Assembly (NCBI GenBank): GCA_023251255.1
Contig: JAHEZD010000025.1
Location: forward strand, 1-64,000
Direction: 5' to 3'
DNA: 64,000 nucleotides
Source of the DNA: Chitinophagaceae bacterium
Lineage (GTDB): Bacteria > Bacteroidota > Bacteroidia > Chitinophagales > Chitinophagaceae
Each line of letters starts with the position of its first letter. Positions within the stretch are counted from its first letter, which is position 1. Both the position numbers and the translations under genes were made by a program. The notes under the pieces are model-generated. The model was not told where the DNA came from. It was given only the letters and a program-made list of their open reading frames with translations, and ran no database searches. Below are positions 1 through 64,000 of the stretch, piece by piece.

Positions 1-669
1 AGTTAATGCATTGGTCATGGTTTCCTGCGTGGTGAATGTTTTGGAAGCAATGAGGAACAGGGTCTCCTCAGGCTTTACTTTTTTCAGTGTTTCGGCAATA
101 TGCGTTCCGTCCACATTGCTCACGAAAAAGGTTTCGATGCCTTTTTTCCAATAAGGTTTCAATGCTTCGGTCACCATGACCGGTCCAAGGTCGCTGCCAC
201 CAATACCGATATTTACAATGTACTTTATTTTTTTGCCTGTATAGCCCTTCCATTTCCCGGTATGCACATCTGCAGAAAAAACTTTCATGTGGTCAAGTGC
301 CTTGCGTACCAAGGGCATCACATCCTTTCCATCCACAAGGATGGGCGTATCCGAAAAGTTCCTGAGGGCCGTGTGCAGTACGGAGCGCTGTTCCGTTTCA
401 TTGATCTTGATGCCTGCAAACATGTTGTGGATGGCTTCCTTCAATTGGCAGTCATCGGCCAGTTGCAAGAGTAATTGGAGCGTTTTATCGTTGATGATGT
501 TCTTTGAATAGTCAAAAACAATGTCCTCAAAACTGAGCGAAAACTTATTGAAACGTTCGGCGTCCGCGGCAAACATTTCCTTCATTTTCCTGCGGTTCAT
601 TTCTTCTTCATGATGTTTCTTCAGTAGAAACCATGCTTGCGTTGTGGTAGGATTGATCCGTGATAACAT
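1..669 (-). CDS. pgi: Glucose-6-phosphate isomerase, N-terminal part (cut by window edge)
   Basis: Interconverts glucose-6-phosphate and fructose-6-phosphate in cytosolic glycolysis and gluconeogenesis. The first 223 codons are present and the gene runs off the left edge. The N-terminal region contains [15 protein letters not shown] followed by [10 protein letters not shown] and [16 protein letters not shown], the sugar-phosphate-binding segments of bacterial Pgi. The start is the ATG at 669, which gives [13 protein letters not shown]; no earlier in-frame start fits better. It is the last gene of a minus-strand run (GH53, SET, ltaE, pgi) and begins 49 bp after the ltaE stop. Identity is certain for the visible part. 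Confidence 0.96.
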
Positions 670-718
670 AATGCTAGTTAAAAACTAAATGATAAAAATA
701 GGATGATAAAAATCAGTT

Positions 719-1732
719 TTATAAAAGGTTGATTGCGTCAACCGTTTGCTGCACCATGGATGCAGTAATATCCAGATGTAATACCATCCTGACCTGCGTA
801 GGCGATACGGCAAACATAAGCATATTCTGTTCTTTCATTTTGGCTACAAATGCCGCAGCGGCCAAACGGCCCTTTACTTCAAAAATGATGATATTGGTCT
901 CTACTGGCAATATTTCGCCAATAAAGTCCTTCTGCTGTAAAACCGCGGCAATTTGTTGGGCGTGGAGATGGTCCTCGGCCAGTCTTGCCACATGGTTGTT
1001 CAATGCAAAAATACCTGCGGCTGCCAGGAAACCGGCCTGCCTCATACCGCCGCCAAACACCTTCCTTACGCGCCTTGCCTTGTTGATGAATGCAGTTGGC
1101 CCCAGCAGTATGCTGCCAACAGGTGTGCCCAGGCCTTTGCTCAAGCAGATGGAAATGGTATCGAAGGTTTCCCCATATTGTTGGGGTGTTTCATTTTTTG
1201 CTACCAGCGCATTGAACAGCCTTGCCCCATCCAAATGGAGTTTCAGGTTGTTTTCCGAACAAATATGCTTGATGCGTTTTATTTCCTCAAAATCATAACA
1301 GGAGCCGCCGCCGCGGTTGGCCGTATTTTCCAGGCTTACCAATGTGGAAACCGGTTTATGGATATCATCGGGGTTGATGCTTGCCAATACCTGCTCAGCG
1401 GTTATCCTTCCCCTATCACCCTCAATCAGCCTTACACTGCAACCACTGTTGAAGGCAATGCCGCCCCCTTCGTATTGGTAAATATGGCTCATTTTATCGC
1501 AGATCACTTCATCACCGGGTTGCGTATGCACCTTGATGGCTATTTGATTGGTCATGGTGCCGCTTGGGCAGAAGAGGGCTGCTTGCATGCCAAACATCCC
1601 GGCTGCCATACTTTCCAATTGGTTGATGCTGGGGTCCTCCCCAAAAACATCATCACCTACTTTGGCCTGCATCATGGCATCGAGCATGGTAGGTGTTGGC
1701 CTGGTAACGGTATCGCTTCTAAAATCTATCAT
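719..1732 (-). CDS. ltaE: Low-specificity L-threonine aldolase
   Basis: PLP-dependent fold-type I enzyme that cleaves L-threonine and allo-threonine to glycine and acetaldehyde. The 337 residues open with [14 protein letters not shown], the typical family start. [12 protein letters not shown] lies in the cofactor region, [10 protein letters not shown] carries the PLP-contacting Asp and Arg, and [10 protein letters not shown] holds the Schiff-base lysine near residue 199. An upstream in-frame ATG at 1768 would add 12 residues ([12 protein letters not shown]) unlike the family, so 1732 is preferred. The gene lies between the SET gene and pgi in an apparent minus-strand operon. Full length, no missing catalytic residue. 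Confidence 0.95.
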
Positions 1733-1818
1733 GGTTGTAGCTTGACCGGTAAGGGTGAAGACGGCCATCCTTTTGATGTATGGCCCTTGGTCTCCTGCTT
1801 GCGGCTATTAAAAACCCG

Positions 1819-2220
1819 CTAAAGATAACCCTTACAGTTTATTGCGCCACATGCACATTTCAATTTCCCGTCATGGTGCGTTGGACCATAATTGCAGGTC
1901 AATTCCTCCCCTTTTTTTATCGGGTGCAAACTGTAGAATTCCACCTTGCTAAAAGCCACCCTCATATAGGTATTGGGCTGGCAGCTATGGTTCACATAAC
2001 GGAGTTCGTTGGGGTCGATGCTTGCATCCAGGGCCCTGCCATCGCCAAATTCCACCATGGCCACGCGTTTGGTCAGGGCTGCCCGTTTCCTTGCTTCACG
2101 CAATGGGATAACCTGACCGCCAAGATTGCCTACTTTCTTCCTTGCAGGAATGGCCTGCAAGGCAAATGCACCTTTGCCATCAATTTCGCTTGGCCTGTTT
2201 TCTAGTTTGTAATGGAGCAA
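1819..2220 (-). CDS. Small SET-domain protein (putative protein-lysine methyltransferase)
   Basis: A compact 133-residue protein made almost entirely of a SET domain. It has the GKGAF start of the fold, the SAM-binding NHSCQPN motif (about residues 77-83), the closing EELTCNYGP motif, and a short post-SET Cys cluster (CACGAINC) that could bind zinc. SET enzymes use S-adenosylmethionine to methylate lysines. The substrate here is unknown, and ribosomal or chromatin-associated proteins are only guesses from other bacterial SET proteins. It begins 10 bp after the GH53 stop and precedes ltaE on the same strand, so co-transcription is likely. Confidence 0.88.
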   Translation of the reverse strand: MLHYKLENRPSEIDGKGAFALQAIPARKKVGNLGGQVIPLREARKRAALTKRVAMVEFGDGRALDASIDPNELRYVNHSCQPNTYMRVAFSKVEFYSLHPIKKGEELTCNYGPTHHDGKLKCACGAINCKGYL

Positions 2221-2230
2221 GTGGACGGTT

Positions 2231-3400
2231 TTAAAAATGATAGGGGTATTTCATGAAATCCATATTGGGCAATAGGTTGCCCGAGAAATCGAAGAAAGCA
2301 TTGTTTTCCCAACTGCTGCCCTTGCCCCATCTGTCTTTCATGGGGGAGGTTATCCAAGCTGGTTCCCAGTACATGATGCCGCTGCCGCCATTACTGATCA
2401 CCTGCTGGATGAGGTCTTTCATGTAACGCTGCTGGTCGGCTTGGGTGAACGAATACCCCGCAATGGGGGTGGTTGAATAAAAGAGGTTGCTGTAACCATC
2501 TGCATTTTCATTGGTAAAGGGAAAGGCGGTTTCCACAATCATGATTTTTTTATGGAACCTGTTCCTGAGCAGGCGGATGGTATCGCCAATGGCCTGCATA
2601 TTGTTTACCGTGCTCCATTTGTAATAATGCGATAGCCCAAGTATATCATAATCTGATACGCCCCCCTTTTCTGCAATATTCGTTGCCCACCAATTGGCAA
2701 ACTGGAGCTGTGCCACATGCAAAATTATCTGTGGCTTGATAGGGGAGGTCTTGGAAAAGTCACGGACAGCTTTGATACCGCTGTTCAGCAGTATACCAAA
2801 GTTGGTCCATTGGTTGTCTTTTTTAGAAGTGTCAACTTTGCCGACTGGCCATAACATGCCAAAATTGTTTTCATTGCCTACTTGCACCATCTCCGGAACA
2901 AGGTCTTTGGACCTGAGATAGTTCAGGACATTAAGGGTGTAATTATATACGGTATCCTTTAAGGTACTGATGGGCAGGTTCTTCCAGGCGTCGGGTGTTG
3001 GTTGCTGATTGGGATCGCTCCAGTCATCCGAATAATGCAGGTCAAGGTTTATGGCCATGCCTGCTTGCTTAGCCCGGCGGATGGTTTTTTCCACGTCATA
3101 TATATCGCTGTACAGCTTGCCTTTTGTAATGGGCAGTTCCCATTGCGGGTTGTGCCAGAGCCTTACCCTGACCGTATTATTGCCTATTTGCTTGAAAATG
3201 CTGAAGGGATCTTTTGGTATTCCATCAACTTTGTAGGTACCGCCAGCATCCTCTATCTGGTTGACATAAGAAAGGTCACTACCCATAACAAATAAATGCC
3301 AGTCGTAGGGTGGTATGGCAAGGGAGCCAGTATTGTTTTGCTGCGACCTAACGAAGAAAAAGAAGGAGCAACCAATAAATATAAGGAACAACTTCTTCAT
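2231..3400 (-). CDS. Secreted GH53 arabinogalactan endo-beta-1,4-galactanase
   Basis: A 389-residue exported glycosidase. An N-terminal hydrophobic signal (residues about 3-18) precedes a GH53 barrel. Family hallmarks visible in order are NTVRVRLWHNPQ, LDLHYSDDWSDP, QVGNENNFGMLWP with the probable acid/base Glu, IMIVETAFPF with the probable nucleophile Glu, and GIMYWEPAWI. GH53 enzymes hydrolyse beta-1,4-galactan side chains of pectin, which fits a plant-polysaccharide-degrading Bacteroidota. No SusC/SusD pair is adjacent, so this is not a classic polysaccharide utilisation locus. It is first in the minus-strand run leading to pgi. Confidence 0.93.
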   Translation of the reverse strand: MKKLFLIFIGCSFFFFVRSQQNNTGSLAIPPYDWHLFVMGSDLSYVNQIEDAGGTYKVDGIPKDPFSIFKQIGNNTVRVRLWHNPQWELPITKGKLYSDIYDVEKTIRRAKQAGMAINLDLHYSDDWSDPNQQPTPDAWKNLPISTLKDTVYNYTLNVLNYLRSKDLVPEMVQVGNENNFGMLWPVGKVDTSKKDNQWTNFGILLNSGIKAVRDFSKTSPIKPQIILHVAQLQFANWWATNIAEKGGVSDYDILGLSHYYKWSTVNNMQAIGDTIRLLRNRFHKKIMIVETAFPFTNENADGYSNLFYSTTPIAGYSFTQADQQRYMKDLIQQVISNGGSGIMYWEPAWITSPMKDRWGKGSSWENNAFFDFSGNLLPNMDFMKYPYHF

Positions 3401-3552
3401 ATTGGGACTATATAATTGGTTTTCAAAGATAATCAGTTATGGACTGTAGAATTTATTGCTCAAATTAAGCTCGTCTCCCCTTGAATTTTCATGGCATCCG
3501 TTTTGAAATTGGGTAAGTAGTTGAAGATGTTTTTTAACCTAAAATTAGTTCC

Positions 3553-4260
3553 ATGAAAAAGATATATACCCCAATAGTCATTCTTGCCATATTGTTTGCA
3601 GCCAGCATAACCAGTTGCTCAAAGAGCAACGATGCGCCATTGGAAGGGAAAGCAACGGTGCAGTTTGTAAATGCGTCTCAGGCCGGCAGTATTAATTTTT
3701 ATGCAGATGGAAACATGGTATACGAAAACCTTGGCTATCCCAGTCAATCATCAACTACCAATATAATGAGTGCGGGCGACCATTCGTTTTCGGTAAGTGC
3801 CTGGCGTTCCACAGCCATTATCGGCTCAGGCAACTATACCCTAAGCGGCAATAATTTTTATTCAGTGTTCCTGATCGATTCATTGACCCATCCTAAAATA
3901 GTACCTATCGTATCCGATCCAAATGCATCACCAATCGATAATGATGGAAAGTTGAGGATTTTCAATTTCAGCCCAAACAGTCCTTCTGTTGATATCAAGG
4001 TAACCAACCAATCGTTCATCACTGTTAGTGATTTTATATTGCGTAACAGGACTTTTAACGATCAAGGGGCTGATGCAGAAAAACTATCTTTTAAGGACAT
4101 GGTTGCTGGTCCGTACAGGATTGAGGTATATACGGCAGGTACCAACAATCTCCTGTTTTCCCATGACATTACCATTATAAAAGCAAGGAATTATACCTTG
4201 TACCTAGCAGGTAGTTTCGGCACAAGCAATCTAATACTTGGGTCTGTAACGCATAATTAG
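3553..4260 (+). CDS. DUF4397-domain lipoprotein
   Basis: A 235-residue predicted lipoprotein. The N-terminus has a hydrophobic stretch and a lipobox (SITSCSKS), giving a lipidated Cys near residue 22. The body, starting TVQFVNASQAGSINFYADG, matches the DUF4397 pattern of beta-rich surface proteins, with a second related half beginning LRIFNFSPNSPSVDIKV. The function of the family is unknown; cell-envelope location is inferred. The gene stands alone and ends at a strong hairpin shared with the convergent polysaccharide deacetylase gene. Confidence 0.88.
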   Translation: MKKIYTPIVILAILFAASITSCSKSNDAPLEGKATVQFVNASQAGSINFYADGNMVYENLGYPSQSSTTNIMSAGDHSFSVSAWRSTAIIGSGNYTLSGNNFYSVFLIDSLTHPKIVPIVSDPNASPIDNDGKLRIFNFSPNSPSVDIKVTNQSFITVSDFILRNRTFNDQGADAEKLSFKDMVAGPYRIEVYTAGTNNLLFSHDITIIKARNYTLYLAGSFGTSNLILGSVTHN

Positions 4261-4276
4261 TTCGCTGATAGCTATC

Positions 4277-4311
4277 AATAGAAACGCCCCAGTTAATGGG
4301 GCGTTTCTATT
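4277..4311. terminator. Bidirectional terminator between convergent genes
   Basis: Fourteen-bp perfect stem (AATAGAAACGCCCC with its complement) around a 7-nt loop, followed on the plus strand by GTGTTTTTATTT. It sits exactly between the stops of the DUF4397 gene and the convergent polysaccharide deacetylase gene. Confidence 0.9.
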
Positions 4312-4317
4312 GTGTTT

Positions 4318-5148
4318 TTATTTATTCTGTATACCGGGGTAATGGTCTATCGTTTCAAAGACATTCCTTGGGTCCTGCTTCAGTACTTGGATGAACCTTC
4401 TCAACGAATCAGCGAATTGTGGCTTTTCAAACAACCTGTCATGCGACAGGATCACGATCATGTTTGCTTCATTGGTACTGCCATCATCGAATTTCTGGTT
4501 GATGCTCTTGAGCATTTGGTCCACGCTTTCCCTCGGTGCTTTCATCTTGGCCTGTTGGCCCCATTCTATGTCCCAACCAACAATTTTGTAGCCAGTGGAG
4601 TCCAACCTCTTAATTAACGGGTTGTTTTCTTTTTGGCCATGGATCTTGCCATTGGATGCCCATGTATTGTTGCCGGGCAAACGGATGATCTTCACGCCAA
4701 TGCCAAGGTCCCTTTCATTTCTCATGAAATCATTGTAGGCACTGTCTGGCATACTGTAAAATTTGCTGTATTTGTCGTTGAAGCCATGCGAATAGCTATG
4801 GTTGGCCAGCAGTACTTCAGGATAGCCCGCGCGTATGGAATCTATCAGCCTTTTCTTGAAAGGACCTACCTGATTGAAGCCCACTGCAAAGAAAGTGGCC
4901 TTCACGCCTTCTTCATGGAATACTTTCCGGCAGTTGGTGGTGCCCGGCGGCTGGGGACTGTCGTCCCAAGTGAGGAAGATATAACGTTTGGAGCTATCAT
5001 ATTTTATAGGGGACATAGGTTGGGGCTTGGTAACCGCAGCCACCTTATTAACAGAGTCTTTTTTGTCGGCATCACCCTTGCCGTTCTTGCAGGATGTGGC
5101 CAGTGACACAACAGCCACACCTAAAGCTAGATTTCTCAGTGTATTCAT
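4318..5148 (-). CDS. Polysaccharide deacetylase lipoprotein (NodB homology, CE4)
   Basis: A 276-residue predicted lipoprotein with a NodB/CE4 deacetylase domain. A lipobox (SLATSCKN) is followed by the five CE4 motifs: TWDDSP (variant of TFDDGP, metal and base Asp pair), HSYSHG (metal-binding histidines), RLPGNN, GWDIEWG and ILSHDR. CE4 enzymes remove N- or O-acetyl groups from peptidoglycan, chitin or xylan; which one cannot be told from sequence. Ser replaces Gly in motif 1, a common tolerated change. A TACCTTTG promoter box lies 18 bp upstream. It is convergent with the DUF4397 gene. Confidence 0.92.
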   Translation of the reverse strand: MNTLRNLALGVAVVSLATSCKNGKGDADKKDSVNKVAAVTKPQPMSPIKYDSSKRYIFLTWDDSPQPPGTTNCRKVFHEEGVKATFFAVGFNQVGPFKKRLIDSIRAGYPEVLLANHSYSHGFNDKYSKFYSMPDSAYNDFMRNERDLGIGVKIIRLPGNNTWASNGKIHGQKENNPLIKRLDSTGYKIVGWDIEWGQQAKMKAPRESVDQMLKSINQKFDDGSTNEANMIVILSHDRLFEKPQFADSLRRFIQVLKQDPRNVFETIDHYPGIQNK

Positions 5149-5165
5149 ATTTTGATTTTATGGGT

Positions 5166-5173
5166 CAAAGGTA
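5166..5173 (-). promoter_or_regulatory. Bacteroidota-type -7 box of the deacetylase gene
   Basis: On the minus strand this reads TACCTTTG, an exact TAnnTTTG match, 18 bp upstream of the ATG at 5148. The -33 element is less clear (TTCG upstream). Confidence 0.55.
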
Positions 5174-5343
5174 AATGTGCACGGTTGCCGAACTATGTTC
5201 AAGTTATTCTTGCTGTGTTAATAAAAACAATAACTTTTGGTTGTTAAGCAATGGATATTATTGTTGGCCATATATGGTGAAGGCACACAATTAAACTTCA
5301 GGCTGCCATGAAGTTGGTTTACTTTTGGAACCAATTTTATTAT

Positions 5344-5844
5344 ATGAGCAATTATACCATTCCCGCCAATACCAGGATTGGCCATGTACATTTAAAAGTA
5401 TCGGACCTTGATAGGGCGCTGGGCTTTTACCAGGGCATCCTTGGTTTTGAACTGGTACAGCAATACGGTACACAGGCAGCTTTCATTTCTGCTGGCGGCT
5501 ACCATCACCATATCGGGCTGAACACTTGGTACAGTAAAGGCGCCGGACCTGCACCGCAACATGCTGCTGGCCTTTTCCATACAGCCATTTTGTATCCAAC
5601 ACGCAAGGACCTGGCAGTGGCACTGAAAAGATTGGTTGATGCCAAATACCCACTGACTGGTGCGGCGGACCATGGTGTTTCCGAAGCGCTGTACCTGGAT
5701 GATCCAGATGGTAATGGGGTGGAACTGTACTGGGACAAACCACGTGAACAATGGCCTTTTAATGCTGCTGGTGAACTGCAAATGGTAACGGAGCATTTGG
5801 ATTTGGAGGAGTTGTTGAAGGAGGCAGTAGAGAGTAGGCAATAG
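5344..5844 (+). CDS. VOC-superfamily (glyoxalase / CatE-like dioxygenase fold) protein
   Basis: A 166-residue vicinal-oxygen-chelate protein. It opens with IGHVHLKVSDLDRALGFYQ, the first beta-alpha-beta module, has a metal-ligand candidate HHHIGLNTW, and ends its domain with YLDDPDGNGVELYWDKP, where the Glu is a typical ligand. It resembles the N-terminal half of CatE-type catechol 2,3-dioxygenases, but the substrate is unknown. The ATG at 5344 is preferred over 5308 because the extra MKLVYFWNQFYY is not part of the fold. The last codons (VESRQ) run into low-complexity DNA that continues past the stop, so the C-terminus may have been altered by that repeat. Confidence 0.88.
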   Translation: MSNYTIPANTRIGHVHLKVSDLDRALGFYQGILGFELVQQYGTQAAFISAGGYHHHIGLNTWYSKGAGPAPQHAAGLFHTAILYPTRKDLAVALKRLVDAKYPLTGAADHGVSEALYLDDPDGNGVELYWDKPREQWPFNAAGELQMVTEHLDLEELLKEAVESRQ

Positions 5845-5905
5845 GTAGGAGTGAGTGGATAGTGGGAAGGGGGTGGAATAGGCAGCATTAGTAGGCAGTA
5901 TAGAA
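5826..5905. repeat. Low-complexity GTAG/GGCAGT-rich tract
   Basis: Degenerate tandem words such as GTAGGCAATAGGTAGG, GTGAGTGGATAGTGGG and GTAGGCAGTATAG run from the last codons of the VOC gene into the intergenic space. It has the same imperfect-tandem character as the insertions in valS and hutU. Confidence 0.6.
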
Positions 5906-5958
5906 AGTGTATGTGCTTATCTCTATATACTTTTATAAACCCTATACACTTCCCCTGT

Positions 5959-6564
5959 TTACCTGAACTTGGCAGAGAGGGTATAGCAGACCCTATCGTT
6001 GATACGCCTGAAAACCTCGTTGTTTATTTTTCTTAACCTTCTCCTGTTCTTCCTGTCCAGCAACCTTCCTTCGCTGTCATAATATTGGGGCTGTTTGTAG
6101 AAAGTGAGGATATAGTATTTCTTCCTGGCAAATGGAAGGTCCAGTACCTGTGGCCTTATGGACATATAGATCATGTTCTGCTTGGTGCCATCCACATAAT
6201 AGTCCAGGTTGTTTATCCATGTGCATTTAATGGATTGCATGTCCCTCACAAGTTTCAGCACAGCAGCGCTATCATAGCCATATTTGTGCAACGTGTCATT
6301 GATCCTTCTTTCATCCATACCAAATTCATAGATATACCTCAGTGAATCGGTCTTGATTTCTATGGTCACGTACTTGAAGCCATTGTCCAGGAATTCGGCG
6401 GCAATGGGCTTGCCTATATACAGTTTGCTGTAATTACGCTCCATGCGTGTGAGCGTGGCTTCGTGCTGCTTGTAATACCTTACGGGGAACTGTTTGGGTG
6501 CTGATGCACATGAAACAACCATGCAGGCCAGCAACAAAACAAATATGGTTTGATTGCACCTCAT
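5959..6564 (-). CDS. Hypothetical lipoprotein, coupled to upstream gene
   Basis: An unrecognised 201-residue predicted lipoprotein. The start is the ATG at 6564, which overlaps the stop of the upstream gene as ATGA; a longer reading frame from 6660 would lie wholly inside that gene. The start gives MRCNQTIFVLLLACMVVSC followed by ASAPK, a clear lipobox. The mature part is charged, Tyr-rich and without recognisable domains. The ATGA overlap implies translational coupling with the secreted protein encoded at 6561-7457, so the two probably act together in the envelope. Confidence 0.8.
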   Translation of the reverse strand: MRCNQTIFVLLLACMVVSCASAPKQFPVRYYKQHEATLTRMERNYSKLYIGKPIAAEFLDNGFKYVTIEIKTDSLRYIYEFGMDERRINDTLHKYGYDSAAVLKLVRDMQSIKCTWINNLDYYVDGTKQNMIYMSIRPQVLDLPFARKKYYILTFYKQPQYYDSEGRLLDRKNRRRLRKINNEVFRRINDRVCYTLSAKFR

Positions 6565-7457
6565 GAACTTGATTTTTTCTTGCACCATACTACGCCGAAC
6601 AGGATTTTCTTTACCGTTTTCAATGGAAGCTGTTGCAGGGTCCTGAAACCGTAGTCCCAATAGGTCAGGTTAATCAGGCCATTGCTTTCACTGATGCTCA
6701 GCAGGGCCACATAATGGGTGGGTATCCTTTTCCTTATTTTGTTATGGTCTTTTTTGTGGAGGATGGTATTGTTGAGGTACAGGAAAACCTGGTCATTCTC
6801 TGCCATTTTCTTGCTGAGGAAGGTTGGTATATCCCTTATGCCCGGCCTTAGGAGGTCGGAACCCACGGCTTCCACTTCATAGTCGCACATTTTCCTGAGC
6901 ATACGGTTGAACTTGGCAAAATTGGTGGCTGCCCAGAACCTGTCCTCATCACCCGGATGGAAGCGTAGGTTGATCCAGTTCACATAACCCTTAAAATGAT
7001 CGGCCAAAGAAAGGAACCATAATTGGTCTGCTTGGTTAATGTCCAGTTCGCCCTTGAACCTTAAAGAGCCGGCTGCTTTCTTTACCGTGCTGGAAGGGTT
7101 GAAATGGGTTTCCCTGAAGTTGGCCTTGCCCTTGGTGTACAGCTCCACCATGAACCTAGCATACCGGTTGGGGAAGTTGCCAATTAGACTATAGCTCAAT
7201 GCTGCATAGCCACAGAAATTGGTATTGTTGCCAGCATATACAAATACAGGATGGGTAATGTTCCTGCGCAGGTTCTGCAGCAGGTTGTCGGGTTTGACCC
7301 TTGGCCAGTGGATACTCTGTTTTATTTCGCCCACACTGTCCAGGAAATCGATGGCCAGTTTTTGCTGGTCTGCATTGCCTGTATGTTGGGCAGGCAGGGC
7401 GCAGGTGGAAATAATGAATAGAAAAAAGAAGGAAATATAGTTGAAAGGAAACTTCAT
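6561..7457 (-). CDS. Secreted protein, possible papain-like cysteine hydrolase
   Basis: A 298-residue protein with a signal peptide (hydrophobic residues about 6-22). I do not recognise the family. The arrangement NTNFCGYAALSY (Cys82), PTHYVALLSI (His248) and LTYWDYGF (Asp268) is the Cys...His...Asp order of papain-like peptidases and transglutaminases: the Cys precedes a small-residue helix and the His and Asp lie on adjacent predicted strands. This is an inference from motif spacing only. The gene overlaps the downstream lipoprotein gene by 4 bp (ATGA) and may be co-transcribed with the small membrane protein 48 bp upstream. Confidence 0.75.
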   Translation of the reverse strand: MKFPFNYISFFFLFIISTCALPAQHTGNADQQKLAIDFLDSVGEIKQSIHWPRVKPDNLLQNLRRNITHPVFVYAGNNTNFCGYAALSYSLIGNFPNRYARFMVELYTKGKANFRETHFNPSSTVKKAAGSLRFKGELDINQADQLWFLSLADHFKGYVNWINLRFHPGDEDRFWAATNFAKFNRMLRKMCDYEVEAVGSDLLRPGIRDIPTFLSKKMAENDQVFLYLNNTILHKKDHNKIRKRIPTHYVALLSISESNGLINLTYWDYGFRTLQQLPLKTVKKILFGVVWCKKKSSS

Positions 7458-7505
7458 CCGTTTTTGACCAGTTTACATTTTGGCAACAGTAAATGTAAAC
7501 CTAAA

Positions 7506-7652
7506 TCAGCTAGTTAAGCTCCATGCCATAATATAAAAACTGGTGCCCACAAAGGCGAGCAGTGTTACAATGGCCACAATAAAGGCTGCTGGGTTGAAAT
7601 GTTCTTCCTTTTCATTGAAGAATACTTTTACGTTTTGGTAGATGGCTTTCAT
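7506..7652 (-). CDS. Small single-pass membrane protein
   Basis: A 48-residue reading frame starting MKAIYQNVKVFF with one transmembrane segment (AAFIVAIVTLLAFVGTSFYI) and a short tail. The start is the ATG at 7652; the longer frame from 7733 adds residues unlike a real N-terminus. It lies 48 bp upstream of the secreted-protein gene on the same strand. No family was recognised. Coding is supported by the well-formed hydrophobic helix and the position, not by homology. Confidence 0.5.
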   Translation of the reverse strand: MKAIYQNVKVFFNEKEEHFNPAAFIVAIVTLLAFVGTSFYIMAWSLTS

Positions 7653-7741
7653 GGTTTGCTTTTTAAGGGAAATGCTAAAAGAATGCCAATAAATATTGCA
7701 TGGAAAGGATGGAAATCTTGGTGCTTTAGGCATTTAGTGGG

Positions 7742-7861
7742 GAAAAAAATAAGCAGGACGAAACATCACTGCCCTTCTACCTAGCGGAGTTTGCCTACAA
7801 GTGCAGCAGGTTCAGCAAGAAGCAGGGCGGAAAGGCCCCGGTACAAGGCAATCTGGAATGA
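7742..7861 (+). pseudogene. Possible transposase C-terminal remnant
   Basis: A frame ending at 7861 reads LPFYLAEFAYKCSRFSKK before its stop. This is reminiscent of the YLxEFxYRFNRR end of IS1595/ISXO2-like transposases. Only about 39 codons are present, with no start and no upstream domain. Weak; it could be chance. The rest of 7653-8150 shows no gene. Confidence 0.22.
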
Positions 7862-7935
7862 GGTAACCACTTGATGGCGGATTGAGCCAGTTAATAGCCG
7901 GAGGAATTTGCCATGCAAATTCAAAAGCTTCTTTT

Positions 7936-7990
7936 AGCCACGAATGCACGAATGAACACGAATGGTTCGTGCCATTTCCCGAGAAATCGG
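7936..7990. repeat. CACGAATG-type dispersed repeat, copy 1
   Basis: TTAGCCACGAATGCACGAAT followed by GAACACGAATGGTTCGTGCC, a palindrome-rich phrase. A related inverted copy lies at 17232-17325. The flank shared by both copies includes CATGCAAATTCAAAAGC. Confidence 0.6.
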
Positions 7991-8150
7991 GACAAGCTAT
8001 GGCAAGAAAAGAAACAATGGTTTCTAGCTTCTATTTTTAAACAGGAATTGCAAAGGATTCAGGGGTGTTCATAAGCTTAACCGTGCCTTCCTTTTCCAAA
8101 TTGAACCATCTTGATGCTTCCCGTCAAGCCTCCAAACAATCCAATGTTAA

Positions 8151-8241
8151 TGAAACATTTTTCTTGAAACATTTTAAAATGTTTCACACTTAATTGTTTC
8201 AACGATGAAACATTTTTAAATAATTTTCTAAAAATGTTTCA
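8151..8241. promoter_or_regulatory. Operator array TGAAACATTTT upstream of the XRE gene
   Basis: At least five half-sites of TGAAACATTTT or its complement: one at 8151-8161, a perfect 22-bp palindrome at 8165-8186 (TGAAACATTTT abutting its inverse), a partial TGTTTCA at 8195-8201, and a 13-bp inverted repeat TGAAACATTTTTA (8206-8218 with 8229-8241) around a 10-bp spacer. The last arm ends 3 bp before the regulator's ATG, so binding would cover the ribosome entry region. Autoregulation by the adjacent gene is inferred. Confidence 0.8.
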
Positions 8242-8244
8242 TCC

Positions 8245-8775
8245 ATGAGCGATATCAAATCCATTAGGGAATCTTTGGGCATGTCACAGGCATTGTTTGC
8301 CAGCTTTTTGGGAATGACCCGTCCCACACTGGCACTGGTGGAAACCCGGCGGCGCACCATGCCCGCTGATGCCATGATTAAATTGGGACTATTGCTCAAC
8401 ACATTGGCAACGGTAAGTGTTAGCCCGTCTGCCAAGGCGATTTCCACACTGGAAAAACAGGCGCAAGAGCACAGGAACCTTATGGGCAAACACTTGCAGC
8501 GGTGCAGCCTCCAAGCCGATAGCCTTTCCAGTGAACTGGAAGCAATGCAGGAACAGTACAACCAGTGCATGCAAGCATTGAAGGTATCATCCCATGTATT
8601 GAGTAATTCCACCAATGCTGAACCTGAAAATATGGATAAGGAAACCATGGCTTTATTGGAACAGGAAGCCTTGCGTAAAATGGAGGAGTGCGGCCCTGGC
8701 GCACAGGCCATATTATCACTTAGGATCATGGCTTTGAACTACCAGGTCAGCCAGGCGCAGAACCTTGTTTTTTGA
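8245..8775 (+). CDS. XRE-family helix-turn-helix regulator with coiled-coil tail
   Basis: A 176-residue protein. Residues about 5-50 form a Cro/C1-type HTH (IRESLGMSQALFASFLGM followed by TRPTLALVETRRR). The remainder is helical with heptad-like LEKQAQEHRNL and ELEAMQEQYNQCMQALK segments, suggesting dimerisation or sensing. It is almost certainly a DNA-binding regulator. The TGAAACATTTT operator array ending three bases before its ATG makes self-repression the simplest model. No toxin or partner gene is adjacent on the same strand except the small coiled-coil protein 314 bp downstream, so its targets may be elsewhere. Confidence 0.85.
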   Translation: MSDIKSIRESLGMSQALFASFLGMTRPTLALVETRRRTMPADAMIKLGLLLNTLATVSVSPSAKAISTLEKQAQEHRNLMGKHLQRCSLQADSLSSELEAMQEQYNQCMQALKVSSHVLSNSTNAEPENMDKETMALLEQEALRKMEECGPGAQAILSLRIMALNYQVSQAQNLVF

Positions 8776-9089
8776 TTCCCTTAACATTTCATATGTTAAC
8801 AATAGTATAATTAAATGAAAGGAACAGTGCGGACACTTTCCTGTTGAAGCATGGAGTGATTCCATGAAGTACATTAGCTTATGCTGCCTATGGTACGAAG
8901 GAAAGTAATTGGTTTTTTCATGTCCTATTGAACTTGGTCAAAGCCTGCCTGCCGGCAAAGGTAGGTATGGGCAAACGGTCTTACTTAAAAAGCGGTTTCT
9001 ACAACCCCGATAGTTATGGGGGGAACCCGATATACTTTCTTTCATACGGTAGCCAGTAAGCTTATTGTTCCATCTTTAAAACAGCAGGT
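8776..9089. other. Gene-free interval with a TGCCTGCCGGCA repeat
   Basis: No coding potential seen. A short GC-rich palindromic phrase, GCCTGCCTGCCGGCAAAGG (8946-8964), recurs as the inverse at 16203-16222 and, slightly diverged, near 36041-36066. The rest has no recognisable structure. Confidence 0.5.
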
Positions 9090-9500
9090 ATGACCTATTC
9101 AGTCAATTCAATCCTTACAGTAGCGGAATGCGATGCGTTACTGGCCATCATGAACCGTGAAAAAAGCAATCTCCTGCGGCGTAAAGGCATTTTGTTGTTC
9201 CAACGGAATAATTATACATCCACTGCTACTGAAGTGGAAACGGAACTGCTGGAAGTAAATGCGCAGCTTACTATGTTAAACATGATTATCCCCACATTCC
9301 CAGAAGGGCGGGCCAAGGAGGACTACATGGAAAAGCAGTCCAAGTTTGAGTGGAGAAAAAAGGCGCTTACCAACAAGAAGGCCGATTATAATGGGCTTGA
9401 GTTGCTGAACAAAGAGTATGAACTTACCTGTATAGACCATCGTATAGATCTTGCAGATGAATATATTGCGGCGCTTACAGCCCGTAAGGCCGAACTATAG
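9090..9500 (+). CDS. Hypothetical coiled-coil protein
   Basis: A 136-residue cytoplasmic protein with no signal or membrane segment, mostly alpha-helical and charged (for example ATEVETELLEVNAQLTMLNM and FEWRKKALTNKKADY). It lacks recognisable motifs; a structural or regulatory helical bundle is the most that can be said. It is monocistronic and ends at a terminator shared with the convergent T9SS cargo gene. Confidence 0.7.
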   Translation: MTYSVNSILTVAECDALLAIMNREKSNLLRRKGILLFQRNNYTSTATEVETELLEVNAQLTMLNMIIPTFPEGRAKEDYMEKQSKFEWRKKALTNKKADYNGLELLNKEYELTCIDHRIDLADEYIAALTARKAEL

Positions 9501-9536
9501 TCTCCTCACCCTTATTCCATATTACCATGAAGCTTA

Positions 9537-9564
9537 GGCTGCATACATTGTATGCGGCTTTTTT
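9537..9564. terminator. Terminator after the coiled-coil gene
   Basis: Nine-bp stem GCTGCATAC/GTATGCGGC with an ATT loop, followed by TTTTTT on the plus strand. It lies between convergent genes. Confidence 0.82.
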
Positions 9565-9578
9565 GTGGATACTAGTAA

Positions 9579-11156
9579 TTAATCAGCTTTGACAAACCGG
9601 AGGTTGAAGGCCTGCCCATCTGAAGTAAGCAGTTGCAACAGGTACTTTCCGGACGGAAGTGCGGATACATCCAAGTTCTGGAAACCGCTGATGGGGCTGT
9701 ATGCTTTTATCTTCCTGCCCATGAAATCAAAAATGTTGAGGCTGGTTGCTTTATTAGTTTCTAAAGAAATGTGCACCTGTAATTGTTTCTTCACTGGGTT
9801 TCCTGTAATGGAAACTGGGCTGGCCTGCTGGACCTTTACAAACAATATTTTGGAATAAGTGGACCTGCCATCTAGGTCTACTTGTTTGAGCCTGTACTGA
9901 TTGATATAGTTGGGCTTGTCATCGGTAAATGTATATTGCTTTGGACTATTGCTTGTACCAGCACCGTTGATGGTGCCAATTGATTGGAAGTTGGTACCAT
10001 TGCTGCTTTTTTCTATGGAGAAGTAGCTATTATTGATTTCGGTGACCGTTTCCCATGAAAGGTTCACTTTTTTGTTGTTGATGGCATAGCTGAACGAGGA
10101 CAGGGTGATGGGCGTGGCAAAAGAGGCACAAGGATTCAAGGTTCCCATGGTATTTGCACCTGCTACAAAATTCCAGGATGAAGATCCATAACTGCCACAG
10201 AAGCCCAATGAACTGCCAATAGCTGTACTTTCACTTTCGCCAACATTGTAAGTGGTGGTGGTAACTGAATTATTGAGGTAGTTTTTGAAGGTTACAGTCG
10301 CTGCATTATAGGTAATGAATGAAAGGGTATCCTGATACGTGGGAACATAATGCCTTTTGATGATGACTGAGCCTATATCAGCGAAGCTGTCCCCAGAGGG
10401 GAAGCTATAGTATAAGAAGGTACTGTTTGTGCCGGTAGCCAATGCTGAAATGGCCAGTCTTTTATAAACAGAGCCCACTGCATCCAGGAAAATAAGGCTA
10501 TCGAAAAGGGGCATACCTATAAGGCCCCCTGTGCTTTGCTTTACTTCTATATATTCGTTTACGTCTGCGCCTGCATTGTTGTAATGCATCTCCAGCAAGG
10601 TAACGGGCATTTCACCACCATAACCTGGTTGTATCAGTGCCAGTTCGTCCAACGTCAGCCCCGACTTGGAAACCCAGTCCATTAACTGTGGATGGCTGAT
10701 GTCGAACAGGTAACTGAAATTCTGCTTATTCTGTATTTGCCTTGCCATATTGTCCGCACCGTTCATTTTCATGAGGTAACCCACTGCACAGTAAGTATTG
10801 AATTTGTCTATGAAATAAGGCTGCCTGTTCTGGTGCTGGTCGTTGACGGGAAATACGCCATTGGTCCAATAGGTGTGCAGGGTATTGAGGTTGCTCTGCC
10901 TTTGTTTCTTCAATGCAGGGGAGAGAGGTGATATATCCCTTTTGCGCAGCATGGATTCTGTTTGCTGCAAATGGAACTGTACCAGTTGCTGCTCAGTTAA
11001 TTGCTTGGCTGGGGATGATTTCAACGATGGGTCAACATCCATTTGATTTTTCCATTGCTCATTTACACTTGCCAACTGCTCATAGGCATTCCTGAAACCT
11101 TGCGCAGCTAATAGGTTGGTAACACCAATGAAAAGGAGGAATAGATATTTTTTCAC
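9579..11156 (-). CDS. T9SS type A sorting-domain secreted protein
   Basis: A 525-residue exported protein. It has a signal peptide (MKKYLFLLFIGVTNLLAAQG), an N-terminal helical region of about 160 residues, a beta-rich middle starting MPVTLLEMHYNNAGADVNEY that recalls lamin-tail-type folds, a fibronectin-III-like module with NLSWETVTEINNSYFSIEKS, and a C-terminal T9SS sorting domain (about residues 445-525) ending GKYLLQLLTSDGQ...FVKAD. T9SS cargo crosses the outer membrane and is usually surface-attached or released. The N-terminal half was not recognised. The FN3-plus-sorting-domain tail resembles that of the protein at 61409-63130. Confidence 0.85.
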   Translation of the reverse strand: MKKYLFLLFIGVTNLLAAQGFRNAYEQLASVNEQWKNQMDVDPSLKSSPAKQLTEQQLVQFHLQQTESMLRKRDISPLSPALKKQRQSNLNTLHTYWTNGVFPVNDQHQNRQPYFIDKFNTYCAVGYLMKMNGADNMARQIQNKQNFSYLFDISHPQLMDWVSKSGLTLDELALIQPGYGGEMPVTLLEMHYNNAGADVNEYIEVKQSTGGLIGMPLFDSLIFLDAVGSVYKRLAISALATGTNSTFLYYSFPSGDSFADIGSVIIKRHYVPTYQDTLSFITYNAATVTFKNYLNNSVTTTTYNVGESESTAIGSSLGFCGSYGSSSWNFVAGANTMGTLNPCASFATPITLSSFSYAINNKKVNLSWETVTEINNSYFSIEKSSNGTNFQSIGTINGAGTSNSPKQYTFTDDKPNYINQYRLKQVDLDGRSTYSKILFVKVQQASPVSITGNPVKKQLQVHISLETNKATSLNIFDFMGRKIKAYSPISGFQNLDVSALPSGKYLLQLLTSDGQAFNLRFVKAD

Positions 11157-11237
11157 TTGCTAAGTTTGAGCTAACAAGATAGAGAATAAAAATAGGATAT
11201 GCAATGGGAGAGAGTAGTCGGAGACTTTGTATAGCCC

Positions 11238-11270
11238 AAAAAGAAAACCCCACTTCTTTCGAAGCAGGGT
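11238..11270 (-). terminator. Terminator of ahcY
   Basis: On the minus strand, ACCCTGCTTC pairs with GAAGTGGGGT (two G:U pairs) around a GAAA tetraloop, followed by TTTTCTTTTT. It is placed 38 bp past the ahcY stop. Confidence 0.85.
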
Positions 11271-11307
11271 CTTACTATCGTCCATGGTCCATTGACCACC
11301 GTCTTAA

Positions 11308-12633
11308 TTAATACCTGTAAGAATCAGTTTTGAAAGGACCGTTCTGCGGTATGCCCAAATAGGCAGCTTGCTCAACAGTCAGTTCATCCAGTTCAACACC
11401 AATTTTGGCAAGGTGCAAACGGGCCACTTTTTCATCAAGGTGCTTAGGCAATACGTAAACAGCGTTTTCGTACTTGTCTGTGTTTGTCCACAGCTCCAAT
11501 TGGGCCAAAGTCTGGTTGGCGAAAGAGTTGCTCATTACGAAGCTTGGGTGACCAGTGGCACAGCCCAAATTTACCAAACGGCCTTCTGCCAATACGATTA
11601 CATCCTTGCCATCGATATTGTACAAATCAACTTGTGGCTTGATGGTATCTTTTGTATGACCGTAGTTGGTGTTCAACCAGGCCATGTCTATTTCAATATC
11701 AAAGTGACCGATGTTGCAAACGATGGCTTTGTCCTTCATCAACCTGAAATGCTTTTCGGTGATGAGGTCGCGGCAACCGGATGCAGTCACAATAATGTCT
11801 GCTTCCTGCACTGCCTTGATCATTGGTTTTACTTCAAATCCATCCATAGCAGCTTGCAAAGCACAGATAGGATCAATTTCGGTAACGATTACACGGCAGC
11901 CTGCACCTTTCAAAGAAGCAGCAGAACCCTTGCCCACATCACCATAGGAACCCACAACGGCTACTTTACCGGCCATCATCACATCTGTAGCACGGCGGAT
12001 AGAATCTACCAAGGATTCCTTACAACCATACTTGTTGTCAAACTTGGATTTGGTAACGCTATCGTTTACGTTAATGGCTGGAATAGGCAAAGTGCCCTTG
12101 GCCATTCTTTCGTACAAACGGTGCACACCAGTAGTTGTTTCTTCAGACAGTCCCTTGATGTTGGCAACCAGTTCAGGGTACACATCAAATACCATATTTG
12201 TTAAGTCACCACCATCATCCAAAATCATGTTCAAAGGACGGTCAGCCGCACCGAAGAACAGGGTCTGTTCAATGCACCAATCCGCTTCTTCCTGTGTTTG
12301 TCCCTTCCAGGCAAATACACCGATACCTGCAGCGGCAATAGCAGCAGCAGCTTGGTCCTGTGTGGAGAAAATGTTGCAGGAACTCCATTTAACCTCTGCA
12401 CCCAAGGCTACCAATGTTTCAATTAACACAGCAGTTTGAATGGTCATGTGCAAACAACCAGCAATCCTTGCACCTTTCAAAGGTTGGTTTGCTGCATACT
12501 CTGCACGGATGCTCATTAGACCTGGCATTTCTGCTTCGGCCAAACGGATTTCTTTACGTCCCCAAGCCGCAAGGCTGATATCAGCTACCTTGTATGGCAG
12601 GCTGAAGTCGATAGATTTTGTAAGTGTTGACAT
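11308..12633 (-). CDS. ahcY: Adenosylhomocysteinase (S-adenosylhomocysteine hydrolase)
   Basis: NAD-dependent cytosolic enzyme that splits S-adenosylhomocysteine into adenosine and homocysteine, completing the activated methyl cycle. The 441 residues include [17 protein letters not shown], the Rossmann glycine loop [22 protein letters not shown], and the conserved C-terminus ending KTDSYRY. The start at 12633 (MSTLTKS) is chosen over 12657 because a TATCTTTG -7 box at 12655-12662 would otherwise lie inside the coding sequence. It is divergent from an Lrp/AsnC gene 120 bp away and followed by a strong terminator. Full length. Confidence 0.97.
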
Positions 12634-12654
12634 TTGATTATTTGTTTTGAGGCA

Positions 12655-12662
12655 CAAAGATA
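12655..12662 (-). promoter_or_regulatory. -7 promoter box of ahcY
   Basis: On the minus strand it reads TATCTTTG, an exact TAnnTTTG match, 22 bp upstream of the ATG at 12633. It decides between the two possible ahcY starts. Confidence 0.6.
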
Positions 12663-12670
12663 TATTTGAT

Positions 12671-12748
12671 AGGATAAAATAATGTTAATGGAAGATAATT
12701 CAGGAAAGAATCCTACTTTGCCTTTTATTGAAAGGATAAAATAATGTT
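12671..12748. repeat. Two 16-bp direct repeats in the ahcY/Lrp intergenic region
   Basis: AGGATAAAATAATGTT occurs at 12671-12686 and again at 12733-12748, 62 bp apart (about six helical turns). The second copy ends 5 bp before the Lrp-type regulator's ATG, so these are candidate operator sites for that regulator. Confidence 0.55.
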
Positions 12749-12753
12749 TAGCC

Positions 12754-13254
12754 ATGGCAAAAGCCGTTAAAACAGGACAAACCACTAACAGTGACGTGGT
12801 GCTGGATGAAATTGATATAAAAATCCTCAGTCTGCTGCAGCAGAATGCGAGGATCAGCGTGAAGGAAATTTCGGACAAGGTACACCTGAGTACTACGCCC
12901 GTGCATGACCGGGTGAAGCGGTTGGAAAATACTGGTGTAATTAAACAGTATGCAGCATTGGTGGACCATAGCAAGGTGAGGAAGGGGCTGATGGTCATCT
13001 GCTATGTATCGTTGAAGGAGCATAGCAAGAATGCGGGCACCAAGTTCATCAAGCATATCCATGCGCTACCTGAAGTAATTGAGTGCTACAATATATCGGG
13101 CGAGTTTGATTTTATGTTGAAAGTGGTAGCGGAGAACATGGATGACTATTATGATTTCCATGTAAACAAGTTAAGCCAGAGCGAGAATATCGGTAATGTG
13201 CAGAGCGTATTTGTGATGGGAGTGATCAAGCAAACCCATGTGTTGGTGCACTAA
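12754..13254 (+). CDS. Lrp/AsnC-family transcriptional regulator
   Basis: A 166-residue regulator. An N-terminal winged HTH (LDEIDIKILSLLQQNARIS, then VKEISDKVHLSTTPVHDRVK) is followed by a RAM/AsnC ligand-binding domain with ECYNISGEFDFMLKVV, which includes the Gly-containing effector loop. Lrp-type proteins assemble as octamers, wrap DNA and often respond to amino acids. It is divergent from ahcY, and the 16-bp repeats in the shared promoter region make ahcY and itself plausible targets; the link to methionine or SAH metabolism is inferred from position only. Confidence 0.93.
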   Translation: MAKAVKTGQTTNSDVVLDEIDIKILSLLQQNARISVKEISDKVHLSTTPVHDRVKRLENTGVIKQYAALVDHSKVRKGLMVICYVSLKEHSKNAGTKFIKHIHALPEVIECYNISGEFDFMLKVVAENMDDYYDFHVNKLSQSENIGNVQSVFVMGVIKQTHVLVH

Positions 13255-13353
13255 AGAAATTGTACCTTATGAATTGGGTTTTTATTGAAGCCTGTATGTG
13301 ATGCCGATGTTTTAACAGCATCGGGGAGAATCGTTACTTCCGCTTTTAGAGTA

Positions 13354-13832
13354 GCACAAAACGTTCCTATGGAACGTAAATAAAAATATTGGTTGTTTTC
13401 TACCCATAAAATGTTCCGATGGAACATAATTCATACTAAATTATTGCTTTTTGACACGAAGTGTTGAGGGGATGGAAAGTATAAGAAGATAGCCTGTTTT
13501 GTTCTTTAGGGATGGCCTGTGTTCAGGAACGCCCATAAAATGTTCCGATGGAACATAATTCACAATGAATTATTGCTTCTTGACACGAAGTGTTGAGGGG
13601 ATGGAAAGTATAAGAAGATAGCCTGTTTTGTTCTTTAGGGATGGCCTGTGTTCAGGAACGCCCATAAAATGTTCCGATGGAACATAATTCACAATGAATT
13701 ATTGCTTCTTGACACGAAGTGCTAAGGGGATGGGAAGTAATAAGAAAATAGCTTGCTTCGTCCCTTAGGGACGGTTTGTGTGTAGAACCCAATTACAAGA
13801 AATGTTCTTCGTTCCATAGGAACGATTTGTGC
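13354..13832. repeat. Palindrome cluster 1: 129-bp tandem units between inverted GGAACG palindromes
   Basis: A 479-bp non-coding cluster bounded by inverted copies of one palindrome: GCACAAA then ACGTTCCTATGGAACGT at the left (13354-13377), and CGTTCCATAGGAACG then ATTTGTGC at the right (13810-13832). Inside, units beginning CCCATAAAATGTTCC start at 13403, 13532 and 13661, a strict 129-bp period. Each unit carries ATGTTCCGATGGAACAT, then GACACGAAGTGTTGAGG, then a TTTAGGG-type palindrome. The first two units are nearly identical and the third is diverged. No gene lies in 13255-13996. Confidence 0.9.
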
Positions 13833-13996
13833 TAGAGAATATGGTTGTTCTACACTCCAATAAAGTCCAATTTAATTCAATTGTACAAGTGTTCAACGCA
13901 ATTGCAGCCAGATTGGAAGACTGACGCTTATCTTCAAAAATCTTCTAGGGAAAAGTAAATGCCCTTCAATAACTTCATCTTCTCAAAATAGCAACC

Positions 13997-14329
13997 ATGA
14001 TAGACCAATCAATGGTAACCACCAGCTTTACATTGGACGGTTACAAAGTAAGCAGGAGCCTTGGTGTAGTGCGTGGCATTACCGTGCGCTCAAGGAGCTT
14101 ATTGGGCAATATTGCCGGCGGTTTCCAAACCTTGTTTGGTGGCAAGATTTCCATTTATGTGCAGCTCTGTGAACAAACGAGGGAAGAGGCTTTCCAGCAA
14201 ATGATGGAACATGCATCGGAACGTGGTGCCAATGCCATCATCAACATGCGTTACGATGCCAATGAGGTAATGAACGGTGTTACGGAAGTACTGGCTTATG
14301 GTACGGCCGTGGTGGTGGAAAAGGCTTAG
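13997..14329 (+). CDS. YbjQ / UPF0145 family protein
   Basis: A 110-residue cytosolic protein of the YbjQ (UPF0145, DUF74) family, small proteins that assemble as pentamers; the function is not established. Family features are VSRSLGVVRGITVRSRS, a Gly-rich FGGKISIYVQLCEQTREEA turn, and HASERGANAIINMRYDA. The length is typical. It is monocistronic and convergent with the oxidoreductase gene, with only 9 bp between the stops. Confidence 0.9.
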   Translation: MIDQSMVTTSFTLDGYKVSRSLGVVRGITVRSRSLLGNIAGGFQTLFGGKISIYVQLCEQTREEAFQQMMEHASERGANAIINMRYDANEVMNGVTEVLAYGTAVVVEKA

Positions 14330-14338
14330 CCCGTTCTG

Positions 14339-15682
14339 TTATGATATAACCCTTGTTGCCTGTGGCTTCAATGTGGTAAGGTCTGCAATGTTCACGACAT
14401 TGTTGGTGTCGATGCTGTTCCTTGCTGCTATGCCTATAAGTATGGCCATGGAACCATCCCTGCTTCCTGCGGATTGGTGGTAGGTATCCTCACCCCCCAT
14501 GAACACCTGTTTGCGTAAACGGACATCACCGCCGCCATGTCCTTCTTCCTTGTTGGACAGCTTGATGATTTCCCTTTTGCCAAAAGTGGGCATCACATGT
14601 ATTTCATCAAATGGCTCTTTTTCCCATGGTTGTTTCTCCTTTATCCAGGCATCCAGCTTGCCCTTGGTGCCACTGAAGGAAATCCGGTAGCCTTCATAAG
14701 GGGAGTAGGCAGTTAGGGAATAGCTTACCTGCACTTTGTTCTTGTATTTTATCTGCACGGCCATCTTATCGAAGATGTTGATGTCTTCCTTGAACACGCA
14801 GCCATCCCTTTTGTAGCCATCATATTTTTCATTCTCCACATAGAGGTCCGTGAGGTACTTGTTCTTGGTAATATCGAAGAAGAACTTGCAATCCTTGGTG
14901 TAGGGGCAAACCCTGCAATTGTCGGCCCGCATGGTGCCGTTCTTGCCGTACACGTTCAGTCCGCCATAAGCAAAAACCTGTTCAGGGTCACTATTGATCC
15001 ACCAGTTCAGCAAATCAAAATGGTGCGATGCTTTATGTACCAATAGGGAGCCACTGTTTTCCCTCAAACGGTGCCATCTCCTGAAATAATCGGCACCATG
15101 GGAGGTGTCCAGGTACCAGTGGAAGTCAACGGCTGTAATATCACCAATGGCCCCGTTCCTCAGTAGCTCATAGATTTTTTGGCGGTGTGGCGAGTAGCGG
15201 TAATTGAAAGTGACCAGCACTTTCTTGCCTGTTCTTTTCTCCGCATCCAAAATGGCCTGGCATTTTTTTTCATCGGTGGTCATGGGCTTTTCCGTAATGA
15301 TATCGGCCCCATATTCCATGCCCTTAATGATGAACTCGTTGTGTGTGCCATCTACCGTGGTCACAATCAACCGGTCGGGTGTTGTTTCCTTCATCATCTT
15401 GTCAAAGTCGGTGTACACGGGGCAGTTTACATTGAGTGCCTTTAGGGCATATTGCAGCCTGCCGGCGTTCTTGTCGCAAAGGCCCACAAACTCGATGGTA
15501 TCCTTGCCGAACTCTTCCATCACGGGCTTGCCCCACATGCCAATACCTCGATGGCCCGTGCCCACCATGGCTATGCGCTGTTTTTTATTGATGGAAGTAA
15601 AGGGTATTCCATTTAAGGAGTCGGCAAGCAGCACGCTTCCCAATGCCGCCGAAGTCTGGCGGATAAAAGCTTTACGGTTCAT
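14339..15682 (-). CDS. Gfo/Idh/MocA-family oxidoreductase with export signal
   Basis: A 447-residue NAD(P)-dependent oxidoreductase, probably acting on a sugar or sugar derivative. The N-terminus (MNRKAFIRQTSAALGSVLLA) looks like a Tat or Sec signal, common for this family in Bacteroidota. The Rossmann motif is MVGTGHRGIG, the substrate/cofactor motif is DIITEKPMTT, and the C-terminal alpha/beta domain has VDFHWYLDTSHGADYFRRWH. Four Cys in DNCRVCPYTKDC and YKRDGCVF could bind metal, an unusual insertion. A periplasmic catabolic role is inferred from the leader. No partner genes adjoin it. Confidence 0.88.
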   Translation of the reverse strand: MNRKAFIRQTSAALGSVLLADSLNGIPFTSINKKQRIAMVGTGHRGIGMWGKPVMEEFGKDTIEFVGLCDKNAGRLQYALKALNVNCPVYTDFDKMMKETTPDRLIVTTVDGTHNEFIIKGMEYGADIITEKPMTTDEKKCQAILDAEKRTGKKVLVTFNYRYSPHRQKIYELLRNGAIGDITAVDFHWYLDTSHGADYFRRWHRLRENSGSLLVHKASHHFDLLNWWINSDPEQVFAYGGLNVYGKNGTMRADNCRVCPYTKDCKFFFDITKNKYLTDLYVENEKYDGYKRDGCVFKEDINIFDKMAVQIKYKNKVQVSYSLTAYSPYEGYRISFSGTKGKLDAWIKEKQPWEKEPFDEIHVMPTFGKREIIKLSNKEEGHGGGDVRLRKQVFMGGEDTYHQSAGSRDGSMAILIGIAARNSIDTNNVVNIADLTTLKPQATRVIS

Positions 15683-15864
15683 GTGGCAAGTTTTGGAAGA
15701 TGAATGTATTTATAATGGGAGAGCTGGTGAAAAGAATTGTTGGGAACGATTGCGGAGAGGGATTGGAACGTGGATGGGGTTTTCATTAATTGGGAACAAG
15801 CCCTTGTTTGACAGTTTTCTGTTTGATAAACAGCGCTTTTGACAAACGCACCCAACAGCTACGA

Positions 15865-16200
15865 ATGACACCCGATAGTCATCGGGTTAGTAGAAGATGT
15901 TGAAAACCATTTGTAAACAAATGATTTTTTTATGCTTACCACAAAGGCTCTAAGAAGCTGTTTAGATTTGATTGGTGGAATTCCCTATCATGTAATTTTT
16001 GAGCGAAACAAGGCGGATTTTGCAGACATAGCTGGTTGCCTATGGCGAAAAATCCAACAATGTTGCAGCCAAAAATTCATATAGGGAAACCAGCGAATTG
16101 AATTTAAACAGCTTCTAAGGGCACTAAGTTGAAAAACTACGTTTTTCCCTTTGTGTACTTTGCGTCTTTATGGTTAAACCCGATGGCTATCGGGTGTCAT
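15865..16200. repeat. Element bounded by 24-bp ACCCGAT inverted repeats, interrupted by a MITE
   Basis: The left end (15865-15888) and right end (16177-16200) are inverted copies matching at 23 of 24 positions; each contains CCCGATAG/CTATCGGG. The interior carries ACCACAAAGG on one side and CCTTTGTGTACTTTGCG on the other, and the MITE at 15954-16115 lies inside it. The interval 15683-16285 holds no gene. Confidence 0.65.
15954..16115. mobile_element. MITE-like element, copy A
   Basis: Terminal inverted repeats GAAGCTGTTTA/TAAACAGCTTC flank a core with GCGAAACAAGGCGGATTTTG and CGAAAAATCCAAC...GTTGCAGCC. Both ends are bordered by CTAA, consistent with a short target duplication. A second, inverted member at 58056-58216 has nearly the same length and core. 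There is no open reading frame, so it would depend on a transposase supplied in trans. Confidence 0.75.
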
Positions 16201-16285
16201 CCCTGCCTTTGCCGGCAGGCAGGGTTAATGTGTTTGATTGCGAAGCAAACATTTGTTATTCAGGGCTGACAGCCTCTTTTGTAGC

Positions 16286-17173
16286 TTATTGCCCAAATGG
16301 CTTTTGGTTGGCGCAGTCAATGTTTCCGCCTGGCACAACATGGAAGTATTGGCAGAAGTATTGGTAGTACCCATATCGATAACTTGTTCTTTGTGTATTT
16401 GCCCCTTTACCGCATTCAATGCCCCCATTGATTACGTTCAGTGTGGCGCCGAAACCGGGCAATCTCCCTTTGGCCATATCATCGGGAGTTGGTGACCAGT
16501 TGCCAACCATGATATCGTGGCAGGATGGTTTGGGAAACTGTGGCGTGACCCAGAACCAAATAGCGGAAGCAAATGATAATAGCGGGTCTTTGGACAATAG
16601 TTCAGGATGCTGGAGCAGGGTGTCCCTGTTTCCGAACCAAGCTTGGCTGAACTGGCCATAATTATAGTTCCATGATAATTGCTTGGGCCCACGGCCATAG
16701 TAATATTTACCTGCAACGCCCGGATAGCTTTTTTTGGAGGTATCGTTGTAAGTATTGGGCTGGCCATTGTTGTTTTCTTCCAAGTAATAGAGGCCCCATT
16801 TGTAATAGCCACCGGGAGCGGCGTCCCAGCCGCCACTGGTTTCCTGGGCTATATTGGCAAGGAAGGCTGCCAGTTCCCTTTTCTGGATATTGCTATCGTT
16901 GCCCGAGAGGAAGGATGGGAACAGTTTTGCTGCCTGCACAAATGCATTGAAGGAATAGAAATCGGGGTTGTGGTTAATGGAATCTTTCAGACCAATGCCG
17001 TACCTATTGGGGAAGAGTTCATTCCATGTTCTGTTGTCCAATAATTTAGTAAGATTGGTATTGTCTGTGTTGTCGATTGTTTCCTTCAATGGCTTGGCCG
17101 AGTGGTTTTTTTGACCACAACCAATCTGTGCGACGAATAGCAGGCAATAGAAAAAAGGGGCTGTTTTTTTCAT
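16286..17173 (-). CDS. GH19 chitinase-like secreted hydrolase
   Basis: A 295-residue exported protein of the GH19 (plant class I chitinase / endolysin) fold. The start at 17173 gives MKKTAPFFYCLLFVAQIGCG, a signal with a possible lipobox Cys; the frame from 17311 adds a non-leader segment. Catalytic Glu is likely in ANIAQETSGGW (about residue 111). The second family signature is YYYGRGPKQLSWNYNYG, and NVINGGIECG lies at the back of the cleft. GH19 enzymes hydrolyse chitin or peptidoglycan by inversion. Single gene, flanked on both sides by small repeats. Confidence 0.92.
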   Translation of the reverse strand: MKKTAPFFYCLLFVAQIGCGQKNHSAKPLKETIDNTDNTNLTKLLDNRTWNELFPNRYGIGLKDSINHNPDFYSFNAFVQAAKLFPSFLSGNDSNIQKRELAAFLANIAQETSGGWDAAPGGYYKWGLYYLEENNNGQPNTYNDTSKKSYPGVAGKYYYGRGPKQLSWNYNYGQFSQAWFGNRDTLLQHPELLSKDPLLSFASAIWFWVTPQFPKPSCHDIMVGNWSPTPDDMAKGRLPGFGATLNVINGGIECGKGANTQRTSYRYGYYQYFCQYFHVVPGGNIDCANQKPFGQ

Positions 17174-17198
17174 TGGAGTAAATCTCCGATTATTTTTT

Positions 17199-17325
17199 AG
17201 AAGCTGTTTAAGAAAAGTACCGGGAACCATCCATTGTTCCCTTTCTTGCCACGAATGGCACAAATGAGCACGAATTATTCGTGCCAAACCAATAGCTATC
17301 GGTTCGTGCATTCGTGGCTAAAATG
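17199..17325. repeat. Solo MITE end and CACGAATG repeat, copy 2
   Basis: TTAGAAGCTGTTTA at 17197-17210 equals one terminal repeat of MITE copy A, without a partner end. From 17232 to 17325 lies the inverted copy of the CACGAATG repeat seen at 7936-7990 (GCACGAATTATTCGTGC and TTCGTGCATTCGTGGCTA). No gene in 17174-17471. Confidence 0.55.
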
Positions 17326-17471
17326 GAGCTTTTGAATTTGCATAGCTGCACAAATTCATTGTTGCTAATTGGCCATTGGAAAATGTGGATCATGCTTTTC
17401 TTATCACTTTTGCCGAGGAGGGGTTAATTGGGGAAAGCGGACCTGTGATGGAATGGTTAATGGCAGGTCAA

Positions 17472-18329
17472 TCAGTATTTTACCGTGGCGGATATCATGA
17501 GGCTCCTATTGGTTGAAAAACCCTGGTGCCAATAACCTTTGTAGTTCAGGTCCCAAGGCTGCCATTCCTTGGCAAGGGGTTCTATCTCCTTTTTGAAATA
17601 GATATAGGGACTGTACCATGTTTGGTAGCTGTCCTTTCCCTCTATGACCAGTTTCTTCTGCCTTTTATTATACGGCACCTTCAGCCATTCTATGGCCACA
17701 AAAAAATCCTTGTCCGGAAGAATGATCCTGTATTGCTCCACATTGATCCATGCATCTTCCTTTCTCGAATTAATTTCAATAATGGTGTCAGCTAAATCAA
17801 TGGATGGTGCCATGGTCAAGCTGTCCATTCCATAAATCCTGATCCTGAACAATGATTGGTCACGTGCTTTGTAAACATGTATTTCACTCAATAAGGAATG
17901 CTCCACTGGCGCTTGGAGCCGCTGGGCCACTTGGGCCGTAATGCCTGAAGTGGTATAACTATAATAACTGATGCCCGTAAACTTATTGAGTATAGCAGAC
18001 TTACTGTTGCGCCTATTGTTCACCACCACTTCCTTTAAGGTGGCTGGTTTTGCCTCCAACTGGTAGAGGCCGTTTGCGGGAAGTTTGCCTATGGGCAGTT
18101 TCAATGTTGTATAACCAATAGAGGAAATAACCAGGGTGTCCCCAGCAATTGTTTCTACCGCCAAGTTGAACCTTCCTTCCCCGTTGGCATTGGTGCCAGT
18201 ATTTTTTTTCACCAGGGCAATGGTGGCATAGGGAACTACTTCTTTTGTTATGCTATTGATGACTTTTCCCGTATAGACCGTTTGGCTATAGCTGAGTATG
18301 GGAAGAAGGAGCAACAGCAGGATTTTCAT
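17472..18329 (-). CDS. Carboxypeptidase-regulatory-like domain protein, exported
   Basis: A 285-residue exported protein. The start at 18329 (MKILLLLLLPILSYSQ) gives a clean signal peptide and leaves a 16-bp gap after the PAP2 gene; an earlier frame start would overlap that gene. The N-terminal module (YTGKVINSITKEVVPYATIA through GYTTLKLPIG) is the CarboxypepD_reg-like beta-sandwich common in Bacteroidota outer-membrane proteins. The C-terminal 180 residues were not recognised and contain no barrel signature. Last gene of a three-gene envelope operon. Confidence 0.82.
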   Translation of the reverse strand: MKILLLLLLPILSYSQTVYTGKVINSITKEVVPYATIALVKKNTGTNANGEGRFNLAVETIAGDTLVISSIGYTTLKLPIGKLPANGLYQLEAKPATLKEVVVNNRRNSKSAILNKFTGISYYSYTTSGITAQVAQRLQAPVEHSLLSEIHVYKARDQSLFRIRIYGMDSLTMAPSIDLADTIIEINSRKEDAWINVEQYRIILPDKDFFVAIEWLKVPYNKRQKKLVIEGKDSYQTWYSPYIYFKKEIEPLAKEWQPWDLNYKGYWHQGFSTNRSLMISATVKY

Positions 18330-18345
18330 GAGCAATAATTTACTA

Positions 18346-18966
18346 TTATATCTTGCCAATTGTTCCATGTTTTGGATGCATGATTTTCTTGTTCAACCAA
18401 TGGCTCAGATAGGCGCTGCCCACACCAATGGCTGCACCTGCAAAAACATCCGTGGGATAATGTTCGCCCAAGTACAGGCGTGAATAGCCAACACTTGCAG
18501 CCCATGCATAGGCTGGTACCACTACATACCATTTTTTGAAGTTGATGCTCAGGGATGCTGCTGTGGCAAAGGCAGTAGATGTATGCCCAGAAGGGAAGGA
18601 CGCATCATTGTCTATTTGATAGGGATGTATAAGCGTTGGGTATTTTTCATAGGGCCTTGCACGGTCCACCGTATATTTCAGGCCCTGTGTTATAGCTGTA
18701 TTGATGACCAATGCGCCAACAGCTTCCCAGCCCCTGTACTGCAATTGCTTGTCTTTCTTGATATAGCCTGCTGCCAGGATGCTGATTGGGGAGGCCAATG
18801 CAATGGGGTACACGGATGATGAACTGGCTTTCCAAATAGAAGATGTGGGGTTGCTTGGGTTGATATTGTCCAGCAGCTTCACTTCCCAGTTTTGGGACCA
18901 TGCAGTATTGATAAAGAGCAAGGGTAACAGCAGGAGGAAACAATAAACAGCAGGAAATCTTTTCAT
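18346..18966 (-). CDS. PAP2-superfamily lipid phosphatase
   Basis: A 206-residue membrane-associated phosphatase. After a signal-like N-terminus it shows the three PAP2 motifs: KYTVDRARPYEK, PSGHTST, and SRLYLGEHYPTDV, which includes the catalytic histidines. Such enzymes dephosphorylate undecaprenyl pyrophosphate, phosphatidate or lipid A on the periplasmic side; the substrate is not decidable here. Middle gene of a tight minus-strand operon (18 bp after the barrel gene, 16 bp before the regulatory-domain gene). Confidence 0.92.
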   Translation of the reverse strand: MKRFPAVYCFLLLLPLLFINTAWSQNWEVKLLDNINPSNPTSSIWKASSSSVYPIALASPISILAAGYIKKDKQLQYRGWEAVGALVINTAITQGLKYTVDRARPYEKYPTLIHPYQIDNDASFPSGHTSTAFATAASLSINFKKWYVVVPAYAWAASVGYSRLYLGEHYPTDVFAGAAIGVGSAYLSHWLNKKIMHPKHGTIGKI

Positions 18967-18984
18967 GCTGTAAACATAAGGTTC

Positions 18985-19572
18985 CTAGAAACTATAGCCA
19001 AGCGACAAATAGGGCAGTATGGAAGCTGCCACATTCCTGTTGCGCAGTTTGCTTATGGGGATAAGCGGGGACAATCCGATCCTGAACAGGAACCCGTTGT
19101 TGGACGACTGGTAGCGGTAGCCGATGGTGGAAGCCAGCCAGAACCTTGTTTTGCTGTCTTCTACGCTTAGTATTGTCCAGTTGTCGTCATTGTAAACACA
19201 ACCGCAGAATTGGATATAACCTGTGTCTGTCTGATTAATAGGATATGTTTTGGTGTACCTGGGAATGGTGAGCAGGCCGCCAATACCTATTTCCAGCGCA
19301 TTCTGCTTGCCAAGGAAGAAATTGCTGCTGATGGGAAGGGTGGTCAAATTGCCATCGGGCAGGTTAGCGTAGCCGATACCGGTGCGGAAGCCTATTGCAT
19401 TGGTTTTGCCAAAGCGTTGGTCGTAATGGATGGAATAGGTAACCCCTGTTCCGCCCACTTCTGCAAAGACCGTTTTGGGGTGCTTATTATTTGTTATACG
19501 CAGGGAACTGTCCTGCGCTGATAGGGAACAAACTGCAAACAGGAAGATGGATGCGATGAATGACTTGCCCAT
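18985..19572 (-). CDS. Hypothetical outer-membrane beta-barrel protein
   Basis: A 195-residue protein with a signal peptide (MGKSFIASIFLFAVCSLSAQ) and alternating-hydrophobic strands with Gly and aromatic residues, ending in LPYLSLGYSF, an aromatic C-terminus typical of small outer-membrane barrels. A Cys pair (QFCGCVYNDD) is unusual. No specific family recognised. First gene of the PAP2 operon, so an envelope lipid or permeability role is possible. Confidence 0.72.
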   Translation of the reverse strand: MGKSFIASIFLFAVCSLSAQDSSLRITNNKHPKTVFAEVGGTGVTYSIHYDQRFGKTNAIGFRTGIGYANLPDGNLTTLPISSNFFLGKQNALEIGIGGLLTIPRYTKTYPINQTDTGYIQFCGCVYNDDNWTILSVEDSKTRFWLASTIGYRYQSSNNGFLFRIGLSPLIPISKLRNRNVAASILPYLSLGYSF

Positions 19573-19682
19573 AAGCTTGGTTTAGTCCAATTGACAGCTA
19601 GTTTCCGCTAATCATTGCATATAAATAAAAATAACCTGTTGGCGGAGTTAATTCTTCCCAAATCATATTAAGCAGTTATTAA

Positions 19683-19830
19683 CATCATTGCCCTTTGGCT
19701 TTCAGCCAAGGGATAATGATATTGGGTGGACGATATTGGCTTTAGCCAAAGCTTTGCGTTTTGGGCTAAAGCCCAAGTTGTGATCGTTCTTTTCATAACC
19801 CCGACCTAAAGGATCGGGGCAATGAATCTA
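19683..19830. repeat. Cluster of GGCTAAAGCC-type palindromes
   Basis: Four successive imperfect palindromes: CATTGCCCTTTGGCTTTCAG with its arm GCCAAGGGATAATG, ATTGGCTTTAGCCAAAGC, TTTGGGCTAAAGCCCAAG, and CCCCGACCTAAAGGATCGGGG. The first resembles the perfect hairpin at 40042-40072, so they look like dispersed REP-like sequences. No gene lies in 19573-19974. Confidence 0.65.
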
Positions 19831-19906
19831 TTGTACCTATTGACGCATTATTCTATTTTCAACTTCAAAGCGGAGGGAAATCAACTCCATCAACGGGTTA
19901 AAAATA

Positions 19907-19944
19907 TCAAAAAGCCAGACCGATACTGGGCCTGGCTTTTATTT
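19907..19944. terminator. Terminator of valS
   Basis: AAAAGCCAG pairs with CTGGCTTTT across a 13-nt loop, with T-rich sequence on both sides, 31 bp past the valS stop. Confidence 0.75.
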
Positions 19945-19974
19945 TAAGCGCTTAATCTATAATCCGGCCTAGGG

Positions 19975-22689
19975 TCACAAGTTGGCCAAACTCTCCTCTA
20001 TTGTTTTTATCCTTGCTTCGGCATCTGCTTTTTTCTTCTGTTCATTGGCAATGACTTCGGGTTTGGCATTAGTCACAAAACGTTCATTGCCGAGTTTCCT
20101 GTCAACGCTAAGAAGGAAACCTTTTTGGTAATCAAGGTCCTTTAACAGTTCTTCCTTCAATGCCACTGCATCAACTTCTTTTTCGGCTTCCATAAAGAAC
20201 TTCTCATGCTCAATGGCTACCACAATACTATTTGCTACAGGTCCATTCACATAATCAATGCTTTCTGCATTTACCTGCTTCTTCAAAATATCCTCAATGG
20301 AGGCATAGTTTTCCTTTGCTGCTGTTTGTATGTGCAGCTTGATTGTTTCCTTGGGCTTGATCTGGTTCTTTGCCCTTGCTTCACGGAGCGAGGTAATTAC
20401 ATTCTTCAACAAACCACCTTGTAGTAAAACCATGGACTGTGGGCTATTGACTGCTGTTTGTTGCTTCACACATAAATCATCTTCCCTTGCTGTTAATTGA
20501 TGGTAGATTTCTTCCGTTACAAAAGGCATGAACGGATGGAGCAATTGCATCAATTCTTCAAAGAAGCCAACCGTTTTTTCATATATGGCTGCTTCAATGG
20601 GCTGTTCAAAACCGGGCTTCACCCATTCCAGGTACCAGCTACAGAAATCGTCCCAAATCAAGGAATAAACAGTTTTCAGCGCTTCGCTTAAACGGAACTG
20701 CTTCAACAAATTCTCCACTTCCAATTTCACTTCATTGAGCCTGTTGGAAAACCAGAGGGTCGGGAAGTCGGACAAGTCTGAAAGTCCATTATCATTGCTT
20801 TCGGTCTTCCGCCCTTCTTCACTTCCCGTCTTCCGCCCTTCCCACATCTTCACCAGCTTCAGTGCATTCCACAATTTATTATTGAAGTTCCTTCCCTGTT
20901 CCAGGCTGCCCTCATCAAACATCAGGTCATTACCAGCAGGGGAGGAGAACATGATGCCAAAACGTACAGCATCTGCCCCGTATTTATCAATCAGTTCCAA
21001 GAGGTCAGGTGAGTTGCCCAATTGCTTGCTCATTTTCCTGCCCTGCTTGTCACGAACCATTCCAGTAAAGTACACATCTTTGAACGGCTGCTCTTTCTTG
21101 TATTCATAGCCAGCCATGATCATCCGGGCTACCCAGAAAAAGATAATGTCCTGACCGGTAACCAGTGTGGTGGTTGGGTAGTAATACTCAGCTTCTTCAT
21201 TACCGGGGTTGCTGATACCCTTGAACACTTCCATGGGCCAAAGCCAGGAGGAGAACCAGGTGTCAAGACAATCTTCATCTTGGGTAAGCTTAATGCTCAA
21301 TGCCGAATGCTCAACGCTTTTGCCTTCGGCCTTCAGCTTTAAGCTTTTAGCCTCTTCTTCAGTTGCTGCTACATAACAATTTCCATCTTCATCGTACCAA
21401 GCCGGAATCTGCTGCCCCCACCAAAGCTGACGGGAAATGCACCAGTCCTTGATATTGTTCAGCCAATGGCTATAGGTGTTCTTTGTTTTTTGTGGATGGA
21501 ATTTTATTTCATCGTTCATTACAGCAGACAATGCTTCAGGGTTCCTGTTCATGAATTCCTTCATATTGATGAACCATTGCAACGACAAACGGGATTCGAC
21601 AGCAGTATCTGGATTCCTTTCACTAAAGCCAACCTGTCCTTTGTAGTCTTCCACTTTTTCCAGTTGACCAAGGGCCTTGATGTCTTCGGCAATTTTCTTC
21701 CTTAGTTCAAACCTGTCAACACCATTGTAGGAAAGCACCAGTTCAGAAGGATTGTCTTCCATTAGTTCCTCTGAAGTAAACTTTCCTTCAGGATCCAATG
21801 TGTTCAGTGCTTTGAGGTTATGCTTGCGGCCAAGTTCATTATCATTCTTGTCATGTGCAGGCGTAATCTTCAATGCACCTGTTCCAAATTCGGCATCCAC
21901 ATATTCATCTGCTATAATGGGTATTTTCCGATTGATGATGGGAACGATTACTTCCTTGCCCACCCATGCGGCATAACGTTCATCGGTTGGGTTCACGCAA
22001 ATGGCCACATCGCCCAATATGGTTTCTGGCCTTGTGGTAGCAACGGTAATACCCCCATCCCCTAAAGGAGTGTCTGCAAACGGGTACCTAACGTAATACA
22101 ATTTTGAATCAACTTCCTTGAAGATAACCTCTTCATCGCTGAGGGCAGTTTTACTGGCAGGGTCCCAGTTCACCATTCTTAACCCACGGTAAATAATGCC
22201 TTTTTCATGCAGGTCAATAAAAACCTTGATGACACTTTTGTAATAGTCATCGTCCATGGTGAAGGATGTCCTGTTCCAGTCCAGGCTACAGCCCAATTTT
22301 TTCAATTGCTGCAGGATGATGCCGCCATATTTTTCCTTCCATTCCCAGGCATAGGCCAGGAACTCTTCCCTTGTTAGGGATGATTTGGCAATGCCACGTT
22401 CACGCAGCATGGCCACCACTTTGGCTTCCGTGGCAATGGAAGCATGGTCGGTGCCGGGTACCCAACATGCATTGAAACCTTGCATCCTTGCACGGCGAAT
22501 CAGGATATCCTGAATGGTATTGTTGAGGCAATGGCCCATGTGCAGCACCCCTGTTACATTGGGGGGTGGGATGACGATGGTGTATGGTGTGCGTTCATCT
22601 GGGGTACTGTTGAAATAACCCCTATCCAACCAATGCTGGTACCAATTATTGTCTGCTGATTGATGGTCAAAATTCTTGCTTAGCTCCAT
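19975..22689 (-). CDS. valS: Valyl-tRNA synthetase
   Basis: Cytosolic class I synthetase that charges tRNA-Val. The 904-residue protein has PPPNVTGVLHMGHCLNNTIQ (the HIGH motif), an editing CP1 domain, DTWFSSWLWP, GRKMSKQLGNSPDLL (the KMSKS motif), an anticodon-binding domain, and a C-terminal coiled-coil arm (EKEVDAVALKEELLKDL onward). Two low-complexity segments are inserted in frame: about residues 446-468 (SLKLKAEGKSVEHSALSIKL) and about 616-644 (EGRKTGSEEGRKTESNDNG). Both lie at surface-exposed linkers, so activity should be retained. A TATTTTTG -7 box lies 27 bp upstream. Essential single-copy gene. Confidence 0.97.
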   Translation of the reverse strand: MELSKNFDHQSADNNWYQHWLDRGYFNSTPDERTPYTIVIPPPNVTGVLHMGHCLNNTIQDILIRRARMQGFNACWVPGTDHASIATEAKVVAMLRERGIAKSSLTREEFLAYAWEWKEKYGGIILQQLKKLGCSLDWNRTSFTMDDDYYKSVIKVFIDLHEKGIIYRGLRMVNWDPASKTALSDEEVIFKEVDSKLYYVRYPFADTPLGDGGITVATTRPETILGDVAICVNPTDERYAAWVGKEVIVPIINRKIPIIADEYVDAEFGTGALKITPAHDKNDNELGRKHNLKALNTLDPEGKFTSEELMEDNPSELVLSYNGVDRFELRKKIAEDIKALGQLEKVEDYKGQVGFSERNPDTAVESRLSLQWFINMKEFMNRNPEALSAVMNDEIKFHPQKTKNTYSHWLNNIKDWCISRQLWWGQQIPAWYDEDGNCYVAATEEEAKSLKLKAEGKSVEHSALSIKLTQDEDCLDTWFSSWLWPMEVFKGISNPGNEEAEYYYPTTTLVTGQDIIFFWVARMIMAGYEYKKEQPFKDVYFTGMVRDKQGRKMSKQLGNSPDLLELIDKYGADAVRFGIMFSSPAGNDLMFDEGSLEQGRNFNNKLWNALKLVKMWEGRKTGSEEGRKTESNDNGLSDLSDFPTLWFSNRLNEVKLEVENLLKQFRLSEALKTVYSLIWDDFCSWYLEWVKPGFEQPIEAAIYEKTVGFFEELMQLLHPFMPFVTEEIYHQLTAREDDLCVKQQTAVNSPQSMVLLQGGLLKNVITSLREARAKNQIKPKETIKLHIQTAAKENYASIEDILKKQVNAESIDYVNGPVANSIVVAIEHEKFFMEAEKEVDAVALKEELLKDLDYQKGFLLSVDRKLGNERFVTNAKPEVIANEQKKKADAEARIKTIEESLANL
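20757..20842. repeat. Low-complexity GGAAG/CGGAC insertion inside valS
   Basis: Read on the coding strand, degenerate tandem words GGGCGGAAGAC, GACGGGAAGTGAAGAAGG and GACTTGTCCGACTTCCCGACC lie in frame between conserved synthetase segments. They encode a Gly/Lys/Glu/Ser-rich linker not expected from the family. Confidence 0.65.
21285..21350. repeat. Low-complexity AGCTTAA/GCATT insertion inside valS
   Basis: On the coding strand it reads AAAAGCTTAAAGCTGAAGGC, then GTTGAGCATTCGGCATTGAG and CATTAAGC. The same words recur in hutU (GCTTAAAGCTGAGGG at about 52250; CAGCATTCAGCATTGAGC at about 52609). Confidence 0.65.
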
Positions 22690-22715
22690 GTTCTTGCTTC
22701 TTTCTTGAAAGTTGG

Positions 22716-22723
22716 CAAAAATA
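22716..22723 (-). promoter_or_regulatory. -7 promoter box of valS
   Basis: On the minus strand it reads TATTTTTG, an exact TAnnTTTG match, 27 bp upstream of the ATG at 22689. Confidence 0.5.
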
Positions 22724-22744
22724 AGGAAATGTGGGTGTAGGCAT

Positions 22745-22775
22745 TAAACGAAAAATGCCCTTTCACAAGGGCATT
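22745..22775 (-). terminator. Terminator of the small Cys-rich gene
   Basis: Nine-bp perfect stem AATGCCCTT/AAGGGCATT with a 4-nt loop, followed on the minus strand by TTTTCGTTT. It sits 27 bp past the stop of the small gene at 22802-23020, supporting that gene as transcribed. Confidence 0.78.
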
Positions 22776-22801
22776 CATGGGGTAATGGTATACGGTTCGG
22801 G

Positions 22802-23020
22802 CTATAATAACAGCATCTTCCCGTCCCAGCTACTTAACAGGGAAATATCCGCTTCAATGTCAATCTTTTTGGAAACGCTCCTTTCTGGTTCAATTAAGCA
22901 ATTGTTGTTCAGGCTGCTTTTACAGAATGGCTGGTAGCAGCAATTGCTGTTTGTATTGCCCCCTGCTGTTTTTGCAAGGGAGATGCAGAGCAGGGATGCT
23001 ATGGTCAGTATTGGTTTCAT
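22802..23020 (-). CDS. Small secreted Cys-rich protein
   Basis: A 72-residue protein with a signal-like N-terminus (MKPILTIASLLCISLAKTAG) and a mature peptide containing four Cys (NCCYQPFCKSSLNNNC), which could form two disulfides after export. The family is unknown. It is followed by a well-formed intrinsic terminator, which supports expression. Neighbours are valS downstream and the divergent exonuclease/GIY-YIG gene upstream. Confidence 0.6.
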   Translation of the reverse strand: MKPILTIASLLCISLAKTAGGNTNSNCCYQPFCKSSLNNNCLIEPERSVSKKIDIEADISLLSSWDGKMLLL

Positions 23021-23189
23021 TGGTATGTATTTACAGTTGCAAATTTGCGTGGCAATATTGTCACGGCAGGGTTAATCATTGTTAATTAACCTATACGTTT
23101 GCGTAAACAGGAAGTTACATCGGGGCAATTATTTTTTTATGTGCATAAGCATCGCCCATCAAGAATTGCCTCTTTTCTTTTCCACATTC

Positions 23190-23197
23190 TATCTTTG
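23190..23197 (+). promoter_or_regulatory. -7 promoter box of the exonuclease/GIY-YIG gene
   Basis: TATCTTTG, an exact TAnnTTTG match, 43 bp upstream of the ATG at 23240. A T-rich tract lies at the -33 position. Confidence 0.5.
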
Positions 23198-23239
23198 CGG
23201 TTTACACTTGCTTAATTTCAACCATCGTACCTATAAATT

Positions 23240-24598
23240 ATGTTTGCAATCATTGACATAGAAACAACAGGTGGCTATGCTTCAGCCAATGGCATCACTG
23301 AGATTGCCATTGTATTGCACAATGGCAAGGAAGTGGAAGGGAAGTACAGTACACTGATCAATCCCAATCAGGCCATTCCCCGCTATGTACAGGGGCTAAC
23401 AGGTATTACAGACGAAATGGTTTCCACAGCTCCCCAATTTTCCACAGTGGCGGAGAATATTTTCAACCTGATCAAGGACCGGATTTTTGTAGCGCATAAT
23501 GTGAACTTCGATTACTCTTTTGTGAAATGGCATCTGGGAAAGGCAGGATTTGACCTGACTGCCCCGAAACTTTGTACGATCAGGAGTGCAAGGAAAATTT
23601 TCCCCGGTTACCGTAAATATGGGCTGGGAAGCATCTGCCATGAACTGGGCATTGAGATCAATGACCGGCATAGGGCCATGGGCGATGCCTGGGCCACCAC
23701 CAAATTACTTGACCTACTGATTGCGAATGATAAGCATGGTGAAATTACCAAGATGATGAAGGGCAGGAACAAGGAGCAGTACCTTCCACCCAATTTATCC
23801 GACGAGCTGTTTGCACAATTGCCTAGCCAACCCGGTGTTTATTATTTCCATGACAAGAAGGGCAAGGTGGTGTATGTGGGCAAGGCCAAGGAAATAAAGC
23901 AACGTGTTACCAGCCATTTTTCCAATAACAAGAGCACCAAGCAGAAGCAGGACTTTTTGAGGAGCGTGTACAATATCACTTACAAGGTTTGTGGCACCGA
24001 GCTGATGGCCTCCATTTTGGAGAGCATTGAAATAAGGCGGCTCTGGCCCATGTTCAACCATAGCCAGAAGCGTTTTGAGCAGGTGTACGGATTGTATGCG
24101 TATGAAGATGCACGCGGCTACTGGCGGCTGATCATGGAGAAGAAAAAGAAGCACTTGCAGGCCATCCACAGTTTCGGTTCCTTGTTGGAGGGCAGGCAGA
24201 TGATCAAGAGCCTGATAGACCGTTTTGAACTATGTGCCAAACTCTGTTTTATAGACGTTAGCCCCGGACAGACCTTGGTTGAGACAAAAGGGGAACTGCC
24301 TGTTACCTACAATAAGCGTGTAAACGCTGCCATCAAATACCTGGAAGACCAGTTGCCCAGTTTTGTTATACGAGAAGATGATGAAGATGCAGTGGAACAG
24401 AGCTGCATACTGGTGGAGAAGGGCAAGTTTGCCGGTATGGGCAAAGTGCCCAAGGAAGCGGATTTCACATCCACCGAATCCGTAAAGCCCTATATGGAAC
24501 TGTTTCCTGAAAACACTTTTATCCGGAACCTAGTGTACCAGTATGCTACGAAATATCCTGAAAGGAAATCGGATATTGAATTGAGTGTAGCTGTTTAG
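23240..24598 (+). CDS. DEDDh exonuclease fused to a GIY-YIG (UvrC/Cho-like) nuclease domain
   Basis: A 452-residue two-nuclease protein. Residues 1-165 form a DnaQ-like 3'-5' exonuclease with AIIDIETTGG (first Asp/Glu), VAHNVNFDYSF (Asp) and DRHRAMGDAWATT (His and Asp). Residues about 195-275 form a GIY-YIG domain: QPGVYYFHDKKGKVVYVGKA, IKQRVTSHF, and LMASILESIEI with the catalytic Glu. The C-terminal 170 residues are family-specific. This architecture is known in bacteria and is annotated as a PolC/DnaQ-type plus UvrC N-terminal-like protein; a repair role is inferred from the domains. Monocistronic. Confidence 0.93.
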   Translation: MFAIIDIETTGGYASANGITEIAIVLHNGKEVEGKYSTLINPNQAIPRYVQGLTGITDEMVSTAPQFSTVAENIFNLIKDRIFVAHNVNFDYSFVKWHLGKAGFDLTAPKLCTIRSARKIFPGYRKYGLGSICHELGIEINDRHRAMGDAWATTKLLDLLIANDKHGEITKMMKGRNKEQYLPPNLSDELFAQLPSQPGVYYFHDKKGKVVYVGKAKEIKQRVTSHFSNNKSTKQKQDFLRSVYNITYKVCGTELMASILESIEIRRLWPMFNHSQKRFEQVYGLYAYEDARGYWRLIMEKKKKHLQAIHSFGSLLEGRQMIKSLIDRFELCAKLCFIDVSPGQTLVETKGELPVTYNKRVNAAIKYLEDQLPSFVIREDDEDAVEQSCILVEKGKFAGMGKVPKEADFTSTESVKPYMELFPENTFIRNLVYQYATKYPERKSDIELSVAV

Positions 24599-24661
24599 TA
24601 TTGCCTGTTTCTGCCCAAGCATAGCCCTGCATTTGTTTTGCGCGGGTTTGGAAGTCATACC

Positions 24662-27007
24662 TTACAAAGCTACTCCCACCCTCAATGCCTTCAAACCATT
24701 CACGCCCTGTAGCTCTTCCAGTTCCAAATGTTCCAGGTCATTGTTCAGTACGCCCTGTTCCTGTAAATAGCTAATGTATTCCGTGTATTCCTCGGCTTCC
24801 CTTTTGTTGAAATAGACCAATGCAATTTTTTCTGGTTGGGTCAACCTTTCCCCACTGTCCTTGATATGTACCTTGTCAATCCTTTTCTTGATAACCTGGT
24901 AGCGGATATTGTAAGTGCCTTCTACATCAAATTTCCTTTCATCGTTCCTGAAACCAATATCAATGGTGGCAGAGCGGACAAAAATAAGTTGGGTGGTAAG
25001 CAACTGCTTTTCCATTTGTGGCAAAAGGCTGTGGGTAATCTTTGCAATGGCAGCCATGGAAGTCAATTGCCATAAACGGATATTCTTCAGGTACAGTTGA
25101 TTGAAGGGCTTGTCTGGCACAAGCGATTGCCCCATATAAATATCGTATTCCACGCCGTCGGTCCTGAACTTTTCAAAATAGCATGGATAGGAAGCCTGCA
25201 TTTCATCCCTGAACATTTCAAGGTACTGGTTAATGGATGTGTTAATGAGCTGCATGGAATTTTCCAGTATCCTCCTGTTGTGGAACGCTTCGCCATGCTG
25301 CTCATCAATGGCATTGAAATAATTGTCAATGATGGGGCGCAGTCCGGTCCTGTCTTCCTTGAAGTGGTTGAGGAACGGGGTAATGTCCTGTTCCAGAAAA
25401 TCGTTCATGCGTAAATGGTCATCATCAATAAAGGATTCATTGATGGCTTTCAGCCATTTGCCGCACTTGTAAATCAATTCGTCGGCCAATGCAATATTTA
25501 CCTGCTGCTTGATGGCTGTCAATGTTTGCAACAATAGGTTGAACTGTACCTGCAGGTCAGCAGCCAATGCATTGTTCCTTTCAATGGTCGAATTCCTGAT
25601 ATCAATGGCCCCATACAAAGGATATACATTTTTGAAGACAATGGGTTCTATGGATTTTTTCTTGGTGGGCAGTTTATTATTGCTGATATACTGCCATGCC
25701 ACTTCATTGAACTTCCATTGAACGGATGGCTGCAATGACGTGAATTTCTCCTTGATCACTGCTTCGACCCTTGCATCAAATTCATCAACGGCATTTTGCA
25801 TTAGCTGGGCAAGCAATGGAATGGCAGGTTCCAGTTTGGAAAGACGTTCAACAGTTAATAGGCCTTTCGTTTTTGTGTACACTTCCAATATGCCTGCTAT
25901 ATGGGTGTTATAGTAAATGGGCAACAAGGCATAGGATGCCACACCTGCATCTTCCAGGTACTGCATGTACACATTGTCTTTGTTGGTAGCTATATTTATA
26001 TCATACAGCACCACCCTTGGGTTATTGATGAATGTTTCCGTAAGGTTGAGGAACTCATTGGTATTGCCCTTGTTTACAATGGCATCCAGCATCACGCTTT
26101 CATGGCTGCTTTCTTCCGTGATGACCAACTTATTGTTGATCCTTGTTACGGGCAGCATACCAAATTCAAGCTCGGCATTTTCCGATAATGTTTTTAATGA
26201 CTGAACAACATGGCCATGGTACTCATTGCTATTGTAGTTGTGTTTGTTCAGTATCAATGACTTGATGTTTTCAACAGCTTGTTGTGCAGTGATATCCGTA
26301 ATGGTAATGATGGAAAAACCTTTGAAGCTGAACATGGAGAGCGGTAGCTGCTCCATTGTAATCCGCCAGTCAGTATCAGTTGATTCAAGTTTCTTTACCA
26401 AGGCTGCAACATCCACTTTTGGTAGGGGCTGCTTAGCAGTTACTTCTATGAAGCGGGTGTCCACATTTACATTGAAATACCTGGTCAATTTTGTTTCTTC
26501 ATCCACAATGGAATACACCATTTCCTTTGCATGGAAGGATGGAAGCTTATAAAACTTTTCAAAGATGAAAGAGTAGATATGCTGGATCTTGTTTTTTATC
26601 ATCAACTCGTCCGACATGGAGTTGGTGAACGAGCATTTGATGCACTTGTTGTCATCTGTGAGGAACTGGTACAGGGCATCTGTTCCATAAAAGATGGAGG
26701 GGCTTAATGGCGTACACAATGCCCACAATGTTTGCTGCTCATCTGTGATGGCAGGCACCAACAGGGCGTATATCAGTTCAAGTTCCTCTTTGTATTGTGG
26801 CATTTCCTCCAATGATATCCCATCCTTCAAGTTCTTATTGGAGAGGAACTTGTTCAGCACAAATTCAAAGAAACCTTTTTTCATGGTTGTTTCTTCTGCT
26901 ATCCTTTTTTGTAGGTAACTGATGAAACTATTGAATGATAAGGTCCTGTCCAGCATGTCCATATTGCTGAAACTACCGTCAGAAATATCGAGTATAGATG
27001 TTTGCAT
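24662..27007 (-). CDS. Large GAF-domain protein
   Basis: A 781-residue cytoplasmic protein. A central segment (about residues 280-400, with VASYALLPIYYNTHIAGILEVY) resembles a GAF small-molecule-binding domain. Further on, PLYGAIDIRNSTIERN resembles the first metal-binding strand of class III nucleotide cyclase domains, but I see no second metal motif, so any cyclase assignment is weak. No HisKA, GGDEF or HTH output domain was seen. It lies 11 bp downstream of the phosphoesterase/Omp85 fusion gene and is probably co-transcribed with it. Confidence 0.75.
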   Translation of the reverse strand: MQTSILDISDGSFSNMDMLDRTLSFNSFISYLQKRIAEETTMKKGFFEFVLNKFLSNKNLKDGISLEEMPQYKEELELIYALLVPAITDEQQTLWALCTPLSPSIFYGTDALYQFLTDDNKCIKCSFTNSMSDELMIKNKIQHIYSFIFEKFYKLPSFHAKEMVYSIVDEETKLTRYFNVNVDTRFIEVTAKQPLPKVDVAALVKKLESTDTDWRITMEQLPLSMFSFKGFSIITITDITAQQAVENIKSLILNKHNYNSNEYHGHVVQSLKTLSENAELEFGMLPVTRINNKLVITEESSHESVMLDAIVNKGNTNEFLNLTETFINNPRVVLYDINIATNKDNVYMQYLEDAGVASYALLPIYYNTHIAGILEVYTKTKGLLTVERLSKLEPAIPLLAQLMQNAVDEFDARVEAVIKEKFTSLQPSVQWKFNEVAWQYISNNKLPTKKKSIEPIVFKNVYPLYGAIDIRNSTIERNNALAADLQVQFNLLLQTLTAIKQQVNIALADELIYKCGKWLKAINESFIDDDHLRMNDFLEQDITPFLNHFKEDRTGLRPIIDNYFNAIDEQHGEAFHNRRILENSMQLINTSINQYLEMFRDEMQASYPCYFEKFRTDGVEYDIYMGQSLVPDKPFNQLYLKNIRLWQLTSMAAIAKITHSLLPQMEKQLLTTQLIFVRSATIDIGFRNDERKFDVEGTYNIRYQVIKKRIDKVHIKDSGERLTQPEKIALVYFNKREAEEYTEYISYLQEQGVLNNDLEHLELEELQGVNGLKALRVGVAL

Positions 27008-27018
27008 AATTGTTTATT

Positions 27019-30000
27019 TTAAAACCTGAGACCCAAAGTGAAATAGGGGTACCAGCCTTCTTCTGAATGTCCTGCCAGTACTTGTAGTACGGCTATTTGT
27101 GCAGGCACGAAATAGATTCCGCCACCCACACTTGTGTTGATGGTTTTGCTGTTGTACCCATCTGCCCAAACCTTACCGGCATCGTAAAAACCAATGATGC
27201 CCAGTTGCCCCGGCAAAATATAGCTACCGATTTCTGCCAGTTTCATTCTTGCTTCAAAATTGTTGTACAGTATGTATTGGCCAGCAAAACGGTACTGCCT
27301 GAAGCCCAACAGGTTTTCATGCCCGCCCAGGAACAGTGATTGATAGAATGCTGCTTTACCAAATGTAGCACCTCCGCCCATCCTGTTGGCAATCACCAGA
27401 TTTGCTTGCCTGTCCAGTTTCTTGTATAGGGCCAGTTCAGGGATGACCTGCACAAAATCCTTGGCATAGCCGTTCAGTCCCTTGTATGCCTGTACCTTGA
27501 GGTTGATGTACCCGCCACTTGATGGCAACAGATTATTGTTCCTATTGTCTTTGATGTAGTTGATGACGATGCCTGCAAATGATTTGTTTTTATCGATGGT
27601 TGCACTGTCATAAGAATGGATGAGAGGGGCATTGTTGATGAAGCGCCCTTTGTTGTCATCTTTATCAAACTGGTACAATTGCAATGAAGGTGCAATGGAC
27701 AACGACGATTTTTTGCTGAAGCGCCAACGCAATGCTGGGTCTATTTGATAGATGGCGAAACGGCTGCGGTAATATTTGATATTGTTGCTTTTATCATAAA
27801 CCGTATTGTTCCCCACGCCAAAAAAGTTCTGTGTATTGTCTGGCGCAAGGGCTTTGGCATGTACCAGCACATCCGTTTTGCCAAAGGCATCCAGCCATTC
27901 ACCGTTGAACTTGAAGGTATAGGCATTTGTTGAAAAGGAACGCGTAAAAGACAGTTGCTGCATGCTGCTGTAAGGCTTTTTCCTGAAGCCTTGGTTCACG
28001 AATTTTACTGCCGCCCCCAGCATGATGCCATCATCGATATTGAAGCCTATATTCAGCATGGGCACAATTTTATTGTAGGGATTGGTTGGTGCATAGGCAG
28101 TAGTCAATTTATCGTTTGATAAATGTGTATGCAGTTTCGCAATATTGCCCATCATGTTCACTTTGTCTTCCCTGCCATACAGTTGAATGGCTTTTGCACT
28201 TTCAACAATATTATAAACCTTGTTATCCTTGGCACCAATAACCCTTAACCTTATGCTTGAATGATTATTGATTACCACACTATCGTTGCCATCATGTACA
28301 AACAACCTTATTTCTTTGGTGACATTCGGATAGAATATCCTGCTGAACAGTTGCTCCCTTATTTTTCCTTCCTTGTTTATTTTATGTACAACAATTAGCA
28401 AGCCACTGTTGGGAGCATCTGTTATTTGCAACAGTTCGTTTTTGTCGCTGGTTTGTATGTCCACAATCTTGTTGATGAAATGGTAATAGTTTTCCATTGC
28501 TTTGGCCATATTGCTCCTTCTTTCCTTTAACTGTTGCAGCAGTTTATCGTGGCGTATGGCATAGGATTGTTGCGGTAATTGTTTCAGTGCTCTTTCCAGT
28601 ACGGAGTCTGTCATGGCAGCAACAAATTCATTGGTCAGTTGCATCCATTGTTCATGGCTCAATTGGTTCAGGAATGTTTTGTTCAGCGCATTGCTTTCCG
28701 TAAAAAAGGCGTTTCCCTGTTTTATCTTCCCACCAAAATCGTGCAGCATGGGCACTATCCATGGTCTTGATGCAATGCCGGGCACAATGCCATCCACTAC
28801 ATGGAATACCTGGTCCCTGTCCCTAGGTACAGCAATGTAATTTTTGTTCTTGCCATTTTTTTCATAAGCCCATCGCCATTGGTCCTCATGCCTGTCCCAA
28901 TCGCCAATGAACAAATCCAGCAACCTAGCTTTGAAGAAAACGGTTGTATCAAAACCATTGTCATTATCATCCAGCAAGGTCTTGTACATTTTTTCCGAAT
29001 TATCGGATTTGCCCAAGGGCTCCCGTTCTTCCAGGAGGCAGACCGTATTCATGAAATCCCTGATATAGATTCCCAAATTCCTGTCAGGGGCCACAATGCC
29101 AATGATTGGATTTGCGTGTGGCACACCAGCAGCATTGGCAATGACTGGTACCACCAAGGCAGAGTAGGGGTGCTGTGCGCTCATGGCATCGGTAACAATG
29201 TCCTTGGCAAAGGTTTCCCGTAAAGCTTCTGGCAACAGTACTTCAGGATATTTGTTCACGCTTCTTAATACCCATTCCTTTCCTGTTTTGTCTTTCAAGC
29301 GAAGTGACTGTGATTGGTGCCCGCCACCACGCTGTATGGGTACCAATCCTCCGTTGATCTCTGAAATCTTGATGATGGGCAACTTGGTGTCTGTGGCCCA
29401 TTCCTTACGGTAGTTCTCACCAAATAAAATTTTGTGCAGGCCACTTACCTTGCCATAAGCTTCGTTGGCCCTTATCAATGAACTATCAACAATGGTGATG
29501 CAGGAATTGTAAACGGAATCCTCCATTTTCTTGACGGATACATATTGTTGGGTATAAGTAAATGCTTCACCCATCACACCATCCTTCAAAGCATAGTAAG
29601 TAAATTTTACATTGTTGTTAATCAGTAAATCGGCCACAACAAAGCCACTGTTCCTTTCAGCAAACAAACTGTTCCTGCCTTTCTTTACAAAAGCATTCTT
29701 TGCACCAGAACCACTAACCACTTGGGTCTGCTTGCTTTTAATGAACTGCAAACCATGTTCATGGCCTGCTACATGCACAAGGTTGGGAAAGTCCTTGAAC
29801 ACTCCATCCACTTGCCTGATCATGTCTTGGTACAAGGGGTGCTGTTTGTCTTCTGGACTTTGGAATGTGCTTCTCAATAATGGGTACAATGAGCCAATAA
29901 GCGGCAATGGGATGTACAAGTTTTTATTGACTGCCGTTAAAGGGAACAAATGGTCCTTCAATGAATAGTAACCGCCATGGTGCCCATAACTCTGAAAGGG

Positions 30001-30621
30001 GTGGTGCGATGCAAGCAGCACCATTTTGTACCTGTTCCTGTACAATAGCTCCAGCAGCTTATCGGTCATTTCTTTTTTATTGTTGCAATCACAGTTGCCA
30101 TTGTCTTTGTTATAAGGGAAGAGCCACCACTCACTGTCAAAAGCAATAATGACCAAACTGTCCGATACATTTATTTCAGTAGGTCCCGGACAACCATTTT
30201 CCGGTACCAGTTTCAGGAGGGAATCATTTTGTGCAGCAATGAACTTTCCCTGCTCCCTGATTTTTGCGAGCCCATCTTTCCCCATCCTGTCCCAATCGTG
30301 GTTGCCGGGAATAAAATAAACAGCAGCACCCCTACTGCGCATGGGTGCAAATTGCGACTGCAATATCTTTTTTGTGGCATCCGCATTCCTGCTGCCGGGC
30401 AGGCCCATACCGGTTGGGTAGACATTGTCGCCCAAAAACAGTACGGTTGTTTTTTGGGGGAGGATAAGATGGGCAGCGTCCGGGATAACAGTTGACTGTT
30501 CAGGGTTTATCTCCCCCGCATCGCCAATAAATATGATCCTTTGCAGCACGGAGTCCTGTGCCTGGCTTTTTGCAAAGGCAAAGAGGGATAATAATAGGTA
30601 GTAAAAATAGTTGCGTAGCAT
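27019..30621 (-). CDS. Calcineurin-like phosphoesterase fused to kinase-like region and Omp85/BamA-type barrel
   Basis: A 1200-residue exported fusion. The signal peptide ends near AKSQAQ. Residues about 28-340 form a metallophosphoesterase with FIGDAGE (Asp34), LFLGDNVYP, PGNHDW, LASHHP and AGHEHG. Residues about 430-700 contain SLRLKDKTGKEWVLRSVNK and LLDLFIGDWDRHEDQWRW followed by AVPRDRDQVF, a pattern resembling HipA/Fam20-type kinase folds (inference). From about residue 850 to the end is a beta-barrel with LGGHENLLGFRQYRFAGQ and GFYDAGKVWADG, as in BamA/TamA-family proteins. It starts 10 bp after the SdiA-regulated-type lipoprotein gene and precedes the GAF gene by 11 bp. Confidence 0.88.
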   Translation of the reverse strand: MLRNYFYYLLLSLFAFAKSQAQDSVLQRIIFIGDAGEINPEQSTVIPDAAHLILPQKTTVLFLGDNVYPTGMGLPGSRNADATKKILQSQFAPMRSRGAAVYFIPGNHDWDRMGKDGLAKIREQGKFIAAQNDSLLKLVPENGCPGPTEINVSDSLVIIAFDSEWWLFPYNKDNGNCDCNNKKEMTDKLLELLYRNRYKMVLLASHHPFQSYGHHGGYYSLKDHLFPLTAVNKNLYIPLPLIGSLYPLLRSTFQSPEDKQHPLYQDMIRQVDGVFKDFPNLVHVAGHEHGLQFIKSKQTQVVSGSGAKNAFVKKGRNSLFAERNSGFVVADLLINNNVKFTYYALKDGVMGEAFTYTQQYVSVKKMEDSVYNSCITIVDSSLIRANEAYGKVSGLHKILFGENYRKEWATDTKLPIIKISEINGGLVPIQRGGGHQSQSLRLKDKTGKEWVLRSVNKYPEVLLPEALRETFAKDIVTDAMSAQHPYSALVVPVIANAAGVPHANPIIGIVAPDRNLGIYIRDFMNTVCLLEEREPLGKSDNSEKMYKTLLDDNDNGFDTTVFFKARLLDLFIGDWDRHEDQWRWAYEKNGKNKNYIAVPRDRDQVFHVVDGIVPGIASRPWIVPMLHDFGGKIKQGNAFFTESNALNKTFLNQLSHEQWMQLTNEFVAAMTDSVLERALKQLPQQSYAIRHDKLLQQLKERRSNMAKAMENYYHFINKIVDIQTSDKNELLQITDAPNSGLLIVVHKINKEGKIREQLFSRIFYPNVTKEIRLFVHDGNDSVVINNHSSIRLRVIGAKDNKVYNIVESAKAIQLYGREDKVNMMGNIAKLHTHLSNDKLTTAYAPTNPYNKIVPMLNIGFNIDDGIMLGAAVKFVNQGFRKKPYSSMQQLSFTRSFSTNAYTFKFNGEWLDAFGKTDVLVHAKALAPDNTQNFFGVGNNTVYDKSNNIKYYRSRFAIYQIDPALRWRFSKKSSLSIAPSLQLYQFDKDDNKGRFINNAPLIHSYDSATIDKNKSFAGIVINYIKDNRNNNLLPSSGGYINLKVQAYKGLNGYAKDFVQVIPELALYKKLDRQANLVIANRMGGGATFGKAAFYQSLFLGGHENLLGFRQYRFAGQYILYNNFEARMKLAEIGSYILPGQLGIIGFYDAGKVWADGYNSKTINTSVGGGIYFVPAQIAVLQVLAGHSEEGWYPYFTLGLRF

Positions 30622-30631
30622 TTTCTTACAT

Positions 30632-31474
30632 TCATTTTCGTTTAAACTTCAAAATATTCCCCTCATCCATATCGCCACCTTCATTGCTGATGAAGAGGTT
30701 CCCGTACCTGTCAAATGCCATACCTTCTGGCTGGTTGAAAATGGACGGGTTTAATGGGTACACTTCCCGTACGGTGAAATCCTTATCGGCAGTCACCAAT
30801 AATTTGTTCACTGATGAAAGGATATACCATTCATTGGTAATGGTATTCCTTGCCATGGCTGACGGGCGGAAACTGGTTTTATTGTCCCCCAACCTTTTTT
30901 CAATCTGCTTTACATCAATAACAAAGCCTTCTTGGTAACCAGGGCCATTTCCTGCCATATTGAGTATATGCCCACTTGTTTGTACATGTTTTTTGTCATT
31001 ATTGCAATGTTTGCACAGCACATAGAGCAGGTTGCTGGTTTCATCTGCGTACATGCCTTCGTATTCGCCAGTGGGCAGTAAGCCCGTCCATTCCTGCACA
31101 TTGCTAGCTTCTTTGTTGTTGGTTCCTGCTAACGGAAAGGAATACAGTGCCCCATCGCTGCGCAGCACCACCACCGTCCCATTGCAAATGGCCATGTCTT
31201 CATAATCACCCTTCTTGGCAAACTTGGTTGCCGAGAAATTTTTATCGCCGAGTTTCAAATGGAAAACTTTTCCCTCTTCGTCCTGCTCCGCATAAATGCT
31301 GTCGCTGTTTCCCTTATTGAAAGCTATGCCGGAAATTTCATGCAGCACAGCGGGCATGATAAATTTTTCGGGTTTGGTAAAGTCATAATTAGATGGGCTT
31401 GTGTAAGTTTCCTTGTTGTTGCTGGCACAGGCAGCCATTGCAAACAAAAGGATGAAAAGGTATTTTATGTTCAT
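30632..31474 (-). CDS. SdiA-regulated-type beta-propeller lipoprotein
   Basis: A 280-residue predicted lipoprotein (FAMAACASN lipobox). The body reads HEISGIAFNKGNSDSIYAEQ, KGDYEDMAICNGTVVVLRSD, TGEYEGMYADE and NQPEGMAFDRYGNLFISNEG, the repeated blades of SdiA-regulated / strictosidine-synthase-like propellers. A Cys pair (LCKHCNND) is notable. First gene of a three-gene operon with the phosphoesterase/Omp85 fusion and the GAF protein; a shared envelope function is suggested by order only. Confidence 0.85.
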   Translation of the reverse strand: MNIKYLFILLFAMAACASNNKETYTSPSNYDFTKPEKFIMPAVLHEISGIAFNKGNSDSIYAEQDEEGKVFHLKLGDKNFSATKFAKKGDYEDMAICNGTVVVLRSDGALYSFPLAGTNNKEASNVQEWTGLLPTGEYEGMYADETSNLLYVLCKHCNNDKKHVQTSGHILNMAGNGPGYQEGFVIDVKQIEKRLGDNKTSFRPSAMARNTITNEWYILSSVNKLLVTADKDFTVREVYPLNPSIFNQPEGMAFDRYGNLFISNEGGDMDEGNILKFKRK

Positions 31475-31651
31475 GAGGATTTTTTTGTTGACCAGCAGTA
31501 TTGCACTATTGAACTTCTGCTAGGTTGCAACCTTTGCAACATAACATATTGGGCATGTAAATACATGGTATCTAGCAGGTAGGGAATCCATTGTTCGCCC
31601 AGCCCGGAACTGCTGCCAATTGAAATTATAAAGTTGAAGTTAATAACAAAA

Positions 31652-31700
31652 GAGCAAATGGAAACCTGTTCCGGACCAAGGTACAGATTTCCATTTGCTC
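31652..31700 (-). terminator. Terminator of the AraC-family gene
   Basis: GAGCAAATGGAAACCTG pairs with CAGATTTCCATTTGCTC (16 of 17), followed on the minus strand by TTTTGTTATT. It lies 40 bp past the regulator's stop. Confidence 0.75.
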
Positions 31701-31739
31701 AGGTCTTGATGTCCAGCCCCATTTGCTGCAATAGTGGTC

Positions 31740-32561
31740 TTAGTGGCCGGTATCCTGTCGCCCTACTAATGCTGACGGGGTATAGCCATATTGCTTTTTA
31801 AAGGCAAAGGAAAAATGTGAAATGTTTTCAAATCCAACTTCGTAGCAAACATCCATTGGTTTCTTCTTCTTTTCAACAAACTGGTAATGTGCCAATTCCA
31901 ATCTCTTTTTTGTGAGCCACCGCTGTGGTGTGCTATTAAATGCTTTGCTAAAGTCCCGTTTAAAGGTGGTCAGGCTCCGGCCTGTTAAATAACCAAATTT
32001 TTCCAGGGGCAAATTGAACATAAAGTTTTTCTCCATATAGCTAACCAAATCAATTTTCCCCGGCTCTTCAAAGTTTGCCAACACATTGTCAATCCCCTTA
32101 TCAATTGTTCTGAGAATACTGATTGCTTCAGTTATTTTCAGCGAAGCAATGTCTTCGGGAAGGTCTTTCATTTCGAAATAAGGGATCAATGAAGAAAGAC
32201 AGCTTTCCAATAATGGATGATTGTTGTAACTAAGGATCTTTTGTGATTCTAAAACGGTTGGTTTCACATCCTGCTTCAGATAAAAATCCCTTAACCTCGT
32301 TGTGGACAGGTGCATCACTACCGTTTTATGTGGCTGCCCGTCTTTAGGATAATTAATAATCGTAGCCAATTGATTTCTTGGGATCAGGAAAATGTCGCCT
32401 TTCTTGAAAATATAAGTAGCATCAGACTGTACAATTTTGGTTTCACCCGAAATGAACCAAATAAGCATATGCTGGTCGAACATGATATCCGATTTGAAAA
32501 ACTTGTCCTCATAGCAGGATAATTTGATATCGGCCGTTATATATTTTGCTTTATACTCCAT
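31740..32561 (-). CDS. AraC-family transcriptional regulator
   Basis: A 273-residue activator-type regulator. The N-terminal cupin-like half (FISGETKIVQSDATYIFKKG, then DIFLIPRN) would sense a ligand. The C-terminal double HTH contains LEKFGYLTGRSLTTFKRDFS and PMDVCYEVGFENISHFSFAF, then KKQYGYTPS. It is encoded beside an SDR oxidoreductase and a remnant of another SDR gene on the same strand, an arrangement often seen when an AraC regulator controls a detoxifying oxidoreductase (inference). Confidence 0.92.
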   Translation of the reverse strand: MEYKAKYITADIKLSCYEDKFFKSDIMFDQHMLIWFISGETKIVQSDATYIFKKGDIFLIPRNQLATIINYPKDGQPHKTVVMHLSTTRLRDFYLKQDVKPTVLESQKILSYNNHPLLESCLSSLIPYFEMKDLPEDIASLKITEAISILRTIDKGIDNVLANFEEPGKIDLVSYMEKNFMFNLPLEKFGYLTGRSLTTFKRDFSKAFNSTPQRWLTKKRLELAHYQFVEKKKKPMDVCYEVGFENISHFSFAFKKQYGYTPSALVGRQDTGH

Positions 32562-32604
32562 TGCTTGTTTTTTTTATTCCTTTTCATAAAGGAGATCAGT
32601 ACTG

Positions 32605-32612
32605 CAAAAATA
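32605..32612 (-). promoter_or_regulatory. -7 promoter box of the AraC-family gene
   Basis: On the minus strand it reads TATTTTTG, an exact TAnnTTTG match, 44 bp upstream of the ATG at 32561. Confidence 0.45.
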
Positions 32613-32633
32613 GAAAGTATCATAGGTTTTATT

Positions 32634-32750
32634 TTATATGCGCTGACTGCCATCAATTAAGCATTCAGGACCGGTGATAAAGGATGCACGCTCGCTTGAT
32701 AGATAGGCAATCAAATTCGCTACCAGCAATTTTAATTTTTCAATTTCCAT
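32634..32750 (-). pseudogene. C-terminal remnant of a second SDR oxidoreductase
   Basis: An intact 38-codon frame on the minus strand reads MEIEKLKLLVANLIAYLSS then ERASFITGPECLIDGSQRI and a stop. This matches the usual end of classical SDRs (the AxFLaSdxASFITG...vDGG pattern) but lacks the Rossmann and catalytic parts. It is therefore a truncated gene left between the full SDR gene and the AraC regulator, probably after deletion. It is a different SDR from the neighbour at 32785-33780. Confidence 0.7.
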
Positions 32751-32784
32751 GTAGTGTACCTTTTAAATAGTTCCTTATGGCGCA

Positions 32785-33780
32785 TTAATTAACATTGAAT
32801 TTAATGCCTGTCATTTCTTCGCTTAGTGCCCATAAATGCTTTGCATTGGTTTCATTCAATGAATAAAGTTTTACGCCATTGGTTATGGATGAACCTGGAG
32901 CCAGTTCAGCAATATCTGCATCTTCGCAGTACACACCTCCTATATTATTGAGCATTGGACTGGTAGCACTCCAAACAGTTGTGGCAGCACCTTGTGGTAT
33001 TGTTTTCAGCGATGCGGCCACCTCTGGTAGGATGTTTCCTTCGGCATCACAGAAACCCATTTTTTGAAATAGTTCCAATGGTGCTTCCCTGCCTAATTCA
33101 GTTCCGTTGATGGAACCGGGATGCACTGAATAGGCACGGACATTAAATACTTTGCTACGATTGTCCAGTTCAAGGGCAAATAAATTACTGGCGGTTTTTG
33201 ATTGGCCATAGCCTTGCAGGGTTTCATATTCCCTATGGAGGAAATTGGGGTCGTCAAAATTGAAAGGTGCAAACTGGTGTCCTTGGGAAGAGACGTTTAC
33301 TACTCTTGCACCATTGGCTTTTTCTAAGGAAGTCCAAAGTCTTGCCGTAAGCCGGAACTGTGCTAGGTAATTGGTCGCTAACTGTGATTCAATGCCATGG
33401 CTATTCCTGCGCAATGGCACCCACATAATGCCCGCATTGTTGATGAGCAAATGAAGTGGCCTGCCAGATGCCAGGAACCTATTTGCAAATTCATCAATGG
33501 AACCTGGGTCCATCAGGTCCATTGATTCCAATTCTACATTGGCAATGCCTTGCAGGTTTTCCTTCGCTTTTTTCATGTCCCTTGCCGGAACGATTACTGT
33601 TGCACCTGCGGCTGCCAACGTTTTGGTAGTTTCCAGACCAATGCCCGTGTTGCCGCCTGTTACGATAGCGGTTTTTCCCGTAAGGTCAATGCCCTTGATT
33701 ACATCACTTGCAGTGGATGTGGCGTTAAATCCAGAACCTATTGGCTTCTGTAACACTCCTTGATAATTGTTTTGTCCCAT
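32785..33780 (-). CDS. Short-chain dehydrogenase/reductase (retinol-dehydrogenase-like)
   Basis: A 331-residue NAD(P)-dependent SDR. Cofactor motif TAIVTGGNTGIGLETT, LLINNAGIMWVP, catalytic Ser in RVVNVSSQGH, and active-site GYGQSKTASN (Tyr and Lys). The length, with an N-terminal extension and the HPGSINGTELGR segment, resembles RDH/WW-oxidoreductase-type SDRs. Substrate unknown. A TACTTTTG -7 box lies 31 bp upstream. It is followed by an SDR remnant and an AraC regulator on the same strand. Confidence 0.93.
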   Translation of the reverse strand: MGQNNYQGVLQKPIGSGFNATSTASDVIKGIDLTGKTAIVTGGNTGIGLETTKTLAAAGATVIVPARDMKKAKENLQGIANVELESMDLMDPGSIDEFANRFLASGRPLHLLINNAGIMWVPLRRNSHGIESQLATNYLAQFRLTARLWTSLEKANGARVVNVSSQGHQFAPFNFDDPNFLHREYETLQGYGQSKTASNLFALELDNRSKVFNVRAYSVHPGSINGTELGREAPLELFQKMGFCDAEGNILPEVAASLKTIPQGAATTVWSATSPMLNNIGGVYCEDADIAELAPGSSITNGVKLYSLNETNAKHLWALSEEMTGIKFNVN

Positions 33781-33810
33781 TTTTATACGTTTTAATTATT
33801 TTTGATGGGA

Positions 33811-33818
33811 CAAAAGTA
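33811..33818 (-). promoter_or_regulatory. -7 promoter box of the SDR gene
   Basis: On the minus strand it reads TACTTTTG, an exact TAnnTTTG match, 31 bp upstream of the SDR ATG. Confidence 0.5.
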
Positions 33819-33921
33819 GATAGCCTATTTCTTGGCGGGTTTGTTTAAACGTCCGAATTTGCTTTGTTTAAAAGGTCAATTTTTTGGCTGCGTAGGTATG
33901 GTTTGTTAGGCTTGATGCAGA

Positions 33922-35946
33922 TTATTTATGCTGCAAAAAATCATAAATAGCTTGCTGTGACCGGATTTTTGTTTCCCCATCCTCAATGGGAACATTCTGC
34001 AGGTTCCCGTCAATCAGCACAGCAGCCACATTGTCCTTTAATTGCAGGTTGATGATGGACCTGATTTCCTTTTTTAAACCTTCGTTGTACAAAGGGAAGC
34101 ATACTTCAATGCGCCTGTACACATTCCTGTTCATCCAATCTGATGAACCCAAATAGATTTGTTCATTGCCATTGTTGTGGAAAATGAAGATCCTGCCATG
34201 TTCCAGGTACCTGTCCACAATACGTTTCACGGTTATGTTTTCGCTCATGCCCTTTATGCCCGGGATGATCCTGCAAATGCTCCTTACAATTAGTTTTATT
34301 TCCACACCGGCATTACTTGCTTCGTACAGTTTACCAATGAGCACTTCTTCTTCCAAATTGTTCAGCTTGATGGTGATGCTTGCGGGTAGGCCCTTGCTGG
34401 CATTGTTGATTTCGGTATCGATTAAATCAATGAATTTTTGTTGTAGGTTGAACTGTGCCACCAGCAGGTGTCCGAAATGAATGGTATCATCCTGCGTTGG
34501 TTTCCTTCTTTTACTTAGGAAAATGAACAGCATTTCCAGCTCACGGAGCAATGGCCCGTTGGTCGTAAGCAATATATGGTCCGTATAGAAACGGGCCGTG
34601 CTTTCATTCAGGTTGCCTGTGGCCAATAAGCCATAATACACCAGCCTTTCACCCACTTTCTTTTTTGCTAGGGCCACTTTTGCATGGACCTTTAACTTAG
34701 GTATGCTATAAATGATCCTTACGCCAGCCGCTTTCATCACTTTTGCCCACTTAATGTTGTTGGCCTCGTCAAACCTTGCTTTCAGCTCCACAAAGGCCGT
34801 TACCTTCTTCCCGTTCCTGGCAGCGGAAATCAAAGCATGTACAATCCTTGAGTCATTGGCCACACGGTACATGGTGGTGTAGATTTCTTCTACATCCGGG
34901 TTGAGGGCAGCTTCATTGAAGAAGCGTAAAATGGTATCGTAAGATTGGTAGGGTGGATGTACCAGCCTATCCTTTTCCTGCATGGCATCAAATAGCGAAT
35001 GGCTGTTGATGGATAAGGGAATGGGCACTTGTTTGGCGTAGGTGAATGCTGCATCATTGATGGGAAAGGATGCAAAATCTTTCAGGTTGTGGTAATTGCC
35101 GCCAGCCATGCTATTGGCATGGTCGAGGTTGAAGGTTGCGGTGATTCTTTCCAATGTAGCAAATGGCAAATTGGGTTGGTACAGGAACCTCGTAGCCAAA
35201 CCGAAATCACGTTTGTTGATCTGCGTTTCGATCTTCTCAGCAATATCCCCATCAAATTCATCCTGTAAATCCAGCTCTGCATCCCTGGTAACTTTTATGC
35301 TGTAAGCCCCTTGCACAATTGCATCCGGGAAAATAAAAGCAAGATTGGCTTTGATTATGTCATCAATGAAAACCACATACTGCAGGTCCCCAACTTTGGT
35401 AGTGAAAAAACGGGAAACATGATTGGAGGGAATATTGATGATGGCAACCCTTTCCTTGTCTTTTTGTTGCAACGGTACAACGATATAGAGCTTGTTGTTT
35501 TCAAAGAAAAAATCCTTTGCTTCTTCCAGGTACAGCACCACCACAAAGGCAGCCAATGTGCTGAAGAAGTAATCCTTGCAAATGGCTTCAATGCCTGTGG
35601 GCAAGGGTCCATTGTATACCAAGTGGATTTTTTGTTGGTGTAACTCTGGTATAATTTGTAGCCTAAGCTGGTTGCCAAAAAACTCCTGCTGGCGATGGAT
35701 GACCTGTTGTGCATGCTCAAAATAGGTTTGTTCAGCAGGTTCATTGCCGCCAGTATTTATTTTGTTCAGTGCCATCAATACCGGGATCCTTACCCTGTAA
35801 AATTCATCCAGATTGGATGAGTAGATAGACAGGAACCTTATCCTTTCAATCAATGGGACACCGGGATTGGCTGCTTCTGCTAACACCCTTTCATTAAAAG
35901 TGAGCCAACTAATGTCCCTATTGAAGAATGTATAGGCAGGTTGCAT
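33922..35946 (-). CDS. ppk1: Polyphosphate kinase 1
   Basis: Transfers the terminal phosphate of ATP to a growing polyphosphate chain, reversibly. The 674-residue protein has the N-terminal domain start TFFNRDISWLTFNERVLAEA, the ATP-region FVELKARFDEANNIKWAKVM, IYSIPKLKVHAKVALAKKK with the His that is phosphorylated, TGNLNESTARFYTDHIL, and a second PLD-like half with IYLGSSDWMNRNVYRRIEV. The start at 35946 (MQPAYTF) matches the family; the frame from 36018 adds unrelated residues. Full length. It follows the HD-PycTM gene on the same strand after a hairpin. Confidence 0.96.
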   Translation of the reverse strand: MQPAYTFFNRDISWLTFNERVLAEAANPGVPLIERIRFLSIYSSNLDEFYRVRIPVLMALNKINTGGNEPAEQTYFEHAQQVIHRQQEFFGNQLRLQIIPELHQQKIHLVYNGPLPTGIEAICKDYFFSTLAAFVVVLYLEEAKDFFFENNKLYIVVPLQQKDKERVAIINIPSNHVSRFFTTKVGDLQYVVFIDDIIKANLAFIFPDAIVQGAYSIKVTRDAELDLQDEFDGDIAEKIETQINKRDFGLATRFLYQPNLPFATLERITATFNLDHANSMAGGNYHNLKDFASFPINDAAFTYAKQVPIPLSINSHSLFDAMQEKDRLVHPPYQSYDTILRFFNEAALNPDVEEIYTTMYRVANDSRIVHALISAARNGKKVTAFVELKARFDEANNIKWAKVMKAAGVRIIYSIPKLKVHAKVALAKKKVGERLVYYGLLATGNLNESTARFYTDHILLTTNGPLLRELEMLFIFLSKRRKPTQDDTIHFGHLLVAQFNLQQKFIDLIDTEINNASKGLPASITIKLNNLEEEVLIGKLYEASNAGVEIKLIVRSICRIIPGIKGMSENITVKRIVDRYLEHGRIFIFHNNGNEQIYLGSSDWMNRNVYRRIEVCFPLYNEGLKKEIRSIINLQLKDNVAAVLIDGNLQNVPIEDGETKIRSQQAIYDFLQHK

Positions 35947-36035
35947 GTGGTTCCCGATTGAATTATTTATTATGGCTATTCGCATGGAGGAAAGTATGTC
36001 AGAACCCACCCCGACCATTCGGGTTGAGCAATGCC

Positions 36036-36070
36036 ACAGGAGCCTGCCTTTGCTGGCAGGCAGGCTTGTG
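36036..36070. repeat. TGCCTGCC hairpin between HD-PycTM and ppk1
   Basis: AGCCTGCCT pairs with AGGCAGGCT, extended by CACA/TGTG. It contains the TGCCTGCC word seen at 8946 and 16203. The position would suit a terminator of the upstream HD gene, but it lacks a U-tract. Confidence 0.5.
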
Positions 36071-36118
36071 GAAGTGTTGTTGAAACCGTATTCAGGCTGT
36101 GGTCTACGCTCATCATGC

Positions 36119-37312
36119 TTATTTATAAATGGCTACTACGGCTATAAATCCCAGAACCGAAATCACCAGACCAAACATGAAAATATTATAGGCCAATCTC
36201 AGCAATTTATATTTCCTGCCAAGCACCACACCTTGTGAATACACATCCTTTATCAAGGTGCTGTAAAGGAAGTCCCTATCTGCCATTACCTTTTGCATGC
36301 CTGCTGCATAATCGTCCAGGTGCATATTGTAAAAGTTGCCAAAGAACAGGAGGTTCACTTTTTTATCATCCACATCCTGTTTGGTGAATACACCTCTTGG
36401 TATGGTTGGGCGCGTGGCCAAAATGCAGACCACAATGGTTACAACACTTACAGCCAGCAAAGCAAATGTTGGGTAGGTAAGGTAGTTGTGCTCCTCCAGT
36501 TTCCTCAGTACCAAACTGATGATGGCAGATAATATGATGGAGTTTACGGTAATCAAAATATGGGCCTTGTTATCTGCCATGTCGCTCAGGCGTTGGTTGT
36601 TGCCCGATGTGATGCGGAACATGGTTTCTATGCCACGGCTGGGTTCCTTGCTTTTTTCCTTGGGGGTTTCTTTTGGTGCTGGCATAATGGTAACAGGTTT
36701 TTCTGCTATTGTTCTGGAAGCTTGCTTGTCCAGTAGCTTGTCGAGGTGCTGCTGCTTTTTATCATTGAGCAGCAGTTGGCAATAGTCTGTGTAATAATGT
36801 TGCTGCTGCAATAATTTAATGGTACCGCTGCGCCACTGGTCTTTGGGGATTTCCTTTTGCATAACGGCTTCTGCCTCCTTGCGCATGAGCTTGTTCCTTT
36901 CGGCAAAATCATCCGTTCCCAAATGGAACATATCTGCATCGCAAACAATCTCTTCCAACAAAGTAGTGGCACGTTGCGGCATCTGTGTGGCCATGATGCA
37001 GGCTTCCACTTTTTCAATAATGGAAGCATCCACTTTTTTTTCCTGTAAAAAAGCGACTGCCAAATCTGCCCCATGCTGTTCATGCCCCTGCCTTTCTCCC
37101 GCATAGTACCCCAGGTCATGGAACCAAGCGGCTGTTGTTACCGTAAAGAAATCCGCATCGTTCAACTGGTAATGGCTGGCAATTTGTTGGGCAGCTTTTA
37201 CCACACCTAGTGTATGTGCAAGGTTATGGTAGTGCAGGGCGGTATTGTCATGTTGGCCAATATAATCCGTTACATATTTACCCGCTTCAGTGCCCAGTAG
37301 GTGATAATCCAT
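36119..37312 (-). CDS. HD-domain phosphohydrolase fused to a PycTM membrane domain
   Basis: A 397-residue fusion. Residues about 20-170 form an HD metal-dependent phosphohydrolase: YHNLAHTLGV, AAWFHDLGYY, GHEQHGAD and VCDADMFHLG. A Pro/Lys linker (PAPKETPKEKSKEPSRG) leads to a C-terminal PycTM-type domain (about 227-397) with FRITSGNNQRLSDMADNKAH, then ILITVNSIILSAIIS and two to three transmembrane helices. PycTM is the membrane effector domain of Pycsar anti-phage systems, but HD-PycTM fusions are also common in Bacteroidota without an adjacent cyclase, and none is adjacent here. The start at 37312 (MDYHLLG) is preferred over 37381. Confidence 0.85.
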   Translation of the reverse strand: MDYHLLGTEAGKYVTDYIGQHDNTALHYHNLAHTLGVVKAAQQIASHYQLNDADFFTVTTAAWFHDLGYYAGERQGHEQHGADLAVAFLQEKKVDASIIEKVEACIMATQMPQRATTLLEEIVCDADMFHLGTDDFAERNKLMRKEAEAVMQKEIPKDQWRSGTIKLLQQQHYYTDYCQLLLNDKKQQHLDKLLDKQASRTIAEKPVTIMPAPKETPKEKSKEPSRGIETMFRITSGNNQRLSDMADNKAHILITVNSIILSAIISLVLRKLEEHNYLTYPTFALLAVSVVTIVVCILATRPTIPRGVFTKQDVDDKKVNLLFFGNFYNMHLDDYAAGMQKVMADRDFLYSTLIKDVYSQGVVLGRKYKLLRLAYNIFMFGLVISVLGFIAVVAIYK

Positions 37313-37666
37313 GGATGTTTTTATTTTGGGAGGAAATGCTAACAAGGATAAAGATAGATAGCATTTCATTCCAAAAACCATTCATGCTGTATCCATCTGG
37401 TCAACTTGTTTCAGAAGTACACTTAACAGGCGGAAACCCTTTCTTGGTCTTTACCGGCCAAGGGTACAGAAGAAAGCAGGTTTTAGGGCAGCACATGTTG
37501 CATTGTTCGTAAACAAGAAAACTGAAGCCAGGTTTTTAGGCAACAGTACAGTGCCCTGTGTACAACTTCCATTTTTTCTTTCCCATGCACACTGCTATTT
37601 TCGCTCCCCCAAAATAGGTAGGGCGGTTCACGCCCTTTGAATGGGCCCCTTTTTAATATATTTCCT
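37313..37666. other. Divergent intergenic region between HD-PycTM and tex
   Basis: No convincing gene. A 42-codon frame starting MLYPSGQLVSEVH at 37384 has no recognisable relatives. A small hairpin AGGGCG/CGCCCT (37620-37636) lies in the tex leader. A TATCTTTA box on the minus strand upstream of the HD gene resembles a -7 element. Confidence 0.4.
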
Positions 37667-39964
37667 ATGGTAGAATTTGCATCAGGCGTTTCGGCAAAGT
37701 TGAACATCCGTTTACAACAGGTAGAAGCGGTATTGAACCTATTGGCCGAAAGTGCCACCATCCCATTTATTGCCCGTTACCGAAAGGACCAAACAGGAGG
37801 CTTGGATGAAGTGCAGATCCAGCACATTCAAGACGAAGCCAGGGCCATCAAGGAGTTTACGGAGCGTAAATCTTTTATCGAAAAAACCATTACCGAGCAG
37901 GGCAAAATGACGGAGGCCCTACAGGCCAGGATCGATAGGGCAACAACGCTGGTGGAGCTGGAAGATATCTACCTGCCCTACAAAACAAAACGCAAGACCA
38001 AGGCACAAACGGCCAAGGAAAATGGACTGGAACCGTTGAGCAATTTATTGATGGAACAAAGGGACATTGACCTGCAGGCCGAAGCTGCCAAATATATTAC
38101 GGAAAATGTGAAGGATGCCGATGCTGCCCTGCAAGGTGCCAGGGACATCATTGCTGAAACCATTAATGAAGATGCTGAAATAAGGGCCAAGCTGCGTAAG
38201 CTGTTTGAGGATACGGCAACACTCCAAAGCAAGGTACTGGAAGACAAGAAAGAGGAGGCTGCCAAGTACAAGGACTATTTTGATTTCAGTGAACCCATCC
38301 ATAAAGTGCCATCGCATAGGATACTGGCTGTGCTGCGTGGATTTCTCGAAGGGTTCCTACGCATCAATATCGGCCCATTGGAAGAGGATGCCTTGTACGA
38401 TATTGAGGACAAATATGTAACAGGCAGTTTGAACAGCAGTGTGGAGCAGGTAAAGAAAGCAGTGAAGGATTCCTACAAACGTTTATTGCAACCAAGCCTG
38501 GAAACGGAATTCAGGACAGCTTTAAAGGCCAAGGGCGATGAGGAAGCCATCAATGTATTTGCTGAGAACCTCCGCCAGTTACTGTTGAGTTCCCCATTGG
38601 GCAGCAAACGGATACTGGCCATTGATCCGGGTTACCGAACTGGCTGCAAAGTGGTATGCCTGGACGAGAAGGGCGACCTCCTGCACAATGATTTGATCTA
38701 CATACACGAAGGCAATAAAATTTACGAAGCAGGCTTCAAGATAAAGGACCTTGTGGCGAAATACAGCACGGAGATCTTTGCCATTGGGGACGGGACTGCA
38801 GGCAGGGAAACGGAACAGTTCATCAAGGGACTGCAATTGAACCTGCCCGTGTTCCTGGTGAATGAGGATGGAGCATCCATTTATTCGGCCAGCGAAATAG
38901 CAAGGGAAGAATTTGGGCAGCATGATGTTACGGTGCGTGGGGCTGTGAGCATTGGTAGGCGGCTGATGGACCCCTTGGCTGAATTGGTGAAGATTGACCC
39001 CAAGAGCATTGGTGTTGGCCAGTACCAACATGATGTGAACCAGTTCAGGTTGAAGGAGAAACTGGATGCAACCGTTATCAGTTGCGTGAACCAGGTGGGC
39101 GTTAACCTCAATACGGCCAGCAAGCATTTACTCAGCTATGTAAGTGGCATTGGAGCTACACTGGCAGAGAATATTGTGAAGCACCGGAATGAAATTGGCA
39201 AGTTCACGGATAGGAGCCAACTGTTGAAAGTACCTAGGCTAGGGGGCAAGGCGTATGAACAATGTGCCGGGTTCCTGCGTGTGAAGGCAGGCAACAATCC
39301 ATTGGACGAAAGCTCGGTACACCCCGAAGCCTATAAGCTGGTGGAAACCATGGCCAAGGACCTGCAAGTGGAAGTGAAAGCCTTAATTGGGAATGAGACG
39401 TTGCTCAAAACAGTGGAGCCCAAAAAATATATTTCCGAAACCATTGGTGAGCTGACCATCAAGGATATTTTAAAGGAGCTGAACAAACCGGGCCTTGACC
39501 CGAGGAGTGAACTGGAGCAGTTTGAGTTTGCCAATATCTACAAACTGGAAGACGTGAAGGAGGGCATGATCGTGCCTGGCGTGGTGACCAATATTACCCG
39601 CTTTGGCGCGTTCATAGACATTGGCGTAAAGCAGGATGGATTGGTGCATGTAAGTGAGATAGCGCACCAATACATCACCGATCCCAATGAGGTACTGAAA
39701 CTGAATGATAAAGTGCAGGTAAAAGTTTTGGAGATTGACCTGCCACGTAAACGTATTGCTTTGTCCATCAAGCAAACGCAGGAAGCACCTGCGAAAAAGG
39801 ATGCAAGGCCTTTAAACAAGGATGCAAGGCCCAAGTTTCAAGTAGGCAAACCACAGGGCAATCAAGGCAATAAATTTCAAGGAACAAAAAAGCAGGAAGA
39901 AAACCTAAGTGACCTTAATGTGAATGATGCACTGGCTGCCTTGAAAATGAAGTTTAAGAAATAG
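37667..39964 (+). CDS. tex: Tex-family S1 RNA-binding transcription accessory protein
   Basis: A 765-residue nucleic-acid-binding protein. Order of parts: N-terminal helical domain (IPFIARYRKDQTGGLDEVQI), YqgF/RNase H-like core (ILAIDPGYRTGCKVVCLDEK), ATGDGTAGRETE-like AIGDGTAGRETEQF, helix-hairpin-helix (YVSGIGATLAENIVKHR), and an S1 domain (VVTNITRFGAFIDIGVKQDG). A basic Gln/Lys-rich tail follows. Tex associates with RNA and transcription complexes; its exact role in Bacteroidota is not established. The start at 37667 (MVEFASGVS) is chosen over 37637. Full length. Confidence 0.95.
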   Translation: MVEFASGVSAKLNIRLQQVEAVLNLLAESATIPFIARYRKDQTGGLDEVQIQHIQDEARAIKEFTERKSFIEKTITEQGKMTEALQARIDRATTLVELEDIYLPYKTKRKTKAQTAKENGLEPLSNLLMEQRDIDLQAEAAKYITENVKDADAALQGARDIIAETINEDAEIRAKLRKLFEDTATLQSKVLEDKKEEAAKYKDYFDFSEPIHKVPSHRILAVLRGFLEGFLRINIGPLEEDALYDIEDKYVTGSLNSSVEQVKKAVKDSYKRLLQPSLETEFRTALKAKGDEEAINVFAENLRQLLLSSPLGSKRILAIDPGYRTGCKVVCLDEKGDLLHNDLIYIHEGNKIYEAGFKIKDLVAKYSTEIFAIGDGTAGRETEQFIKGLQLNLPVFLVNEDGASIYSASEIAREEFGQHDVTVRGAVSIGRRLMDPLAELVKIDPKSIGVGQYQHDVNQFRLKEKLDATVISCVNQVGVNLNTASKHLLSYVSGIGATLAENIVKHRNEIGKFTDRSQLLKVPRLGGKAYEQCAGFLRVKAGNNPLDESSVHPEAYKLVETMAKDLQVEVKALIGNETLLKTVEPKKYISETIGELTIKDILKELNKPGLDPRSELEQFEFANIYKLEDVKEGMIVPGVVTNITRFGAFIDIGVKQDGLVHVSEIAHQYITDPNEVLKLNDKVQVKVLEIDLPRKRIALSIKQTQEAPAKKDARPLNKDARPKFQVGKPQGNQGNKFQGTKKQEENLSDLNVNDALAALKMKFKK

Positions 39965-40041
39965 TTGAAATTAAGGCCCCGAACTTTTTTGGAATCGGAG
40001 GCAGGCCTATTATTTTGGCTAAAGCCTTTGATTTATATTGT

Positions 40042-40072
40042 TCATTGCCGTTGGCCAAGCCAACGGCAATGA
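40042..40072. repeat. Perfect TCATTGCCGTTGGC hairpin
   Basis: Fourteen-bp perfect stem TCATTGCCGTTGGC with its complement around CAA, between the convergent tex and DUF5686 genes. It resembles the first palindrome at 19688. No U-tract follows, so a REP-like repeat fits as well as a terminator. Confidence 0.65.
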
Positions 40073-40087
40073 TGTAAAGGGATTGAT

Positions 40088-42622
40088 TTAAAACTGCAAC
40101 CTGAAACTACCGAACACCCCAAAGTCGTGCATGGTGGTATTATTGATAACGCCTGGAGGGGTTGGCACCTGTGGTGAAAAGCGCCATACCATATCCACCC
40201 TGAAAAATTTGAAGATATTGTCAAAGCCGGTACCTACTTCTGTATAGTGGCTGCCCCTTAAACATTTCAAACGGTATTCGCCAAATTCTATCCTGTTGAA
40301 CTTCCTATTGGCTTCCGACAAATCGCCCCATACCGACTTGATGTTCCAGAACTGCCTGATCTTTGTTTTGCGTAAAAAGGGAACAAGGTTCAGCAGTTTC
40401 TTCTCAAAATTGTGCTCCACGTTAATACCTGCATATTGGTCGCTCACGTATTCAAACCTGTTCATGAGGTTGAAGGTCTGTTTGCTGTAATAATAAATTT
40501 CATTACCGGGATGCAGTTCCAGCACGGTGAAAGGCAGTTCGTTACCAAATATCTTCCCAGCATAAATGGTATAATCCATGGTACCCCAGCCAGGCAGCCT
40601 GAACTTCTGTGCAATATTGGCGCTTAGTTTTTTGTACAGGTACTCCCCTTGCAAAACATCGGGTAAGCCAGTAGCAAAGTTGGCTTCAAAAACAGGATTA
40701 TCGCTTTTGAACCTCCGTTCCTTCCTATGCGAAACAATTTTTTTCTCGCCCGGTGCATACCGCAGTTTCAAAGAAAATTCACTGTTGATCAGCTTTTCAT
40801 CGAAACGTTTGGAGAAGAACTTTTTATGTGGCAATGGGTTAACGGGGTCATAATCCGTTCTTGAAAGTGCAAGCTGGACAGAGAAGCTGTTTTCCCATTC
40901 CTTGGTGATGCTCGTTTTGAATTCCTTGATGCCAATGAATTTCTGTTTGATGTAGCGGCGGCGGATGATCTGACTGAACATATTGTCTGTGGTGGCATCC
41001 TGGTTCTCGGTCCTCACCCTTCCATTATCAAGGTCATCCAAATAGGATGCACCCAGTTTCCAGCTTTTTGCAAAGCTGGGCTTATAGGTAACATCAAATT
41101 TGCCTTTCATCCTTCCGTCGTTGAAACCGTAGGCCAGGTATCCGTGGAGCCTCAGGTCCTTGCTGAACTTCTCCGTGGTGCCAAGGTCAAATCTTACACG
41201 CACTTTCTCCAACTGGTTGCCACTGATCCATTTGAACCAGGGGCCAATCTCCACCATGCCGAACTTCTTGTGGCCGTCAAAGATCAGGGTCAGCGCATCA
41301 CTGTATTTCTTGAAAGCAGGAAGGCTCTTAATGGTGTCAATCATTTTGTACACCTTCTGTTCGTTAACGGCCAACACTTCGGGCCTTATACCGTTCCAGG
41401 CCTTGCTATCAAATGTGGTGGCATCTTCATTTACGATAACCTCCTCTGGCTTCCTGTTTTTTGCAAGGGCAGTCAATGTACGGGCGTCATCAATTCTTAT
41501 TTTATTGTAGAGGCATGTTTTACGTGCAATAAAGGAAAGCCCTTCTTTCTTCAGGGGCGCAATCTCCACAATGAACTTGTCCCTGGAGAACATCCATTGG
41601 CTGCTGCTCACCTGCTTGAATTCCTGGATGATGCTCAGCCTGTTCACGAAGTTGATATTGGCCGTTGCCGAAATGTTCAAGGTTATTTTCTGTACGGCCC
41701 ATGTGCTCTGGTGTACCCAACAGTCGCCCGCAAAGAGGTTGCTGCCCTCCTTCAGCGGCGTGAAGAAAAGATGGAAGAAGCGTTCACCGTTCACCAGCAG
41801 GGTGTCGGTACCCTTATAGTAATAGTGCCTATCGCCATTGCTGCTCAGTGGACTAATGAATTCCTTGCCAAACACATTCACATAATCATTGTAGATGTCC
41901 ATCTTCTGGTTGATGCCACCCGCAAACTGCAGAATGCTTTCATTCTTGATGCCCTGTGTCTGCACTGCTTTTATTTCCTCCCTGATCTTGTTGGGCTGCT
42001 TGCTGTAATAATAATCCGATACGGTTTCCGTAAGGTACACAGGCAGAAAAGGCTTCGCCTCAGAAGTACTGTCCGTATTGTCCAGCACAAAGGCAAAGGG
42101 CTTGAACAGCTTTTTGCCCTTCAGTTTTTCCTTGTTGATATTGTTGATGTCAATCTCCATTTTATTGTACAGTTCATAACTGTAGTTGGAGAAACGGTAA
42201 GCATCATTTTCCTTCTTGTGCTGCACAATGCTTTTCCACCACCTCAGCCCTTTGGAGAACTTGGATTTTACCACCACGGTTTCCCTGGCTGTTTCCACCT
42301 GCATATTGATGGTATGGACCGTGGTATCCTTGAAGAAGCTTGCAGGCCTTACCACATCGGCATAGCCCACATATTTGATGATCAATGAATCGGCTAAGAG
42401 ATGGCTTTTTTTCAACGTGAAGAAACCAAGGCTGTCACTCAAAGTTCCCCAACCAGCTTTTTTCCAGTAGATGCTCACTTGGGAAAGCGTTTCCTGCGAA
42501 AACTCATTGAAGACCCTACCTTTTACCATTTGCTGCGTAACCGGTTGGGCAGCGCCTTTGAAAAAGGTCAGCAGTAGCAGTACAAGGACGGCGGAGCAGG
42601 TTTGGGTTGCTTTATGCAGCAT
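40088..42622 (-). CDS. DUF5686 family outer-membrane protein with carboxypeptidase-regulatory-like domain
   Basis: An 844-residue exported protein. A signal peptide (LVLLLLTFFKGAAQ) is followed by a CarboxypepD_reg-like domain (VKGRVFNEFSQETLSQVSIY through IIKYVGYADVVRP), then the DUF5686 body (RWWKSIVQHKKENDAYRFSNY, VYLTETVSDYYYSKQPNKI) and a C-terminal stretch of alternating strands ending FGVFGSFRLQF, the aromatic end of an outer-membrane barrel. The family is widespread in Bacteroidota; function unknown. Monocistronic and divergent from gtrA-type gene. Confidence 0.88.
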   Translation of the reverse strand: MLHKATQTCSAVLVLLLLTFFKGAAQPVTQQMVKGRVFNEFSQETLSQVSIYWKKAGWGTLSDSLGFFTLKKSHLLADSLIIKYVGYADVVRPASFFKDTTVHTINMQVETARETVVVKSKFSKGLRWWKSIVQHKKENDAYRFSNYSYELYNKMEIDINNINKEKLKGKKLFKPFAFVLDNTDSTSEAKPFLPVYLTETVSDYYYSKQPNKIREEIKAVQTQGIKNESILQFAGGINQKMDIYNDYVNVFGKEFISPLSSNGDRHYYYKGTDTLLVNGERFFHLFFTPLKEGSNLFAGDCWVHQSTWAVQKITLNISATANINFVNRLSIIQEFKQVSSSQWMFSRDKFIVEIAPLKKEGLSFIARKTCLYNKIRIDDARTLTALAKNRKPEEVIVNEDATTFDSKAWNGIRPEVLAVNEQKVYKMIDTIKSLPAFKKYSDALTLIFDGHKKFGMVEIGPWFKWISGNQLEKVRVRFDLGTTEKFSKDLRLHGYLAYGFNDGRMKGKFDVTYKPSFAKSWKLGASYLDDLDNGRVRTENQDATTDNMFSQIIRRRYIKQKFIGIKEFKTSITKEWENSFSVQLALSRTDYDPVNPLPHKKFFSKRFDEKLINSEFSLKLRYAPGEKKIVSHRKERRFKSDNPVFEANFATGLPDVLQGEYLYKKLSANIAQKFRLPGWGTMDYTIYAGKIFGNELPFTVLELHPGNEIYYYSKQTFNLMNRFEYVSDQYAGINVEHNFEKKLLNLVPFLRKTKIRQFWNIKSVWGDLSEANRKFNRIEFGEYRLKCLRGSHYTEVGTGFDNIFKFFRVDMVWRFSPQVPTPPGVINNTTMHDFGVFGSFRLQF

Positions 42623-42741
42623 GGGTTTACGGTACAGTGATTTGCAGTTGATGCAATATATCCTTTCATTGGTACAAATCCATCAAAGCCAAGAATTTCT
42701 TAAACTATTTGCCCAGTTTTTATCCGATTTTAATTTCCCGC

Positions 42742-42749
42742 TATCTTCG
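42742..42749 (+). promoter_or_regulatory. -7 promoter box of the GtrA-family gene
   Basis: TATCTTCG, a common variant of TAnnTTTG, 12 bp upstream of the ATG at 42761. Confidence 0.45.
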
Positions 42750-42760
42750 CCACCCCGTAT

Positions 42761-43276
42761 ATGCAGAAAATCCACCAAAACATAAGGGGCCTGATCCTCA
42801 CCATTGTAGATGCATTCTACCCGCTCTTCAAAAGGATCATGCCCTTGCAGACCTTCCGGTATGCTGCCTGTGGTGGGTTCAATACTCTCATGGGAATTGC
42901 CCTGTACTATGTGGGCTACACTTTTATTTTCAAGGAACAGATTGTGCAGATGGGCAGCTTTGCACTGGAGCCGCATATTGCAGCGGATTACCTTTTCGCC
43001 ATTTGGATTTCCTTCCCCATTGGTTTCTATTTGAGCCGCTATGTGGTTTTCCAGGAATCCAGCCTGCCCAGGCGGGTGCAGGTGTTCAGGTACGGGGTGG
43101 TGGTGGTGGGTGCCATGGGGCTCAATTATTTCTTCCTGAAATTCTTTATTGAAATTGTACAATTGAATGCCACGGTGGGCAAGGTATGCACCAATGTAGT
43201 GGTCATTGTTTTCAGTTATATCTCCCAGCGCAACTATTCCTTCAAGTCAGACAAGCCCGATCAGGAACCAGTTTAA
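42761..43276 (+). CDS. GtrA-family membrane protein
   Basis: A 171-residue integral membrane protein with four predicted helices (GFNTLMGIALYYVGYTFIF; AADYLFAIWISFPIGFYLSR; FRYGVVVVGAMGLNYFFL; VCTNVVVIVFSYISQ). It shows the family motifs FRYAACGGFNT and FSYISQRNYSFK. GtrA proteins are thought to flip undecaprenyl-phosphate sugars for cell-surface glycosylation. No glycosyltransferase is adjacent. The next gene downstream encodes a PagL-like outer-membrane enzyme after an operator-like region, so co-regulation is not obvious. Confidence 0.9.
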   Translation: MQKIHQNIRGLILTIVDAFYPLFKRIMPLQTFRYAACGGFNTLMGIALYYVGYTFIFKEQIVQMGSFALEPHIAADYLFAIWISFPIGFYLSRYVVFQESSLPRRVQVFRYGVVVVGAMGLNYFFLKFFIEIVQLNATVGKVCTNVVVIVFSYISQRNYSFKSDKPDQEPV

Positions 43277-43378
43277 ACAGCGTCCTTGAATGAATGCCAG
43301 CCGTTCTTGCTGGACCCGTCCTCCCAAAATATACATGCCAACTGTTTGCCGTTAACTTTTTCAGTGTTGGAAAAGCAA

Positions 43379-43431
43379 CTGTCAAGATTTTCATGTCAAG
43401 TTTTTTTTCTTGACATCCGAAACTTGACATG
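43379..43431. promoter_or_regulatory. Operator-like CTTGACAT repeats
   Basis: ATGTCAAG (43393-43400) and CTTGACAT (43409-43416) form a perfect 8-bp inverted repeat around eight Ts, with CTGTCAAG upstream (43379) and CTTGACATG downstream (43423-43431). Four half-sites in 53 bp upstream of the PagL-like gene suggest a regulator binding region. Confidence 0.5.
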
Positions 43432-43546
43432 CCCGATGAAGCAAGCAGGTTTACTGTACCGGGAACACATCATTCAAACTGATATAGTACGTCAACAACC
43501 AAACTTCTTTTAGTTAGAAAGCGTATCTCCTACATAAACCTTAGGC

Positions 43547-44620
43547 ATGAAGTGGCGATTATTTTTTCTATCATGGTCATTGGTGCTTGTTGCACCTGCT
43601 CAAAAAGATTCCGTGCAGCGTATTTATGGTATCAGCGCCTATTGGGGCCAAGTATTTGTACATACCGATGCCGTGCGGAATATCAAGGGTGCCAAACCCT
43701 TTGGTGTGGAACTGGAACTGGCCAAGCAGCAAACCAGTTTTGCCAGTTGGAACCTCAGCAGCGCCTATGTAAAGACTGGCTGGGCACTGGCCTTTTTTGA
43801 TTACAACAACAGCATTGTGGGCCATGGTATCATTGCTTCAAGATTTATTGAGCCACAATACCGCATGGGCAACAGGCTGCAGTTCCTGCTCAAGGCATCC
43901 ATTGGTGCCGCTTACTTGAGCAATCCCTATGATGTGGCCAAGAACCCCACCAACAACAATTACAGTTTGCACCTGAACCCCTACCTGCATATAGGTGGCG
44001 GTTTCAATTACCATTTGTCCAGGCATGGCTCCATGGCGTTGATTGGCAATTTCCACCATATTTCCAATGGCAATCTCCGGCAGCCCAACAAGGGAATCAA
44101 CTGGGTCACGGGTGCATTGAGCTACCATTATTACTTGGATAATAATGTGCTGCCCAAATACAACAGGATCTACGATCATTTTTGGAAGCATAAAAAAACG
44201 GAACTGGCAGTTGGTGTGCTGGGTGTGGCCCACCAAGGGTACAACAGTAAATGGAAGGCAGAACGGATGTCGGCTTTTGGGCTGTTTGCACAGGCCACCA
44301 AACAGGTGGGCAGGACCAGTGCATTAACGGCGGGAACGGAAATTATCTTCAACGATTTTGTGGTTGACAAAACGGCCCAGCAGCCTGCCTCCAAAACAGT
44401 AATCGGCATACAGGGCGGCCATGTTTTCCTATTAGGCAGGGTCAGGTTCAGCCAGCAATTGGGCTATGCCGTGTACAATAAGCTATATTTTCTGGACAAT
44501 TTCTACCACCGTTGGGGACTGGACTACCAACTGAACAGGCATTATAGCCTGGGCGTGAACCTGAAAGTGAACAGTGACAATGCGGATTTTTTTGACCTGA
44601 GAATTGCCTACAAACTATAA
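43547..44620 (+). CDS. Acyloxyacyl hydrolase / PagL-like outer-membrane protein
   Basis: A 357-residue exported barrel protein. A signal peptide (RLFFLSWSLVLVAPAQ) is followed by strands and the sequence NFHHISNGNLRQPNKGIN, which matches the catalytic H-S-N segment of PagL-type lipid A 3-O-deacylases (Pfam acyloxyacyl hydrolase family). The C-terminal half is a second barrel-like region unlike the short PagL of proteobacteria but usual in Bacteroidota members. Predicted role: trimming lipid A acyl chains at the outer membrane. Host-like base composition; it marks the end of normal chromosome before the AT-rich cassette array. Confidence 0.83.
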   Translation: MKWRLFFLSWSLVLVAPAQKDSVQRIYGISAYWGQVFVHTDAVRNIKGAKPFGVELELAKQQTSFASWNLSSAYVKTGWALAFFDYNNSIVGHGIIASRFIEPQYRMGNRLQFLLKASIGAAYLSNPYDVAKNPTNNNYSLHLNPYLHIGGGFNYHLSRHGSMALIGNFHHISNGNLRQPNKGINWVTGALSYHYYLDNNVLPKYNRIYDHFWKHKKTELAVGVLGVAHQGYNSKWKAERMSAFGLFAQATKQVGRTSALTAGTEIIFNDFVVDKTAQQPASKTVIGIQGGHVFLLGRVRFSQQLGYAVYNKLYFLDNFYHRWGLDYQLNRHYSLGVNLKVNSDNADFFDLRIAYKL

Positions 44621-44656
44621 GGGTATTGCGTTCTATCCAAAATGGCCCCGCCAATC

Positions 44657-44732
44657 TGTAGCAAAATAAAAAGCCGGATTTATTTTGCTACAAAACTGTA
44701 GCAGTTTTATTACTGCTATTTTTTTTGCTACA
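44657..44732. repeat. TGTAGCAAAAT inverted repeats after the PagL-like gene
   Basis: TGTAGCAAAATAAA (44657-44670) pairs perfectly with TTTATTTTGCTACA (44679-44692); two further copies follow (CTGTAGCAGTTTTATTACTG and TTTTTTTTGCTACA). This could be a terminator region or an operator. The interval 44621-45094 otherwise holds only the attC-like site at 44983. Confidence 0.55.
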
Positions 44733-44982
44733 AAAATGGGGCTGTGAATGGTGATTGGGGAGTGAGTGTATGAAATGGGCTGAGCAAATTTTGAAGTGGA
44801 TAAATATGGATACTTTGTTGACCATCTACCTAGCGTGATTAATAAGGGGGACCATAAATATGGAGATTGGATTGTACTAACGACAACCGTCTATCGGCAG
44901 GCAGGTACAAAAAGTATAACGTTAACTTGTTGATTGTTAAAGCCCCATTATTTTTGGTATTGAAGCTAATAGCCTCAACTTC

Positions 44983-45074
44983 GCATAACTCGGTATTGTC
45001 AAAATTGCTAGTGGCTTAAACTTAGGGATTCACTAAATTTAGCCGCAACTTCGGCAATACCTGCTCCGTAAACG
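44983..45074 (+). repeat. attC-like site 0 (start of cassette 1)
   Basis: A 92-bp imperfect hairpin: GCATAAC (R''-like), CTC, GGTATTG, then a long stem (GTATTGTCAAAATTGC with GCAACTTCGGCAATAC, allowing G:U), CAATACC, TGCTCC, and GTAAACG (R'-like) at 45068-45074. The layout R''-spacer-L''...L'-spacer-R' is that of integron attC sites. The R' sequence deviates from the GTTRRRY consensus, so this is called attC-like. Confidence 0.65.
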
Positions 45075-45094
45075 GCAATTTGCAAACCTCTACA

Positions 45095-45682
45095 ATGGAC
45101 AAATCAGAATTCAGAAAGCAGGCAATTCAAAACCTACAAGGAACTGACCTAAAGGACTATTCACTCACAAACGAAGACCTAAACATTTTAAGTGGGTGGA
45201 CATACATTGCAATGTTTCTGGTCGAAGCAAAAACGTCATTATTACTTTCCGAGAATAAAAACAAAGAAGGAAAGTTTACAGAAATGGAGCAAGTTATTTT
45301 GGCAAATGGAATGTTTAAAAATTTTATTCTTTCCTATTCTAAATGCTTTTCAAGTTCTGGCAAGGAAAAGATATCGCTTGATGCCAAAGAAATATTTTCT
45401 AAGCGACCAGATTTATTAGTTACTCACGAAAAGATTTTACAAGCTAGGAACACACATGTAGCCCACAACGACGAGAACGACTTTGAGGTCTCAATATCTA
45501 TGACCTCTGAAAATAATAATGAAATTATACTGGCACAGACATACACAATAATGACACCTTTATCGGACTTTAAAAGTTTTTCAGAGACAGTTGAATTTTG
45601 TGAAGAGCAAGTTATCTTGAAGTTCAACAAAAAAGTTGATAAAATTCAGACGAGATTAGGTAAGAAAATCAGTTTTAAATAA
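45095..45682 (+). CDS. Cassette 1 gene A: HEPN-like hypothetical protein
   Basis: A 195-residue, mostly helical, cytoplasmic protein. No family was recognised with certainty. Near residues 118-124 it has ARNTHVAHNDEN, an Arg-x5-His arrangement like the RX4-6H motif of HEPN ribonuclease/toxin domains, placed on a late helix as in that fold. The ATG at 45095 is chosen over a TTG at 45080. It lies 10 bp upstream of an HNH-type gene inside the same cassette, so the pair may be a defence or stress module. AT-rich compared with flanking chromosomal genes. Confidence 0.72.
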   Translation: MDKSEFRKQAIQNLQGTDLKDYSLTNEDLNILSGWTYIAMFLVEAKTSLLLSENKNKEGKFTEMEQVILANGMFKNFILSYSKCFSSSGKEKISLDAKEIFSKRPDLLVTHEKILQARNTHVAHNDENDFEVSISMTSENNNEIILAQTYTIMTPLSDFKSFSETVEFCEEQVILKFNKKVDKIQTRLGKKISFK

Positions 45683-45691
45683 CCCTAATTT

Positions 45692-46384
45692 ATGAAAAAA
45701 GCCTTTGGGACAACTTGTCTTTTTTGTGGGAAAATTGCCGAAACAAAAGACCACATTCCATCGAAAAATTTATTAGAAAAGCCATACCCAAATAATTTAT
45801 TGACAATTCCGAGTTGCGACTATTGTAATAAATCATTTTCTCTTGATGAAGAATATTTCTTGAATGTTCTGGTTGAGATTTCCGACAATCCAACTTTGTT
45901 GGCTAAAAAGAACTTCGGCGGCAATGTCCATAAAGCCAGGGAGCGTTCAAAAGGATTAAAGAAAAGAATTGAAGACTCTTTGATTCAAGGCGATGACGGG
46001 AAGATTTATTTTCAATCCGAAACAGACAGAATAAAAAAAGTTATTGAAAAAAATGCATTCGGATTATACTTTCACAAGTATCAAAAGGTATCAAGATTAG
46101 AATCTTTCAAATGTGTAGGCTTTTACCCATTTAGTGTTGAAGAAACCAGACCTACCGAAATGTTTTTGCTGACCTATACTGAAAAGTTTAAGCCTAAAAA
46201 ATGGACGACAATTCAAAATGACGTTTTTTCGTACATTGTAGTAAGAGATTGGCGAAGGGGCAATAAGCTTTCAATGATATTTCATATCCATAATTCCGTA
46301 TGGTGCATTATTGAAATTCCGTACCCAAGTTCAACAAAGTCCAAAACATTAAAACGTTTAAATCAACTAACAGTTTTCGACTAA
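45692..46384 (+). CDS. Cassette 1 gene B: HNH-type zinc-finger nuclease-like protein
   Basis: A 230-residue protein. The N-terminus holds a treble-clef pattern: TCLFCGK, then KDHIPSKNLL with the catalytic-type Asp-His, then IPSCDYCNKSFSLDEEYF. This is the Cys4 zinc site plus DH motif of HNH endonucleases. The C-terminal 150 residues are unassigned. Second gene of cassette 1, 9 bp after the HEPN-like gene. A nuclease function is likely from the motif, the target unknown. It is followed within 6 bp by the R'' box of the next attC-like site. Confidence 0.8.
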   Translation: MKKAFGTTCLFCGKIAETKDHIPSKNLLEKPYPNNLLTIPSCDYCNKSFSLDEEYFLNVLVEISDNPTLLAKKNFGGNVHKARERSKGLKKRIEDSLIQGDDGKIYFQSETDRIKKVIEKNAFGLYFHKYQKVSRLESFKCVGFYPFSVEETRPTEMFLLTYTEKFKPKKWTTIQNDVFSYIVVRDWRRGNKLSMIFHIHNSVWCIIEIPYPSSTKSKTLKRLNQLTVFD

Positions 46385-46390
46385 AACTGC

Positions 46391-46525
46391 CGCTTACATG
46401 GGTTTTGTGTGATGGTGGGCTGACGAACAAAGGCTTATCTTTAGTTTTTCAAGTTGGCTTTTTATTATGGGTTAGGCTGGCGTTCCCTGATTTCCACCAC
46501 AACACAAAGCCCTAAAACGGTATAC
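46391..46525 (+). repeat. attC-like site 1
   Basis: A 135-bp site. R'' is CGCTTAC (46391-46397), the left arm GGGTTTTGTGTGATGGTGG (46400-46418) pairs with CCACCACAACACAAAGCCC (46494-46512; 17 of 19), and R' is GGTATAC (46519-46525). AAACTGCCGCTTAC (46384-46397) is complementary at 12 of 14 positions to the cassette's own 5' end, GTAAACGGCAATTT at 45068. The part from GCTGACGAACAAAGG to CCCTAAAAC is about 80% identical to site 2. Confidence 0.72.
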
Positions 46526-46541
46526 GAAATTACTTTCTTTA

Positions 46542-47072
46542 ATGCTTACATTCGATAGACGACATATAGGCAATATTTTTTTAACGGAAATAAATCAGGA
46601 GTTAGACTGCTATCAATATGAGGTTAAAAAAGACGGTCTTATAATTAGTACGATGTACTCCTCTGCACCTTTGTCGCTGATTATATTGCCTGACGTTACG
46701 TTAAGAGTTGATAGAGAGCGAAAGCTATTCAGAAAAAGTCATCACAAAATGTTCAATCACAATACGGGAACACTTGAAGGTACGTTTGAGTTTCCTGATT
46801 GGCAATCCGCTTCGCATACAAGATGCATCGTGCGGTTTACAGACAATTCAGTTTATTCATTCAATCAAAATAACGACCACAGAAGGCTTCTAAAACCAAA
46901 AACATGGAGCACATTCAGGTTTGATATGACTAACAGCGAAAACATGATATCCTATATTGGCAACCAATCATCATGTGAAATTGAATGTACAAACGAAAAG
47001 AATCTACTACCAATAGTTTCAGGAATTTTTATCATTGATGAAAAATTTCGAATTTTAAACGAATCAAACTAA
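46542..47072 (+). CDS. Cassette 2 gene: hypothetical protein
   Basis: An unrecognised 176-residue protein without signal or membrane segments, predicted mainly beta-strand (for example CIVRFTDNSVYSFNQ and SLIILPDVTLRVDRE). The C-terminus ends IFIIDEKFRILNESN. It is the only gene in its cassette, bordered by attC-like sites 1 and 2, starts 16 bp after the cassette boundary and ends 4 bp before the complementary 3' box. Single-gene cassettes with short leaders are typical of integron arrays. Function unknown. Confidence 0.72.
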   Translation: MLTFDRRHIGNIFLTEINQELDCYQYEVKKDGLIISTMYSSAPLSLIILPDVTLRVDRERKLFRKSHHKMFNHNTGTLEGTFEFPDWQSASHTRCIVRFTDNSVYSFNQNNDHRRLLKPKTWSTFRFDMTNSENMISYIGNQSSCEIECTNEKNLLPIVSGIFIIDEKFRILNESN

Positions 47073-47079
47073 CAGCTTC

Positions 47080-47213
47080 GTACAACATGAAGAGGGCTGC
47101 TATGCTGGCTGACGAACAAAGACTTATCTTTAGTTTTCAATTGAGCTTTTGGTTATGAGTTAGGCTGATGTCCCCTGATGCCCACCACAACACAAAGCCC
47201 TAAAACGTTAGCA
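47080..47213 (+). repeat. attC-like site 2
   Basis: A 134-bp site. R'' is GTACAAC (47080-47086), AGGGCT (47093) pairs with AGCCCT (47196), and R' is GTTAGCA (47207-47213). TTCGTACAAC (47077-47086) is complementary at 8 of 10 positions to this cassette's 5' end GGTATACGAA (46519-46528). The central 100 bp are shared with site 1. Confidence 0.72.
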
Positions 47214-47222
47214 GCAACTCAT

Positions 47223-47936
47223 ATGGGACTATTCAATAAACTTTTTGGCAACAAGGACAAAGACCTAAATAAGGTAAAACTTTCATTGGTTGACTATAAT
47301 CAATTTTTTGAAAACAAAACTGTTGACAATACACCTCTTGAACTTCTTAATTTAGGGGAACTAAAAATATCTACAGGACAAATCATTGCTTGTGACCCTT
47401 TAGTTTGCTTGTATGACACTTCACCTTTTACGAGAACCGTACAACCTGGAAAATATGCAGTAATTGCTTGCATAGCAAAAACAGAAAATTCAGGAGACCG
47501 TTATGCGGTAGTAAAACTTGAATTTTCCAAGGATAGAGCAACAAAATGGGAAATGGCTATAACAGAACATCAAGACATAAAAGAATTAAATGAAGATGAT
47601 GAATTTTTCGGCTTTCCCGTTGACGCAGGACTTGGTTGCTTTTGTGATTTAGAAACTCAACAATTGTATAACCAGTTTGACACAGATTTTATGCAAAGAA
47701 ATCCAGACGAAAATATTTATGATGACTTCTTTGCAGCAGAATTTAAGAAAAATGCTATTGACCAAAATGACCCACAAGATATTGGAGACTGGTTAAACTT
47801 TTATTTACCTAACAGATTAGACTTGAATGTAATTATGTTTCATTCAGGTTATGGTGACGGTATGTATCCTTGTTATTGGGGGATAAATGATGATGGAAAA
47901 ATTTGTAGTCTTATTGTTGACTTTCAAATTTTCTAA
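47223..47936 (+). CDS. Cassette 3 gene: DUF4241 family protein
   Basis: A 237-residue cytoplasmic protein of the DUF4241 family, recognised by KISTGQIIACDPLVCLYDTS, VQPGKYAVIACIAKTEN, RATKWEMAI and the hallmark GFPVDAGLGCFCDLET. Function unknown; the family recurs in mobile and accessory regions. The start at 47223 (MGLFNKLFG) lies 10 bp inside the cassette boundary; the frame from 47178 would read through the attC-like site. Between its stop and site 3 lie 147 bp without a gene. Confidence 0.85.
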   Translation: MGLFNKLFGNKDKDLNKVKLSLVDYNQFFENKTVDNTPLELLNLGELKISTGQIIACDPLVCLYDTSPFTRTVQPGKYAVIACIAKTENSGDRYAVVKLEFSKDRATKWEMAITEHQDIKELNEDDEFFGFPVDAGLGCFCDLETQQLYNQFDTDFMQRNPDENIYDDFFAAEFKKNAIDQNDPQDIGDWLNFYLPNRLDLNVIMFHSGYGDGMYPCYWGINDDGKICSLIVDFQIF

Positions 47937-48083
47937 AAGTTGGCAAAATAGAGAATGCAGCCTTCGGTTCGGCAATACGGCGGAGCGACGAATATATTCT
48001 CAACTTTTGTTCGCTATTCTGCTTCAGTTCCAGCCGACGGATAACACCGAGTAATAGAATAAACAATAAACTATTAGTTATAA

Positions 48084-48150
48084 ATTTAACAGCGGTTACG
48101 GGCTGGCGATTTTCAAATACCGCCACATCGCCAAGCCGTAGCCGTTGGTG
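48084..48150 (+). repeat. attC-like site 3
   Basis: A compact 67-bp hairpin: R''-like ATTTAAC (48084-48090), AG spacer, CGGTTACGGGCTGGCGAT pairing with ATCGCCAAGCCGTAGCCG (14 of 18 Watson-Crick; the mismatches allow G:U pairs or a bulge), and R' GTTGGTG (48144-48150). This is the clearest classical attC shape of the set. The match between its R'' and the cassette's own 5' GTTAGCA is limited to TAAC/GTTA. Confidence 0.68.
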
Positions 48151-48187
48151 GCAACTTTACCCAATACCTTAAACAGAATAATAGACA

Positions 48188-48706
48188 ATGGCATACGTAA
48201 TGGTTGACATAGAAAGTGACGGACCAATTCCAGGTGACTTTTCTATGATTTCTTTCGGGGCAGTTTTAGTTGACGAACAACTTGACAAATCATTTTATGG
48301 CAAGCTAAAACCCATTTCGGACAACTTTATTCCAGAAGCACTTGCAGTATCGGGGCATTCAAGAAACGAAACTTTAGAATTTGCTGAACCTAAAAAAGTG
48401 ATGGAAGACTTTGCAAATTGGATAAAGGAAACCTGTAAGGACAGACCTATTTTCATTAGCGACAATAATGGGTTTGATTGGATGTTTATTTGTTGGTATT
48501 TCCATCATTTCATTGGAACAAATCCCTTCGGTTTTAGTTCTCAAAACTTAGGAAGTCTTTACAAAGGGATTGAGAGAGATACTTTCAAGACTTTTAAACA
48601 TTTAAGGAAAACAAAACATACCCACAATCCGGTTGACGATGCTAAAGGAAATGCAGAGGCTTTGCTGACAATGAAAAAAGAACTTGGACTGAAAATAAAA
48701 TTCTAA
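48188..48706 (+). CDS. Cassette 4 gene A: DEDDh-type 3'-5' exonuclease
   Basis: A 172-residue exonuclease-fold protein. AYVMVDIESDGPIPGDFSMI supplies the first Asp and Glu, FISDNNGFDWMFICWYF the middle Asp, and HNPVDDAKGNAEALL the His and final Asp of the DEDDh set, so a complete active site is present. It resembles single-domain exoribonuclease-like proteins more than DnaQ. It overlaps nothing but is followed after 3 bp by a small acidic gene in the same cassette, suggesting a paired function. Substrate (RNA or DNA) unknown. Confidence 0.87.
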   Translation: MAYVMVDIESDGPIPGDFSMISFGAVLVDEQLDKSFYGKLKPISDNFIPEALAVSGHSRNETLEFAEPKKVMEDFANWIKETCKDRPIFISDNNGFDWMFICWYFHHFIGTNPFGFSSQNLGSLYKGIERDTFKTFKHLRKTKHTHNPVDDAKGNAEALLTMKKELGLKIKF

Positions 48707-48709
48707 TTA

Positions 48710-49057
48710 ATGAATTCGCAAAGAAACAAAAAGACAATAATCAATTATCCAGCCGAAACATTAAAATCCTTTGACATTATTGCCTACGAGTGGATTGACA
48801 ATTTGAATTTCACGTTGAACCCGAAAGATTGTTTAGAGAGGCCTGAAGAATACACTAGCATCGCAAAAGAAATGTTTTTAGAAGACGGTTGGGATGGCGA
48901 CGGAGAAATTGAATTAATGTGGATACCACCGTTTATGTTTGACCCATCAAAGTTGGACGACAACACACAAGGTGTGACCGTTTGGCACGTTAAGCAACTT
49001 GAAGACGGTATATCTTGGATTTTGTTTCCAAAAGGCATCTTTGACAAAACCCGTTAG
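48710..49057 (+). CDS. Cassette 4 gene B: hypothetical acidic protein
   Basis: An unrecognised 115-residue protein, acidic in the middle (LEDGWDGDGEIELMWIPPFM), without signal or membrane segments. It starts 3 bp after the exonuclease stop, so it is translated from the same message; a role as inhibitor, partner or immunity protein of the exonuclease is possible but unsupported. The stop TAG is followed 8 bp later by TGCCACCAAC, the 3' box of the cassette. Confidence 0.7.
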   Translation: MNSQRNKKTIINYPAETLKSFDIIAYEWIDNLNFTLNPKDCLERPEEYTSIAKEMFLEDGWDGDGEIELMWIPPFMFDPSKLDDNTQGVTVWHVKQLEDGISWILFPKGIFDKTR

Positions 49058-49065
49058 ACAAAAAC

Positions 49066-49133
49066 TGCCACCAACATTGCATTGGTATTACTGTCAATCT
49101 TTGTATTGGCCGCTATTAAATTGATACGCTACT
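49066..49133 (+). repeat. attC-like site 4 (incomplete)
   Basis: TGCCACCAAC (49066-49075) is a perfect 10-bp complement of this cassette's 5' end GTTGGTGGCA (48144-48153); R'' is CACCAAC. I could not find a convincing right arm or R' before the next gene, so the site looks truncated and marks the likely end of the array. An R''-like TTGGCAAC at 50054 after the next gene has no partner. Confidence 0.55.
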
Positions 49134-50036
49134 ATGACAGATGATAAATTTGAGGGTTGTATTATTAGTGGTGCCATTGGCGATGCATGGGGAAGCAGTT
49201 TTGAAAACGACGTAGTAATTGATGATACAAAAACATTTTATGTAGGAAGAAGGACAACCCATCCCCGCAAATGGGCCATCACCGATGATACTCAATTAAC
49301 ATTGGCTACTTGTGAGGTATTGGCTGAAAATAACTTTGCCCCTGAAAAGCTTGCCCATAAATTTCTTGAATACCATCGAAGTAAAAAACTGACTGGCGTT
49401 GGGGCAAGCACGCTAAAAGCTATTCTGGATACAGAAGCTGGGTTCCATTGGACACAAGCAGGACGCAAGGGGGAATTTGCGGCCGGTAATGGAGCCGCCA
49501 TGCGGATTGCACCATTCGCATTTTATGCTTCCATCACAAGGGAAAATATTTTTGACGCTTGCAGCATTACCCATAGAAATGATGAAGCTTTTACTGGTGC
49601 ATTAGCTGTTTACCTATCAATAAAAGCAACTTTAGATGGGGACTGGAACGGGACCAACAATCTGTTTGATTTGATTATCCCTGAACTTCCAGACACCAGT
49701 TTGAGGGACAGGATGATTGACATTAATCGTTGCCCCAAAAGCATGACCATTGCTGATTTGGCAAAGTTTGGAAACAATGGCTATGTAGTCAATTCCATTC
49801 CCTTTGCCATTTACTGCTCATCGAAAATCCTTGATTTGGGCCTACTGAAAATGTTACAGGCGATAATAAACGCCGGCGGGGACACCGATACAAATGCATC
49901 CATTGCAGGACAGATTTCAGGCGCACTAATTGGGCTTAAGGAAGTGCCAGCAGAACTGGTGGAAAAATTGAAGGAATTGAAAGAATATACTTGGATTAAA
50001 GAAATCATTGACAGAACGAAATCCACTATTCAGTAA
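49134..50036 (+). CDS. ADP-ribosylglycohydrolase (DraG-like)
   Basis: A 300-residue hydrolase of the DraG/ARH fold, which removes ADP-ribose from proteins or small molecules using two metal ions. Motifs: CIISGAIGDAWGSSFE, AITDDTQLTLATC (metal ligands), and INAGGDTDTNASIAGQISGA (second metal-binding helix). The length and motif order are those of the family. It lies just downstream of the incomplete attC-like site 4; its base composition looks closer to the host than to the cassettes, so whether it belongs to the array is unclear. Substrate unknown. Confidence 0.93.
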   Translation: MTDDKFEGCIISGAIGDAWGSSFENDVVIDDTKTFYVGRRTTHPRKWAITDDTQLTLATCEVLAENNFAPEKLAHKFLEYHRSKKLTGVGASTLKAILDTEAGFHWTQAGRKGEFAAGNGAAMRIAPFAFYASITRENIFDACSITHRNDEAFTGALAVYLSIKATLDGDWNGTNNLFDLIIPELPDTSLRDRMIDINRCPKSMTIADLAKFGNNGYVVNSIPFAIYCSSKILDLGLLKMLQAIINAGGDTDTNASIAGQISGALIGLKEVPAELVEKLKELKEYTWIKEIIDRTKSTIQ

Positions 50037-50195
50037 CTTTAACCAAAAGGCTGTTGGCAACATAGCAGGTGGCGAATATATCTTCAACATTTTGCAAAAA
50101 GTATAACAGTTATTTGTGGTGTTATAACATGGGAATTACTAGAAAGAAAAAATAAATTGAAACCATTGGACAATCCAAGATACAAAGAGAACCCG

Positions 50196-50549
50196 ATGAA
50201 GGTGTTTTTCGAGAATTTTGTACTCGATACAATCGACAAACTCCCCAAAGACAAAATTGAGCAGCTGAATTCACTGGATTTGGCAAAGGTGTTCAAGACG
50301 GAGCCGATGCATTGGAAACTGATTATTAAGCGGGTGCTGCATCTATCAGATACTATAGAAATTGCCATATTGGACCTCTGGTATAAGAATCAAGAGCTAG
50401 CAATACAAAAGCAAATTGAATACCAACCAACTCAGTTTGCGATGGACTTTGTTGACAATTTCCTAATAGAGGGTAGTAGGATAGATGTTTGGAATGGCGA
50501 TAGTTTGGACCATGCCAAGGAACGTATTAGAAAAATGCAGGGGCGGTAA
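50196..50549 (+). CDS. Hypothetical protein
   Basis: An unrecognised 117-residue, helical, cytoplasmic protein (VFFENFVLDTIDKLPKDKIE, MHWKLIIKRVLHLSDTIEIA, FAMDFVDNFLIEGSRIDVW). The ATG at 50196 is used; a TTG at 50157, preceded by an A-rich AGAAAGAAAA tract, would add 13 residues and could be the real start. No neighbours with informative function. An inverted repeat TATAACA/TGTTATA (50102-50135) lies in its leader. Confidence 0.62.
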   Translation: MKVFFENFVLDTIDKLPKDKIEQLNSLDLAKVFKTEPMHWKLIIKRVLHLSDTIEIAILDLWYKNQELAIQKQIEYQPTQFAMDFVDNFLIEGSRIDVWNGDSLDHAKERIRKMQGR

Positions 50550-50657
50550 ATTTTGAATTGCATACAATAAATGTTCGTGAGATTGCCGTAGAACGGAATT
50601 GCAATCATTAGTTCCCCAACCATGTGTTTCGAAATGATACAACTATAAAGTAGCAAC

Positions 50658-51272
50658 ATGAAACTTACGCTAAGGCTTTTCACAATACTGTGTTACTTTC
50701 TTCCTTTTACATTTTTCTTTGTCACCTGTAACAAGGGAATGGGGTTCGACTATGCCTATAACCAGAAAGAAGCCGACAAAAATATCCTGCTCGAAAACGA
50801 ACCTTCAGAAAGCGCTAGTGACACGGCACAAAATGGGCAACCAATTTTAATTGACACCGCTATAGTGGATACAGTCACGCAAAATACTTTGAAAGGCACA
50901 GCGAAAATAGCTGCCGACACCTTGCAAAAACCAACTGATTATGTTGACATAATTTCTAAAAAAATAATGATACCAACTGATACTTCTTTATCTGGCATTG
51001 GCGCTGTTTTTTATTTCAAAAACCTGACTGGGCAAATTACAATCGCTATAAGCCTGCTGGTCTCCTTAATACTACTAGTAGCATTCAAATGGTTGAAATC
51101 AACAAACGCAAAACGGTATTTACTAATAACAGCAGTATTGAGCCTGACGGTATTTATCATTGACAGTTTTATCTCCAGCGTTACTTTGTTATGGGGAACT
51201 TGGACTTTATTGGTTTTATTGCTGTTTCAATTAATACTGGAGTTTAGGGGCAAGATGAAAGTATATCGCTAA
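50658..51272 (+). CDS. Hypothetical membrane protein
   Basis: An unrecognised 204-residue protein. One N-terminal hydrophobic segment (FTILCYFLPFTFFFVTCNKG) is followed by a polar, Ser/Thr/Asp-rich loop of about 95 residues and three closely spaced transmembrane helices (ITIAISLLVSLILLVAFKWL; YLLITAVLSLTVFIIDSF; LLWGTWTLLVLLLFQLIL). The large extracytoplasmic loop suggests a periplasmic sensing or binding role, without further support. It lies between the hypothetical gene above and a palindromic repeat preceding hutU. Confidence 0.72.
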   Translation: MKLTLRLFTILCYFLPFTFFFVTCNKGMGFDYAYNQKEADKNILLENEPSESASDTAQNGQPILIDTAIVDTVTQNTLKGTAKIAADTLQKPTDYVDIISKKIMIPTDTSLSGIGAVFYFKNLTGQITIAISLLVSLILLVAFKWLKSTNAKRYLLITAVLSLTVFIIDSFISSVTLLWGTWTLLVLLLFQLILEFRGKMKVYR

Positions 51273-51398
51273 GACGATTTGGCGCTGATGTTCTTAGTTT
51301 ACTAAATCTCCAATCGAAGCCGATTTCTATCTGTAGTTTTGTGCTAAGCTAAGTGTGCAGTTAACTACAGATGCCAATAACAGCCAGTTTGAATTATT

Positions 51399-51468
51399 GT
51401 CAGGTTGAGCCTGTCGAAACCGAATTAGAATTACGATACAAAATCGCCTTCGACAGGCTCAACCTGAC
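51399..51468. repeat. Inverted pair GTCAGGTTGAGCCTGTCGAA
   Basis: GTCAGGTTGAGCCTGTCGAA (51399-51418) and its exact complement (51449-51468) enclose 30 bp. Related sequences lie at about 54589-54710 and 60603-60687. This motif is a widespread dispersed palindromic repeat in many bacteria. Confidence 0.7.
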
Positions 51469-51563
51469 ACTTGCTTTTGAAAATGAGTCACTACCTCATT
51501 TTCCACCGCCATTTTACAATCCCCTTTTTCACTTTCTTTGCAGGCATACCAACGCTTGCAAAC

Positions 51564-53294
51564 ATGAGTACCACTTACCAACGTTACGATGTACAGAAAT
51601 ACAAGACACCCACTGGCAGTACACTGAACTGCAAGGGATGGGTGCAGGAAGCCGCTTTGCGGATGCTGCTGAACAATTTGGACCCCGATGTGGCCGAACG
51701 TCCCGATGACCTGATTGTGTACGGTGGACGTGGAAAGGCAGCCAGGAACTTTGAAGCGCTGGACCTGATCATCAAGGCTCTCAAGGACCTGAACGATAAT
51801 GAAACCCTGCTGGTACAGAGCGGCAAGCCCGTGGGCATACTGCAAACGCATACAGATGCACCCCGTGTACTGATCAGCAACTCGCAACTGGTGCCCAAAT
51901 GGGCCACATGGGAACACTTTACCGAACTGGAGCAGAAGGGCCTGATGATGTACGGGCAAATGACGGCAGGTTCATGGATCTATATCGGCAGCCAGGGCAT
52001 TGTGCAGGGCACTTATGAAACCTATGCGGCGGCGGCGGATAAGCATTTTGGTGGTTCACTCAAAGGCACATTGAACGTTACCGCCGGATTGGGTGGCATG
52101 GGTGGCGCACAGCCATTGGCCATTACCATGAACGAAGGTGTGGCATTGGTGGCCGAAGTGGAGGAGTGGCGTATTGACAAACGTTTGGAAACAAGGTACC
52201 TGGATGAAAAATATACGGATATTGATGAAGCTATTGATAGAAGCTTAACGCTTAAAGCTGAGGGTTTAGGGCGGAGCATTGGCGTTTTGTGCAATGCTGT
52301 CCAATTATTGCAGCGGCTACTGGAAAGGAATATCATTCCGGATACATTGACCGACCAAACTTCAGCACATGACCCCCTGATTGGTTATATACCCCATACA
52401 CTTACGAATGCGCAGGCCAATGTGCTGCGTGAAAGCAATCCTGATGAATATATCCAACTGGCTTATGAAAGCATGTACCTGCATGTGCAGTTGATGCTGC
52501 AATTGATGGACAAGGGGGCAACGACTTTTGATTATGGCAACAATATCCGTGCAAGGGCAAAGGAGCATGAAGAAAGCTTGAAGCAGAACGCAGAAAGCCC
52601 TCAGCCCTCAGCATTCAGCATTGAGCTGGGCCGTTGCTTCGACTTCCCCGGTTTTGTACCTGCCTATATCCGCCCATTGTTTTGCGAGGGCAGGGGACCG
52701 TTCCGCTGGGCCGCACTGAGCGGTGACCCGAACGATATTGCTGTAACCGATGAAGTGATCATGAACCTTTTCCCGGAAAACAAGGGCATGATCCGCTGGA
52801 TGAAAATGGCCAAGGAAAGGATCGCCTTTCAGGGACTGCCGGCCAGGATCTGCTGGTTGGGACAGGGCGAGAGGGAGAAGGCTGGCCTTGCCTTCAACCA
52901 ACTCGTGAAGGAAGGAAAAGTAAAGGCACCGCTTGTGATAGGTCGTGACCATTTGGATACAGGCAGCGTGGCCAGTCCCAACCGCGAAACGGAAGCCATG
53001 CTGGATGGCAGTGATGCCGTGGCAGATTGGCCCATACTCAATGCGCTCATCAATACTGCTGGTGGTGCCAGTTGGGTAAGCCTGCACCATGGTGGTGGAG
53101 TGGGCATGGGCTATAGCATCCATGCAGGCATGGTGATTGTGGCAGACGGTACGGAAGCGGCTGCGGCCAGGCTTTCCAGGGTACTGCGCAACGATCCCGG
53201 TATGGGCGTGATACGCCATGCAGATGCCGGGTATGATGTGGCATTGGATACCTTGAGGAAGAATGGATTGAGTTTGGTGGAGCGATTGGGATAG
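51564..53294 (+). CDS. hutU: Urocanate hydratase
   Basis: NAD-dependent cytosolic enzyme converting urocanate to imidazolonepropionate in histidine degradation. The 576 residues include [44 protein letters not shown] (NAD loop), [45 protein letters not shown] and [17 protein letters not shown]. The start at 51564 (MSTTYQRYD) is chosen over 51471, which reads through a palindromic repeat. About 20 residues near 335-355 ([17 protein letters not shown]) are an in-frame low-complexity insertion just before the conserved [12 protein letters not shown]. No other hut gene is adjacent. Confidence 0.96.
52571..52626. repeat. Low-complexity insertion inside hutU
   Basis: GAAAGCTTGAAGCAGAACGC, AGCCCTCAGCCCTCAGC and ATTCAGCATTGAGC: degenerate tandem words inserted in frame. 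A shorter stretch with the same words (AAGCTTAACGCTTAAAGC) occurs at about 52240-52262. The words match the valS insertion at 21285-21350. Confidence 0.65.
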
Positions 53295-53368
53295 GGGTGG
53301 GGACACATGGGAACCATATGCTGAATGGGTTTGCGATATAATATGTGGTTGGGATTGTGCAGAAGCTA

Positions 53369-53858
53369 GCACAAAGCGTTCCTACGGAACGCAGGGGATG
53401 TTCTTGGGATATTTTTTTTCTACCCATAAAGTGTTCCGATGGAACACAATGCTAATGTAGATAATAGGCATATTATAAAGCGTTCCTTCAGAACACAGAT
53501 AATTCTCCATGAATCTTGTCCCATCGGGACCTCTTGTGGAATAATCCGATGATTGTATTCACGTTCTGTGAATGCAGGTGATTCTCTGTCATGTTTTTTA
53601 CCCATAAATCGTTCCCATGGAACGCAAATGACTCTCTATCCATCTTGTCCCATCGGGACATCTTGTGGAATAATCCGATGATTGTATTCACGTTCTGTGA
53701 ATGCAGGTGATTCTCTGTCATGTTTTTTACCCATAAATCGTTCCCATGGAACGCAAATGACTCTCCATCCATCTTGTCCCATCGGGACATCTTGTGGGTA
53801 GCCAAATAATGCGATAATTGTATTCACGTTCCATCGGAACGTTTTGTGCCAAAATAAC
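53369..53858. repeat. Palindrome cluster 2: 129-bp tandem units beside a Y1 transposase
   Basis: Left boundary GCACAAA then GCGTTCCTACGGAACGC (53369-53392); right boundary CGTTCCATCGGAACG then TTTTGTGC (53827-53849), inverted to the left. Units start at 53472, 53601 and 53730, a strict 129-bp period. Each holds CGTTCCCATGGAACG (diverged in unit 1), GTCCCATCGGGAC and an ATTCACGTTCTGTGAAT palindrome (replaced by the terminal palindrome in unit 3). An extra CCCATAAAGTGTTCC site lies at 53423. The plan and length (481 bp between outer palindromes) match cluster 1. The transposase gene starts 60 bp further on. Confidence 0.9.
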
Positions 53859-53917
53859 CCACCATCGGATTGGCATTTATCCGAACGGTTCGTATATTTA
53901 TTATCATATTATTTCCC

Positions 53918-54379
53918 ATGCCCAACACCTACACCCAAATCCATCTCCAATTTGTATTTGCCGTAAAATACCGTGCTGCATTGATTGATAGATCCTGGAA
54001 AGGGGATCTGCATAAATATATCACCGCCATCATCCAAGCTGAGGAACATAAAATGCTGCAGATAAACAGCATGCCCGACCATATCCATATCCTTGTAGGA
54101 TTAAGGCCCACACAGGCCATTTCATCGTTGGTGCAGAAAGTAAAAACAGAAAGCAGCAAATGGGTAAAGGACAAAGGGCTTTGCCCAATGCCATTTGCTT
54201 GGCAGGAAGGCTATGGTGCATTTTCGTATTCCAAAAGCCATGTGGAAAGCGTGGTACGTTATATACAGAACCAGGAAATCCACCACCGCAAACAAACATT
54301 CCTGGAAGAATACCTGGCTTTCCTAAAAGCATTTGAAGTGGAGTATGAGGAGCGGTATATTTTCAGGGAGTTGGAGTAG
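53918..54379 (+). CDS. REP-type IS200/IS605-like Y1 transposase
   Basis: A 153-residue HUH/Y1 transposase of the TnpA_REP (RAYT) kind. NSMPDHIHILVGL is the HUH metal motif, SHVESVVRYIQNQEIHH carries the catalytic Tyr (YIQNQ), and FAWQEGYGAFSYS is the conserved strand between them. The start at 53918 (MPNTYTQIHLQ) matches the family; an upstream ATG at 53870 is not needed. The active site is intact. Such enzymes cut single-stranded DNA at hairpins and are usually single-copy next to their REP palindromes; the GGAACG palindrome cluster immediately upstream fits that role. Confidence 0.92.
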   Translation: MPNTYTQIHLQFVFAVKYRAALIDRSWKGDLHKYITAIIQAEEHKMLQINSMPDHIHILVGLRPTQAISSLVQKVKTESSKWVKDKGLCPMPFAWQEGYGAFSYSKSHVESVVRYIQNQEIHHRKQTFLEEYLAFLKAFEVEYEERYIFRELE

Positions 54380-54460
54380 TTTTTGCCCTGCCTGATGCCA
54401 TATTTCATCAAGATTGCCATCAACTGTTCTTCGGTCTCATCTTCAATAGGTTGGTAGAGT

Positions 54461-54729
54461 ATATCTCAAAAGTCTTCCAAGATGTCACATTGAGCAATAC
54501 ATGTTTATATTGCAAACAAACATATTAAAATGACAGATTGAAAAGGGTGCCAATCATTTTTTCGAAGCGAGACCTTCGAAGGAGAATGTCAGCCTGAGCT
54601 TGTCGAAGGCAGCCAACAGCAAAGGATTTCATCTGTCAATGACAGTTTGTCGAAATGCAGTACAAACGTGATCCCCAGCTAAAATACTTCGACAGTCTCT
54701 TTGACATTCACTTTTGACTATTGAGATAT
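54461..54729. mobile_element. MITE-like element with ATATCTCAA terminal repeats
   Basis: Terminal inverted repeats ATATCTCAAAAGTC (54461-54474) and GACTATTGAGATAT (54716-54729) match at 13 of 14. The interior has AATGTCAGCCTGAGCTTGTC and CTTCGACAGTCTCTTTGACA, the CTGACA/TCGACAGG-type repeat. No open reading frame; the rest of 54380-54877 is empty. Confidence 0.6.
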
Positions 54730-54877
54730 GCTTAGTATATCCACCATTTGAATGTGCTTTATGATTGGATCCATTTTAGCATTGTACAATAACTAGATTA
54801 ATACCCGATTAGCTATTGCCACGCGGCACTCTACATAAATAATTTATCATGTATATTCGGCTCTTCATAACCTGCTC

Positions 54878-56623
54878 ATGAAAATTAAGAACCCTGCCAA
54901 ACTCATTGCCATTACCTGCACGGTAATAGCTGCTGGTAATTTCGTGCTAACGCTTTTCCCTTTTCTTTCCGATGGATCGAGAACTGTGAATATTTACCTT
55001 TACGGGGTACTCCACATGGTTTTGCCGTCGGTTAACCTGTCCCTTTTGGACGGCAGGCTATTCCGTTATGGGCATTCCGATATGCAGGTAGACTATATGC
55101 ATTTGGTATTTTACCTATTGATGCTGCTTTCGGGAATACTGTTTATGGTAAGGGGCTACAAGGAGAGCAGACTGCTATCGTTTTGCCTGTCAATTTTTTT
55201 GCTGGCGCATATACTGTATGTATGTTCCAATTTGGTGGGATTGGTGATGTACCGGAAAGAATTGCACCTATTGCTATGGCTGTTGGCTTATGCCATTACC
55301 AATGCACTATGGTCATGGTTCTTTTGGTACATGCTCAAGAAAATAATGCAGGAGCAAACATTGACAACCCGTGCCTATGAAACCGATGGCACTGTTACCC
55401 ACAGTTATGAACTGGCAAGTAACTGGCAAAGGTTCTTCCACTTGATAATGGACCGTATAGTTTGTTTATTGGTACTGTCCCCCGTGCTTTATGCCCTTAT
55501 CCGCCCACTACATAGTATAAGGTTCGATAGGAACGCCATGGGTGAATTGTTGCTCATTGCTTTGATTAGCTGGTGCATGTTTGTTTATTACCTGTTGTTC
55601 GAAGGGGTATTGGGCAGTACGCCCGGCAAGTTGCTTACGGGTACCCAGGTTTGTGATGAAAATGGTAACAGGCCAAACTTTGGAAGCATCTGCATACGCA
55701 CACTTTCGCGTTTGGTTCCTTTTGAGGCTTTTTCCTGTTTCGGCCGTGGCTGGCACGACCAATGGAGCAGAACCTATGTATTAAGGCAGGTGAACAAAGG
55801 GGTCAAAGGCGGTTATTATTTCCTACTGATTCCTCTTCTCGCATTATTGATTTTCATTACCAATTGGGGCTTCCATAAATATGAGAGGCATAAAGTGTAT
55901 GTGGACCGACAAGAAAAGTACAATGCCAAAATCAAAGGAATAGCAGATCATTGGGTGCATCTTTCTACGAATGATTTTATTCAATTGAACCCTGTGCCAT
56001 CTACTTATTCTTCTAAGGTTTTTTATCTGAAGACGGAGGAAATTAAGCAGGATTCAATTGTGTTTTCCAAATTGTTCCTGCCGTATCAATACCGGAAGTT
56101 GCAGCCCATTGAAGCTAGGGAAGCTTATTTGTTTGAGGAGGCCCACGAGCGTATTGCCATACACCGTAAAGCTGTGGAAGGTTTGCTTGCTAAAGGGTAT
56201 GCCGATTATGTTGAACAAAAGGGTGCAAGCCTATTGATTGGTGGATCCGGTTATGAGATAGAAGATATTTACAATCTTGCAGGACCGGAGATCCGCAATG
56301 TGGATAGGGATAGGAATCCTGGTTATGTGAATGATGGGGAACTCCGGCTTTTCCTTGAAAACTATGGGACAGCAGCCGAAGTGCTGTCCATCCAGGCAGA
56401 CAATCCAAAACAACCATGGATCATGGACACGGTATTTGCCGCTGGCGTTGTTAGGGGTGGTGAATCCAAGCAGCCGGCAAATGTGGTGCTTTCCAGCTAT
56501 TCCTATAAACCTGGAACGCCCTATAAACTGCAGATAACATTGAAATCGTTCAACAATGGGCAGGTGCACCATTATATTGTTGAAGGGAAAGATTCGGACA
56601 AGGAAATAAGGGAGGTTTATTAA
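54878..56623 (+). CDS. RDD-family membrane protein
   Basis: A 581-residue integral membrane protein. Five or so N-terminal helices (LIAITCTVIAAGNFVLTLFP; YMHLVFYLLMLLSGILFMV; LLLWLLAYAITNALWSWFF) precede an RDD-like module: NWQRFFHLIMDRIVCLLVLS (variant of the R..D signature), GSTPGKLLTGTQVCDENG and FGSICIRTLSRLVPFEAFSC. A last helix (LLIPLLALLIFITNWGFH) leads to a 270-residue extracytoplasmic C-terminal region without recognisable domain. RDD proteins are often transport-associated. Monocistronic, with a hairpin after the stop. Confidence 0.83.
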   Translation: MKIKNPAKLIAITCTVIAAGNFVLTLFPFLSDGSRTVNIYLYGVLHMVLPSVNLSLLDGRLFRYGHSDMQVDYMHLVFYLLMLLSGILFMVRGYKESRLLSFCLSIFLLAHILYVCSNLVGLVMYRKELHLLLWLLAYAITNALWSWFFWYMLKKIMQEQTLTTRAYETDGTVTHSYELASNWQRFFHLIMDRIVCLLVLSPVLYALIRPLHSIRFDRNAMGELLLIALISWCMFVYYLLFEGVLGSTPGKLLTGTQVCDENGNRPNFGSICIRTLSRLVPFEAFSCFGRGWHDQWSRTYVLRQVNKGVKGGYYFLLIPLLALLIFITNWGFHKYERHKVYVDRQEKYNAKIKGIADHWVHLSTNDFIQLNPVPSTYSSKVFYLKTEEIKQDSIVFSKLFLPYQYRKLQPIEAREAYLFEEAHERIAIHRKAVEGLLAKGYADYVEQKGASLLIGGSGYEIEDIYNLAGPEIRNVDRDRNPGYVNDGELRLFLENYGTAAEVLSIQADNPKQPWIMDTVFAAGVVRGGESKQPANVVLSSYSYKPGTPYKLQITLKSFNNGQVHHYIVEGKDSDKEIREVY

Positions 56624-56632
56624 TTGCCACCA

Positions 56633-56666
56633 AACGGTGAATGTGACCATGGCCACATTCACCGTT
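56633..56666. terminator. Hairpin between RDD and PhnA genes
   Basis: Thirteen-bp perfect stem AACGGTGAATGTG with its complement around an 8-nt loop, between convergent stops. There is no U-tract on either side, so termination is inferred from position. Confidence 0.6.
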
Positions 56667-56682
56667 GGATGCCTATAAGCTG

Positions 56683-57267
56683 TTATGATTGCTTCCTCAC
56701 ATACTTCGTCAATATCACAATCAACTGCCCTTCAATCTTCCCCTCAATCTGTTCGGTATTGTTATCCACGGTTTTAATGTGCTTTACCACTGTACCCATC
56801 TTGGCATTGAGGGTGGAGCCCTTTACATCCAATGATTTGGTCAGTACAACCGTATCGCCCGTTTGCAGCACCTGGCCATTGCAGTCCTTGTGCAGGTCCA
56901 CGCTGGCATCATTGTCATGGTCGTTGGTGGCTTTTGCCCAAGCCAATTTTTCATCATCCAGGTACATCATATCCAAATTATCTGCTGCCCAACTTTCGTT
57001 CCTGAAACGGTTCAGCATGCGCCAGGAAACCACCTGCACGGCTGGTACTTCGCTCCACATGCTTTCAGGCAGGCAACTGCTCCAGTGCTTGCTGTCCAGT
57101 TCTTCTTTCTTGTCAATCTGCGCACGGCATTTGGCGCAGGCCATTAGACAGTTGTCTTCTGTTGTGCCATCCTGTGGCTGCACTTCGTACAATTTAATAT
57201 CATCTGTTGATTGGCAGAGTTCACATTTGTTGCCACTTCTTTGGAGCAATGCATCTTCCAGTTTCAT
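56683..57267 (-). CDS. PhnA-domain zinc-ribbon protein
   Basis: A 194-residue cytoplasmic protein of the PhnA/YjdM family. The N-terminal zinc ribbon has CELCQSTDD and ACAKCRAQ. The C-terminal PhnA domain (about 125-190) has DCNGQVLQTGDTVVLTKSLD, VKGSTLNAKMGTVVKHI and IEGQLIVILTKYVRK. Despite the historical name, a role in phosphonate metabolism is not established for this family. The length matches Bacteroidota members. Monocistronic. Confidence 0.92.
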   Translation of the reverse strand: MKLEDALLQRSGNKCELCQSTDDIKLYEVQPQDGTTEDNCLMACAKCRAQIDKKEELDSKHWSSCLPESMWSEVPAVQVVSWRMLNRFRNESWAADNLDMMYLDDEKLAWAKATNDHDNDASVDLHKDCNGQVLQTGDTVVLTKSLDVKGSTLNAKMGTVVKHIKTVDNNTEQIEGKIEGQLIVILTKYVRKQS

Positions 57268-57420
57268 GTTGGGGGTTTTAAATTGGGTGGCGAATATAAT
57301 TATTTCAATTGGGCAGCGGGGACCAATTATAGGGGGCCTAGTTTATGGGTACGGTAATTGACTGTATCCATTGCCACTTGGTATAAAAAATACCAGGGGC
57401 ATTCATTCAAAAAAATAAGT

Positions 57421-57648
57421 ATGAAAAAGATGATTGGAATGTTAACGCTGTTCATTGCACTTGCAGCAATGTCCTGCACGGATAAACCTGCCGAAACTAC
57501 CAAGGAAGTGGTGGTGGTTCCTGCTGCTCCTGTAACAATAGTGAAGCAGCCTGCACCGCCAGCAACACCGCCTACCAAAATAGTGCTGAACAAGACGGGG
57601 GCAAAAGTGCAAACCAAGAAGGTAGATGTAACAGTGAACAAACCATAG
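57421..57648 (+). CDS. Small Pro/Val-rich lipoprotein
   Basis: A 75-residue predicted lipoprotein. The start at 57421 gives MKKMIGMLTLFIALAAMSC followed by TDKPAE, a clear lipobox. The mature peptide is Pro/Val/Lys-rich and probably disordered (PAAPVTIVKQPAPPATPPTK). No family recognised. It ends at a strong bidirectional terminator. Confidence 0.75.
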   Translation: MKKMIGMLTLFIALAAMSCTDKPAETTKEVVVVPAAPVTIVKQPAPPATPPTKIVLNKTGAKVQTKKVDVTVNKP

Positions 57649-57666
57649 GAAAAATGAGAAAGCAGT

Positions 57667-57706
57667 GCAAATAAAAAGCGGGACCTCGCTCCCGCTTTTT
57701 ATTTGC
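57667..57706. terminator. Bidirectional terminator
   Basis: Sixteen-bp perfect stem GCAAATAAAAAGCGGG with its complement around an 8-nt loop, with A/T tracts giving U-runs in both directions, between two convergent small genes. Confidence 0.92.
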
Positions 57707-57712
57707 AGTATA

Positions 57713-58000
57713 TTATCTCCAACGCCCAGGCTGCCAGGCCCATCCGCCCCTGACCTTTCTCCAATGGCCATTGTGCCAATGTTCTGCCCTTGGTTCATAC
57801 CAACGCCCATTTTCATACTCGTACCTGCCACCCCTCCATATCCAGTTGCCATCCATCCAAACGTATCCCGGACCGGGTGAAGCTGGCCTTACAAATACAG
57901 GTCTTGCTGGTCTTGATGAAACAGTATATTCAGCCGTTTCGCAGGACACTGCTACTACAACAATGATTGCCAGCAGCATATTCACGATTGTCTTTTTCAT
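57713..58000 (-). CDS. YXWGXW-repeat lipoprotein
   Basis: A 95-residue predicted lipoprotein. The start at 58000 gives MKKTIVNMLLAIIVVVAVSC, an obvious lipobox leader. The mature part is a run of Trp/Gly repeats (GYVWMDGNWIWRGGRYEY, NGRWYEPRAEHWHNGHWR, GGWAWQPGRW) typical of the WXXGXW/YXWGXW repeat family of envelope proteins. Function unknown. It is convergent with the small lipoprotein gene, sharing its terminator. Confidence 0.87.
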   Translation of the reverse strand: MKKTIVNMLLAIIVVVAVSCETAEYTVSSRPARPVFVRPASPGPGYVWMDGNWIWRGGRYEYENGRWYEPRAEHWHNGHWRKVRGGWAWQPGRWR

Positions 58001-58055
58001 AGTGCTCCATTTTAATGAACAATCACAGAATCTGTGCCAATGCATGGTCCTCTAA

Positions 58056-58216
58056 GCGACTGTCTAAAATCATTTCAATGAGTAATATGTGTCGCTTTTC
58101 GGCTGCAACTGCGTTGGATTTTTCGTCGTAGGCACCTGGCTACACCTGCAAAATCCGCCTTGTTTCGCCCGAAAATCGCCTACCTATTAATTCATCAAAT
58201 AATTTTAGACAGTCGC
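58056..58216. mobile_element. MITE-like element, copy B (inverted relative to copy A)
   Basis: Terminal inverted repeats GCGACTGTCTAAAAT/ATTTTAGACAGTCGC, each bordered by CTAA. The reverse complement of its core (GCGAAACAAGGCGGATTTTG and CGAAAAATCCAAC...GTTGCAGCC) matches copy A at 15954-16115 with collinear spacing. It abuts the terminator of the neighbouring gene. No open reading frame. Confidence 0.75.
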
Positions 58217-58258
58217 TAACACAAAAAAAGCGTGAAGAGTCACGCTTTTTTTGTGTTA
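58217..58258. terminator. Terminator of the outer-membrane barrel gene
   Basis: Eighteen-bp perfect stem containing AAAAAAAGCGTG/CACGCTTTTTTT around a 6-nt loop, with intrinsic U-runs in both directions; 35 bp past the stop of the gene at 58293. Confidence 0.9.
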
Positions 58259-58292
58259 AATACTGTTTACTGCTATGCATCGAAGCTGCTTT

Positions 58293-58805
58293 CTAGAAAC
58301 GGATATTGTAAGTAGCAGCAATACCTGCATTCTGAACATCGATATACCCTGTCTTCTGGAAAACTTGGTTGTAGAAACCATAGAAGTTCCAATTGTAATT
58401 ATGGTAACCCAATTGTGGTTTCACATAGAATCCACCAGCACCGCTGCCCGAATTGGTCAGGAAACTGTAGCCCAAATCAGTGCCCACAAAAAAGCCTTCG
58501 GGCATTGGATAGTACCTCAGCATCAAACCAACTGGGATTACGCCAAAATCTTCCCCACCATTCTTTGCAAAGAAGTTGGTGTAACCTGTAGCTATACCTA
58601 TCCCGAAATTCTTTGTTTCCATGAACTGCCCACTTAGCTCAAGACCTGCTGCAAATGAACTGTAATCAGATAACTTGCCAACAGGCACACTTGCCGAAAG
58701 GCCAGCTTTCAACCATGAGTTCTTCTTGGTAACCACATCGTTGCTTTGCGCAAGTAACTGGCCGGTTGTGAACAATGCCACTGCTGCAATAATCATTCTT
58801 TTCAT
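58293..58805 (-). CDS. Small outer-membrane beta-barrel protein
   Basis: A 170-residue protein. The start at 58805 gives MKRMIIAAVALFTTGQLLAQ, a clean signal peptide; the frame from 58919 adds a non-leader segment. The mature part alternates Gly and aromatic residues in strands (FGIGIATGYTNFFAK, GVIPVGLMLRYYPM, GFFVGTDLGYSFL) and ends AGIAATYNIRF with terminal Phe, typical of OmpA/OmpX-like barrels (outer membrane protein beta-barrel domain). Specific function unknown. Monocistronic with a strong terminator. Confidence 0.82.
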   Translation of the reverse strand: MKRMIIAAVALFTTGQLLAQSNDVVTKKNSWLKAGLSASVPVGKLSDYSSFAAGLELSGQFMETKNFGIGIATGYTNFFAKNGGEDFGVIPVGLMLRYYPMPEGFFVGTDLGYSFLTNSGSGAGGFYVKPQLGYHNYNWNFYGFYNQVFQKTGYIDVQNAGIAATYNIRF

Positions 58806-58960
58806 AAAATCAATTTTGTTTGAACACCCATTGCCAAAAGCCATGCCATTGGCTTCCTGCACAGTGTTGGAGGCTGCATTTATATTGTTGGGGAAATTAT
58901 TGCACGTTGTTTGGGACAAGGTGATGGGTTTATTAAGTTTGCAGCCTTATCCATTTGTTT

Positions 58961-59500
58961 ATGTTCCTGTTTTCAAATGCACATATTGCCATTGCAAGCA
59001 TAAAAGATATAAGCTCCATCAAGGATTTACTGAACAGTGCTTACCGTGGTGAAAACTCCAAACAGGGCTGGACCACAGAAGCACATTTGATTGCAGGGGA
59101 TGTACGTACCAATGACGATGATGTGAGGCAGGTGATGCAGCAGGAAGGCAGTGATTTTTTGAAGTATACCAACGAGCAGCATGAACTGATTGGTTGTGTG
59201 AACCTTCAAAAACATGGGCAGAAAATTTATTTGGGCATGTTCAGTGTATCACCGAATGTGCAGGGTGGGGGCATTGGGAAGAAGCTATTGGCAGCATCGG
59301 AAGAATATGCAAGTCAAGCTGCTTGCACAGCCATTTACATGACCGTTATTTCTGTTAGGGCGGAGCTGATTGATTGGTACAAACGCTATGGTTATGTGGA
59401 TACGGGCAATAGGAAACCTTTTGTTGAAGATGGGCTAACAGGTAAGCACTTACAAACCTTGGAGTTCATGGTATTGGAAAAACCATTGGTTGATCAATGA
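58961..59500 (+). CDS. GNAT-family N-acetyltransferase
   Basis: A 179-residue acetyltransferase. IYLGMFSVSPNVQGGGIGKK is the acetyl-CoA-binding motif A (core QGGGIGKKLL), preceded by ELIGCVNLQK and followed by AIYMTVISVRAELIDWYKRY and GYVDTG, the end of the fold. The ATG at 58961 is used; a TTG at 58955 is possible. Substrate unknown. It lies 39 bp upstream of an ABC ATPase gene on the same strand but that gene has its own -7 box. Confidence 0.9.
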   Translation: MFLFSNAHIAIASIKDISSIKDLLNSAYRGENSKQGWTTEAHLIAGDVRTNDDDVRQVMQQEGSDFLKYTNEQHELIGCVNLQKHGQKIYLGMFSVSPNVQGGGIGKKLLAASEEYASQAACTAIYMTVISVRAELIDWYKRYGYVDTGNRKPFVEDGLTGKHLQTLEFMVLEKPLVDQ

Positions 59501-59528
59501 TTAGGCCCCTACTTTCCGCTCAATCCAT

Positions 59529-59536
59529 TATTTTCG
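59529..59536 (+). promoter_or_regulatory. -7 promoter box of the ABC ATPase gene
   Basis: TATTTTCG, a TAnnTTTG variant, ends 3 bp before the ATG at 59540. If used, transcription would start at or after the ATG, so this may instead be chance or imply a later start. Confidence 0.25.
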
Positions 59537-59539
59537 GTC

Positions 59540-60523
59540 ATGTCCTTTTTAACAGTCACCCATCTCAGTAGGCAGGAGAAAGAAAACCTGGTTGTAAACA
59601 ATATCAGTTTTGAACAGGAAGCTTTTCAAAAGATAGCCATCGCTGGGGCAACGGGGTCCGGCAAGACAAGCCTACTCAAAATGGTTGCAGGCCTTATGCA
59701 ACCCACATCCGGTGAAATCTATTTCCATAACGAAAAGGTAATTGGTCCTTTGGACCAGTTGATTCCCCACCATCCGGGTATTGCCTACCTGAGCCAGCAT
59801 TTTGAACTTTTCAACAATTATTGGGTGCATGAAATCCTGGAAATGGCCAATCAACTTCCAGAAGAGGAAGCAAATAGGATTTATGCTATTTGTAGGATAG
59901 GGCATTTGTTAACAAGAAGGACCAACGAGCTTTCCGGAGGCGAAAAGCAGCGGATTGCTTTAGCAAGGTTGCTTTCCACTTCACCCAAGCTGCTATTGCT
60001 GGATGAACCCTTCTCCAATTTGGATGCCGTGCATAAGGGCATCATCAAATCGGTCATCCACGATATTAGCGAACAATTGGGCATTACCTGTACCATGGTG
60101 TCGCATGATGCATTGGATATTCTCTCCTGGGCCGACACCATCATGGTGATGCAGGAAGGCAATATTATCCAATGGGGCACACCGGAGCAGGTTTATAGGC
60201 AGCCTATTAATGGATACTGTGCAGGGTTGCTAGGGCAGTACAATTTGATGGAAGCAACAGCAGGTTCAACTTTGGCAGCACTTGCAGCTATTGAACTGGA
60301 CGGTAGGAATGCGGTTGTGCGTCCGGAAGAATTTTCCATAGACAATGGAAGCAGGAATGCTGTTCAAGGCTCCATTAAGAACATCAGTTTCTGGGGCAGC
60401 TATTATATGCTGGATGTGCTGGTTGGTGGACAGGCCATACAAGTAAAAATTGACAGGAATATATATGTAATTGGCCAGATTGTTCATCTATCCCTTAAAG
60501 TTGGGCCTTTATGGTTTATTTGA
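59540..60523 (+). CDS. ABC transporter ATP-binding protein with TOBE-like tail
   Basis: A 327-residue ATPase subunit. Walker A is AGATGSGKTSL, Q-loop IAYLSQHFELF, signature NELSGGEKQRIALARL, Walker B KLLLLDEPFSN, and the switch His is in TMVSHDALDI. Residues after about 240 form a TOBE-like beta region (NAVVRPEEFSIDNG through GQIVHLSLKVG), as in import systems of the CysA/PotA/FbpC class. No permease or binding protein is adjacent, so the substrate is unknown. Single gene downstream of a GNAT gene. Confidence 0.93.
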   Translation: MSFLTVTHLSRQEKENLVVNNISFEQEAFQKIAIAGATGSGKTSLLKMVAGLMQPTSGEIYFHNEKVIGPLDQLIPHHPGIAYLSQHFELFNNYWVHEILEMANQLPEEEANRIYAICRIGHLLTRRTNELSGGEKQRIALARLLSTSPKLLLLDEPFSNLDAVHKGIIKSVIHDISEQLGITCTMVSHDALDILSWADTIMVMQEGNIIQWGTPEQVYRQPINGYCAGLLGQYNLMEATAGSTLAALAAIELDGRNAVVRPEEFSIDNGSRNAVQGSIKNISFWGSYYMLDVLVGGQAIQVKIDRNIYVIGQIVHLSLKVGPLWFI

Positions 60524-60572
60524 TGCAAAACTGCCTTTTATGGCATCTTGATTGCTATACCCCCATTAAATA

Positions 60573-60715
60573 ACTGATGTTACGCAAAGATTGTGGGAAT
60601 AATGTCAGCCTTGTCATAGTGAGCTTGCCGAACTACCCGAAGGCGATCTCGTTTCCAAATAGGTTTCGACAGGCTCAACCTGACATCAGTATTTGACATT
60701 TTAAGTAACATCAGT
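60573..60715. mobile_element. MITE-like element with ACTGATGTTAC terminal repeats
   Basis: Perfect 11-bp terminal inverted repeats ACTGATGTTAC (60573-60583) and GTAACATCAGT (60705-60715) enclose 121 bp with AATGTCAGCC near the left end and TTCGACAGGCTCAACCTGAC, then TTTGACATT, near the right. It resembles the element at 54461-54729 in its interior but has different ends. No open reading frame. Confidence 0.65.
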
Positions 60716-60727
60716 AAATAACCAATC

Positions 60728-61201
60728 ATGAAAAATGTATTGTTGATAGCAGTGTTTTTCTTTATGCTGCATACAGCCTATGGTCAGGATAAAAAGACCG
60801 AGAGGCAACAGGCTTTGGAAAAAGCAATAGAAAAGCAGTACTATGTTTTTGGTGCCCAATCTGCTACGCCCATGTCCGGGATGACAAGGAACCTGAGTGC
60901 TGGCTATGAGGTAAAGGTTACCAAGGATTCCGTCATCAGTTACCTGCCTTATTTTGGAAGGGCCTATGCTGCCCCTTTACCCAATGCAGAAGGGGGCATC
61001 AAGTTCACTTCCACCAAGTTCAACTATAGCATGTCCGCAAACAAGAAAGGTACATGGGATATTTCCATAAAGTTCAATGATGTAAATGACACAAGGGAAT
61101 TTACCTTCAGCATTTCACAAGATGGTTATGGAACACTGCAGGTACTGAGTGCGGATCGGCAAGCGATTTCCTTTTATGGTTATGTGGAAGGGACGAAGTA
61201 A
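60728..61201 (+). CDS. DUF4251-domain exported protein
   Basis: A 157-residue exported protein with signal peptide MKNVLLIAVFFFMLHTAYGQ. The body KAIEKQYYVFGAQSATPMSG, TKDSVISYLPYFGRAYAAPL, GIKFTSTKFNYS and ISQDGYGTLQVLSADRQAIS matches the DUF4251 pattern found widely in Bacteroidota; function unknown. Its start lies 13 bp after the end of a MITE-like element, so that element could carry or disturb its promoter. Confidence 0.9.
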   Translation: MKNVLLIAVFFFMLHTAYGQDKKTERQQALEKAIEKQYYVFGAQSATPMSGMTRNLSAGYEVKVTKDSVISYLPYFGRAYAAPLPNAEGGIKFTSTKFNYSMSANKKGTWDISIKFNDVNDTREFTFSISQDGYGTLQVLSADRQAISFYGYVEGTK

Positions 61202-61408
61202 CATGACCTTTTTTGTAACAACAGGCAGTTGTATTGTTGATGGTGCATGATAGTTCCTGAAACGGGGATATGTCACTCCCTTTTTATCTTTTCCCACTCC
61301 TCATTGGTATTGTTTGCTCAAACGACCCAATTGCCGTTTGCCCCAAACACATTTTTATGTGATTAGAATGCGGCGCCAACCGCTGTTTATTCGCATAAAA
61401 TTTATCGT

Positions 61409-63130
61409 ATGCAAAAAATAATACCCGCTTTCCTATGTGCAGCAATATTGTTTGTACAAAATGTTTGTGCCCAAACTTGGGCCAACCTCGGCAGTAATGA
61501 ACAGGCCGATAATCACATTACCAAAACGGCGGCATTCCCATTTTATATGCAGTCTTCCAAAAATGGCGAACCCTGTTTCAGCTTTATTGATGATGATTTT
61601 GGTCCCAACAATGCAGGTGATTTCAAGATCCATTTCCGCAAGTACAATGGTACGCAGTGGATGGATTTGGGCAACGGGGCCACGCCCTCTTTTCCTGCCA
61701 ATGATTTCTTCCCAATAGCATTTGATGACAACACGGCCTATATGGCCTATTCGGAGCCTGGAACCACAGCGTCGGCTGGAAAAATTACGGTAAGGAAATT
61801 CAATAATGCTACCGGTCAATGGGAAACAGTTGGTGCTGCTGCCTTTTCAGCAGGTGCTGCCAATGCCACGGCTATCGCAGCAAGCAGCAACAAAGTATAT
61901 GTGGCCTATTCGGACGGGTCGGTTGCCGGAAAGGTAACTGTAAAAGTTTTTGACAATGCCAATGCGGCCGCAGGCTGGCAAACGGTTGGTATAACGGGCT
62001 TCTCAGCAGGGGATATTTTCCCGAACCCCGGCAGTGGAATAAGTTTGGTGATAGACAACGGCATTCCTTATATAAGCTATGTAGACATGTCGCTAAGTGC
62101 AGGCGCAGGTGCCATGGTGGTTAAACAGTTCAATGGTACTGCATGGCAGGATGTTGGAACGAACAGTCCGTCCAATGGCCATCTTGCGGTGAGCGCCACC
62201 ATCCGTTTCGATGCCCAGCACAATCCCTATATAGCTTATTTGGATGCATTGGATGCTAAAGGCTATGTGCGCAAGCTCAATGTCAGCAACCAATGGGTTT
62301 CATTGGGCGCCCAGCCACCTGTTGGCCAAGTATTTGCCAATATGTCCCTGCATATATTGAGGAACCATGTTTTTGTGGCTTTTGCCAAGCCGGACAATGT
62401 AAGTGTATCACAAGTAGGCGTGAAGCAGTTCGATCCCGTTAACAACACATGGAACGATGTGGGAACCACACCCATCACCACCAGCACCACAGGTGTTACC
62501 AGCGTGGCACTGGAATCGGATGGTCAAAACAAGCTGTTCCTTGTTTACCGCAATGGTAATGGTGCCATCTACGCAAAATCATTTGATGCAACGGCTATAT
62601 TGCCAATCTCTCTTTCAGCTTTTACTGCTGTTAAGCAGCAAGGTCATGGCCTCTTGCAATGGGCGACAAGCTTTGAGGACAATAACCTCGAGTTTGAAGT
62701 GCAGCATAGCATTGATGGAAGCAACTTTGCTACAGTAGGCACCGTATTGGGTAAGGGCAATACGACCATTGGCCATCAGTACTCATTTATCCATACAATT
62801 CCAGCCAATGGCACTAACTATTACCGTTTGAAGCAGGTAAATAAAAATGGTAGTTTCACCGTATCCAATACCATCAGTTTGGATTTTGGTGGGCAGGACA
62901 TCATTACCATCACTGTTTTCCCCAATCCAGTAAGGGATGTGTTGCATGTCCAGTATTCCATGAAAGATGTAAGGCAGGTAGTTGTTAAGGATGCAGCGGG
63001 AAGAACAATCAAACAGTTCAAAGCTATTGGTTACGCTATCGACATACCTGTGAATGACCTAGCAAAAGGAACTTATTTTGTCTGCTTGTACAACGGTAGC
63101 CAAACAGCAAACCGTTTGTTTGTGAAATAG
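61409..63130 (+). CDS. T9SS type A sorting-domain protein with propeller-like repeats
   Basis: A 573-residue exported protein. A signal peptide (MQKIIPAFLCAAILFVQNVC) is followed by about six repeats of roughly 60 residues of the type NNTWNDVG/GTAWQDVG with PYIAYLD or VYVAYSDG, suggesting a beta-propeller. Then comes a fibronectin-III-like module (LQWATSFEDNNLEFEVQHSI) and a C-terminal T9SS sorting domain (ITVFPNPVRDVLHVQYSM to RLFVK). Surface attachment or release through T9SS is expected. A 19-bp terminator follows. Confidence 0.88.
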   Translation: MQKIIPAFLCAAILFVQNVCAQTWANLGSNEQADNHITKTAAFPFYMQSSKNGEPCFSFIDDDFGPNNAGDFKIHFRKYNGTQWMDLGNGATPSFPANDFFPIAFDDNTAYMAYSEPGTTASAGKITVRKFNNATGQWETVGAAAFSAGAANATAIAASSNKVYVAYSDGSVAGKVTVKVFDNANAAAGWQTVGITGFSAGDIFPNPGSGISLVIDNGIPYISYVDMSLSAGAGAMVVKQFNGTAWQDVGTNSPSNGHLAVSATIRFDAQHNPYIAYLDALDAKGYVRKLNVSNQWVSLGAQPPVGQVFANMSLHILRNHVFVAFAKPDNVSVSQVGVKQFDPVNNTWNDVGTTPITTSTTGVTSVALESDGQNKLFLVYRNGNGAIYAKSFDATAILPISLSAFTAVKQQGHGLLQWATSFEDNNLEFEVQHSIDGSNFATVGTVLGKGNTTIGHQYSFIHTIPANGTNYYRLKQVNKNGSFTVSNTISLDFGGQDIITITVFPNPVRDVLHVQYSMKDVRQVVVKDAAGRTIKQFKAIGYAIDIPVNDLAKGTYFVCLYNGSQTANRLFVK

Positions 63131-63153
63131 TCCCATTCCTACAATAAATATGT

Positions 63154-63200
63154 TAAATAGTATGGGCAGTAACAGCATTACTGCCCATACTATTTATTTT
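63154..63200 (+). terminator. Terminator of the T9SS cargo gene
   Basis: Nineteen-bp perfect stem (left arm TAAATAGTATGGGCAGTAA) around a 5-nt loop, followed by TTTT, 24 bp past the stop. Confidence 0.93.
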
Positions 63201-63220
63201 ACAACCATAATTCATTTGGA

Positions 63221-64000
63221 ATGCTCCGTTGGCCTAGCTGCATATTTTTTCTTTGTTTGTCCTGCCTATGCAGTGCACGAGCCGCAGTTGTTCCACCCAA
63301 GAAGCATGTCGCTTTCCATGATTCATCGCAAACAAGGTATTTCTCCATTGGCAATGACCCGATTCTCCTATCGGATACAGCTTCCTGTACCATTTCCTTC
63401 AGCCGTGCAGGCAACCTGATCCTGGTCAGGGCAAAGGCCGATAGCATTGAAGGGAACTTTATCCTGGATACGGGTGCGCCTGGTCTTGTGCTGAACCTTA
63501 CCTATTTCCGTAACTATCCCACTACCAGCCATGGTGATGAGGAGCAGGCTGGTATTACAGGTACTTCATCATCCGTCACAAGAACAAATGTCAAGGAACT
63601 TACCTTAGGCACATTCCATTATAGTAAGGTGGAAGCGGACGTACTCAACTTGAGCCATATTGAAAACAGCAAGGGCGTCAAGATACTTGGCCTTTTGGGC
63701 ATGCAACTGTTTAAGCAATGTGAAATGATCATTGATTATGAGAAAAACCTCATCTACCTGCATCATGTTTCAAGGAAGGAAGCCAATAGGTACCAACATG
63801 AAATGCTGAACGATACCGCTGCCTACACCATTTTCCCCATTGAACTTACGGACAACAGGGTAATGGTGAAAACGGAAATGGCCGGCAAGAAGCTGCGTTT
63901 CATTGTTGATTGTGCTGCAGAGTCCAATATATTGGACAGCCGCTTGCCAAACAAGGTTTTTGATCAGGTGGTCATCCATGAACGTGTGGTACTCAGTGGG
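63221..64000 (+). CDS. Exported pepsin/retropepsin-like aspartic protease, N-terminal part (cut by window edge)
   Basis: The first 260 codons of an exported protein that runs off the right edge. The ATG at 63221 gives MLRWPSCIFFLCLSCLCSAR, a signal peptide. The first lobe has the active-site motif GNFILDTGAPGLVLN and LGLLGMQLFKQCEMIIDYEK, the usual ILG...DY pattern. The second lobe starts LRFIVDCAAESNILD, where DTG is replaced by DCA, so the second catalytic Asp is kept but the Gly is not. It may be an active two-lobe protease or a degenerate one; the missing C-terminus is needed to tell. Confidence 0.85.
   Translation, partial: MLRWPSCIFFLCLSCLCSARAAVVPPKKHVAFHDSSQTRYFSIGNDPILLSDTASCTISFSRAGNLILVRAKADSIEGNFILDTGAPGLVLNLTYFRNYPTTSHGDEEQAGITGTSSSVTRTNVKELTLGTFHYSKVEADVLNLSHIENSKGVKILGLLGMQLFKQCEMIIDYEKNLIYLHHVSRKEANRYQHEMLNDTAAYTIFPIELTDNRVMVKTEMAGKKLRFIVDCAAESNILDSRLPNKVFDQVVIHERVVLSG

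Follow-up and report, generated by a model that had tools for sequence, protein, structure and literature searches.

The window, a stretch of 64,000 nucleotides from a Chitinophagaceae bacterium, contains a transposase gene, tnpA, that is preceded by an inverted array of GTTCC/GTCCC hairpins at positions 53370-53848. The left end of the array is formed by a CACAAA tag (53370-53375) and the right end by TTTGTG, in the opposite orientation (53843-53848); 69 nt lie between this last tag and the ATG of tnpA at 53918. A palindrome cluster with inverted CACAAA and TTTGTG ends next to a transposase, as proposed in an earlier sequence-only reading of this DNA, is thus found at these positions. Two types of hairpin are distinguished: O (outer) designates a TAGCACAAA-like hairpin and I (inner) a hairpin carrying a CTACCCA tag. 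The features of the locus are listed below with the basis of each assignment.

53370..53392, plus strand: CACAAA-tagged outer hairpin O+ (hairpin 53376-53392), forming the left end of the island (sequence and pattern reading, folding)
53420..53447, plus strand: I+ inner hairpin (hairpin 53431-53447) with CTACCC tag and loop GAT (pattern reading, folding)
53474..53494, plus strand: diverged hairpin TATAAAGCGTTCCTTCAGAAC (repeat comparison, genome pattern search)
53475..53732, plus strand: two 129-nt tandem units, 90% identical, with a third from 53733 of which 65 nt match (repeat comparison)
53518..53538, minus strand: GTCCC hairpin with CACAAG and without CTAC (pattern reading)
53598..53625, plus strand: inner-type hairpin with TTACCC tag (pattern reading)
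53647..53667, minus strand: GTCCC hairpin with CACAAG and without CTAC (pattern reading)
53727..53754, plus strand: inner-type hairpin with TTACCC tag (pattern reading)
53776..53801, minus strand: I- inner hairpin with CTACCC tag (pattern reading, folding)
53826..53848, minus strand: CACAAA-tagged outer hairpin O-, forming the right end of the island 69 nt upstream of tnpA (pattern reading, folding)
53918..54379, plus strand: tnpA, Y1 (HUH) transposase of 153 aa, TnpAY1 subclass 1.2 by motif (ORF, Pfam Y1_Tnp, NCBIfam, alignment)

From left to right, the array runs from O+ (53370) and I+ (53420) through the diverged hairpin (53474) to a series of alternating minus-strand and plus-strand inner-type hairpins, and closes with I- (53801) and O- (53848). 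Within the series, minus-strand hairpins of the GTCCC..GGGAC type (53538 and 53667) alternate with plus-strand inner-type hairpins bearing TTAC tags (53598 and 53727). The array contains CTACC and TTACC tags as well as the outer ones; these tags, the minus-strand GTCCC..GGGAC hairpins and a second island in the window are additions to the sequence-only reading. The description of the array as three equal 129-bp units holds for two of them, 53475-53603 and 53604-53732, which share 90% identity; in the third, the first 65 nt match (82%) but the later part is shifted, with a spacing of 136. The palindromes at 53370 and 53425, on the left, fall outside the 129-nt register. When folded as single-stranded DNA, the four end modules of the two islands present in the window are more stable than the average of their shuffled versions (z -2.4 to -4.5), an equally good fold being reached by 0-4 of 200 shuffles. 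On reading the DNA 3' of tnpA in the window, no right-hand module was found; the left-hand I- O- alone adjoins the gene. The region downstream of tnpA (54560-54740) carries GTCAGCCTGAGCTTGTCGAAGGC-type repeat copies, which belong to a different repeat family; a similar one occurs in L033 near 3070. A terminator-like inverted repeat, TAACACAAAAAAAGCGTGA..TCACGCTTTTTTTGTGTTA, is located at 58218-58260; it contains CACAAA yet is unrelated to the islands.

The second island of the window is organised as follows.

13355..13831: island of the same plan with no transposase adjoining (pattern reading, folding); its parts are O+ at 13355, the I+ tag at 13400, CCCATAAA hairpins at 13534 and 13663, I- at 13785-13760 and O- at 13831-13811

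This island also contains a 129-nt tandem unit, but its filler is unrelated to that of the first island. The period common to both was taken as chance, given that other islands show periods near 73, 98, 146 and 248 nt.

The same hairpins are dispersed throughout the host, a 6.1 Mb draft genome. GTTCCN3GGAAC occurs 53 times versus 14 for the reversed pattern, and CAYAAANNGTYCCNNNGGRAC is present in 35 exact copies (20+15) versus 1 for its reversed control, or 44+43 versus 21+27 when up to 2 mismatches are allowed. The palindrome with a 4-nt loop, GTTCCN4GGAAC (20 versus 17 for the control), was discarded as having the wrong loop length for the window hairpins, which the N3 pattern fits. The hairpin sites group into about 17 islands; of the 17 stretches inspected, 16 overlap no ORF of at least 90 aa, the exception being an ORF within the repeats of the window array. 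In the 21 strict outer copies, conservation starts 2-3 nt before CACAAA and the sequence farther out is unrelated; in 14 of these 21 copies the inner tag is recognised 43-50 nt farther on. The hairpins form two-hairpin modules, an outer TAGCACAAA hairpin followed 43-50 nt on by an inner CTACC-tagged one where it is recognised, arranged in inverted, intergenic islands. Repeated AACCTATAAGGTTT palindromes lie beside two island copies in L033 (5690-6290).

The tnpA ORF had been described as intact, and it does encode 153 aa from an ATG common to its homologues. The product scores 99.5 bits against Pfam Y1_Tnp. It contains D54, H55 and H57, W95 and Q96, and the Y115xxxQ119xxH122H123 signature; all nine of these residues are invariant in the 30 rows of the alignment (30/30), where the middle residue of the H-u-H motif is I, V or L. 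Quentin et al. 2018, in the accessible text of PMC6006769, characterise TnpAY1 subclass 1.2 by the motifs DH[IV]H, WQ and Y---Q--HH, a length of about 148 aa and 'low copy number'. The window protein carries DH[IV]H, WQ and Y---Q--HH, and its length of 153 aa and single 53% identical homologue agree with the size and with low-copy, divergent genes. We assign it to subclass 1.2 by its Y---Q--HH signature. The other homologue found in its own genome lies on contig C182 (L045 1198-2060). Some genomes of the family have up to 12 transposase matches at E<=1e-3. A third Y1-like protein (L046 2823-3443, contig C43; 37.4 bits) has NHVH and YLHMNP motifs and would be class 2 by motif.

The gene had been labelled TnpA_REP, that is, a classical RAYT accompanied by its REPs. 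This would account for a Y1 gene next to an ordered set of inverted palindromes with dispersed genomic copies. A structure model of the window TnpA (pLDDT 85.7) finds the RAYT structure 4er8 among its fold matches (rank 30, E 3.3e-6); however, it is better matched by the ISDra2 and IS608 transposases, the best hits (E 3.8e-9 and 4.6e-9). Moreover, the protein scores 30.3 bits against REP_Tyr_transpos (NF047646), below the cut-off of 80, but passes the IS200/IS605 model NF033573 with 73.7 bits for a cut-off of 55, and it has Y---Q--HH in place of Y---NP. Finally, of 536 hairpin strands near tnpA, a single one has GTAG at 0-2 nt on the 5' side of its hairpin. The RAYT identity was rejected on these grounds, and we regard a classical RAYT as extremely improbable; membership is spoken against, while the working analogy stands.

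At least 80 named loci with transposase homologues were collected. Most of their titles are of Bacteroidota; L109, L112, L128, L140, L143, L156, L165 and L175 are titled otherwise or nameless. A set of 111 loci combines 80 named loci, 29 family loci, the window and the C182 paralogue; the named and family samples overlap, and related genomes are not independent. Hairpin density in the first 100 bp reaches 4.5 per kb upstream and 6.2 per kb downstream of tnpA, and is 0.2-0.5 per kb beyond 1 kb. Among the matches listed, 40 of the 80 named loci, versus 4 of 138 control windows, have the same arm in at least two hairpins within 1 kb of the gene. The commonest arms, counted by loci, are GTCCC (33), GTTCC (17), ATCCC (14) and GCCCC (7).

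The inner tag is located at a fixed distance from the hairpin. Across the 111 loci, a gap of exactly 9 nt separates CTAC from the inner arm that follows it in 250 cases, any other gap from 0 to 19 accounting for at most 10; in the farther flanks of these loci, the 9-nt gap is found 12 times and other gaps 0-6 times. The second tetramer at this gap is TTAC (65 cases). At least one CTAC-N9 hairpin is present in 89 of the 111 loci and absent in 22. Among the matches listed, 63 of the 80 named loci carry such a hairpin no farther than 1 kb away, compared with 7 of 192 control windows. Up to 150 bp from the gene, the tags point towards tnpA, with 53 minus and 9 plus orientations upstream and 46 plus and 7 minus downstream. 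The CTAC (or TTAC) tag is thus held at a fixed hairpin distance in the relatives and is tied to the subclass 1.2 clade in many Bacteroidota. A search for an outer-hairpin tag common to every lineage yielded none that stood out.

Pairing of the stems was assessed at sites picked by CTACC and CC..GG alone, by scoring the three free arm positions. The first site of each locus is fully paired in 72 of 74 cases (shuffles: mean 27%, maximum 38%), and 68% of all 243 sites are fully paired versus 18% after shuffling. The stems vary among lineages yet remain paired. Stem types cluster on the TnpA tree (37 changes versus a shuffled mean of 49, with 0 of 200 shuffles as low), but this clustering was set aside as proof, being labile, and near-copies make the labels cluster. 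The C182 paralogue has two CTAC-N9 hairpins with different stems (TGAGC and TCGGC); its own palindromes have TTGGGC, TTGAGC and TTCGGC stems. No YTAC-N9 hairpin was found at nine plasmid loci outside Bacteroidota whose protein has Y---Q without HH (subclass 1.1), these controls being hand-picked from 385 matching plasmid records, nor at two Bacteroidota plasmid loci of subclass 1.2. At one of the latter two, TTTCTAC repeats with other stems flank the gene on both sides.

The distribution of tagged hairpins in whole genomes was determined with the pattern CTACCN8GTYCCN{3,4}GGRAC, which covers GTTCC/GTCCC stems alone, so that lineages with other stems count as negative. Of 195 family genomes, 35 contain it, with 275 sites in total versus 5 for the reversed pattern; of 39 named genomes, 28 do, with 155 sites versus 3 reversed. 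Flavobacterium sp. ov086 alone has 30 tagged sites. A transposase match at E<=1e-3, a threshold that includes remote Y1 proteins, is present in 107 of the 195 family genomes: in 31 of the 35 pattern-positive genomes versus 76 of the 160 negative ones. Accordingly, 76 of the 107 genomes with a match have no site of the GTTCC/GTCCC pattern. With closer homologues the association is as follows: 25 of the 61 family genomes whose best match reaches E<=1e-40 are pattern-positive versus 10 of 134 others, and with a tnpA identity of at least 67% the proportion is 11 of 12 versus 24 of 183. When the host genome itself is excluded, the latter becomes 10 of 11 versus 24 of 183 (Fisher p about 8e-8, related genomes not being independent).

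It had been stated that the proposal would fail if the palindromes were common in genomes lacking the transposase. This is mostly not the case, 31 of the 35 tagged family genomes having a transposase match, but it does occur in four: G077, G078, G091 and G163 each have at least 3 tagged sites and no tnpA match at E<=1e-3. They may reflect loss of the gene, an assembly gap, or evidence against the proposal. G154, G167 and G086, genus mates of three of these genomes, do have a tnpA match.

The four genomes would also be expected if the repeats were ordinary regulatory or terminator hairpins, or had been spread by other machinery, with tnpA merely settled alongside; so would the position of 16 of the 17 islands, outside ORFs of at least 90 aa. 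However, terminators are not expected to show a fixed tag spacing, tags that face the gene, or repeated arms near tnpA relative to controls, and the nine chosen subclass 1.1 plasmid loci have no YTAC-N9 hairpin. We therefore consider this explanation improbable. The linkage in many lineages, the dispersed copies and the co-distribution lend support to the core idea of the sequence-only reading, namely that the transposase adjoins palindromes that serve as its substrate.

The arrangement of the modules in relatives bears on what moves. The pairs listed for G074 include five with a spacing of 139-140 bp and one of 86 bp; 602 bp separate the two members of the pair around tnpA (14257-14709). The order I- O- O+ I+ is common to the dispersed units read in G074, G196 and G077; the plan of the window islands is O+ I+ .. 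I- O-. At each end, the unit of G074 that carries tnpA can be aligned with dispersed units over 70-90 bp, at about 76%. Such a common plan with alignable ends, and the contrast between the 139-140 bp pairs and the 602 bp pair around tnpA, could be explained by a self-mobile insertion sequence in which tnpA and the flanking modules move jointly, the dispersed pairs being internally deleted, MITE-like copies. That the protein passes the IS200/IS605 model is in line with this. However, the 86 bp pair indicates that the spacing is not uniform, the sole other homologue found in the genome of the window is only 53% identical, and the window gene lies outside the island with the left-hand module alone adjoining. 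In addition, the modules are inverted, whereas the accessible part of PMC5934647 describes the end hairpins of IS608 as both lying on one strand. A self-mobile element is in our view unlikely, though less so than terminators or settled repeats.

With the IS200/IS605 family (subclass 1.1; IS608, ISDra2) the locus shares the HUH/Y---Q protein, the fold and a YTAC|C tag like the TTAC|C of IS608. The locus differs by its inverted, arrayed hairpins, by the extra HH motif and C-terminal part of the protein, and by the absence of a tnpB-like ORF in the examined stretch and of near-identical copies in the genome. Nor do hairpins lie subterminally on a single strand at the two ends of the gene; the tags face the gene from both sides.

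A further parallel is the REPtron of, for example, Escherichia coli, in which a RAYT (TnpA_REP) is associated with REP, BIME and REPIN sequences (PMC6006769, PMC8266576, in their accessible parts). A low-copy Y1 gene and inverted palindromes that are also dispersed intergenically are common to both. Palindromes adjoin the gene and recur across the genome, as for RAYTs, and an inverted palindrome pair occurs as a dispersed unit, as in REPINs and BIMEs. In the REPtron, however, the protein is of class 2, with Y---NP, and GTAG/GTGG stands 0-2 nt before the hairpin, whereas here it is of class 1.2, with CTAC/TTAC 9 nt before the inner arm and two-hairpin modules. According to the accessible text of PMC8266576, the REP strand bearing GTAG is the one that E. 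coli TnpA_REP recognises, and the enzyme cleaves at CT. The TIRtron/TIRYT (Di Nocera et al. 2013, PMC3733652), compared by description from the accessible text, likewise has a tyrosine transposase gene between inverted repeats, possibly with a dispersed family; its proteins are RAYT-like and its TIRs long, some of them sharing GGGGWSAS.

We conclude that the locus is probably REPtron-like, consisting of a low-copy subclass 1.2 Y1 (HUH) single-stranded DNA transposase beside an array of its putative substrate hairpins. Weighing against this reading are the four tagged genomes with no tnpA match, the 76 matched genomes with no site of the GTTCC/GTCCC pattern, the 22 loci and the two Bacteroidota plasmid loci with no CTAC-N9 hairpin, the lack of a right-hand module in the window and the published view of the subclass as having no REP. 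All listed motifs, the length, the occurrence in Bacteroidota and the 'low copy number' are shared with subclass 1.2 as given in the accessible text of Quentin et al. 2018 (PMC6006769), where the subclass generally lacks typical IS200 end structures. The entry for REP in Table 1 of that paper is 'no'; here, tagged hairpins are present at most loci examined. This suggests that a transposase group published as REP-less does have partner repeats. In the openly accessible articles searched, no report of palindromes associated with subclass 1.2 was recognised.

In the mechanism that we propose, TnpA would bind the hairpin in single-stranded form, for example on the lagging strand, cut at or near the YTAC|C tag by means of tyrosine 115, and rejoin the pieces. 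Modules copied or moved in trans would accumulate into islands, the gene itself staying low-copy. We propose the tag as the putative cleavage site for one reason, its resemblance to the preferred IS608 site TTAC|C; IS608 inserts 3' of TTAC, and TTAC|C accounts for about 70% of its integrations, according to the accessible part of PMC5934647. By analogy of layout, we would guess that O and I correspond to the left and right ends of IS200.

A more specific version of the REPtron-like reading is put forward tentatively, its chances being somewhat below even. It would be a second REP-like system, on the IS200-side Y1 clade 1.2, in which a two-hairpin module of about 75-80 nt moves in single-stranded form, O and I act as IS200 left and right ends, YTAC|C at its fixed hairpin distance is the cleavage site, and a low-copy resident transposase keeps the modules multiplying across Bacteroidota. 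The published picture of subclass 1.2 is one of transposases without insertion-sequence features or REP partners, whose role is open. If the hairpins are their substrates, the subclass gains a testable function; REP-like repeats would then have evolved with at least two transposase clades, and there would be an explanation for a class of Bacteroidota intergenic repeats. As to the extent of the mobile unit, the dispersed copies in relatives are similar over about 170-440 bp, past the inner hairpins, and the moving unit may therefore be larger than the hairpins.
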